From an uncultured bacterium (GTDB lineage: Bacteria > Cyanobacteriota > Vampirovibrionia > Gastranaerophilales > Gastranaerophilaceae), in assembly GCA_902775025.1 (NCBI GenBank), contig CACYKP010000010.1, positions 1 through 34,539 of the forward strand: DNA of 34,539 nucleotides, given 5' to 3'. Of the stretch, positions 1-34,539 are shown piece by piece; position 1 is the stretch's first letter; each line of letters opens with the position of its first letter. A program made the translations under genes and the position numbers. A model generated the notes under the pieces. It worked only from the letters and a program-made list of their open reading frames with translations, made no database searches and was not told the DNA's origin.

Positions 1-47
1 CAATACTTGGAGGGCCACCTCCTGGGAAGATAGCTCGCTGCTAGCAT
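1..47 (+). rRNA. rrf: 5S ribosomal RNA, 3' end (partial)
   Basis: The first bases match the conserved 3' part of bacterial 5S rRNA: the ACTTGGAGGG...CCTCCTGGGA helix IV/loop region followed by a GCTCGCTGCTAGC tail. The 5' part lies left of the window. An intrinsic terminator follows at once, as expected for the end of an rRNA operon read on the plus strand. The exact 3' end was placed by eye. Confidence 0.85.
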
Positions 48-58
48 CTATTTTAGAT

Positions 59-97
59 AAAAAAGAAATCGGTTGGACAATCGGTTTCTTTTTTTTT
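59..97 (+). terminator. Intrinsic terminator of the rRNA operon
   Basis: An imperfect hairpin pairs GAAATCGGTT with AATCGGTTTC (some G-U pairs) around a GGAC loop. It is followed by an uninterrupted run of nine or ten T. It starts about 12 bases after the 5S 3' end. Confidence 0.85.
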
Positions 98-420
98 GTG
101 TGTGCGGTACGTCGCACCCTACGTTGCTATTGTAAATGGTGTTGGTGGAGCAAGCTCTACGCTACTTCCTCATATAATATGTATTGGATTAAAATCTGAC
201 CTATTTTTAGAAAGTTATGTAGTTTGTAGTGTGCATTTCAATGGAGTGAAATAATGTTTTAAATTCTATTTTGCGTTAAAATCACGCTACTATTTAGTGT
301 TGAGTAATATTCCAATAAAATTATTTACCCCTTTGACTTTTAACTTTTTATTATTAATCATCTAAATAGATGTGTTTAAAATAACGCACATGCCTCATAA
401 TTATAATGTGAGAATATATT
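98..420. other. Intergenic region between rRNA operon and flagellar operon
   Basis: No ORF with a convincing ribosome binding site is seen. At 102-122 there is a small palindrome (GTGCG...CGCAC followed by CCTACG) related to copies at 11566 and 25953. At 322-335 there is a TTATTTACCCCTTT motif that recurs near 8940 and 32325. The promoter of the flagellar operon should lie in the last 80 bases. Confidence 0.5.
402..407 (+). promoter_or_regulatory. Candidate -10 box for the flagellar operon
   Basis: TATAAT lies 13 bases before the fliJ ATG. No good -35 box stands 17 bases upstream. The nearby TAAA and GCCTCATAA resemble parts of a sigma-28 promoter, but their spacing is wrong. The implied leader is very short and no clear Shine-Dalgarno is visible, so the transcript may be nearly leaderless. 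Confidence 0.35.
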
Positions 421-918
421 ATGCCCTTTAGATACAGATTAGAAAGTATATTAAAAGTACGTATTCGAAAAAAAGAAGCTCAACTTATAGAAGTGCAAAA
501 AGCTCAACAAGCTGTATTTGAAGCGGAAGAGAACATTAGAAAAAATGAGGCAGAAATACGCCAAACTATCCAAAACAAAAAATCTGCAGATTTTCGTATG
601 ATGGAATATTACGATAACTATTTACATCATCTCTGGGATAAAGCTGAAGTTTTGGAGCAAGAAAGGAAACGTTTACAAGCAATTTTAGAAGAAGAACAAC
701 AAAAGCTCGTTAAATGTGAACAGGAAGTTAAGGTTGTAGAAAAGCACAAGGAAAAACAGAAGGAAGCATATCTTGAAGAAGAAAAAAAAGCCGAATTAAA
801 GCAATTTTCGGAAATAGGTGTTCAGAGATTCTATATTCATTCAAGAGAAGAAGCTGAAGAACAAGAATTGATAGAACAATTAAATAATACTGATTCAGAA
901 TATGATAAAAGGATATAA
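421..918 (+). CDS. fliJ: Flagellar export chaperone FliJ
   Basis: FliJ is the coiled-coil stalk protein of the flagellar type III export ATPase complex. It links the FliI hexamer to the FlhA export gate and escorts export chaperones. The 165-residue product has the family's usual size and its typical opening (FRYRLESILKVR). The rest is an almost unbroken charged, Glu/Lys/Gln-rich coiled coil, with little non-helical sequence before the acidic C-terminus. It is the first gene of a flagellar cluster: a FliK-like gene starts 3 bases after its stop and a hook/rod gene overlaps that one. Coiled-coil proteins are easy to confuse, but the N-terminal motif and neighbours agree. Confidence 0.85.
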   Translation: MPFRYRLESILKVRIRKKEAQLIEVQKAQQAVFEAEENIRKNEAEIRQTIQNKKSADFRMMEYYDNYLHHLWDKAEVLEQERKRLQAILEEEQQKLVKCEQEVKVVEKHKEKQKEAYLEEEKKAELKQFSEIGVQRFYIHSREEAEEQELIEQLNNTDSEYDKRI

Positions 919-921
919 ATT

Positions 922-2052
922 ATGAATATTACTAATTCAAAATCAATAAATGTAAATTCTGCTGATAGTTCAGCTATAAAAAACAATTCTATACAGAAAG
1001 ATAATAACGATGCAAAATTTTCTGATGAATTAAAAAATATTTCTAAAAATGAAAAAACAATTGAAGATAAAAATGATAAAGAATTAAAAGAACCAAAAAC
1101 AAAAGAAGAATGCAAATCTGCTCAAAAAAAAATAAAAACAGAAGACTTACAAACTGAAAACAACCAAACTGAAAATATAAAAACTGAAAACGCTGACAAA
1201 GTTGATGATAATATTAACGAAGCGTTAAACGGTTTAAATGATACTCTAGGCGAATTAAATAGGCTCAGTCAAAAAGATGAATTGTATACCGATGTTTTAA
1301 AGCAAAATAGTCAAATTGACGATAATAAAAAATATGAGGATTCCGGTTTGATAGACAATAATATGAATATACAAGAAACTCCCGATAAACTTAACTTGCA
1401 GGCTGGTATGAATATGAATTTTGATAGTAACGGTCAGCCTTTTGCTGAATTTGTTAAACAAAACAACAAAAAGGATGCATTAAGCGCCTCCGCAAAAGAG
1501 TTAGCGGAAGAAAAATCAATAATGTCAACAATGGAAGAAAATATTGCTATCGCTAATAAAAATATGGCATTAGATAAAACAAAAACTGTAGAAAATGAGC
1601 ATGGTGTTCATAAAATTGATAAGAAATCGAATTTGGTTGTTGATACAGTCGTAAGTTATGATAGAGTAATCATGGATAAAGCTGATGTTGAGTTTTTTGC
1701 AAATATTGTAGAAAATGATATTTTAAATTTAAATGATATTCAAGGAGCAGAAAAATCTTCCCGTGTTTCAAAGGCTTTAGCCGATTTGTTAGCAAAATCA
1801 ATGAATGATAATAAACCGGTAAGAATAGATTTTGACAATAACATTTCTGTCATTATAAAGATAGATAGAGCAGGAAAAATATCAGCAGATTTTCTTCCGA
1901 GTTCTCAGGTAGCAGAAGCTTATTTAAAAGAAAATTTACCTCTTTTAAGACAGCGATTTGATGACAGTAACATTGACTATAATGAATTAAATCAACGACA
2001 AAGAAAACAAGATAACCAAGAAAATAGAAAGAAGGAACGCAAAGATGAATGA
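922..2052 (+). CDS. fliK: Flagellar hook-length control protein (FliK-like)
   Basis: FliK is a secreted ruler that measures the hook and switches the export apparatus from hook to filament substrates. This 376-residue protein has the expected layout. Residues 1 to about 250 are a poorly conserved, Asn/Lys/Glu/Asp-rich region without predicted domains. A more ordered C-terminal part from about residue 255 carries a small beta-rich segment (PVRIDFDNNISVIIKIDR) like the FliK C-terminal core. The last 25 residues are very basic and Gln/Arg-rich. It starts 3 bases after fliJ and overlaps the next flagellar gene by 8 bases, which suggests coupled translation. Sequence similarity alone would be weak; the position between fliJ and a hook/rod gene carries much of the call. 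Confidence 0.65.
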   Translation: MNITNSKSINVNSADSSAIKNNSIQKDNNDAKFSDELKNISKNEKTIEDKNDKELKEPKTKEECKSAQKKIKTEDLQTENNQTENIKTENADKVDDNINEALNGLNDTLGELNRLSQKDELYTDVLKQNSQIDDNKKYEDSGLIDNNMNIQETPDKLNLQAGMNMNFDSNGQPFAEFVKQNNKKDALSASAKELAEEKSIMSTMEENIAIANKNMALDKTKTVENEHGVHKIDKKSNLVVDTVVSYDRVIMDKADVEFFANIVENDILNLNDIQGAEKSSRVSKALADLLAKSMNDNKPVRIDFDNNISVIIKIDRAGKISADFLPSSQVAEAYLKENLPLLRQRFDDSNIDYNELNQRQRKQDNQENRKKERKDE

Positions 2053-2881
2053 TCTTTACACAACCGCAATTAATACTCAAAAAGCAACAAATCGCTGGAT
2101 GGATATTCTTGCAGAGAATATGACAAATGTTTACACTCCCGGCTATAGAGAAAATAAAGTTACTTTTAAAACTTTTCTGGGTGGAGCAGTAATTGATAAT
2201 AATATAAAAAACCAAGATCAAGGTAAATCAACTCCCGGAACATCAAATGAGAATTTGTTCTTAGAAGGCAAAGGCTTTTTTATGATAAGAACTCCTGAAG
2301 GAAACGTTTCATATACAAGGCTGGGTGAATTTACATTTGACGGTGAAGGTGTATATAGAGCAAAAAACGGTTCTACTGTACAAGGATATATCCTTAATGA
2401 CAAAGGTGAAATAATGTCAGGAACAAAATCTATTAGTGCTGATTTGTATGAAGAGACTGCATTAAAAGGTGGTGCATTAAGTATTCCTACAACTAATATA
2501 AAATTATGGATAGATCCAAACAACGGAAAATTTTTAGGCAAATATGATGAGTATGAAATAAAAAATGACGGAACTATTTATGGTAAAGCAGATGGCGGAA
2601 ATCGTTCAGTTCCTTTGTATAAAATTGCAACTGCAAATTTTCACAACCCGAATGGTTTGTTTGATATTGGAAATGGAATTTTTGTAGAAACTCCCGAATC
2701 AGGAAAACCTGTAATAGGCAGGGGTGAAATCCGCTCAGGTTTGTTGGAACAAGCAAATACCGATTTCAAAGCTAATATATCCAATTATCAAGAAGCTAAG
2801 GTTCAAATGGAATTGGTTAATGCTTTAATCAAGTCTAATAAGCAATTGCTGCAATCGGCAATGGAGATGGCTACCCAATAG
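2045..2881 (+). CDS. Flagellar hook/basal-body rod protein (FlgE/FlgF/FlgG family)
   Basis: This is a structural subunit of the flagellar rod or hook, exported through the flagellar type III system. The 278-residue product has the conserved N-terminal rod motif (the region LAENMTNVYTPGY, equivalent to the family's ANxNTPGY). The central flagellar-basal-body segment (EGKGFFMI...YTRLGEFTFDGEGVY) follows, and then the C-terminal rod helix with IRSGLLEQANTDF and a QMELVNALIKSNK tail. The length fits FlgF or FlgG better than a full hook protein, but the paralogue cannot be decided from sequence alone. The start overlaps the end of the FliK-like gene by 8 bases. An intrinsic terminator follows about 50 bases after the stop, so it closes the operon. 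Confidence 0.85.
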   Translation: MNDLYTTAINTQKATNRWMDILAENMTNVYTPGYRENKVTFKTFLGGAVIDNNIKNQDQGKSTPGTSNENLFLEGKGFFMIRTPEGNVSYTRLGEFTFDGEGVYRAKNGSTVQGYILNDKGEIMSGTKSISADLYEETALKGGALSIPTTNIKLWIDPNNGKFLGKYDEYEIKNDGTIYGKADGGNRSVPLYKIATANFHNPNGLFDIGNGIFVETPESGKPVIGRGEIRSGLLEQANTDFKANISNYQEAKVQMELVNALIKSNKQLLQSAMEMATQ

Positions 2882-2928
2882 TATAAGTAATATAAATAAT
2901 AATTTTTCATATTAGTTAAACTCCGTTT

Positions 2929-2966
2929 AAGGAATTAAGCAGCCGCTTGATTCCTTTTATTTTTTA
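2929..2966 (+). terminator. Intrinsic terminator of the flagellar operon
   Basis: AAGGAATTAAGC pairs with GCTTGATTCCTT (12 bp with one G-T) around an AGCC loop, followed by a T-rich tail. Confidence 0.85.
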
Positions 2967-2997
2967 TTGTTGTATATATTATTTTAAGTGGTATAAT
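2967..2997 (+). promoter_or_regulatory. Candidate extended -10 promoter
   Basis: TGGTATAAT (2989-2997) is an extended -10 box. A weak TTGTTG (2967-2972) lies 19 bases upstream. It sits 29 bases before the membrane-protein start and just after the preceding terminator. Confidence 0.55.
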
Positions 2998-3026
2998 TTT
3001 TCTGTTAAAAACGAAGGAGAATATTT

Positions 3027-3770
3027 ATGTTAAAAAGTCTTTCTTATATTTTCAGAGATAAAGCATTTTTTAAACATTTTTTTATATTATTTATATTTGT
3101 GTTTACATCTAATTTTCTTACAAATTTATCAGGCGTTTTGGACTCTGTATTAGGTAAGTATTCAATATGGTACAATATAGTACTTATAGCAGGTTATATA
3201 GTAATGTTCATACCATATGGTTATAGTATGGAACTTTTAAAATTAAATCTAAAAGATAAAGAAGGATTAAATGCATTAGAATTGAATGTATTTCAAAATT
3301 TTAAAGATGGTTTTAGGGTTGTAGTTTCAAGTTCTATTTTAGTTTTAAGTGTATTAATATTATTTGTAATATTAGGATTTATAAGCAAGCTATTATCTGA
3401 TAAATTCGGTATTATGGGTACATCATTTGTGTTTACGTTTGTATTCTTAATCTTTTTAATAATATCATTTCTTATGATAGCAATGTGTTGCAGATACGTA
3501 ATAAAGCCAAGTTGGTTGAACTTTTTAGATTTAAAATCCGCAGGGTTATTAATTAATAATAATGTTGCTCAATATTTCAAGGTTTATGCACTATCAGCAT
3601 TATTAATTATAATGCTATGTGTTATTACAATATTTTTAACAATAGTTTTAACAAAAATAGGCTTTTCAGGTTTTGTATTATATAATATTTTAGTTTCATT
3701 GTTGTGGACATATTTAACTTTTGTATTTGCAAAATTATTTGCTTATGCAGTTGATGTTGACAAAATATAA
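3027..3770 (+). CDS. Polytopic membrane protein, DUF4013-like
   Basis: This is a 247-residue integral membrane protein of unknown function. About five or six hydrophobic segments are visible, near residues 15-32, 48-68, 98-122, 128-153, 190-212 and 216-238. The layout resembles DUF4013 proteins: an N-terminal FRDKAFFKHFF segment, a Gly-Tyr motif in the second helix (IPYGYSMELLKL), and an amphipathic linker with a Phe/Gly pair (FQNFKDGFRVVV). The start is supported by GAAGGAG 8 bases upstream. It follows an extended -10 promoter and precedes rqcH by about 47 bases, so the two may share a transcript. The family call is from memory of the pattern only. Confidence 0.5.
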   Translation: MLKSLSYIFRDKAFFKHFFILFIFVFTSNFLTNLSGVLDSVLGKYSIWYNIVLIAGYIVMFIPYGYSMELLKLNLKDKEGLNALELNVFQNFKDGFRVVVSSSILVLSVLILFVILGFISKLLSDKFGIMGTSFVFTFVFLIFLIISFLMIAMCCRYVIKPSWLNFLDLKSAGLLINNNVAQYFKVYALSALLIIMLCVITIFLTIVLTKIGFSGFVLYNILVSLLWTYLTFVFAKLFAYAVDVDKI

Positions 3771-3817
3771 AAAATAAATCTAAGGTATAAAAATGTTAAA
3801 AAGGTACGGAGAATAGA

Positions 3818-5341
3818 ATGATTAATATCGACTTTCTAACTATTCGTGCTTTTTTTATTGAAAATATCGATTTTATAATAGGTTCAAGATTGCAGAAAAT
3901 ACAACAGCCTTCAAGGCGGGACTTTATATTGTCATTAAGGAACAATGGAGAATCTCGAAAACTCTATATTAATATTTTTCCTCAAATTTATCACTTGTGT
4001 TTTATGAGTAAAGAGAATGAAGAGAGAAGAAATATTATAATTCCTCAAAAGCCTCCAATGTTTTGTATGTTGTTAAGAAAGTATTTGGAGGGTGCAAAGA
4101 TTGCAGATGCTTTGGCGGTAGAAGGTGAACGTATATTAGAACTGCATTTTGAAACTTTTGATGAGCTTTCACAAAAAAGGTTGTTGTGTTTAGCAGTTGA
4201 GCTTATGGGGAAGCATTCAAATGTTATTTTATATGATAAAGAATCTTCTGTAATTGTTGGCTGTGCTCATAATGTAGGTTCAGAAAAAAGTCGATACAGA
4301 GAACTCCAAGGCGGATTAAAGTATGTATATCCCCCTAAAGCTGAGGTTAATTTATCAAATGAATTAAAAAAACAATTTCATGATTTTAATAATGAAAAAA
4401 TAAACGAATATTTGTCTAAAACGGAATTTTCTCCTGCTATAAAAAATGACAGATATACATTGTTTAAGGAACTGATAGAAGGTTCTGTAGAGCAATCTTC
4501 CGTAAATGCTATGATTGATAACTATTATTCTGCAAAACAAGAAGAAATTAATGTAATAGCAGAAAAAAATAAACTTATAGAAATCGTAAATAGCAGATTA
4601 AAAAAAACAAAAAATTCTATATCAAAAATATCAATGTTATTAAAAAAACGGGATAATTCAGATAAATACAAGTTATATGCAGATTTGTTGACTGCAAATT
4701 TGTATTTGAAACAAGATTATAAAAAAAACATAGAGTTATTCGATTATGTAAATAATACAAATGTGGTTGTAGAGCTTGATGAAACAAAAACCTTAAATGA
4801 AAATGCGCAAAGGTATTATAAACTTTATACAAAATCAAAAATTACAAAAGAAAAATCGGAAGAAATGCTTGATAATTTGAATATTGAGCGTGAATATCTA
4901 GAAAATATTTTGTACAGTATTGAGCGTTCAATTAATATCAAAGAACTTGAGGATATTAAAATAGAGCTTGGAGTCGAGGAAAAATCTAAAAAGAAGCAAG
5001 AAAAACCTGTTGTGGAAAAAGTTCAGGTGAAAGGTTTTGATGTTTATATAGGTAAGAATAATAAGCAAAATGATTATATAGTGTCAAAATTGGCTAAAGA
5101 TGAAGATTATTGGTTTCATACAAGATTGTGTGCCGGCTCACATGTTCTTCTTAAAACAAATGGAGTCGAGCCAACCGAGGATGTTTTGTTTGAATGCTGC
5201 AAACTTGCACGAGAATATTCTTCTGCCTATCAGCCATCAAAGGTCGGTGTTATTTATACTTTGGCTAAGAATTTAAGAAAGCCTCCTGCTTCACCATTAG
5301 GGTATGTTACATACAAAAACGAAAAAGAAGTTTTGGTATAG
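3818..5341 (+). CDS. rqcH: Rqc2/RqcH family ribosome quality control factor (NFACT protein)
   Basis: RqcH binds stalled 50S subunits carrying a peptidyl-tRNA and recruits tRNA-Ala to add C-terminal alanine tails that mark the nascent chain for degradation. The 507-residue protein shows the family order. The NFACT-N domain spans about residues 1-215 (LLRKYLEGAKI and LMGKHSNVILYD motifs). A long coiled coil lies at about 235-385. The NFACT-R domain lies at about 400-490 (DYWFHTRLCAGSHVLLKT and KVGVIYT...PASPLGYVTY). It is somewhat shorter than the roughly 570-residue Firmicutes homologues. The Asp-Arg pair needed for Ala-tailing in Bacillus appears here as Glu104-Arg105 (GERILEL). A Shine-Dalgarno (CGGAG) precedes the ATG. 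Older annotations of this family read 'fibronectin-binding protein'. Confidence 0.88.
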   Translation: MINIDFLTIRAFFIENIDFIIGSRLQKIQQPSRRDFILSLRNNGESRKLYINIFPQIYHLCFMSKENEERRNIIIPQKPPMFCMLLRKYLEGAKIADALAVEGERILELHFETFDELSQKRLLCLAVELMGKHSNVILYDKESSVIVGCAHNVGSEKSRYRELQGGLKYVYPPKAEVNLSNELKKQFHDFNNEKINEYLSKTEFSPAIKNDRYTLFKELIEGSVEQSSVNAMIDNYYSAKQEEINVIAEKNKLIEIVNSRLKKTKNSISKISMLLKKRDNSDKYKLYADLLTANLYLKQDYKKNIELFDYVNNTNVVVELDETKTLNENAQRYYKLYTKSKITKEKSEEMLDNLNIEREYLENILYSIERSINIKELEDIKIELGVEEKSKKKQEKPVVEKVQVKGFDVYIGKNNKQNDYIVSKLAKDEDYWFHTRLCAGSHVLLKTNGVEPTEDVLFECCKLAREYSSAYQPSKVGVIYTLAKNLRKPPASPLGYVTYKNEKEVLV

Positions 5342-5392
5342 ATGTAATAAATAGGCAAAGTGGTAAAGTGTAAATAAAGGTGATGTTATATA

Positions 5393-5584
5393 ATGAATAA
5401 TACTTTCAAAGCAATATCCGGAAACTGTTTGTATATAAGTCTCTCATGCTAAAGATACTTATCTAACAGTTTCTTATATAGATTTTGCAATATGGATATA
5501 TGAGTGTGATAAACTTACTCTTTACATTATGAATTAGATGAACGTCATGCTTCTTACATGTTTGATGTTATTACACATCAATGA
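5393..5584 (+). pseudogene. Decayed small gene with two frameshifts (unknown)
   Basis: A good ribosome binding site (AAAGGTG, 5376-5382) precedes ATG at 5393. The frame reads MNNTFKAISGNCLYISLSC and then hits a stop at 5450. Coding-like sequence continues in a second frame over about 5439-5530 (HAKDTYLTVSYIDFAIWIYE...). It then returns to the first frame from 5531 (ELDERHASYMFDVITHQ) to a stop at 5582. Together these would make a protein of roughly 63 residues with a TFKA-type N-terminus like other small proteins here. I read it as a remnant with two indels; sequencing error or chance cannot be excluded. Function unknown. Confidence 0.4.
5421..5473. repeat. Imperfect inverted repeat in the 5.3-5.6 kb gap
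   Basis: GAAACTGTT (5421-5429) pairs with AACAGTTTC (5465-5473), and inside it ATAAGT (5435-5440) pairs with ACTTAT (5457-5462). No T-run follows, so it is not a normal terminator. It lies inside the decayed small gene. Confidence 0.5.
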
Positions 5585-5641
5585 AAAAGAGCATTTATAA
5601 AGACAGAAACTATTTTACCCCAAAAAGAAAATTAAAAATTA

Positions 5642-6106
5642 TCAATCTACCCAGTCATAGTGATATTGTTTTTGGTATTCTGTATATTTTCTTAAATCAC
5701 CATCTGATTTTGCTTGCTCATATGAAAATCTGTCCATAGTGCCGCTAAAGACTTCATCTTTATCAACTTTGTTATTTCCGTTAAAATCTATTGCATATTC
5801 ACTTTCACCTTGGATATAGTCAAACTTATTTAAGCCGGACTCTTCTTTTGATATCGTACAATACATTAAATTCCCTTCAAAAATAATAGCACAAGAAAAT
5901 TTATTGTTTCCGTAGTGATCCGTTTTAATTTTTTCCCTAAAAGCATTTCCTTTTACTCTGCTTTGACCTTTACCAAAAAAAGTATACGCGCTTTCATATT
6001 CATCTTTTTTTGAACTATTATTCGGCTTTGCATTATATTTCACTTTAAACTCTTCTATTTTTGCATTGTAGCTGCCGAATTCCATACCATAAAGTTCGCT
6101 TCCCAT
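5642..6106 (-). CDS. Hypothetical protein with one EF-hand loop
   Basis: I do not recognise this 154-residue protein as a named family. Residues 107-118 (DFNGNNKVDKDE) fit a calcium-binding EF-hand loop: acidic or amide side chains at positions 1, 3, 5 and 9, Val at 8 and the essential Glu at 12. Position 6 is Asn instead of the usual Gly. There is no clear signal peptide or membrane segment. The protein is rich in Lys, Tyr, Asp and Asn and ends YDWVD. The start has AGGAG 8 bases upstream. It lies in a run of minus-strand small proteins with no assigned function, 137 bases after the 131-residue secreted protein, so the two could be cotranscribed. Confidence 0.7.
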   Translation of the reverse strand: MGSELYGMEFGSYNAKIEEFKVKYNAKPNNSSKKDEYESAYTFFGKGQSRVKGNAFREKIKTDHYGNNKFSCAIIFEGNLMYCTISKEESGLNKFDYIQGESEYAIDFNGNNKVDKDEVFSGTMDRFSYEQAKSDGDLRKYTEYQKQYHYDWVD

Positions 6107-6243
6107 AAAAAACTCCTATTTTATCTTAAATTCCCTACATATATAAAAAGAGTTTTTTATTAAAAATTGCTTTTTTTTTACAATTGTTTACAAAGAGAGA
6201 AAATATTTGCACATGATAATAATTTTTACAGAGTATATCACAA

Positions 6244-6639
6244 TTATTCATCAAGTTTTTTTACTATTCCGTTAGGATACAGCTTAACGAGAAAACCTGT
6301 TTCATCAACATCATATACCCAATCACCATCTGTTTCTTCATTAAAAAATTCATAAGGATCCTGCTCGTTATAATGTAAGTTACTTATACTGTCCGTGCTA
6401 TATTTTGAGGACTTTTTTATAACGTTTCCTGTAGCTATAGATATGTTTGCTTTTGCATCATAAACCTTATTTTTTGTTTTATTATCATTTTTTGTTTCTA
6501 TATTTGATGCATAAACAAATGTATTATTGTCATTATTTTTATTAAAATCTTCAGTATAACATGAAGCTTTTGATGTGCTGATAATTCCTGATAAAAATGC
6601 TGCTCCCAATAATACTTTAGGTGTAAATGTTACTTTCAT
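6244..6639 (-). CDS. Hypothetical exported protein
   Basis: This 131-residue protein has a probable signal peptide. A basic start (MKVTFTPK) is followed by the hydrophobic stretch VLLGAAFLSGIIS and a likely cleavage region around TSKAS (residues 22-26). The mature part is low-complexity Asn/Lys/Asp/Thr-rich and ends in a short beta-like acidic segment (DGDWVYDVDETGFLVKLYPNG). The Cys after KAS is not in a convincing lipobox, so a lipoprotein is possible but unsupported. A GAGGT Shine-Dalgarno-like site lies upstream of the ATG. Function is unknown; the neighbours are also small uncharacterised proteins. Confidence 0.65.
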   Translation of the reverse strand: MKVTFTPKVLLGAAFLSGIISTSKASCYTEDFNKNNDNNTFVYASNIETKNDNKTKNKVYDAKANISIATGNVIKKSSKYSTDSISNLHYNEQDPYEFFNEETDGDWVYDVDETGFLVKLYPNGIVKKLDE

Positions 6640-6755
6640 TGCTATTTTACCTCACCATGCGTAATTTATATAATCATATTTTATCACATAATATTTGTCT
6701 TACAATAGCTTTGCAAGTAAAATCAGTAAAATATATTAATATATTAAATTATTTG

Positions 6756-6932
6756 TTAGATTAATAAATAATTATCATTAATGTTTTGCACAAATGTTTT
6801 TTTATAACTTTTAGGTATTGTTACAAAAACATATTCTGTTTTCTTTTTTAGACCGCTTAAGCCTATAACTGAATCATCTTTACCTAAGTTATCTTTAACA
6901 AAGTTAAATAGATTTTGAATACTTTTTTCCAT
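6756..6932 (-). CDS. Small hypothetical protein, 58 aa
   Basis: A short ORF starting MEKSIQNLFNFVKDNL and ending INDNYLLI fills most of an otherwise empty gap. It has a good ribosome binding site (GAAAGGA) 7 bases before the ATG. The sequence alternates charged and hydrophobic residues, with a TEYVFVTIPKSYKK segment in the middle. It looks like a small folded cytoplasmic protein, with no signal peptide or membrane helix. It is divergent from the DUF1858 gene at 7053. Function unknown. Confidence 0.55.
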   Translation of the reverse strand: MEKSIQNLFNFVKDNLGKDDSVIGLSGLKKKTEYVFVTIPKSYKKTFVQNINDNYLLI

Positions 6933-6959
6933 AAATACTGTCCTTTCTTGCTGTTTGTG

Positions 6960-6968
6960 TGATATAAT
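6960..6968 (+). promoter_or_regulatory. Candidate extended -10 promoter for the DUF1858 gene
   Basis: TGATATAAT (TG-n-TATAAT) is an extended -10 box 84 bases before the start at 7053, in the gap shared with a divergent small gene. No good -35 box is visible. Between it and the gene a GGATT...AATCC hairpin lies at 7018-7031. Confidence 0.45.
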
Positions 6969-7052
6969 AACATTGTTGTATTAATGAAAAAAATATAAAT
7001 GTCAAAAAATGTATGTAGGATTTACTAATCCGAGAATATAAGGAGATAACAA

Positions 7053-7253
7053 ATGGAAAAAGTTACAAAAGATATGGGAATTATTGAAATTGTACAAGCA
7101 CATCCTGAAGCAGCAATGGTATTTCAAAAATACGGTATGGGTTGTTTAGGTTGTGCAGCAGCTAGATTTGAAAACCTTGAAGCAGGTGCTAAAGTTCACG
7201 GATTCGATGCAGACCAAATGGTTGCTGAGATTAATGAACTAATCGGCGCATAG
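7053..7253 (+). CDS. DUF1858 domain protein (hybrid-cluster-protein-associated redox disulfide type)
   Basis: This 66-residue protein consists of one DUF1858 domain, the small fold related to the ScdA N-terminus. Members pair a CxxC motif with redox or iron-sulfur proteins. The CxxC is visible at GMGCLGCAAA (about residues 29-36), preceded by the conserved V..HPEAAMVFQKYG helix and followed by LEAGAKVHG. Its precise partner is unknown; no hybrid cluster protein or ScdA body is in this window. AAGGAG lies 8 bases before the ATG, a strong ribosome binding site. It appears monocistronic. Confidence 0.85.
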   Translation: MEKVTKDMGIIEIVQAHPEAAMVFQKYGMGCLGCAAARFENLEAGAKVHGFDADQMVAEINELIGA

Positions 7254-7321
7254 GGTAGGGTAAATACAAGTGTGATTTTATCCTAGAGGGTTGAACAATT
7301 TGAACATTTCGATTCAATTCG

Positions 7322-7362
7322 ATATCCCCTCACCCTAACCCTCTCCCGCAGGGAGAGGGGAT
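7322..7362. repeat. CTCACCC-type palindromic repeat, copy 1
   Basis: A GC-rich unit reads CCCTCACCCTAACCCTCTCC and continues into a hairpin (CCTCTCCC-GCA-GGGAGAGG). It stands out from the AT-rich background. A second copy lies at 7834-7872, so the two flank the nfeD gene. This kind of unit is scattered in many bacterial genomes. No T-run follows. Confidence 0.7.
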
Positions 7363-7400
7363 AGTTAACAAACAGGGAGTGTTAAAAACAGGAGAGTTTT

Positions 7401-7823
7401 ATGGTTTTGTGGGAATTTATCGTTATTTGCGGTATTATCTTTATCTTGTTAGAACTGTTTATTCCAAGCATGTTCTTTCTTAATTTTGCATTCGCAGCTT
7501 TTGTAACAGCTATTGCATCTTTATTTACCGCAAAATTACTGCCGCTTGTATTAGTATTCTTCTTCTTTTCATTCTTGTCTTTTGCATTCTTAAGACCGCT
7601 TCTTCTGAAAAGAAAAGGCAAAGATATAGAAACAGGGGTTAATGACAAATACATAGGTAAAAAAGCTAAGGTTATAGAAGAAGTTTCAGCTAATAATGGT
7701 ACAATATCTATTTATGATGAAAGATGGAATGCAAGAACTGAAGAAGGTTCAATTATTCCTGTAGGAGCAGAAGTAGAGATAATAAAAAATGACAGTTTAA
7801 TAATGTATGTAAGACAAATATAG
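7401..7823 (+). CDS. NfeD family membrane protein
   Basis: NfeD proteins are short membrane proteins with a cytoplasmic OB-fold and are nearly always encoded next to a stomatin/SPFH gene; together they are thought to organise membrane microdomains. This 140-residue product is the short form without a ClpP-like protease domain. It has hydrophobic segments at about residues 5-25, 27-45 and 48-68 and then a soluble beta-rich tail (KYIGKKAKVIEE...GTISIYDERWNAR...GAEVEIIKND) typical of the NfeD C-terminal domain. AGGAGAG precedes the ATG. The SPFH gene follows 71 bases later, across a palindromic repeat. Confidence 0.85.
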   Translation: MVLWEFIVICGIIFILLELFIPSMFFLNFAFAAFVTAIASLFTAKLLPLVLVFFFFSFLSFAFLRPLLLKRKGKDIETGVNDKYIGKKAKVIEEVSANNGTISIYDERWNARTEEGSIIPVGAEVEIIKNDSLIMYVRQI

Positions 7824-7833
7824 GGTATTGGTT

Positions 7834-7872
7834 GACACCTCACCCCTACCCTCTCCTCAAGGAGAGGAAGAG
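7834..7872. repeat. CTCACCC-type palindromic repeat, copy 2
   Basis: CCTCACCCCTACCCTCTCC continues into a short hairpin (CTCTCCT-CAA-GGAGAG-type). It is clearly related to the unit at 7322-7362 and lies between the nfeD and SPFH genes. Confidence 0.65.
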
Positions 7873-7894
7873 TTTTTAAAAGAGAGGAGTTTTT

Positions 7895-8863
7895 ATGATA
7901 TTTTCAGTATTTTTAATTGTTTTAGCAATACTATTTATTTCTAAAGGTATAGTAATTGTCCAACAAGCAGAAGTTGTAGTTATTGAAAGACTTGGAAAGT
8001 TTGATAGAGTGTTGGAATCAGGATTTAACTTTATTATTCCAATACTTGAAGCACCTCGTGCTATTGATTGGAAAACTACAAAAAAAGGATTTGACGGACA
8101 ATCCTATTCTTACATTGAAAAGAAAACTCGTATTGACTTAAGAGAAGCCGTTTACGACTTTCCACGTCAAAACGTAATTACAAAAGATAACGTATCAATA
8201 AGCATTAACGCTCTTTTGTACTTCCAAATTATGAATCCGAAATCTGCTGTTTATGAAATTCAAAATCTTCCGGAAGCAATCGAAAAGCTTACTCAAACAA
8301 ACTTAAGAAACCTTGTAGGTCAGCTTGATTTAGATGAAAGCTTAGTTTCTCGTGATAAAATTAACCAAGAACTCAGAGCAATCTTAGACGAAGCAACTAA
8401 CAAATGGGGTGTAAAGGTTAACAGAGTAGAGCTGCAGGATATTATTCCGCCGACTGATATTCAAACTGCGATGGAAAAACAAATGAAAGCTGAACGTGAT
8501 AGACGTGCCGCTATATTAGAAGCAGAAGGTCTTAAAAAATCTGCAGTACTAAAAGCAGAAGGAGAAAAAGAAGCTGCAATAAACAGAGCAGAAGGAGAAA
8601 AGCAATCTAATATATTGAAAGCAGAAGGTATTGCTCAAGCACGTATCCTTGAAGCAGACGGTGAAAAAGAAGCTATCCAAAGAATCATCAACGCACTTGC
8701 TGATAAAGGTCAGCCTGATAAATACCTTATCGCTATGAAATACCTTGAAACAATGAAAGCTATTACAAGCGGTAAAGATAACAAGGTTGTTTATATGCCT
8801 TACGAAGCAACAGGTATCTTAAGTTCTGTTGACGGTATTAAACAAATGTTTGATAAAAAATAG
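7895..8863 (+). CDS. SPFH/band 7 (stomatin-like, paraslipin/QmcA type) protein
   Basis: SPFH proteins form large membrane-bound oligomeric cages that organise lipid microdomains and often modulate membrane proteases. The 322-residue product has one N-terminal membrane helix (about residues 2-20). A band 7 domain follows (VVVIERLGKFDRVLESGFNF, then DNVSISINALLYFQI and ESLVSRDKINQELRAILDEA). Next is a long Ala/Glu/Lys helix of repeated KAEGEK units (about residues 205-260), and a C-terminal conserved segment (YLIAMKYLETM) ends the family match. The pairing with NfeD immediately upstream supports the paraslipin/QmcA assignment. GAGGAG precedes the ATG and a terminator follows the stop. Confidence 0.9.
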   Translation: MIFSVFLIVLAILFISKGIVIVQQAEVVVIERLGKFDRVLESGFNFIIPILEAPRAIDWKTTKKGFDGQSYSYIEKKTRIDLREAVYDFPRQNVITKDNVSISINALLYFQIMNPKSAVYEIQNLPEAIEKLTQTNLRNLVGQLDLDESLVSRDKINQELRAILDEATNKWGVKVNRVELQDIIPPTDIQTAMEKQMKAERDRRAAILEAEGLKKSAVLKAEGEKEAAINRAEGEKQSNILKAEGIAQARILEADGEKEAIQRIINALADKGQPDKYLIAMKYLETMKAITSGKDNKVVYMPYEATGILSSVDGIKQMFDKK

Positions 8864-8885
8864 AGAATATTAAAATTTTACAATA

Positions 8886-8922
8886 AAAAGGTCAATGTGA
8901 TAAAAACACACTGACCTTTATT
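8886..8922 (+). terminator. Intrinsic terminator after the nfeD-SPFH genes
   Basis: AAGGTCAATGTG pairs with CACACTGACCTT (one mismatch) around an A-rich loop, followed by TTATTATTT. It is only modestly T-rich downstream. Confidence 0.7.
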
Positions 8923-8976
8923 ATTTACCCATTTATTATTTACCCCTTTACATAGGTTTTGTGTTACAATATCGTT

Positions 8977-10011
8977 ATGACAAAGATTAGAAAGCTTTAT
9001 TTTTTCGATAAAAAGAATACGGAAGAAATGATATCTTATCTTAATAATGGTGATACTTACACAAACCATATCATGTTCAATCCTTTTGCCCCTTTGCATC
9101 ATCTTGTACCGCTAAGATTTAAGTATTTACCGGAATCTTATGTTCTTAAAGATAAAAAAGATGTAAAAGGACTTATCACAATTGCTCCCTCTAAATGTCC
9201 GCTTAAACAAATGGAAATCCAAAAACTTTTATTCGAAGAAAATTGCTATGAAGATGCTGGCGAGCTTGTTCAATTTGTTGTATCAAAATATAAAGCAAAA
9301 GGTTGCGCTTCCATTATTGTAAGGATTGATGATTATTTACCTGAACTGATAAAATTATTCATATCTAAATGCGGATTCAGCCAAATATCCTACGAAAAAC
9401 TCTGGAGGATAGAGATAAATAAGTCAGTAAATATATCCGACAAAAATGACAATTATTCAGGATTTGACAAAAAGATGTTTCGAAGTTTCAGAAATTCTGA
9501 CGCACCCGTTGTTGCAAATCTGTACAATGAACGGCTTTTACCACACTTTAGACCGCTATTAGGAAAAGAAGCTAAAGATTTTAAAGATGTATTTTTTAAA
9601 GGGCTTTCTTACTACAACGAATACAAATATGTTTATATAAACAAAAAAACTAAAAATATTCTTGCATATATATCAATTAAAACCGCTGACAATCAAAATT
9701 ACATCATAGACATAGTAAAATCCTCTTGGGAAGATTTTGATATAAATATGCTAATTGAATTTGCAAAGTATAAAATTCTAAAACGCAGCAAAAATGCAAA
9801 GATATTTATTAAATCAAAAAAATATACCCAAAACGGTGAAAAATATGAACAAGAATTTTTAGATAATAAGTTTGAATGTATTCAAAATCAAGTCGTACTG
9901 ACAAATTCTTCAGCAAAAATAATAAGAGATCCTGAACAGGCAAAAAGATTTACTGTACTTAATCAATTTTATGGCGGAATAGGAGTTACAAACAAAGTTA
10001 ACGTTAGGTAA
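8977..10011 (+). CDS. GNAT-like acetyltransferase protein of unknown substrate
   Basis: This is a 344-residue soluble protein. Residues from about 165 open like a GNAT N-acetyltransferase domain (FRSFRNSDAPVVANLYNERL). The first half (GLITIAPSKCPLKQ...GCASIIVRIDDYLPELIKLFISKCGF) also has GNAT-like strand-helix features, so it may be a tandem GNAT. No canonical acetyl-CoA loop (Q/RxxGxG/A) could be picked out with certainty. I chose ATG 8977; a TTG 18 bases upstream is also possible, but neither has a Shine-Dalgarno. An extended TGTTACAAT -10 box ends at 8970, only 6 bases before the ATG, so the transcript may be leaderless. Confidence 0.5.
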   Translation: MTKIRKLYFFDKKNTEEMISYLNNGDTYTNHIMFNPFAPLHHLVPLRFKYLPESYVLKDKKDVKGLITIAPSKCPLKQMEIQKLLFEENCYEDAGELVQFVVSKYKAKGCASIIVRIDDYLPELIKLFISKCGFSQISYEKLWRIEINKSVNISDKNDNYSGFDKKMFRSFRNSDAPVVANLYNERLLPHFRPLLGKEAKDFKDVFFKGLSYYNEYKYVYINKKTKNILAYISIKTADNQNYIIDIVKSSWEDFDINMLIEFAKYKILKRSKNAKIFIKSKKYTQNGEKYEQEFLDNKFECIQNQVVLTNSSAKIIRDPEQAKRFTVLNQFYGGIGVTNKVNVR

Positions 10012-10095
10012 AACCTGCCTACAGGGGTAAATATAATATCTGTATACTATTACATAACACATTTTTTAAGTTAAGTAGGGTACAGTTTTTACACC

Positions 10096-10305
10096 TTAAT
10101 CAAAATCAATCAAATCAGTCATCTTGCCTTCTAATATATCAGCAAGTTTAAATAATCTTCTCAGGCTAATAAACATCTTACCTTGTTCTACACGACAAAT
10201 AAATTCGTAAGTACAGTCTAACGCAACAGCTAAATCACGTTGTGTAAGGTGGTGAGTTTTCCTATACTTTCTTATATTTTGCCCTAATAGTTTTAATCTT
10301 GACAT
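10096..10305 (-). CDS. XRE-family helix-turn-helix regulator (small)
   Basis: This 69-residue protein is a single Cro/C1-type HTH domain. It has LGQNIRKYRKTHHLTQRDLAVAL, the turn region CTYEFICRVEQGK, and helices 4-5 in SLRRLFKLADILEG. Nothing follows the DNA-binding domain, so it probably dimerises through the HTH fold itself. Its start codon is divergent from a second XRE gene whose likely start is at 10375, leaving about 70 bases for shared promoters. Targets are unknown. No phage or toxin gene is adjacent. Confidence 0.85.
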   Translation of the reverse strand: MSRLKLLGQNIRKYRKTHHLTQRDLAVALDCTYEFICRVEQGKMFISLRRLFKLADILEGKMTDLIDFD

Positions 10306-10374
10306 ATGAACTATTATTTCATATTATTTATATTATTTGTTGATGTATATAGTCATATTATGAGGATTAATTTT

Positions 10375-10611
10375 ATGAAAGAAAGAAATGTTATGGAAAT
10401 ACTAGGCAAAAATATGCATGATATAAGATTTGAGAAAAATGTATCATTGCAAGAACTTGCTGAAAAAACAAATATTGATATTGAAATACTCAGAAAATTT
10501 GAATCAGGAGAATATTCTGAAATAAAAATAGAACAATATCCCCTCATTGCCCATGTCTTAGATGTTTCTTTGCAAGAAATGACAAAAGGTATACAATTCA
10601 TTGAAGATTAA
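10375..10611 (+). CDS. XRE-family helix-turn-helix regulator (divergent partner)
   Basis: This is a 78-residue HTH protein (ILGKNMHDIRFEKNVSLQELAEKTNIDIEILRKFESGEY, then an IEQYPLIAHVLDVSLQEM helix pair). An in-frame start exists at 10306, but the N-terminal extension it adds is hydrophobic and does not belong to the fold. TGAGGA lies 8 bases before ATG 10375, which decides the start. It is arranged head-to-head with another XRE gene, a classic layout for cross-regulating repressors. Function beyond DNA binding cannot be told. Confidence 0.75.
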   Translation: MKERNVMEILGKNMHDIRFEKNVSLQELAEKTNIDIEILRKFESGEYSEIKIEQYPLIAHVLDVSLQEMTKGIQFIED

Positions 10612-10645
10612 AAAGTATCGATTAATCAAAAATGACTTAACAATA

Positions 10646-10673
10646 AAAAAGAACCCTGCAAAGGGTTCTTTTT
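10646..10673. terminator. Bidirectional intrinsic terminator between XRE gene and rpsI
   Basis: AAAAAGAACCC pairs perfectly with GGGTTCTTTTT around TGCAAA, with A-run and T-run on both sides. It serves the plus-strand XRE gene and the minus-strand ribosomal operon. Confidence 0.9.
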
Positions 10674-10701
10674 GTGCTGTATATATTCTTTAAACAGAAT
10701 A

Positions 10702-11100
10702 TTATCTCTTTGAGAATTGGAATCTCTTACGAGCTCTTTTTCTACCATATTTCTTACGTTCTTTAACTCTTGCATCACGAGTAAGAAGACCTTCTGATTT
10801 AAGAACATTTTTGTATTCTTCGTTAGATTTAAGAAGTGCTCTTGAAATACCGTGTCTGATAGCAGAAGCTTGAGCAACGATACCGCCGCCTACAACTTTT
10901 GCTCTGATATCATACTTATCTTGGTTTTCAGTAAGAACTAACGGTCTATAGATCATCATTTCTACTGAAGGCATATTGCCAATATAATCTGCTAACTTTT
11001 TACCGTTAACAAAAATTCTGCCTTTACCTTTTACAAGTTTAACAACTGCGATAGCACATTTTCTTCTACCGGTTGCCATAATTTCTTTAGATTCAGCCAT
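10702..11100 (-). CDS. rpsI: 30S ribosomal protein S9
   Basis: S9 sits at the 30S head, and its C-terminal tail reaches the P-site tRNA. The 132-residue product has the family's start (TGRRKCAIAVVKLVKGKGRIFVNGK), the VVGGGIVAQASAIRHGISRALL core and the universal basic C-terminus ending FQFSKR. It is the last gene of the operon. Its ATG overlaps the rplM stop by one base (TAATG), indicating translational coupling. A bidirectional terminator follows about 30 bases after its stop. Confidence 0.97.
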   Translation of the reverse strand: MAESKEIMATGRRKCAIAVVKLVKGKGRIFVNGKKLADYIGNMPSVEMMIYRPLVLTENQDKYDIRAKVVGGGIVAQASAIRHGISRALLKSNEEYKNVLKSEGLLTRDARVKERKKYGRKRARKRFQFSKR

Positions 11101-11543
11101 TATTTAGCCTCCTTTTCTAGCACGATAGGTTTTTGTGCTGCATGTGGGTGTTCAGAACCACAGTAAACTTTCAACTTAGTAAATTGAGTATCGCCTAAAG
11201 TGTTGTGTTGTAACATACCTTTAACAGCTTTTTCAATTAACTTAGTTGCATCTTTTTCTCTAACTTCTTTTACAGAAGCTGCTTTTAAACCTCCCGGATA
11301 ACCGGTGTGATGATAATATATTTTATCTGTTTCTTTATTACCTGAAACTAATACTTTCTCTGCATTGATAACGATTACAAAATCACCTGTATCAACGTTA
11401 GGAGTGTATTCAGGTTTGTTTTTACCTCTTAAAATGTTAGCTATTCTTGCTGCAAGACGACCTAGTATTTCGCCTTCAGCATCGATTAGATACCATTTTC
11501 TTTCTACTTCAAGAGGTTTTGCTGAATATGTTTTATTTAGCAT
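11100..11543 (-). CDS. rplM: 50S ribosomal protein L13
   Basis: L13 is an early-assembly protein of the 50S subunit. The product has the family signature ([27 protein letters not shown], then [11 protein letters not shown] and YHHTGYPGG) and is 147 residues long, the usual size. An upstream in-frame start at 11582 would add 13 residues, but GGAG lies 10 bases before the ATG at 11543 and homologues begin near there. It is coupled to rpsI by a one-base stop/start overlap. The 5' gap to truA is filled by an inverted-repeat element and a small palindrome. Confidence 0.96.
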
Positions 11544-11565
11544 TTTTCTTGTTCTCCATTTGCTT

Positions 11566-11587
11566 GGTGCAAATAATTGCACCCTAC
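11566..11587. repeat. GTGC...GCAC palindrome followed by CCTAC
   Basis: GGTGCAAATAATTGCACC is a perfect palindrome followed by CTAC. It is related to units at 102-122 and 25953-25975. It lies directly upstream of the rplM ribosome binding site. Confidence 0.55.
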
Positions 11588-11595
11588 TTTACTTT

Positions 11596-11735
11596 AATTG
11601 AAAATTGAAAATGGATAATTATTTTAAAATTTCTATTATCAACTTTCACTATTCAATATCATATAATACAGGAAAACTAATTATGGAATTGAAAATATTA
11701 TAACAATTTTCAATTATCCATTTTCAATTTCCCAT
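11596..11735. repeat. Inverted-repeat element A, copy 1 (truA-rplM gap)
   Basis: AAATTGAAAATGGATAATT (11602-11620) and AATTATCCATTTTCAATTT (11712-11730) are a perfect 19-bp inverted repeat around about 90 AT-rich bases. A related element lies at 14750-14874 in the same operon, sharing the arms and the internal right part (ATGGAAT...GAAAATATT, then TTATAACAATTTTCAATT). No coding potential is seen. It may be a MITE-like element or a transcribed hairpin. Confidence 0.7.
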
Positions 11736-11739
11736 TCAA

Positions 11740-11762
11740 TGCAAGTTAGTACCTAACTTGCA
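11740..11762 (-). repeat. Perfect hairpin spanning the truA stop codon
   Basis: TGCAAGTTAG and CTAACTTGCA pair perfectly (10 bp) around a 3-nt loop. The truA stop lies inside the stem/loop. No T-run follows in the direction of transcription, so it is not a standard terminator. Confidence 0.7.
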
Positions 11763-12522
11763 TCAACGTCAACCCGTACGGACTGACGGTTTGCCCCGCC
11801 TTGCGGCGGTCATAAGCTTCCAAGACTTCCTTCATATGCTCGACAGGGAGTCTATGACCTTCAATCTCAAGAAGCGTACCGACTATTGTTCTTACCATAT
11901 TGTAAAGAAAACGATTTCCTTCCAAATGGATAAAAACTCTATCGCCTTGTTTTTCAACTTCGGTGCGGTTTAATATACAAACTTTGCTTGGGTTTAGCGT
12001 TCCGGAACTTTTAAAACTCGAAAAATCGTGTTCCCCCTTTAAGAAGTTCAAAGCGCTTTGCATACGCTCTACATCTAATTCATATTTTACTCTTAAGATA
12101 TCACCGTCAAACGCTTGCTTATAACGTCTGTTAATTAATTCATATCTGTAATATCTCGACTTTGCAGACTTTTGAGCATGAAATGAATCGGGAACAATTC
12201 TCAAGTTATCAACCGATATATCGGGAGGAAGTATTTCATTTATATGATAGATAAAATTTGAAGCAACAATTTCTTTATCTGTGTCAAAATGAACGACCTG
12301 TCCGAGAGCATTAACACCCTTATCGGTTCTTCCGGAAAAGATTGTTTTAACCTGTCGGCTTCTATTTTTTGCGGTATTCTTACCGCCTATTATCAAAGTA
12401 CTGATAGCTTCTTCTAATTCGCCTTGTATAGTCGGTTCATCTATAGGTCTGCCATTTTGGAATTGTATCTGGCTCCCTGCATAGTTTTTACCCCTATACT
12501 GAACGTCGAGAGCATAACGCAT
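11746..12522 (-). CDS. truA: tRNA pseudouridine(38-40) synthase TruA
   Basis: TruA converts U38-U40 in tRNA anticodon arms to pseudouridine. The 258-residue protein has the catalytic loop SGRTDKGVNALGQVVHF with Asp67 as the nucleophile, the YRYELINR strand (SRYYRYELINRRYK), and the C-terminal FLYNMVRTIVGTLLEIE signature. A short basic insertion (about residues 46-60, GGKNTAKNRSRQ) sits just before the catalytic loop. It starts 4 bases after rplQ and precedes rplM, an order shared with cyanobacteria and many Firmicutes. The stop codon lies within a perfect hairpin. Confidence 0.96.
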   Translation of the reverse strand: MRYALDVQYRGKNYAGSQIQFQNGRPIDEPTIQGELEEAISTLIIGGKNTAKNRSRQVKTIFSGRTDKGVNALGQVVHFDTDKEIVASNFIYHINEILPPDISVDNLRIVPDSFHAQKSAKSRYYRYELINRRYKQAFDGDILRVKYELDVERMQSALNFLKGEHDFSSFKSSGTLNPSKVCILNRTEVEKQGDRVFIHLEGNRFLYNMVRTIVGTLLEIEGHRLPVEHMKEVLEAYDRRKAGQTVSPYGLTLMQVRY

Positions 12523-12526
12523 TTAG

Positions 12527-12955
12527 TTATACCAACTGAATTAATGCCATCTCAGAAGCATCCCCTCTGCGAGGTGGTAGTCTGAAGATTCTTGTATAGC
12601 CACCATCTCTTGAAGAATATTTAACGCCGATTACGCTAAATAATTTTCTCAAAACAGTTTGTGGTGCTAACTTTTTACCGTCTTGCTTAGTTTCAAACAC
12701 TTCACCTGTTGCAGTATCGATGAACTGTCCGATTTCTTTATCGAAAATGTAACGACCTGCAAGTCTTCTTGAGTTCAAATCACCTTTCTTAGCCATAGAG
12801 ATAACATTTTCAGCATATGGTTGAAGAGCTTTTGCTCTAGCCATAGTTGTTTTGATTTCTCCATAAGTGATAAGTTCGGTGCAAAGAGAACGCAACAAAG
12901 CCTTTCTTTGGTCTTGTGCTTTACCAAGCGTATGTTTTTTTGTTTGGTGTCTCAT
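12527..12955 (-). CDS. rplQ: 50S ribosomal protein L17
   Basis: L17 lies near the exit-tunnel opening of the 50S subunit. The N-terminal part is typical: MRHQTKKHTLGKAQDQRKALLRSL, then ITYGEIKTTMARAKALQPYAE. The C-terminal region DGGYTRIFRLPPRRGDASEMALIQL matches the family. At 142 residues it is slightly longer than E. coli L17, with an insertion around residues 72-92 (EIGQFIDTATGEVFETKQDG). AAAGGA lies 8 bases before the ATG. Its leader contains the ATAAATAGTA motif also found before rpsK, rpsM and rpmJ. It is 4 bases from truA. Confidence 0.96.
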   Translation of the reverse strand: MRHQTKKHTLGKAQDQRKALLRSLCTELITYGEIKTTMARAKALQPYAENVISMAKKGDLNSRRLAGRYIFDKEIGQFIDTATGEVFETKQDGKKLAPQTVLRKLFSVIGVKYSSRDGGYTRIFRLPPRRGDASEMALIQLV

Positions 12956-12980
12956 TGTTTTGTTTCCTTTATTATCTTTT

Positions 12981-12990
12981 TACTATTTAT
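12981..12990 (-). promoter_or_regulatory. Shared leader motif upstream of rplQ
   Basis: On the minus strand this reads ATAAATAGTA, 26 bases before the rplQ start and preceded by CGAAAG. The same motif occurs 22-23 bases before rpsK, rpsM and rpmJ. Role unknown. Confidence 0.45.
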
Positions 12991-13003
12991 CTTTCGATTA
13001 GGT

Positions 13004-13056
13004 GACTGAGTTTAATTACCCCGCCACTCAGTCCCTTGGCAGAATTTCTATTCTGC
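13004..13056 (-). repeat. Two adjacent hairpins at the rpoA-rplQ junction
   Basis: GCAGAAT/ATTCTGC (13039-13056) is a 7-bp stem around a 4-nt loop that contains the rpoA stop codon. GACTGAGT/ACTCAGTC (13004-13011 with 13026-13033) is an 8-bp stem with a GC-rich loop. Neither is followed by a T-run. Confidence 0.65.
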
Positions 13057-14055
13057 TGACTCTATAACTACTCCGTTTTCATCTACTTCAGGACTTGGAG
13101 CTAAGTCTAAACCGAAGTGGTGAAGTCTTTCAATAACTTCATCTGATGATTTTTTACCGAAGTTTTTAATATTTAATAAGTCATGTTCTGATTTCTTTAA
13201 AAGTTCAGCCATTGAATTTATACTTGCTCTTTTTAAGCAATTATAAGCTCTTACTGACAATTCCAATTCATCAATTGTTATAGAAGGTTCTTCAGCAGAA
13301 ACTTCTGATACAACTTCTTCATTGTCTTCTATTATCGCATCTTCAATATCTCTGTGAGAAGTATTACCTGCTATAGATGAGATTTGAACAAAATGTTCAA
13401 TCAATAAATCAGCTGCTTGAGTTAACGCTGTAGTAACATCTACTGTTCCGTTTGACCAAATTTCTAATGTTAATTTATCGAAGTCAATATTATCACCTAC
13501 ACGAGCGCTTTCAACATCGTATCTTACTCTCTTGATAGGCATAAATGTTGCATCTATAGGTAGCATATCAATAGGAACGCCAGCTTTAGCATTTCTCGGA
13601 ATATCATTAGCTACATAACCTTTACCTGTTTCAACAACGATTTCAGCGTGGAAAGAACCGCCGTCTGCAATTGTACAAATCAACCAATCAGGGTTAACTA
13701 CTTTAACACCTGCAGGAAGTTGAATATCACTTGCCAATACGGCACCCGGTTTATCAACATCAATTCTTAAAGTTTGAGGTTCTTTAGAATCAGTCTTGAT
13801 GGCTAAACCTTTAAGATTTAACATAACGTCAATTACATCTTCTAAAACACCAGGAATTGCAGTATATTCGTGAGTAATACCTTCTATTCTGCAAGAAGTA
13901 ACAGCTGTTCCTTCAAGACTTGAAAGTAAAACTCTTCTTAAAGCGTTACCGATAGTTGTTCCAAATCCTCTTTCCAACGGTTCTATTGTGAATTTACCAT
14001 ATTGTGAACCATCCGAGCCTGTCATTGTACTAACGGTTTTAATTTTTAATTCCAT
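13048..14055 (-). CDS. rpoA: DNA-directed RNA polymerase subunit alpha
   Basis: The alpha dimer nucleates RNA polymerase assembly, and its C-terminal domain contacts UP elements and activators. The 335-residue protein has the N-terminal domain with GKFTIEPLERGFGTTIGNALRR and LLSSLEGTAV, and an IEGITHEYTAIPGVLEDV segment. The acidic linker is at about 240-258. The C-terminal domain (about 260-325) carries LELSVRAYNCLKRASINSMAEL and NFGKKSSDEVIERL. It is full length with no missing motif. GGAGAG lies before the ATG and rpsD ends 19 bases upstream. Its stop codon is inside a hairpin at the junction with rplQ. Confidence 0.98.
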   Translation of the reverse strand: MELKIKTVSTMTGSDGSQYGKFTIEPLERGFGTTIGNALRRVLLSSLEGTAVTSCRIEGITHEYTAIPGVLEDVIDVMLNLKGLAIKTDSKEPQTLRIDVDKPGAVLASDIQLPAGVKVVNPDWLICTIADGGSFHAEIVVETGKGYVANDIPRNAKAGVPIDMLPIDATFMPIKRVRYDVESARVGDNIDFDKLTLEIWSNGTVDVTTALTQAADLLIEHFVQISSIAGNTSHRDIEDAIIEDNEEVVSEVSAEEPSITIDELELSVRAYNCLKRASINSMAELLKKSEHDLLNIKNFGKKSSDEVIERLHHFGLDLAPSPEVDENGVVIESAE

Positions 14056-14074
14056 ATTATTCTCTCCTATCAGC

Positions 14075-14677
14075 TTATTTTGAATAGTATTCTATAACAA
14101 GTTGTTCTTTGAAATCAGGGTCTAATTCTTCTCTTTGAGGAATTCTTTCAAATGTAATTTTCAAAGCATCTTTATCTAATGTAATCCAAGCAGGAACACC
14201 AGATAAATCAATTGCACTCATAACTGTCTTTATAAAATCATTACTTCTAGCTTTGATTGTAATTACATCACCTGCTTTTACCAAGTATGACGGAATATCT
14301 ACCTTTTTACCGTTAACAAGTGCATGACCGTGGTTAACGATTTGTCTTGTTTGCTTTCTTGTTACACCTAAGCCTGCTCTGAATAAAACGTTATCTAATC
14401 TTGATTCAAGAATTTGAAGTAAGATTGTACCGGTTACGCCTTTTCTTCTTGCTGCTTCGTGATAATATTTAGCAAATTGTTTTTCGCTAACTAAGTATGT
14501 AAATCTGATTTTTTGTTTTTCATTTAAGTGAATAGCATATTCAGAAGGTTTTTTTCTGTCAGCACCGTGTTGTCCTGATGCAGTTTGTCTCATTGAAGAT
14601 GTTAATTTTCTGTTTGATAAATCTTTTACACCTTTATTTCTGAATAATTTGTTACTTGGTCCTGTATATCTTGCCAT
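14075..14677 (-). CDS. rpsD: 30S ribosomal protein S4
   Basis: S4 starts assembly of the 30S body by binding 16S rRNA, and in several bacteria it also represses its own operon. The 200-residue protein has the N-terminal domain (MARYTGPSNKLFRNKGV) and the S4 RNA-binding domain at about 90-155 (SRLDNVLFRAGLG, then RQIVNHGHALVNGKKVDIPSYLVKAGD). It ends ELDPDFKEQLVIEYYSK. N-terminal zinc cysteines are absent, so this is the Cys-free form. AAGGAG lies 7 bases before the ATG. About 20 bases further upstream the transcript can form a GC-rich hairpin, a candidate autoregulatory site. Confidence 0.97.
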   Translation of the reverse strand: MARYTGPSNKLFRNKGVKDLSNRKLTSSMRQTASGQHGADRKKPSEYAIHLNEKQKIRFTYLVSEKQFAKYYHEAARRKGVTGTILLQILESRLDNVLFRAGLGVTRKQTRQIVNHGHALVNGKKVDIPSYLVKAGDVITIKARSNDFIKTVMSAIDLSGVPAWITLDKDALKITFERIPQREELDPDFKEQLVIEYYSK

Positions 14678-14697
14678 TTTATTTCTCCTTTTCTTTT

Positions 14698-14744
14698 GTC
14701 GGGCATCTATGGTTTGCGTTCTTGGCGAGAACTCAAGCCCCGAC
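14698..14744 (-). promoter_or_regulatory. Structured leader upstream of rpsD
   Basis: GTCGGGC (14698-14704) pairs with GCCCCGAC (14737-14744), with one bulged base. Inside, GTTCT (14718-14722) pairs with AGAAC (14728-14732). It ends about 20 bases before the rpsD start and is GC-rich against the background. S4 leader binding is known in other bacteria; whether it applies here is inference. Confidence 0.5.
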
Positions 14745-14749
14745 TTTAA

Positions 14750-14874
14750 TAATTGAAAATGAATAATTGAAAATGGAAAATTATTTTTTAGTAAATCTCT
14801 TTTTGTGCATCAAATGGAATCTTAGAAAATATTTATAACAATTTTCAATTTTCCACTTTCCATTTTCCATTAAA
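14750..14874. repeat. Inverted-repeat element A, copy 2 (rpsK-rpsD gap)
   Basis: The left arm carries AATTGAAAATGGAAAATT (14765-14782). The right arm carries TTTTCAATTTTCCACTTTCC and a further CATTTTCCATT (to about 14871). The core shares ATGGAAT, AAAATATT and TTATAACAATTTTCAATT with copy 1 at 11596-11735. The arms are less perfect than in copy 1. Confidence 0.65.
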
Positions 14875-14894
14875 TCAATACCATTTCGTAAATA

Positions 14895-15281
14895 CTATAC
14901 TCTACGTTTCTTTGGTGGTCTGCAACCGTTGTGAGGAATTGGTGTTACATCTTTTATTAATGTAATTTCCAAGCCGGCTTGTTGAATAGCTCTGATTGCA
15001 GTTTCACGACCTGAACCAGGTCCTTTAATGTATACTTCAACTTTCTTCATACCTTGGTCTATTGACTTTTTAGCAACTGATTCTGCTGCAGATTGTGCTG
15101 CAAACGGAGTGCCTTTTCTTGCACCCTTAAATCCTGAAGCACCAGCTGTTGCCCAAGCAATAGCATTACCTTGCATGTCTGTAGAAGTTACTATTGTATT
15201 GTTGAAGGTAGATTGTATATGTACAACACCTTGTAATACATTCTTCTTTTCTTTTTTCTTTGTAGTTTTTGGTCTTGCCAT
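14895..15281 (-). CDS. rpsK: 30S ribosomal protein S11
   Basis: S11 lies on the 30S platform next to the mRNA exit. The 128-residue protein matches throughout: [57 protein letters not shown] and the universal C-terminus [19 protein letters not shown] lies 10 bases before the ATG. The leader holds the motif ATAAATAGTA at 23-32 bases upstream. The next gene upstream, rpsM, is 181 bases away, a gap occupied by a palindromic element. Confidence 0.98.
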
Positions 15282-15303
15282 TTTTTTGTTCCTTTATGTT
15301 TTT

Positions 15304-15313
15304 TACTATTTAT
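15304..15313 (-). promoter_or_regulatory. Shared leader motif upstream of rpsK
   Basis: Minus-strand ATAAATAGTA, preceded by CGAAA and followed by an A-rich stretch and AAAGGA. It is equivalent to the motifs before rpsM, rpmJ and rplQ. Confidence 0.45.
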
Positions 15314-15337
15314 TTTCGTTAAGTTTATGATTAAACC

Positions 15338-15465
15338 TAGGATTATTGCTCCACGCTCCACTATCACTCATTCTGTTTTGCTGACGCAAAACCGCCATTC
15401 GTTCAGTTCCGCGATACTTCGGCGTTCCGTTCGCTTACGCTCACTTCAGCCTACGCAAAATCCTA
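15338..15465 (-). repeat. Palindromic element B, copy 1 (rpsM-rpsK gap)
   Basis: Terminal inverted repeats TAGGATTATTGC (15338-15349) and GCAAAATCCTA (15455-15465) enclose a GC-richer body. The body has an internal perfect hairpin GTTTTGC-TGAC-GCAAAAC (15375-15392). The rpsM stop codon TAG is the first triplet of the element on the transcribed strand. Copy 2 at 15880-15996 has the same plan with compensatory base changes in both stems. Confidence 0.7.
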
Positions 15466-15828
15466 TTTCTTCTTTCCAGCTATCGCAGTCTTTTTACCAC
15501 GGCGGGTTCTTGCGTTAGTCTTTGTTCTTTGACCTCTGCAAGGAAGTCCTCTTTTGTGTCTCATACCTCTGTATGAGTTGATTTCTTGAAGACGTTTGAT
15601 ATTCATTGTAACTTCACGTCTTAAGTCACCTTCGATATTGTATTCAGAAAGAGCATTTCTCAATTCTTTAATATCATTTTCTGTTAAATCATCCGTTCTC
15701 AAATCAGGAGATATTCCTGTTACTTCAAGAATTTTCTTTGCTCTTGCCGGTCCTATTCCGTAGATGTAGGTAAGAGCGATTTCTAATCTTTTGTTACGAG
15801 GTAAGTCTACCCCTACTAATCTTGCCAT
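15463..15828 (-). CDS. rpsM: 30S ribosomal protein S13
   Basis: S13 sits at the 30S head and bridges to the 50S subunit and P-site tRNA. The 121-residue protein has [26 protein letters not shown], the [19 protein letters not shown] region (here [18 protein letters not shown]) and the basic tail [25 protein letters not shown]-type sequence. It ends AIAGKKK. AAAGGA precedes the ATG. The TAG stop forms the start of a long palindromic element. Upstream, rpmJ is separated by a second copy of that element. Confidence 0.97.
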
Positions 15829-15849
15829 GTTTTTCTTCCTTTATTTTTC

Positions 15850-15859
15850 TACTACTTAT
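15850..15859 (-). promoter_or_regulatory. Shared leader motif upstream of rpsM
   Basis: Minus-strand ATAAGTAGTA, preceded by CGAAAG and followed by AAAGGA before the ATG. It starts 22 bases from the rpsM start. Confidence 0.45.
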
Positions 15860-15879
15860 CTTTCGTATTACGCTTGTCC

Positions 15880-15996
15880 TAAATTATTGCTTCACACTCT
15901 GCTGTCATTCGTTTCATTTTTACTATTGTAAAAAGTTCCACTCATTCGCTCCGTGCTGCTTCAAGTTTCGCTAACGCTCACTCTACGCAAAATTTA
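15880..15996 (-). repeat. Palindromic element B, copy 2 (rpmJ-rpsM gap)
   Basis: Terminal inverted repeats TAAATTATTGC (15880-15890) and GCAAAATTTA (15987-15996) enclose an internal perfect hairpin TTTTTAC-TATT-GTAAAAA (15917-15934). The rpmJ TAA stop is the first triplet on the transcribed strand. It shares with copy 1 (transcribed strand) TTTTGCGTAG, GTGAGCGT, AGCGAA and the GAAGCAATAAT/GGAGCAATAAT end. Confidence 0.7.
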
Positions 15997-16107
15997 GCCT
16001 TGTCTTTGTTTGTGCTTAGGATTCTCACAAATAACGGCTACTCTGCCTTTTCTCTTGATAACCTTGCACTTGTCGCACATAGGTTTTACTGATGTTCTTG
16101 TTTTCAT
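15994..16107 (-). CDS. rpmJ: 50S ribosomal protein L36
   Basis: L36 is the smallest 50S protein and stabilises 23S rRNA. The 37-residue product begins [20 protein letters not shown] and carries the full zinc ribbon: Cys11, Cys14, Cys27 and His32. This is the zinc-binding (C+) form. It lies between infA and rpsM, its standard place. AAAGGA-type purines lie 8 bases before the ATG, and the leader motif ATAAGTAGTA lies 23 bases upstream. Its stop codon begins palindromic element B copy 2. Confidence 0.95.
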
Positions 16108-16129
16108 TTTTCTTTTTCCTTTTAATTAT

Positions 16130-16139
16130 TACTACTTAT
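16130..16139 (-). promoter_or_regulatory. Shared leader motif upstream of rpmJ
   Basis: Minus-strand ATAAGTAGTA, 23 bases before the rpmJ start, in a gap of only 40 bases after infA. It is the same motif as before rpsM, rpsK and rplQ. Confidence 0.45.
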
Positions 16140-16147
16140 ATTTGGTT

Positions 16148-16363
16148 TTATTTTAGTCTGAAGGTTATTCTGCCCTTTGTTAAATCGTAAGGAGTCATCT
16201 CTACTTTAACCCTGTCCCCAGGAAGAATTCGGATAAAATTTTTGCGAATTTTTCCTGATATATGAGCCAAAATCTCATGTCCGTTTTCCAGTTCAACCCT
16301 GAACATAGCATTTGGCATGGATTCCAATATCTTTCCTTCAATTTCTATTACGTCTTTTGCCAT
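16148..16363 (-). CDS. infA: Translation initiation factor IF-1
   Basis: IF-1 binds the 30S A site during initiation. The 71-residue protein is a single S1-like OB fold and matches the family from end to end: [70 protein letters not shown] lies 7 bases before the ATG. It is the first gene of this ribosomal unit. The usual upstream secY, adk and map genes are not here, and a promoter can be proposed about 55-80 bases upstream. Confidence 0.97.
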
Positions 16364-16417
16364 TTTTGTCCTCTATTTTCGGCTTTCAACAGACAACACT
16401 ATTCGTCATCTTATATA

Positions 16418-16445
16418 ATCATATTCACTGAAAATCTTAATGCAA
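16418..16445 (-). promoter_or_regulatory. Candidate promoter of the infA ribosomal operon
   Basis: Minus-strand TTGCAT (16445-16440) and TATGAT (16423-16418) are 16 bases apart. The start point would be about 45 bases before infA. Confidence 0.55.
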
Positions 16446-16909
16446 GCATTATTATTGAGATTTGAGTATTTATGTTAAGATTTGTAATTGATTGTTTTTA
16501 TAAATATCGGTAACATAACGAGTAAGATTATTATTCTATTCTTCAGCTTTAAGTTTTAGATAAAATGATATTTTGAGATTTTATATTTTTACTTATTAAT
16601 ATTATAAAAATATAAAAACAATCTGAATGTTTTATATGAATTTCTAACAGAGAACTAATTGCAATTAAATAATCTATTCTTCATTCTTAGTTGAATTGTC
16701 CGCTTATCCGCGAGAAAACTCTATTAATTTTGTAAAAATCAGAACAGTATTACAATCTTTTTTTGTTGTAAATGCAGGTTGCAGCTGCACATAGGCAATA
16801 AACTGAATTTAATAAAAATACAACCTTAGTATTACCCCGCAAATTAATCAAACAGGTAATTTTATAAGACTATTAAACCTTTACAATTTGTGTATGGAGA
16901 TTATTAATT
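16446..16909. other. AT-rich intergenic region between infA and a small hypothetical gene
   Basis: These 464 bases, with the infA promoter next to them, hold no ORF with a supported start. There is no recognised RNA gene and no strong hairpin with a T-run. Several TATAAT-like strings occur, as expected in very AT-rich sequence. Secy/adk/map remnants were looked for by eye and not seen. Confidence 0.5.
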
Positions 16910-17221
16910 ATGGGAAAAATACAGAATAAATATTTGGAAATAAAAAATATAAACAGAGATATTGTTGATTGGGTAGAAGATATTGCCGAAGAAAATAACT
17001 GCAGGATAGAACGTAAAGAGTGGAAAAGTAAGTACAATAATTACGTTGTGTATGATTATGAGCCGTTTTGTTCTGATGGTTTTGAAATTAACTTGCTTTT
17101 GAGTTCTCCGGAAATATCTTATTTGAATTTTATAAGATATTTATACAGAGAAAAACTTAGTACAATTGAGTATTTAAATAATTGTGTAAAGATTCCTGCA
17201 ATAAAAAACTATTCACTTTAA
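16910..17221 (+). CDS. Hypothetical protein, 103 aa
   Basis: I do not recognise this protein. It is soluble, with no signal peptide or membrane segment, and mixes charged helices (IVDWVEDIAEENNCRIERKEWK) with a YVVYDYEPFCSDGFEINLLL strand region. Two Cys residues are present but not in a metal-site pattern. The start has GGAG 9 bases before the ATG. The gene stands alone: the gap on its left is over 500 bases and the aminotransferase gene follows 141 bases to the right. It looks real by its ribosome binding site and coding-like composition. Confidence 0.6.
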   Translation: MGKIQNKYLEIKNINRDIVDWVEDIAEENNCRIERKEWKSKYNNYVVYDYEPFCSDGFEINLLLSSPEISYLNFIRYLYREKLSTIEYLNNCVKIPAIKNYSL

Positions 17222-17362
17222 ATCTTCTTGATATATAATAAGAAAGTGAATTTGTGAATTTTCATATACAATTATCTAAAATCAGCTAATCACAAATAAG
17301 ATTATTTAATATGAACTTATTAACCTGTTCACTTTTTCACCAGATAAGAAGGAAGTATAGAT

Positions 17363-18607
17363 ATGCAAGAATTTTTTAATGAGTATGTAACATCAATAGA
17401 AACCTACATAATGTTTCGTATAAAAGAAACTGTGGCAAAGTTAACGCCGGCGTTGATAGCAAAGGGAAGAACTCCTATATCATTGTCAATGGGAGCCCCG
17501 ACGGCTAATCCGCCTAAAAAATTAATTGATGATTTTACATCTATATTAAACGAAAAAGGTGTGCATATTTACTCTAAACCAAAAGGTGAAAAGTTTTTTG
17601 TTGATGCAGTTGCAAAAAGGATGAAGGAAAGATTTAATGTTGAACTTGACCCGGATAAGGAAATTTTTTCTCTTATAGGTTCGAAAGAAGGTATTGCTAA
17701 TTTTGTTCGGGCATTAATCAGTCCGACAACAGATGAGAAAGACAAAGATATAATCATGGTGCCTGATCCAGGGTATGCTTCTTATAAAGAGATGGTTAAG
17801 GTTTCAGGAGGAAAATCTTACCCAATTCCCTTGCTTCCTGAAAATGATTTTATGCCTGATTTGGAAGATGTTTTCGAGCAGTTGATAAAAGACGGGTTTA
17901 ACCCTAAAAAAGTTAAAGCGCTAATTATTAATTATCCTAATAACCCCTTGGGGGCGACAGCAACAAGAGAGTATATGCAGAGTGTTGTTGATTTTTGTAA
18001 AAAACGTCATATTCTTTTAATCTCTGATGCGGCTTATACAGATATGTATTTTAAACCAGCATTAAAACCTATGAGTGTTTTAGAAATAGAAGGTGCTAAA
18101 GATATAGCGGTAGAATTTTTTAGCTTTTCAAAACCCTATGCGATGACAGGCTGGCGATTAGGCTGGGTTTGCGGTAACTCTGAAGCTGTGGGAGTATTTG
18201 GGAAATTAAAATCTACAATAGATTCAGGCATATTTAAAGCTATACAAAAAGCAGGCGCTGAGATTTTGAATTCAAAAGAGGGTGAAAATTATATTGAAGA
18301 ATCAAATAAGAGATTTAAACACAGTCAGGATATTCTTGTAAAAGGATTGAAGGAAGAACTTGGATGGTGTGATTTTTATGTTCCTGATGCAACCTTCTAT
18401 TTGTGGCTTCCGATTCCTCCAAGATATAAGACTTCTGCAGAGTTTACAGATGACTTGCTTAATATATCAGGTATTGTAGCAGTCCCAGGAGATGCGTTTG
18501 GTGAATACGGACAAGGGTATTGCCGTGTTTCTATAGTTTGTCCGGATGAACAACTGAAAGAAGTTATCTCAAGAATGAAAAAAGACGGATTCTATTACAA
18601 TAAATGA
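17363..18607 (+). CDS. Class I/II PLP aminotransferase, probably LL-diaminopimelate aminotransferase-like
   Basis: This is a fold-type I aminotransferase of 414 residues. Visible landmarks are the substrate-side GAPTANPPKKLID, the cofactor-binding NYPNNPLGA (about 190-198) and SDAAYTDMYF (Asp222 to the pyridine nitrogen, Tyr225). The Schiff-base lysine Lys257 lies in SFSKPYAMTGWRLGW. Length and motif pattern suggest the DapL group, which makes LL-diaminopimelate for peptidoglycan and lysine from tetrahydrodipicolinate and glutamate. An aspartate or alanine aminotransferase is also possible, and no dap gene is adjacent. AAGGAAG precedes the ATG. The gene ends 16 bases before a convergent MBL gene. 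Confidence 0.75.
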   Translation: MQEFFNEYVTSIETYIMFRIKETVAKLTPALIAKGRTPISLSMGAPTANPPKKLIDDFTSILNEKGVHIYSKPKGEKFFVDAVAKRMKERFNVELDPDKEIFSLIGSKEGIANFVRALISPTTDEKDKDIIMVPDPGYASYKEMVKVSGGKSYPIPLLPENDFMPDLEDVFEQLIKDGFNPKKVKALIINYPNNPLGATATREYMQSVVDFCKKRHILLISDAAYTDMYFKPALKPMSVLEIEGAKDIAVEFFSFSKPYAMTGWRLGWVCGNSEAVGVFGKLKSTIDSGIFKAIQKAGAEILNSKEGENYIEESNKRFKHSQDILVKGLKEELGWCDFYVPDATFYLWLPIPPRYKTSAEFTDDLLNISGIVAVPGDAFGEYGQGYCRVSIVCPDEQLKEVISRMKKDGFYYNK

Positions 18608-18623
18608 ATTCTGTCTGATATTA

Positions 18624-19229
18624 TTACATAAATTGATTATGTACTTTTTCCCAACCTACTGTCGTAGCTTCTCCATGTCCGGGGTAAATTATGGTATCAT
18701 CGGGAAGTGTAAATATTTTTGTTTTTATACTTTTTACAATTTGTTTAAAATCTCCGCCTTCCATATCACATCTACCTATGGATTCTTTAAAAATTGTATC
18801 ACCTGAAAACAGCATATTGTTGATCAAATAGCAAACTCCACCTTGAGTATGTCCGGGAGTATGAATTACTTGAATTTTGTGATTACCAACATTCAATATA
18901 TCGCCGTCATTTATAAATATATCAATTTCGGGAATTTTAATATCAGGTATTCCAAATGCTGATAAATACTGATTCGATTGACTTAAAATCCTCAAGTCGT
19001 TTTTATGCATAACAATTTTAGCATCAGTAGGACGTATTCCTGCAATATGATCGAAATGTCCGTGAGTTAATAATATGTACTTTAACTTTGCGCCAAATTC
19101 TTCCAGTGATTTTTTTATATTGCTATCGACAGCTGAACAATCAACCAATATAGCCTCTTTAGATTCTTCATCTATTAGGAGGTAGTTATTATTGTCAATA
19201 GGTGGTTCTTTAAATATTTTTAACTGCAT
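18624..19229 (-). CDS. Metallo-beta-lactamase-fold hydrolase (glyoxalase II-like)
   Basis: This is a 201-residue MBL-fold enzyme. The zinc-binding motif THGHFDH (His56, His58, Asp60, His61) is intact, and further ligands appear in HTPGHTQGG, GDTIF and YPGHG. The short length and the HTPGHTQGGVCYL segment are typical of the YcbL/GloB2 subgroup, which hydrolyses thioesters such as S-lactoylglutathione analogues. The true substrate is unknown. No recognition domain beyond the core fold is present. It is the last of a minus-strand set (glycogen-synthase-like gene, 75-aa gene, this gene) with gaps of 21 and 44 bases. Confidence 0.85.
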   Translation of the reverse strand: MQLKIFKEPPIDNNNYLLIDEESKEAILVDCSAVDSNIKKSLEEFGAKLKYILLTHGHFDHIAGIRPTDAKIVMHKNDLRILSQSNQYLSAFGIPDIKIPEIDIFINDGDILNVGNHKIQVIHTPGHTQGGVCYLINNMLFSGDTIFKESIGRCDMEGGDFKQIVKSIKTKIFTLPDDTIIYPGHGEATTVGWEKVHNQFM

Positions 19230-19273
19230 AATTTTATTTTAATTTAAAAATAGAATTATGCATATTAGATATG

Positions 19274-19501
19274 TTAATAGTCCTGATCGCTGCACAAGTA
19301 TTGCTTATTTAAGTTAACAGCTTTTTTTTCAAATTTGTCAAGATTTGCAGGTTCATCACATAAGTATGAACGATTTAATTCGTTGCACACATCAGGATTT
19401 GTAAAATCCAAGTTATTAAATGAGGTGCGTACATGTTTTACAATTGCTCCTGTAGCGAGAGCTGTTCCGATATCAATTCCTGCTATTTTTACTATGTTCA
19501 T
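19274..19501 (-). CDS. Small hypothetical protein, 75 aa
   Basis: I do not recognise this small protein. Its first 20 residues are hydrophobic (IVKIAGIDIGTALATGAIVKH) and could form a weak membrane anchor or signal-like helix. The rest is Asn/Asp-rich with three Cys residues (NPDVCNELNR, SYLCDEPAN, QYLCSDQDY), two in a repeated YLCD/YLCSD pattern. It lies between the MBL and glycogen-synthase-like genes, 21 bases from the latter, and a GAAGG ribosome binding site precedes the ATG. The two genes may be cotranscribed. Confidence 0.55.
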   Translation of the reverse strand: MNIVKIAGIDIGTALATGAIVKHVRTSFNNLDFTNPDVCNELNRSYLCDEPANLDKFEKKAVNLNKQYLCSDQDY

Positions 19502-19522
19502 AATTTGCCTTCTAAATTCCCT

Positions 19523-22294
19523 TTAACCTATACATGAAAGATGTCCCGGCTCTTTTTCTTCTGTAAAATGAGGATTAAGCCAACCTGTTTTATATCCAAT
19601 GTACCCCAATCCGGAAATTATTGCAGCACCCCCAATAATACCTGCTGTCCATTTTCCGCATTTAGAGTTTAATAATTTTTTCATTTTATTTTCGAGTGGG
19701 ACTGTTTTACTTTTTTCAGTTTTATTTAATTTTGATAAATCTAATTTTAATTCTTCACCTTTATTTAAGTTTTTGTTTCCATAAGCGGTATTATAATGCA
19801 TTTCCCTTACTAATTGAGCGGTAGATTTTCCATTAGGGTTGCACCAACCGTTTTCTTCCCATGTTGTTTTTAAATCCATATGGTTTTTTAGAATTTTCTT
19901 GGCTGTATCAGTATTCCTGTCGTTAATCGCTCTTTCTATTGAATCGGCCATTTCGTCAGAAATTACAGCATCTCTTAGTTTCTGAAGAGCATCTGTATAT
20001 TTTTTATTGTTTTTTAGTTGTTTTTTGAATAACTCATCGGGAATGTCTTCTCCGATTTTTGATTTGTAATCTTTTTTTAGTTCTTTAACAACATTATCTT
20101 TAGCTTTATTAAATTCTTTTACATCTTCTTCTTTTGCATATTTTATAGCTTCTTCTTCCGACATGTAATATTCATGTTGACCTTTGTATCCGTTTACAAA
20201 CCTTGCTTTGTCTGATTTTTCAGATGGGTCAAACACCTTTTGATCCATACCTTGAACTTTTGGAACTATAGGAATACAACCTTTTTTCATTGATTCTAAA
20301 TCCGTAAGCTCGCAAGGTGCAAATCTTGATGCTAATGGTGCATAATCGCCGGCTGCTGCAAAACTGGTTCCAGGCGCCCAGCCGTCCAGACAGATAAACC
20401 GTCCTTTTAATAAAGGATCTTTTTCGTATTTATCAAGCAGTTTTGTCATTGTATCTTTAAGGTTCGTCATATCACCGCCGATGATAAATATTGAGTTTGT
20501 ATTGCCTGTTTTCTTAACAAATTTAGCCCAAGCCTCAAGACCTGTGTCCATACCTTTCTGGAAGTCGCCTCTGCCCCAGCTTACAAACATAGGAACATCT
20601 TTTTTACTTTCCAATAAATCAATATAACGCTTGTCTATTCCGCCTATAATTTCAAATTTCCTTCCGGTACCGCCTGTTATGGCTGCAGAGTATCCTGTGC
20701 CGGAATCTAACCATTGCATGGTTCCATCTTTGCCTTTACCCCAGAGCATAGATTCATCAAAATCCTTGTTTAATCTTTTTAACAGACTTATTTTATTTTT
20801 ACGTTTTACTTCTCTAAGATGATCTAAATCATACTTTTTATCTGCTTGAATTGCTTCAAATTTAGGAAGTGTAATCTCTTTTCCTTCTTTTGTTTTTATT
20901 TTACAGTCTTTTTTGTAATATTCTTGTAAACCATCTGTTGTAAGACCGGAGGTCATCGGATCCATTAAAACATTAATAATACCTCTAAATACACCTTTGT
21001 CGCTTAATTCTTTAAGTCTTTTATGCAGAGCAGGTGAAACTAACTCATTGTCAATAAGACTTTGATAATAATTGTGTGATACCGTTGTAAACATAGGTAC
21101 ATATCCCTTTTCACCATAAGCAATCGGGAACATTACCGCATTGATTTGTCCTCTGCCGTCTAAAATTTCTTTTGGTAATAAACTTTTTAGAAATGCATCT
21201 TCTTTTCCATCTAAAAGAGCTTGCCTATATTGTTTGCTGTTAACTATTTTTTCTATTTCACCGGGTTTTGCCAGTGTAATAAGAGCATCTTTTGTTCCTA
21301 ATTCATACATATATCCATCACAAAGGTTATGACCGTAAGCAGTTAAAATTTTATCTTTATAATAATCGACACCGCTGGCATTTTTTTCTGCTATAAATTG
21401 TATCAAAGGCATTGCTTGACCATCATGGCAAGTTATAAATTTAGGGTCAAAACCCAGTTTTTCTTTTAATATCGGTAATAACTCCGCCGTGGCTTTAGCT
21501 TCTTTTGCATAAGGCTTACCCTGCCAGTTGTACGACAATTTTTTTGCTTCAGCATTCCCTGTAGTAGTTGCATAACTGCCGTCAGCATAAGGTTTTGCCA
21601 TGCTTGCTGTTGAATCAACATAAGTCATGGTAATGTCAATTTTATTTATTTGTTCTTCACTCCATCCTTTAGATTTCAAAAAGTTTTTTGTCTTATCGTC
21701 TTTTCTTAGTATATACATTCCCGTAGGAACTTCTTTTTCCAAGCCCCAATCCATCGTTTTTGAACCTAATTCGTCAACTATAAATACTTTATTGTAGTTT
21801 TCCGATTTAGCAAGTTCTTCTACTAAATTTGTATCTTTGCCGATTTGAATACTGGTTGTAAAAACTTGTCCTTCGTATGGTTTGAAAGGATGGTCGCTTG
21901 CCAATCCGGTTGGTATTCTTCTAAGCTTAACACCATCAGGTTTTATGCCTGCAAGTTTTCCGTCTTTATCAATATCTTTCACATAAAGTACTTCTTGATT
22001 GTACAATGGAATATTTTCTACAACTCTGTCAAAATCTTTTATATCATTGTGTGAAAGGGGAAAGAAAAATAAATCGTTACCAACCGTACCAACTCCTCCG
22101 CCTGATTGTCCGAATATTTGCATCTCAGATATTTGGTGGAATAAATGCTTGTCGTTTCCTCCTTTGAAGGCTAACGTTGAAATTCCGTCCCTATGTCTAA
22201 AGCTCGAATCCGAAATTTTTTTTATTTCGTCGTTTTTAATTTTCAATCCGCTATTATGGATTGAATGGTCAGCACTAATCGCACTAATTCGCAT
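19523..22294 (-). CDS. Divergent glycogen/starch-synthase-like GT5-type protein with C-terminal membrane helix
   Basis: This is a 923-residue protein with a GT-B glycosyltransferase (GT5-like) core. The N-terminal KTGGL motif of true synthases is changed to QSGGG (about 63-67), so the nucleotide-sugar lysine is missing. HD at 290-291 and Arg575...Lys580 (RGDFQKG) are kept. The EPCGL motif reads APCEL (SRFAPCELTDL, 656-666), so Ala659 stands in place of the catalytic Glu. A hydrophobic helix at about 884-902 suggests membrane attachment. The HD-to-R spacing is about 285 residues, twice the usual 140. The start is fixed by AAGGAG 8 bases before ATG 22294; an ATG 18 bases upstream has that site inside it. 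Probably not an active standard synthase. Confidence 0.7.
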   Translation of the reverse strand: MRISAISADHSIHNSGLKIKNDEIKKISDSSFRHRDGISTLAFKGGNDKHLFHQISEMQIFGQSGGGVGTVGNDLFFFPLSHNDIKDFDRVVENIPLYNQEVLYVKDIDKDGKLAGIKPDGVKLRRIPTGLASDHPFKPYEGQVFTTSIQIGKDTNLVEELAKSENYNKVFIVDELGSKTMDWGLEKEVPTGMYILRKDDKTKNFLKSKGWSEEQINKIDITMTYVDSTASMAKPYADGSYATTTGNAEAKKLSYNWQGKPYAKEAKATAELLPILKEKLGFDPKFITCHDGQAMPLIQFIAEKNASGVDYYKDKILTAYGHNLCDGYMYELGTKDALITLAKPGEIEKIVNSKQYRQALLDGKEDAFLKSLLPKEILDGRGQINAVMFPIAYGEKGYVPMFTTVSHNYYQSLIDNELVSPALHKRLKELSDKGVFRGIINVLMDPMTSGLTTDGLQEYYKKDCKIKTKEGKEITLPKFEAIQADKKYDLDHLREVKRKNKISLLKRLNKDFDESMLWGKGKDGTMQWLDSGTGYSAAITGGTGRKFEIIGGIDKRYIDLLESKKDVPMFVSWGRGDFQKGMDTGLEAWAKFVKKTGNTNSIFIIGGDMTNLKDTMTKLLDKYEKDPLLKGRFICLDGWAPGTSFAAAGDYAPLASRFAPCELTDLESMKKGCIPIVPKVQGMDQKVFDPSEKSDKARFVNGYKGQHEYYMSEEEAIKYAKEEDVKEFNKAKDNVVKELKKDYKSKIGEDIPDELFKKQLKNNKKYTDALQKLRDAVISDEMADSIERAINDRNTDTAKKILKNHMDLKTTWEENGWCNPNGKSTAQLVREMHYNTAYGNKNLNKGEELKLDLSKLNKTEKSKTVPLENKMKKLLNSKCGKWTAGIIGGAAIISGLGYIGYKTGWLNPHFTEEKEPGHLSCIG

Positions 22295-22554
22295 AGAGAA
22301 CTCCTTACACACATAATTCTTTTATCTTATATATATAAAAACCTGTTACCAAAAAAAATTAACAAATTTTCCATGAATATTAAGATTTGTTAAGTAAATT
22401 TTTGTAAAGATTTATTATATCTCTCTCCTTAACTTATATTATCAAATTTTTTAAATAAAAACAATAATATTAAGGGACGATATTTTGTAAAACGTATGTT
22501 TATATTTAACTGCAATAAATTTGAATAAATTCCATTATTAATACAAGAAAAATG

Positions 22555-22684
22555 ACATTCAGCAAAAGCTCTCCGGCTCCGCTCGTTCGCACCGAACCGA
22601 CCAAAGTCGTTTTTCCCCATCGCCCATCTGATAATAAAAATAGCCTCCCGAAGGAGGCTATCTTTATTTGCCGATGGTCGGGGT
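22555..22684. repeat. Direct repeat, distal copy, with tRNA-Leu 3' remnant
   Basis: This copy of about 130 bases is nearly identical to 22741-22872. It runs from ACATTCAGCAAAAGCTCTCC to the last bases of a tRNA-Leu 3' end (TGCCGATGGTCGGGGT). It therefore carries a truncated tRNA acceptor/T-arm end plus the terminator. Confidence 0.85.
22634..22661 (-). terminator. Terminator hairpin, distal copy
   Basis: Minus strand: ATAGCCTCC-TTCG-GGAGGCTAT followed by TTTTT; a perfect 9-bp stem with a UUCG tetraloop. Confidence 0.85.
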
Positions 22685-22740
22685 TGTCTTGCTCACTCGC
22701 GTTGAACGGCAACTCCGAGTTTTGCATCATGTTCTTACGA

Positions 22741-22872
22741 ACATTCAGCAAAAGCTCTCCGGCCTCCGCTCGCTCGCGCCGAACCGACAAAAAGTCGTTT
22801 CTCCCCATCGCCCATCTGATAATAAAAATAGCCTCCCGAAGGAAGCTATCTTTATTTGCCGATGGTCGGGGT
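22741..22872. repeat. Direct repeat, proximal copy, overlapping tRNA-Leu 3' end
   Basis: This is the proximal copy of the 130-base repeat. Its right end is the 3' end of the intact tRNA-Leu gene. A unique 56-base spacer (22685-22740) separates it from the distal copy. Confidence 0.85.
22822..22849 (-). terminator. tRNA-Leu terminator
   Basis: Minus strand: ATAGCTTCC-TTCG-GGAGGCTAT followed by TTTTT, with one G-T pair. It begins 8 bases after the tRNA 3' end. Confidence 0.88.
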
Positions 22873-22940
22873 CGAACCGACACGTAGTTGCCTACACCAG
22901 ATTTTGAGTCTGGCACGTCTACCAATTCCATCACATCGGC
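22857..22940 (-). tRNA. tRNA-Leu (anticodon CAA)
   Basis: The minus strand folds as a class II tRNA of 84 bases. The acceptor stem is GCCGATG/CATCGGC with discriminator A. The anticodon arm is CCAGA-CTCAAAA-TCTGG (anticodon CAA). A long variable arm (TAG-GCAA-CTA) and the T arm GTCGG-TTCGACC-CCGAC follow. CCA is not encoded. A false protein reading frame across this gene (MELVDVPDSKSG...) was ignored. Confidence 0.95.
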
Positions 22941-23057
22941 ATGACCTATGTTAATTGTATTAAAACAAAAAAATATTTTTATTTCAAATACTTTATTTAA
23001 AAAAAATTATACAAATGGGGAATAAAACAACTTTTGCTTTTTTTTCATTATGTTTTT

Positions 23058-23834
23058 ATGAAAAAAATTGTTTCTTTTTTATTAATAATTAATTTTATTC
23101 TGCCTGTATATCCTGATACTATTCAGGGAGGTGTGTCAGAAAGAGGTTTACTCAAACAAAACAGAATAGTCGATAAAGCGACGGGGAATGGTATTAGCGG
23201 TGCTACTGTAAGTATTCCAAAAGAAAATTATTCTACTAAAACAAACAAAGATGGGTATTTTGAACTGGATACACAAATTAACGGAACAAGTATAATGTCT
23301 GTCAAAAAAGACAGATATAAGCCTTTTTCAATGACAGTTAATGAAAAAACTTTTGATAAACCTATTGAAGTCAGTATAGAAAAATCAAATGCGCATGACA
23401 TTTCAATAGACTCTGATATGTACCATTTAGGGGACGGAAGTTATTCTGATAATTCTGCTAATGCAGGAGAGTTTCATTCTTCAGCAACAGGACCTTTTTA
23501 TACTAAAAAGTTTAATCTAAGAAATATCAATCTAAAAACACCTGTTTATCTTGTAATAGGTTCAATTATCGGGATAGATACCCTTATGGCAAGAACGATG
23601 GGGCAAAACCGCTCTCCTAATGCTTACGCTTCTCCTCCGGAAGTTTATTTTAACGGAAATAAAATCGCTGAAATTCAAATTAACGGTGATGGACAAAAAA
23701 TTAAACTTCCAGCTAATTTGATACATAGAAACGGTCAAAATGAAGTTACTATAAAGACAGGAAGAAACTTGATGCAAACCTCCTATGTTGATTACGATGA
23801 TATAGAGTTTATGAATATAATGATAGAAAATTAG
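23058..23834 (+). CDS. Secreted protein with carboxypeptidase-regulatory-like domain
   Basis: The 258-residue product starts with a signal peptide (MKKIVSFLLIINFILPVYP, about residues 1-19). A beta-sandwich of the carboxypeptidase-D regulatory type follows at about 35-105 (NRIVDKATGNGISGATVSIP...TNKDGYFELD). The second half (about 140-258) looks like a jelly-roll binding module (PEVYFNGNKIAEIQINGDGQ...LPANLIHRNGQNEVTI). Substrate and role are unknown; a surface or carbohydrate-binding job is an inference. I chose ATG 23058 because the TTG 24 bases upstream would only add residues before the signal. No strong Shine-Dalgarno is visible. Confidence 0.65.
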   Translation: MKKIVSFLLIINFILPVYPDTIQGGVSERGLLKQNRIVDKATGNGISGATVSIPKENYSTKTNKDGYFELDTQINGTSIMSVKKDRYKPFSMTVNEKTFDKPIEVSIEKSNAHDISIDSDMYHLGDGSYSDNSANAGEFHSSATGPFYTKKFNLRNINLKTPVYLVIGSIIGIDTLMARTMGQNRSPNAYASPPEVYFNGNKIAEIQINGDGQKIKLPANLIHRNGQNEVTIKTGRNLMQTSYVDYDDIEFMNIMIEN

Positions 23835-23984
23835 AGATTGTTAAGTTTTGTAACATTTTAAGTTTTTTCGTTATAAAATTAGTAATATGTGGAAAATAGA
23901 AAACATAGGATAGAAATTGTAATGGATTACCTGACACGGATTTGTGTCGCATTATTTAATTTTTATTTATGAAAGGATTTTGTC

Positions 23985-24896
23985 ATGGAATCAATTAATG
24001 CGAATTTAGCGTCTATAATAAATAGTATAAATAACACTCAAGCAAATGGTGTTGGTTTTAATTCAGCTGCAAGCGGAGTAAATAACCAACAATTTGTTGA
24101 TGATATAGCAGCTCTTGCTCCAAGTGCAGTTGGTAATGTTACCGGCTTTGAGATGATGATGAATAAATGTGCAGCATTTAAAGATATGATATCAGTTGCT
24201 CAAGGCGGAATTTCCGCAATGAAAAGAGAAGGTGAAGGGATTAGAGATTTAATCGCTCAAGCAAAAGAAGAGGGTGTTACTCCTGAACTTTTAGATAAAA
24301 TTCAAGAGGAAGTTAATGCAAGAGTAGCAGAAATTCAAAAAATTAGGGAAAATACAAATTTTGACGGAGTTAATCCTTTTGATGCACCGTTTAGTTTAGA
24401 TGTTCCTGATATATTAAGTTTATTAAATGCTGATAGCAAGGAAGAAGCAAACGATCAAATAGTTGCCAAAATGGCAGATTTTGATATTGATATTTCTGCA
24501 GAAGGTGATGGGTTCAATATCTCCGGTAGCGCAAAAATAGAAATCGGTTATACCGCTGACGGTGCATTAAAAATAAATGTAGACGCAAGCATGGACTATG
24601 ATTTATCAGGACTTGTTAATAATGGTGTCAATTCCGATGATGCGATGGATTTAATTAATAACTTTATTAATATGTTAGGCGTTCAAGAAGGTGATTTGGG
24701 TAATGCTCAAAACTTCTTAGATGCAATAATTGAACAGATATTTAATGTTATGGACGGTAAAGAAGAATTACCTGAAGGAATAGAGATTAACCCTGACTCA
24801 TCAGAAGTTTTAAAAGGACAAATGGTTCAACACGCATCAATTACACTTGACGGAATGGCAGGTCAAGCACCAAGTATAGCAATTAATATTTTATAA
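23985..24896 (+). CDS. Flagellin-like protein
   Basis: I propose a divergent flagellin or flagellin-related filament protein of 303 residues. Residues 72-133 read like the flagellin D1 helices: GISAMKREGEGIRDLIAQAK, then LLDKIQEEVNARVAEIQKI, then RENTNFDGVNPFD, equivalent to the conserved IDRIAxxTxFNGxKLL segment. The last residues (ITLDGMAGQAPSIAINIL) echo the flagellin C-terminal helix ending in ...QANQxPQxVLxLL. The N-terminal 35 residues are Asn/Ser-rich and do not match the classic MxINTNxxAL start. The middle (about 150-210) is beta-rich. AAAGGA precedes the ATG. A fully conserved flagellin N-terminus is absent, so the call is tentative; the flagellar genes at 421-2881 make it plausible. 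Confidence 0.5.
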   Translation: MESINANLASIINSINNTQANGVGFNSAASGVNNQQFVDDIAALAPSAVGNVTGFEMMMNKCAAFKDMISVAQGGISAMKREGEGIRDLIAQAKEEGVTPELLDKIQEEVNARVAEIQKIRENTNFDGVNPFDAPFSLDVPDILSLLNADSKEEANDQIVAKMADFDIDISAEGDGFNISGSAKIEIGYTADGALKINVDASMDYDLSGLVNNGVNSDDAMDLINNFINMLGVQEGDLGNAQNFLDAIIEQIFNVMDGKEELPEGIEINPDSSEVLKGQMVQHASITLDGMAGQAPSIAINIL

Positions 24897-24933
24897 GATT
24901 TATACAACACATACACAACATAACACAAAACTG

Positions 24934-24965
24934 GGACAGGTCTTTTAGATTTGTCCTTCTTTTTG
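24934..24965 (+). terminator. Intrinsic terminator after the flagellin-like gene
   Basis: GGACAGGTC pairs with GATTTGTCC (two G-T pairs) around TTTTA, followed by TTCTTTTTG. Confidence 0.8.
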
Positions 24966-24986
24966 GGTAGTTTATTATTCATACTG

Positions 24987-25015
24987 TTTACATTTGCCCA
25001 ATTTCGTTCTACAAT
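24987..25015 (+). promoter_or_regulatory. tpiA promoter
   Basis: TTTACA (24987-24992), 17-base spacer, TACAAT (25010-25015). The start site would lie about 35 bases before tpiA. Confidence 0.7.
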
Positions 25016-25055
25016 TCAAGTGTAGTAGGGTAAAATTATAAAGGAGAGAAAAATT

Positions 25056-25850
25056 ATGTCAAGAAAACCTATTATTGCAGGAAACTGGAAAATGAACTTA
25101 CTTCAAGCTGATGCTAAAGCTTTGTTTGAAGGAATCAGCTCATATTTAAAAGATTATACAGCAGTTCAATTGCCGACAGTTGTAATTGCACCTGTATTTA
25201 CTTCTATTAATCAAGTACATTCAATCGCTTGCAACTGTGGCTGCGGCGGTAACAAATTATCAGTTGCAGGTCAAAACTGCCATTGGGAATCTTCAGGAGC
25301 TTATACCGGTGAAATCTCTGTAGAAATGCTTAAAGATGCAGGTTGTGAATATGTTATTATCGGTCACTCTGAAAGAAGACAATACTTCTCAGAAACTGAT
25401 GAGATGATTAACAAAAAAGCAAAAGCTATTCTTGCCGGCGGTCTTATTCCTATTATCTGCTGCGGTGAAACATTAGAACAAAGAGAAGCAGGCTCTACCG
25501 ATGTTCATATCGCATCTCAAATCAGAGCAGCTTTAGCAGGTATCTCATCTGAAGATATTGCTAAATCAGTTATCGCTTATGAACCTATTTGGGCAATCGG
25601 AACAGGCAAGACTTGTGATAGCGTAGAAGCAAACAGAGTTATTAAGATGATTAGAAGCGTTGTATCAGAAGTTGCAGGCTCTTCTGCTGCGGATTCAATC
25701 AGAATTCTGTACGGCGGTTCTGTTAAACCTTCAACTATCGAAGAACAAATGTCTCAATCTGATATTGATGGTGCTTTAGTAGGCGGAGCAAGCTTAAAGG
25801 CTGACAGCTTTAATGAAATTATTGCTAATACAATGAAAGTTAGCGTATAA
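25056..25850 (+). CDS. tpiA: Triosephosphate isomerase
   Basis: TpiA interconverts glyceraldehyde-3-phosphate and dihydroxyacetone phosphate in glycolysis. All catalytic elements are present: Asn10 and Lys12 in AGNWKMN, His104 in IIGHSERR, Glu176 in AYEPIWAIGTGKT, and the phosphate-binding LYGGSV and GALVGGASL loops. The 264 residues exceed the usual 250. Part of the extra length is a Cys-rich stretch ACNCGCGGNK at about 58-67, before the dimer loop GQNCHWESSGAYTGE. GGAGAG lies 10 bases before the ATG. It is monocistronic, with its own promoter and terminator. Confidence 0.97.
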   Translation: MSRKPIIAGNWKMNLLQADAKALFEGISSYLKDYTAVQLPTVVIAPVFTSINQVHSIACNCGCGGNKLSVAGQNCHWESSGAYTGEISVEMLKDAGCEYVIIGHSERRQYFSETDEMINKKAKAILAGGLIPIICCGETLEQREAGSTDVHIASQIRAALAGISSEDIAKSVIAYEPIWAIGTGKTCDSVEANRVIKMIRSVVSEVAGSSAADSIRILYGGSVKPSTIEEQMSQSDIDGALVGGASLKADSFNEIIANTMKVSV

Positions 25851-25864
25851 AATTATATACATAA

Positions 25865-25906
25865 TAAAAAAAACAGACATCATATATTAAGGTGTCTGTT
25901 TTTTAT
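25865..25906 (+). terminator. tpiA terminator
   Basis: CAGACATC pairs with GGTGTCTG around an AT-rich loop, framed by A- and T-runs; likely bidirectional. Confidence 0.85.
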
Positions 25907-25912
25907 TGTCGA

Positions 25913-26066
25913 ATCTGTAGGGTTTGGTTTTAACCGAACCAAAAAGTTAAAAGTGCGTCAAACGACGCACCCTGCATAACTTAATTTGTTATTGTCGGAT
26001 TAGTAAATCCGATACTGACTAGTTATTAATTAATATAGTAGGTCGGCTTTTGCCTGACAATAACTT
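25913..26066. repeat. Cluster of four short palindromes in the tpiA-radical SAM gap
   Basis: In order: GGTTTGGTTTTAACCGAACC (25921-25940), GTGCGTC-AAAC-GACGCAC (25953-25970), TCGGATT-AGTA-AATCCGA (about 25995-26012), and GTCGG...CCTGAC (26042-26058). Two of them have relatives elsewhere in the window. The role is unknown; none is followed by a T-run. Confidence 0.55.
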
Positions 26067-26082
26067 TCTTTTGTACTATAAT
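26054..26082 (+). promoter_or_regulatory. Promoter for the radical SAM gene
   Basis: CTGACA (26054-26059), 17-base spacer, TATAAT (26077-26082). Transcription would start about 12 bases before ATG 26101. Confidence 0.75.
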
Positions 26083-26100
26083 ATCTTTGTAACATAGTTT

Positions 26101-26745
26101 ATGGGATATGAAAAAATGTATACACTTGTTTATTCAATAAATAGCGAAAAGAATCCGAGTACGGTTTATGTAAATTTAACAAATAAATGCACGAATGCTT
26201 GTATTTTTTGTTTGCGCTCGCAAAAAGATGATGTCTGCGGACGTGAGATGTGGCATGATGATAATTACACTTTAGAAGATATTATAGAACAATTTAAAGT
26301 GTATAAGAATTCTGCAAAAGAAGTTGTATTCTGCGGATATGGCGAACCTTTTATCAGAAAAGATATGATGAAAGCTTTTTGTGAATACTTAAGAGAAAAT
26401 TATCCTAAAATAAAAATAAGAGTAAATACTAACGGACACGCTAACGCTATTTATAAATCTAATGTTGCAGAAGAATTTAAAGGGTTAATAGATTCTGTTT
26501 CTATAAGTTTAAATTCTGATAATGAAGCTCAATATAATGATATTTGCAAACCTCAAATTGAGAATGCTTATCAAGAGATGAAGGATTTTGCATCCAGTTG
26601 CGTTAAAGCCGGCATGGAGGTTAGCATGAGTGTTGTATCAGGGTTTGATAATGTTCACAATATTAATGTAGATGAATGTGAGCGTATTGCAAAAAGTCTT
26701 GGTGCAAAATTTAGAAATAGAGAATTTATAAAAAATGGGTACTAA
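26101..26745 (+). CDS. Radical SAM protein, TatD-family-associated type
   Basis: Radical SAM enzymes use a 4Fe-4S cluster to cleave S-adenosylmethionine. The cluster motif CTNACIFC (Cys30, Cys34, Cys37) and the downstream GYGEPFIRKDMM motif (GGEP-like) are clear. The N-terminus (TVYVNLTNKCTN) and short size (214 residues) match the small radical SAM family that is often found with TatD nucleases. No TatD is in this window. Substrate and product are unknown. A second ATG, 15 bases downstream at 26116 with GGGA upstream, is an alternative start. It has its own promoter; the next gene starts 51 bases later. Confidence 0.85.
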   Translation: MGYEKMYTLVYSINSEKNPSTVYVNLTNKCTNACIFCLRSQKDDVCGREMWHDDNYTLEDIIEQFKVYKNSAKEVVFCGYGEPFIRKDMMKAFCEYLRENYPKIKIRVNTNGHANAIYKSNVAEEFKGLIDSVSISLNSDNEAQYNDICKPQIENAYQEMKDFASSCVKAGMEVSMSVVSGFDNVHNINVDECERIAKSLGAKFRNREFIKNGY

Positions 26746-26796
26746 TAATAGCAAAAAATATTTTTACATGTTTTATAAAAAATATGGAGTAAAAAT

Positions 26797-27303
26797 ATGC
26801 AAATAAATGCCGTATCAAACACAAACTTTCAAGCAAAAGACCATTATTTATCTAATCAGGCAAGAGTAAATGCCCAAAAGCTTTTGCAAAAGATGAATAA
26901 TAACAATAAATATAAATTAAATGCCGAAAAAACAGGCTGGCAGGCAGATATATTATCAAGTTTATCAACAGGCAAAAATGTTAAATTTACTGATACACGC
27001 TATTTCTCCCAACAGGAGAATAATGTTCAAAGAAAGGCTGATACATTTCGTTGCTATCAACAAATGGACAATGTTCAAAAAAAGACTGATGTAGCAGATT
27101 TTTTTATGACAATAGGTAAAAATCAGCTAATGGCAAATAGTGAAACCGGTAGAATATTAATGTATAAAACAGGTATTTTTACGTCTTTAAGCAGAGTTAT
27201 ATCAAAAGCTGAAAAATATATAGATTTTTTGTTAAAAAATTTTGAAAATTCTAATGAAGTAAAACAGCATAGGTTTGGTACAGTTCTATTTAAAAAGAAT
27301 TAA
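26797..27303 (+). CDS. Hypothetical protein, 168 aa, with FQAK N-terminal motif
   Basis: I do not recognise this protein. The first residues, MQINAVSNTNFQAKD, match a pattern seen in other proteins of the window (a short Ile/Ser/Asn lead and a F-K/Q-G/A motif). The remainder is helical and Asn/Gln/Lys-rich, with RKADTFRCYQQMDNVQKK and a C-terminal FLLKNFENSNEVKQHRFG. It has no membrane segment. GGAG precedes the ATG. It lies 17 bases before maf and 51 after the radical SAM gene, so it may share their transcript. Function unknown. Confidence 0.6.
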   Translation: MQINAVSNTNFQAKDHYLSNQARVNAQKLLQKMNNNNKYKLNAEKTGWQADILSSLSTGKNVKFTDTRYFSQQENNVQRKADTFRCYQQMDNVQKKTDVADFFMTIGKNQLMANSETGRILMYKTGIFTSLSRVISKAEKYIDFLLKNFENSNEVKQHRFGTVLFKKN

Positions 27304-27320
27304 ATATAAAGAGAGAAATT

Positions 27321-27899
27321 ATGATTAAATTAATATTGGCATCTAATTCGCCACGACGCAAAAAGATAATGAAGGATATGGGATTAGAGTATGAAGTTAT
27401 TCCGTCAAATTATGACGAGAAGCTTAATAGTGATGAATTTTCTTATGACAAAATAGAAGATATTGCAACTCAAAAGTGCTTAGATGTTGTAAGGCGTTCG
27501 GATAAAAATTCACTTGTATTTGCAGCTGATACTGTTGTTGTTTTGCACAATAAAATTTTGGGAAAACCTCACACAAAGGAAAATGCTTATAAAATGCTAA
27601 AAGAGTTATCCGGACAAACTCACATGGTAGTAACGTCGATTTGTGCTATTAATACAAAAACAAACAGAGCTGTAACTCAATCTACAACCAGCTATGTAAG
27701 ATTCACTCAATGGTCTGATGATATGATACATTATTATGTTGATACTTTTAATCCCCTTGATAAAGCAGGAAGTTATGGCATACAAGAACTTCCTCCAAAT
27801 TATCTTGATAAATTTGAAGGAAGTTTTGAAAATATTATAGGTCTTTGTCCTGAATCTGTAGAAACCGTCTTAGAAAAATTGGAATACTCTATTCCTTAG
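27321..27899 (+). CDS. maf: Maf-family nucleoside triphosphate pyrophosphatase
   Basis: Maf proteins hydrolyse non-canonical or standard nucleoside triphosphates (such as dTTP/UTP), which may limit misincorporation and couple to septum formation. The 192-residue protein begins with the diagnostic LASNSPRRKKIM. It has the acidic catalytic region ADTVVVLHNKILGKPHTKENAYKML and the PLDKAGSYGIQ motif with a following FEGSFENIIGL. GAGAGAAA-type purines precede the ATG. Its 3' end overlaps the convergent rpsA by 11 bases. Confidence 0.93.
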   Translation: MIKLILASNSPRRKKIMKDMGLEYEVIPSNYDEKLNSDEFSYDKIEDIATQKCLDVVRRSDKNSLVFAADTVVVLHNKILGKPHTKENAYKMLKELSGQTHMVVTSICAINTKTNRAVTQSTTSYVRFTQWSDDMIHYYVDTFNPLDKAGSYGIQELPPNYLDKFEGSFENIIGLCPESVETVLEKLEYSIP

Positions 27900-28953
27900 T
27901 TTCTTCATCAGGTAAACTAAGTGATATACGTTTATCTTTAGGATTAAATTTTTCTATTTTTGTATCAATTTTATCACCGGCAGCAAGCATTTTACCTGTT
28001 TTATTTTGATAAGCTGATACGGCAGATTGCGGAAGCAGAGCTTCAACCCCAGACAACACTTCAACAAAAGCACCGAATGGTTTAACTCTTGTTACGACAC
28101 CTTCTTTAATATCCCCTTCTTTTAATTCTTCTTCTGCTTTTAGCCAAGGATCCGGTTCTGTATTTTTTAGACTTAAACTTATTCTTTGTTTATCATAATC
28201 AACATCAATAATTTCAACATTAATTTCTTGACCGACTTTAAGCAAGTCAGTAGGATGCTCTACCCATTTCCAAGAGATTTGAGAAAGCGGAAGTAAACAA
28301 TCAACACCACCAACATTTACAAAAGCACCAAAGTCAGTAATCCGTACAACTTCACCTTTTACTATTTGACCGACTTCAACTTGTGAGAATACATTCTTTC
28401 TTGTTTCTGCCATGTTTGTATCAAAAACCTTTTTGTTTGAAAGAATAAGGTTATTTTGAGCCTTATCAAAGGTTAATATTTTAACTTCAATCTTATCGCC
28501 TTGTCCTACACCTGCGTCTTTAGAAGACAATTGCCCTTGAGGAATAAATCCTTGAACACCTGATACATCAACAATCAAACCGCCTTTTACTACTTGAGTT
28601 ACAACTACGGCAATTGTATCATCTGCTTCTTTAACTTTTTCAAGTTCAGTCCAAGTGTGTGCAGCTGCAACTTTTTTATATGATAGTGTGAACTTACCGT
28701 TTTCGTCTGCATCTTGTGTTATTAAAAATTCATACTCTGTATTTTTTTCTAAAACGCTTTCCGCTTTTGCTTTCCTATCACTTGAAACTTCATAAGACGG
28801 AACAAAAGCGGTACTTTTTGAACCTATATCAACGATAGCACCGTCTGACTCAAATGCACATACAACCCCTTTGACGATATCGCCTCTTTTAAATTTGTAA
28901 TCATACTTTGATAAAAGAGCTTCAAAATCATCGTCCGAATACTTCTCAACCAT
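27889..28953 (-). CDS. rpsA: 30S ribosomal protein S1 (short cyanobacterial-like form)
   Basis: S1 binds mRNA and helps the 30S subunit load structured messages. The 354 residues contain four S1 OB repeats at about 22-88 (FKRGDIVKGVVCAFESDGAIVDIG), 100-168, 186-255 (GQIVKGEVVRITDFGAFVNVGG) and 270-345 (DIKEGVVTRVKPFGAFVEV). The third and fourth are closest to the RNA-binding consensus. The length matches cyanobacterial S1 rather than the 550-residue proteobacterial form. AGGGA lies 10 bases before the ATG. It has its own promoter at 29022-29050 and a short palindromic leader. Confidence 0.93.
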   Translation of the reverse strand: MVEKYSDDDFEALLSKYDYKFKRGDIVKGVVCAFESDGAIVDIGSKSTAFVPSYEVSSDRKAKAESVLEKNTEYEFLITQDADENGKFTLSYKKVAAAHTWTELEKVKEADDTIAVVVTQVVKGGLIVDVSGVQGFIPQGQLSSKDAGVGQGDKIEVKILTFDKAQNNLILSNKKVFDTNMAETRKNVFSQVEVGQIVKGEVVRITDFGAFVNVGGVDCLLPLSQISWKWVEHPTDLLKVGQEINVEIIDVDYDKQRISLSLKNTEPDPWLKAEEELKEGDIKEGVVTRVKPFGAFVEVLSGVEALLPQSAVSAYQNKTGKMLAAGDKIDTKIEKFNPKDKRISLSLPDEETKE

Positions 28954-28981
28954 TCTGTTAATATCCCTTTCAAACTGTGAT

Positions 28982-28999
28982 ATGTACCACTTAGTACAT
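28982..28999 (-). promoter_or_regulatory. Palindrome in the rpsA leader
   Basis: ATGTAC and GTACAT (6 bp each, 6-base spacer) lie just downstream of the rpsA start point and about 30 bases before the ATG. It could be an operator or a leader hairpin. Confidence 0.4.
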
Positions 29000-29021
29000 T
29001 ATCCATAATAAACACGAATGA

Positions 29022-29050
29022 ATTATAACATATTTGTCAAAAACGGTCAA
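29022..29050 (-). promoter_or_regulatory. rpsA promoter
   Basis: Minus strand: TTGACC (29050-29045), 17-base spacer, TATAAT (29027-29022), with TG before it (TGTTATAAT). It is close to consensus. Confidence 0.85.
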
Positions 29051-29071
29051 ATTACATTAAGCGCGTTGACG

Positions 29072-30620
29072 TTAGATATTTTTTTTCATAACCCTGTTAA
29101 GTAATTCTTTTGCGTATTCCATTTTGAATAGAATATTTAAAAATGTGTAAATCAAGCCGCAGGCAAACATTACAATAATTATTTTAACAAATTCAAAAAT
29201 GTATTTCGGAAGTTGAATATCATTAAATAAAACACAAATATAATAGCATGCGGCAAATGTTATTATGCCTGCGGCCAGCATTTTTCCGAAATTTATAAAT
29301 AATGATTTATAGTCAAGTTTAATTATTTTGTGTGCCAATAAACCGAGCATTGTTGCATTGAATAGGGTTACAAAAGAAGTAGAAAGTGTAATTCCTGCAA
29401 TTCCCATGTTTAACTTTAAAATTAAAAGCCAATTTAGGAATGCTTTCAGAGCAATTGCCGATGTTGCAATTAAAAATGGTGTTTTAGAATCATTGTAAGC
29501 ATAATATACTCTTGTAATAGAATCTCTAAACACATATGGCAGTATTGATATTGATAAGAAGCATAGAGCTTCAGACACCATTAAAACGGCGTTTGAGTTA
29601 AATGCGCCTCGTTCAAAAACGAGTGATATTCCGTCTTGAGCTAATAAAAGTATTAAAATTATCATGGGGATTGATGCAAATAATAGTACTCCTACACCTT
29701 TATTAAAGTAATTTCTTATAGAATCTTCATCTCCGGTTCCGGCAAGTCTTGAAAATATAGGGAATAATGGTACTAAAAATGCAGTTACTAAAATTCCTAC
29801 AGGAAATTGAAATATTCTGTTTGCAAAAACTACAGCAGTCCAAGCTCCAAGTACAAGGTTTGAGGCAAAAAACATATCTATATAAATTCCGATTTGGAAG
29901 TTCACAAATGTTTTTAAATTGAGGGTTATTTTTTATATTTAGGTTAGGTTTAATTCTGTACCCGATTTGTCTTAGTTTAGGAAATTGGATTAAAATTTGG
30001 CAAATTGCACCGATTGTTGTTGCAGAAGCAAGCACAATACCTGATTTATCATTATTTGCAAGTGTTATTGCAATAATTACAGAAAGGCTTAGTATCATTG
30101 GTGACAGGTTTGGGAGGATAAATTGCTTATGTACAATCAGTAAACCGTAAAAAATACCGATAATTCCGCCAATGAGGATAATCGGAGCCATTATCTTAAA
30201 ATGAAGCGAGGCTAAACTGACAAGCTCAGGAGTCCCTGCCGAGATTATCAGCCCCATAATTTTATCGGCAAAAAAGAATCCTGCTACAGCAAGTAATGCA
30301 AAGAAAACAAACGCACAGGTTAAGAATGTATTATATAAACGATTTACTTCTTTATCCGGTTTGTCATCTGCGCCTACAAGCTTAGAAAATACTGCAACTG
30401 CAGCACTGTGAAAAGGTCCACCGACACCGCCTAAGATAATAATTGCAAGCGAGGGGATTTGAAGTGCATAAAAATAGGCATCAGAAACAAGAGTTGCACC
30501 GTAAAAATTTGCAACCACCATATCCCGAACAAATCCGATAAGCTTACTTGCAATTGTAACAAGTGCAATAAGCCACGCAGCTTTTAGTACCCCTTCATCT
30601 TTTTGCTTTATATTATCCAT
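29072..30620 (-). pseudogene. murJ: MurJ lipid II flippase, frameshifted
   Basis: MurJ flips lipid II across the cytoplasmic membrane for peptidoglycan synthesis. Reading from 30620 gives about 235 N-terminal residues (ASKLIGFVRDMVVANFYGATL, SDAYFYALQIP and several hydrophobic helices) up to PNLNIKNNPQFKN. The frame then changes within A5 at 29911-29915 (minus strand TTTAAAAACATTT). The next frame continues VNFQIGIYIDMFFASNLVLGAW and runs to 29072 as a normal C-terminal half. Removing one A would give about 514 residues, the usual MurJ length. It is either a sequencing or assembly indel in a homopolymer or a true break; MurJ is normally essential, which favours the former. Confidence 0.85.
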
Positions 30621-30637
30621 AATTTTCTATAATAATT

Positions 30638-32299
30638 TTAATCTTCCAAATCTTGATAATTAGGTTTAGAATATTTTTCAACCAATTCAACGTAGGCTTT
30701 TACCGAGCGTCCCAATGAAGGAGCGTGGAATGTTACGGTATTAAACCCGTCATCAATATATCTTGAAATGTCGATTTTGTGTTCACGGTGAAAAATCGGC
30801 ATCGAAAGAGCAAATTCGTGTTCTTTTCCGTTAATCATAACCGCAATTTTAGGCGAATTAGTATCGGTTACAACTATTTGCGCTCTGCCTATAGGTGCCC
30901 AGAAGGTTTGTTTAACATCTTTACCGCTTATTGTTACGGGGGCTGTTCCCAAATTTATGTTTTGGTAATAATGTCTGAGAATATTGTAATAAGGTTGTTT
31001 CAGTTTTGTTGCCATATATCCTGCTCCGAATTGGCTCATTCCGACGCCGTGTCCAAAACCTCCGCCATAGATTACAATGCTTTGAACGTTACCGTAGTTA
31101 TCAAGCTTCTTTTCAAATACTGCGTTAGCACTTGGTAGAGATATTCCGTTTTTTTGGAATACTCTTCTTATAACCAGTTCTTTTGAAACGATGTAACAAC
31201 CTCTTGAAGTCAGGATTTCAACCTCCATTATTTTCCCTGAGTTACCTCGTTTCATAACTTTTATATCTTTTATTTTCCCAATATCTTCGTGTTCGCTTAT
31301 TTGGGGGTGAACAAAGCCTGTCTTAGACTGTGCAGGAAGCGTTGTTTTTAAAACATCTTCAAGTTCTTTAACACCCCATTCTTTTGACCATCTGTAATAT
31401 GGTGATTCAATGTCGAATGAAGGAACTTTTACTTCATAGAAAGCTTTTGCTTTTTCGTCATTATCTAATATCTCAAAATCATATTTGTCGGGTACTGCTA
31501 CAAGGTAAGGTTTAGAAGGAGATGGGAAAATTTTTGTATTCGGGTCAGAAAATGCGTTTGCATAACTTTCCGTATAACCTCCCGCCGTAGAGCTATAAAG
31601 TGCTAAAATTAATTCATTGTTGTGTAGTGCTACAACTCCGTCTGTTTCCATAACTGCTCTTGTCGAGAGTTCTTCTTCCGTATTTGCACCGTAATATACT
31701 TGACTTGCAACGCTATCTACAACGCTAAATTCTTTGTATGCTTGAGTTCTTGGAGTAAGAACATAGTTTCTTGCAGCAACAGCTTGCGCCTTTAAAGCTT
31801 CTAAACCAAATCTTACAGGCATTTCATTTGGAACAACACCTTTTAAGTATTCTTGGAGTTCAACAAGGTTTACGAGGTAAAAACCTGTGTTATCTTTCTG
31901 TGTAATCTCAAAAGCACCATGGTAAAGAGCTTGTGTACCTTTTCTTAAAAGTCCTCTTACTCCTAACAAACCTTCAGGACAAACAATTACGACATCTTGA
32001 AAAAGATGTGATTTATGTCCGATGGATATTATTAGTCCTTTTTCGCTTTGCCTTATATTTATATCGGTATCAGGCGTAACTTTTGTTATTACTTTTTTTG
32101 TGGCTTTATCACAAAGCTCACATTCTGCTGTTCCGTATATTGTAATATCCTGTTTTAAAACATTTTGAAATTTATTATCTGTTATACCGACACGCACAAT
32201 GTCATAATTGTCAGAGGCATATGCATTATTAAACATAAGTGCAAATGAGAACAATATTGCACCTAATATAATTTTCCATTTTCCATTTTCCACTTTCAA
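30638..32299 (-). CDS. SpoIID/LytB-domain protein, probable peptidoglycan lytic transglycosylase
   Basis: SpoIID-type proteins cleave glycan strands of denuded or septal peptidoglycan. The 553-residue product has a signal peptide (about residues 1-28, ending NNAYA). The SpoIID domain spans about 140-450: ELQEYLKGVVPNEMPVRFGLEALKAQAVAARN carries the catalytic-region Glu159, with later GGYTESY and GFGHGVGMSQFGA. A CxxC (ECELC) lies at about 60-63. The best start is TTG 32299, 8 bases after AAAAGGGG; there is no suitable in-frame ATG until residue 22. It is followed 17 bases later by murJ and preceded 40 bases by cysS, suggesting one transcript. Confidence 0.88.
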   Translation of the reverse strand: MKVENGKWKIILGAILFSFALMFNNAYASDNYDIVRVGITDNKFQNVLKQDITIYGTAECELCDKATKKVITKVTPDTDINIRQSEKGLIISIGHKSHLFQDVVIVCPEGLLGVRGLLRKGTQALYHGAFEITQKDNTGFYLVNLVELQEYLKGVVPNEMPVRFGLEALKAQAVAARNYVLTPRTQAYKEFSVVDSVASQVYYGANTEEELSTRAVMETDGVVALHNNELILALYSSTAGGYTESYANAFSDPNTKIFPSPSKPYLVAVPDKYDFEILDNDEKAKAFYEVKVPSFDIESPYYRWSKEWGVKELEDVLKTTLPAQSKTGFVHPQISEHEDIGKIKDIKVMKRGNSGKIMEVEILTSRGCYIVSKELVIRRVFQKNGISLPSANAVFEKKLDNYGNVQSIVIYGGGFGHGVGMSQFGAGYMATKLKQPYYNILRHYYQNINLGTAPVTISGKDVKQTFWAPIGRAQIVVTDTNSPKIAVMINGKEHEFALSMPIFHREHKIDISRYIDDGFNTVTFHAPSLGRSVKAYVELVEKYSKPNYQDLED

Positions 32300-32302
32300 C
32301 TA
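32270..32302. repeat. TTTTCCATTTTCCATTTTCC repeat at the SpoIID start
   Basis: This tract is the same simple repeat as the arms of element A (11596-11735, 14750-14874). Here a single arm encodes the first residues of the SpoIID-like protein (KVENGKWKI). It shows how the repeat can enter coding sequence. Confidence 0.6.
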
Positions 32303-32339
32303 TTCAACCCCTTTTATTAAGCTCTTGTATTTACCCCTT

Positions 32340-33713
32340 TTATTTAAGTTCCCAAGTTGTTCCTTCTTTTGAGTCTTTTAGGATAATTCCTGCTTTATCT
32401 AAAGCGATTCTGATTTTATCTGCAACTTCCCAATTTTTTTCTGCTCTTGCAGATTTTCTTTTTTCTATAATTTCGTCCATTGAATTAAAGTTTTCGCCAA
32501 GCTCTTTGCTAATATCTTCTAATTTACCCCTTAATTCTTCTTCACTTAAAGTTGCTTTTTCAAAAGTAAACCCTAATGTTGTTCCAAGCTTATATAAAAG
32601 AGTATAAGCGTAATCAACACCTTTATTTGCTTTGTTTGTCAAATCAAACAGAACTGCAAGAGCCTTAGATGTATTCAAATCGTCATCCATAGCTTCAACA
32701 AAAGCGTTATATTCTTCATATTTTGTTATATCAAGCCCTTCAATGTTTTTACCTTTAGCGTTTAGTAATCTTTTTGCACCTGCTTGAGCAGAAGTTAAAG
32801 CTTCATCAGAAAATTCAACAGGCATTCTGTAATGGTTTGTTAATATGAAGAATCTTATTGTGTTAGAGTCATAATTCTTAAGCAGGTCATCTATTGTTAA
32901 GAAGTTGCCTAAAGACTTTGACATTTTTTCTTTATTTATGGTTACAAAACCATTGTGTAACCAATAATTTACAAACTTGCAGCCATTTGCACATTCAGAT
33001 TGTGCAATCTCGTTTTCGTGGTGCGGGAATATTAAATCAGCACCGCCTGCGTGGATATCTATGGTTTTACCTAAGTATTTTCTGCTCATAGCTGAACATT
33101 CAATGTGCCACCCCGGACGTCCGACTCCCCAAGGGGAATTATATCCGAATTTTTCATCTTTTTTCCATAGAGCAAAATCAAGCGGATCTTCTTTTTGTTC
33201 TCCAACTTCAATTCTGGCTCCGCTCTCTAATTGGTCAATCGGCTGACCGCTTAGTGAACCATATTTGCCGAATTTTTTAACCCTAAAATAAACATCTCCG
33301 TCTGCTTCATAAGCAAATCCTTTGGCGATTAAATCCTTTACCATTGATATCATCTCACCTAATGTCTTTGTAGCAAACGGTTCTATATCAGGGGGTAAAT
33401 TATTCAATTTTTTCATCGAATCACTAAACCTTTGATACCAATATTTTGAAACTTCTTCAGGAGTTTTACCTTCATTTTCGGCTTTTTTAAGGATTTTATC
33501 GTCAACGTCAGTTACGTTTCTGCAATAAGTAACATCATATCCTTTAAACTTCAAGTATCTATACAAAACATCCCAAGTTATATAACATCTTGCATGTCCT
33601 AAATGAGCGTTATCATAAACTGTAGGTCCGCAAACGTACATTTTTACTTTATTATCTTCTATTGGCTTAAATTCTTCAATCTGACCGTTATATGTATTAT
33701 GAAGCTTCAACAT
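32340..33713 (-). CDS. cysS: Cysteinyl-tRNA synthetase
   Basis: CysS charges tRNA-Cys. The 457-residue class I synthetase has HIGH-like motif HLGHAR (in CGPTVYDNAHLGHAR), where Cys28 is also a zinc ligand. WHIECSAMS (second Cys ligand), the HHENEIAQSE strand and the KMSKSLGNF motif are also present. Length is normal. GAGGGG lies 9 bases before the ATG. It heads a minus-strand unit followed by the SpoIID-like gene and murJ. A promoter lies at 33743-33771. Confidence 0.96.
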   Translation of the reverse strand: MLKLHNTYNGQIEEFKPIEDNKVKMYVCGPTVYDNAHLGHARCYITWDVLYRYLKFKGYDVTYCRNVTDVDDKILKKAENEGKTPEEVSKYWYQRFSDSMKKLNNLPPDIEPFATKTLGEMISMVKDLIAKGFAYEADGDVYFRVKKFGKYGSLSGQPIDQLESGARIEVGEQKEDPLDFALWKKDEKFGYNSPWGVGRPGWHIECSAMSRKYLGKTIDIHAGGADLIFPHHENEIAQSECANGCKFVNYWLHNGFVTINKEKMSKSLGNFLTIDDLLKNYDSNTIRFFILTNHYRMPVEFSDEALTSAQAGAKRLLNAKGKNIEGLDITKYEEYNAFVEAMDDDLNTSKALAVLFDLTNKANKGVDYAYTLLYKLGTTLGFTFEKATLSEEELRGKLEDISKELGENFNSMDEIIEKRKSARAEKNWEVADKIRIALDKAGIILKDSKEGTTWELK

Positions 33714-33742
33714 AAAATCCCCTCTCTGATAGTCGCAAGATA

Positions 33743-33771
33743 ATTTTATAATAAAAAGTAATACATGTAAA
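33743..33771 (-). promoter_or_regulatory. Candidate cysS promoter
   Basis: Minus strand: TTTACA (33771-33766), 17-base spacer, TAAAAT (33748-33743); the start point would be about 25 bases before cysS. Confidence 0.6.
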
Positions 33772-33924
33772 TAATGCTATATTTTTATTATTTGTCTTAA
33801 ATACACATGCTTCGCAGTTCCTGTATATAATAATATTAATGAAAAATATAAATTCTAGATTTATTAAAAATATAATAGATTATTACTTTTTCTTTGTATA
33901 CTGAATTATAAATGCTTATCTTAT

Positions 33925-34539
33925 TTATATTTTTTTTGAATGTATAAATATTATCGGATAGATTAAGGTTATTGATATTCCGATTAAAAACATTACAGGT
34001 AATGCTATTTTAAGGCTTATTATATTTATAACAATATTAGATAGCACAAATTTAAGTACAAATAATATTGCGGTTCCGCCTATTATACCTCTTACTATTC
34101 TGCGCTTTACTGAAACCTCTTTTGGATTGAAGGGAAAAAATCTTCTGCATAAAAAACAACCATTTAGAAAGCCCAATGTATAAGTATATACTACGATAGT
34201 TACATATAACTGTTTTTGCGGATTTACAAGGAGTTCATTCCCTATATAGTCCATTCTGTATGTATTGAAAAACCCTATAAAAATTAACGCAAGAATTGCT
34301 AAAATATTCATTATTCCAAGCAAATACAAATACCTGTTACTATCTTTTTCTGCCCAATTAATTAGCGGATGAATAGCAAAAATAAGAATAATACCGATTA
34401 AAAATCCGAAGAATACATCTTGCGGAGTGTGAACTCCGAGCCATAGTCTTGAAAAACCTACAAGCAGTATGGTTAAAATTAATAACGTGCATAGAATTTT
34501 ATGTTTTCTTATTAAAAAAGCAACACCGCCTAAAACAGA
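33925..34539 (-). CDS. PAP2-family phosphatase (partial, N-terminus cut by the window edge)
   Basis: This is the C-terminal 204 residues of a membrane phosphatase. The segment FSRLWLGVHTPQDVFFGFLIG contains the PAP2 C-terminal motif SRxxxxxHxxxD (here SRLWLGVHTPQD), which builds the active site. Phosphatidic-acid or undecaprenyl-diphosphate phosphatase activity is expected for the family. Several hydrophobic helices follow (about six in view) with a Lys-rich end. The reading frame continues unbroken to the right edge of the window, so the start lies outside. A shorter in-frame start at 34329 is not the real one. Confidence 0.75.
   Translation of the reverse strand, partial: SVLGGVAFLIRKHKILCTLLILTILLVGFSRLWLGVHTPQDVFFGFLIGIILIFAIHPLINWAEKDSNRYLYLLGIMNILAILALIFIGFFNTYRMDYIGNELLVNPQKQLYVTIVVYTYTLGFLNGCFLCRRFFPFNPKEVSVKRRIVRGIIGGTAILFVLKFVLSNIVINIISLKIALPVMFLIGISITLIYPIIFIHSKKI

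Follow-up and report, generated by a model that had tools for sequence, protein, structure and literature searches.

A candidate re-tooled GT5 glycosyltransferase with a coupled glutamate switch and an exchangeable core in uncultured rumen and gut bacteria

In crystal structures of starch synthases, which with glycogen synthases are the closest structural matches of the protein analyzed here, the lysine of the KTGGL motif and the aspartate that follows it contact the ribose, an arginine/lysine pair together with main-chain nitrogens of a glycine and a leucine hold the phosphates, and a glutamate contacts O3 of the donor sugar (PMC6086201). We compared with these GT5 enzymes a protein of 923 amino acids that is encoded in the window, that is, the whole analyzed stretch of DNA of 34,539 nucleotides. 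Its minus-strand gene starts with an ATG at position 22294 and ends at position 19523, with a Shine-Dalgarno sequence, AAGGAG (22301-22306, minus strand), six bases upstream of the start codon; it is present in a single copy in its own genome. In plants, a non-canonical GT5 relative with altered catalytic parts, starch synthase 5, exists beside the canonical synthases, as is the case here. In the window protein, by contrast, both GT-B domains are present, and the altered site is strictly conserved.

When the window protein alone was searched against Pfam, no glycosyltransferase match was obtained; a profile of its family matches GT5 structures. The NCBIfam glgA model TIGR02095 gives the protein 49 bits, far below the cut-off of 328. 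In a structure model built on 43 relatives (pLDDT 85, pTM 0.82), the GT-B core, residues 48-839 (19778-22153, minus strand), matches starch synthase IV (Z 24.5) and E. coli glycogen synthase (Z 23.4). The top structural matches are GT5 structures (E. coli 2qzs and 3cop, Arabidopsis 6gne; about 20% identity), and the best Foldseek match, 3cop, is by chance the E377A mutant of the E. coli enzyme. The match to GlgA-type structures (Z 23-24) bears out a GT-B fold of the GT5 type, in line with the glycogen synthase-like protein of the preliminary description. That description also listed a long insert; extra sequence is indeed present, but against the canonical GlgA of the same genome it is spread over more than ten separate inserts, of which the largest lie near residues 105-170, 513-563 and 728-781. 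Altogether, the window protein differs from GlgA by about 300 extra residues, a leader and a likely C-terminal anchor. The family is under strong purifying selection, with dN/dS of 0.04-0.14 for pairs of close members, and given these values, a pseudogene reading of the 923-aa ORF is unsupported.

The catalytic columns were read from an alignment of 50 family members, including the window protein, with the canonical GlgA (L074) of the same genome. The HD and R...QKG motifs are retained, as had been noted from the sequence: H290-D291 lies at 21422-21427 and R575...Q579-K580-G581 at 20552-20572 (both minus strand), with R, Q and K in all 50 members and Ala in place of G581 in 17. The column of the histidine before the aspartate holds Ser or Asn in 44 of the 50, which says little because the canonical GlgAs of this lineage also have Asn there. 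Also shared with GT5 GlgA are the HN, GG and PC motifs. The equivalent of KTGGL, S64-G65-G66-G67-V68 (22091-22105, minus strand), has lost the lysine; it had been read as QSGGG, which was right about the loss but one residue off, given that K15 of GlgA aligns with S64, the residue after Q63. The lysine is present in only 11 of the 50 members, and the column of D21 of GlgA, T70 in the window protein, holds Thr in 49. In place of EPCGLTQL.., the window protein has A659-P-C-E662-L-T-D665-L-E667 (20294-20320, minus strand). E377 of GlgA aligns with A659, so that the earlier reading of APCEL, with Ala for the catalytic Glu, stands; across the family, this column holds Ala in 48 members and Met in 2. 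What the preliminary description did not include is that a Glu at +3 (E662), an Asp at +5 (D665) and a Glu at +8 (E667) are each invariant in all 50 members. Thus, the position of the KTGGL lysine drifts, and A/M-P-C-E-L-x-D-x-E, the Arg and the Lys are fixed. Taken with the residue roles in the starch synthase structures (PMC6086201), these columns indicate a site that has retained its phosphate clamp and exchanged the residues that contact ribose and sugar.

The window protein also resembles GT4 enzymes with the EX7E motif (BshA, MshA, GlgM) in having a GT-B fold (Z about 18) and a glutamate, invariant at +8, where that motif has its second Glu. In contrast to these enzymes, the first Glu of EX7E is Ala, and both the sequence and the structure are nearer to GT5.

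Across the sequences compared, the loss of Glu at the E377 position is strictly coupled to the gain of a Glu three residues on. Among 77 scored sequences (with four distant sequences without the motif beside them), the two positions read A..E in 56, M..E in 2 and E..G in 19, and no mixed state was found. A careful tree requires three changes of this switch (bootstrap range 3-3), the well-supported branches force at least two, and a single origin, with all A..E sequences held together, is rejected (p-AU 5.8e-6); the phylogeny hence indicates that the swap arose more than once. Two E..G sequences within the family, L203 (SRFEPCGLTDLE at the motif) and L204 (SRFEPCGLTDIE), combine the Asp at +5 and the Glu at +8 with the canonical Glu and Gly. 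Support for their placement is no more than moderate (88/89), so they may be either ancestral-like or paired reversals. The coupled switch, together with the low dN/dS, argues for a working, re-tooled site and against decay. At the level of sequence, it further suggests that another acidic residue, E662, may have taken over the E377 position, the very outcome that the preliminary description had named as speaking against its own reading. A second group of GT5-like paralogues of about 870 aa (L057:977-3562, L058:1039-3660 and L059:1186-3795) retains KTGG, carries FAPFELVQLQ with the same paired Glu relocation and has YE in place of HD.

Profile matches at E ≤1e-40 were obtained from 16 of 244 genomes sampled across the phylum, all from one family. 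A search with the window protein adds members from a different family of the order (L052, L053, L056), and a relative with the canonical motif is encoded in two genomes of yet another family (L054, L055). The group is one of uncultured rumen and gut bacteria, probably Gastranaerophilales-like; the best PDB match of RpoA is 8syi, a cyanobacterial structure, with scores nearly as high for other phyla.

Outside the GT-B core, the protein consists of two terminal modules. Residues 1-47 (MRISAI...LAFKGGN; 22154-22294, minus strand) form a detachable leader, a feature missing from the preliminary description, and its type is common to unrelated proteins of the lineage; residues 1-43 are modeled with pLDDT below 50. 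At the other end, the last 45 or so residues comprise a predicted membrane helix (residues 878-903; 19586-19663, minus strand) and a tail of conserved pattern close to GWLSPKFEEEKKPGHLSCVG, which in the window protein spans residues 904-923 and ends in GHLSCIG (19526-19585, minus strand). The C-terminal transmembrane helix reported earlier is thus predicted and conserved in the family, but it is only modestly hydrophobic in the window protein, where the best 19-residue Kyte-Doolittle mean is 1.35 (family median 1.51; at least 1.2 in 49 of 50 members and at least 1.6 in 19). Positive charge is greater before the helix than after it in 43 of the 50 members. From these predictions, a C-terminal membrane anchor is likely.

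The leader type, M[KRQ][IV]xxI...F[KGQ][GA], heads many unrelated proteins, for example, at 22154-22294 and 26797-27303 in the window and at L075:606-2207, L075:2216-3742, L146:989-3763 and L122:14822. Of 103 ORFs that begin in this way, 52 have it at residues 5-55, and roughly half of these belong to the GT5-derived family; at residues 55-105, it was found in 1 of 97. Two of the bearers are UshA-like 5'-nucleotidases, members of a usually exported family, in which it takes the place of an expected Sec signal, and the leader may be an unrecognized sorting signal. Within the literature on this lineage, we found nothing on point for glycogen or N-terminal motifs.

The leader and the C-terminal anchor flank a glycosyltransferase core that, as judged from sequence comparison, is swapped between species and can be of a second type. 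In the clearest pair, L103 and L106, the flanking DNA is 95-97% identical, the neighboring MBL-fold protein 99%, the leader 100% and the tail 90%, whereas the core is only 46% identical, and the high similarity ends at the leader/core and core/helix borders. Similar cases are L018 and L024 with L034, L003 with L029, and L016, L017 and L023 with L028; in the reverse case of L029 and L030, the core is 97% identical and the leader 59%. Over 23 loci, the Spearman correlation with the identity of the neighboring MBL gene is 0.38 for the core, compared with 0.63 for the leader and 0.60 for the tail. Four genomes (G004, G008, G031 and G034) combine the same kind of leader and tail with a very different, type II core in which EPCG is kept; it adjoins the MBL gene in three of them, and in G031, that gene was found on a different contig, at its end. 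The type II cores (L142:4674-7352, L060, L061 and L062) are 21-22% identical to three type I proteins, and two of them have Cys for the KTGGL lysine. Chimeric metagenome assembly may have created some such cores in single cases, but it is unlikely to be the general cause because there are several independent cases, in some of which the ends have diverged since. A search for a silent-cassette shuffling store in the genome found none, the tail being single copy and the 5' region having short partial matches only. Carriage by phages is unsupported as well, with no relative in the viral contigs searched.

Within the genus, the usual downstream neighbor of the gene is one and the same MBL-fold, glyoxalase II-like hydrolase (18624-19229, minus strand, in the window), and the other neighbors differ; G037 and G051 have the MBL gene next to its usual neighbors with no glycosyltransferase gene of this kind between. 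Nearly all genomes have one copy, and G040 (6% contamination) has a second, different one. In the window, a small ORF (19274-19501, minus strand) between the two genes encodes a 75-aa Cys-containing protein (CNELNRSYLCDEP...YLCSDQDY) with a relative, of 77 aa, in the L129 locus only. The locus is surrounded by genes for housekeeping and flagellar functions, for the MBL hydrolase and for leader-bearing proteins without an assigned function; glycogen genes do not adjoin it, and no glycogen operon was seen. The canonical GlgA, a GH57 branching enzyme and an alpha-glucan phosphorylase are encoded elsewhere in the genome, and therefore, glycogen synthesis need not depend on the GT5-derived protein. 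PADLOC gave no match for this protein, and for the MBL neighbor nothing beyond a weak match to LmuA that covers 46 residues. A family of about 210 aa without a Pfam match (L145:4684-5307, L198:686-1348 and L206) often adjoins the locus, also in another genus, and is encoded elsewhere in the window's own genome. In L106, a radical SAM gene (6153-7226) that is absent from the core-swapped partner L103 separates the glycosyltransferase and MBL genes. Upstream of the gene, the window contains a tRNA-Leu(CAA) gene (22856-22941, minus strand), two direct repeats of about 187 bases (98% over 82 bases) that follow it within 22555-22941, and a probably spurious 142-aa ORF (22506-22934).

We favor the interpretation, at a probability of roughly 0.55, that the protein is a neofunctionalized, GT5-derived retaining glycosyltransferase with a cassette core, and probably a tail-anchored protein on the cytoplasmic side of the membrane. 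R575, K580, G66/G67 and L663 would clamp the donor diphosphate as in GlgA. With the ribose contacts (the KTGGL Lys, and Asp21, now Thr) and the O3-holding Glu gone, and Glu at +3, Asp at +5 and Glu at +8 fixed instead, E667 may have taken on ribose binding and E662 the recognition of sugar hydroxyls, and the donor would probably be other than ADP-glucose. The preliminary description had left a choice between a transferase with a different donor and a pseudoenzyme scaffold, both anchored at the membrane; we prefer the former because of the coupled swap, its repeated origin, the invariant phosphate residues and the strong purifying selection, with the anchor upheld by prediction only. The scaffold alternative, a dead GT5 fold that would bind a glucan, a nucleotide or a partner, strikes us as rather unlikely. 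Its appeal is that three residues (the catalytic Glu, the Lys of KTGGL and Asp21) are lost, that a separate canonical GlgA exists, and that conserved pseudoenzymes too can be under strong selection; starch synthase 5 would be a parallel. Two points count against an active transferase: without the Lys and Asp21, the site may bind no nucleotide sugar at all, and in E. coli, the E377A change is reportedly strongly damaging. The fixed A/M..E, D+5, E+8, Arg and Lys, the coupled and recurrent Glu swap and the intact clamp nevertheless speak against a dead fold.

If the moved Glu did the work of E377 with ADP- or UDP-glucose, the protein could be a glycogen or starch synthase making a special alpha-glucan at the membrane. 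The nearest structures are such synthases, and the coupled relocation could preserve function, but the replacement of the ribose-contacting Lys and Asp, the canonical GlgA of the genome, the low glgA model score and the lack of adjoining glycogen genes make this improbable. Less probable still is that the leader is an unrecognized export signal and that the enzyme works outside the producer's cytoplasm: the occurrence of the leader type on unrelated proteins, including the two 5'-nucleotidases, and the differences of the locus between species fit such a role, but that role is putative, no secretion genes adjoin the locus, and a glycosyltransferase outside the cell would require a supply of donor.

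Under the favored reading of a re-tooled transferase, the core, which is present nearly always once per genome as an exchangeable cassette between the conserved leader and the C-terminal anchor, might determine the sugar placed on a membrane-proximal or envelope acceptor, with variety selectively favored, for example, by phages. Because of the core exchange, the product may be under diversifying selection, as envelope glycans are; both the acceptor and the sense of the exchange are conjectural. More tentatively, the locus as a whole may be a cassette locus that moves between species, in which a targeting leader and an anchor surround at least two types of glycosyltransferase core, some with a relocated Glu, and which diversifies an envelope or exported glycan, by analogy with capsule or restriction specificity genes, which are exchanged likewise.

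If the moved Glu works, a donor site of the GT5/GT4 type would be rewirable by a coupled two-residue switch, with more than one origin, and this would help in judging from sequence data whether a transferase is re-tooled or dead. The core-exchange locus, in turn, hints that uncultured gut bacteria have a variable sugar modification, possibly one related to the cell surface.
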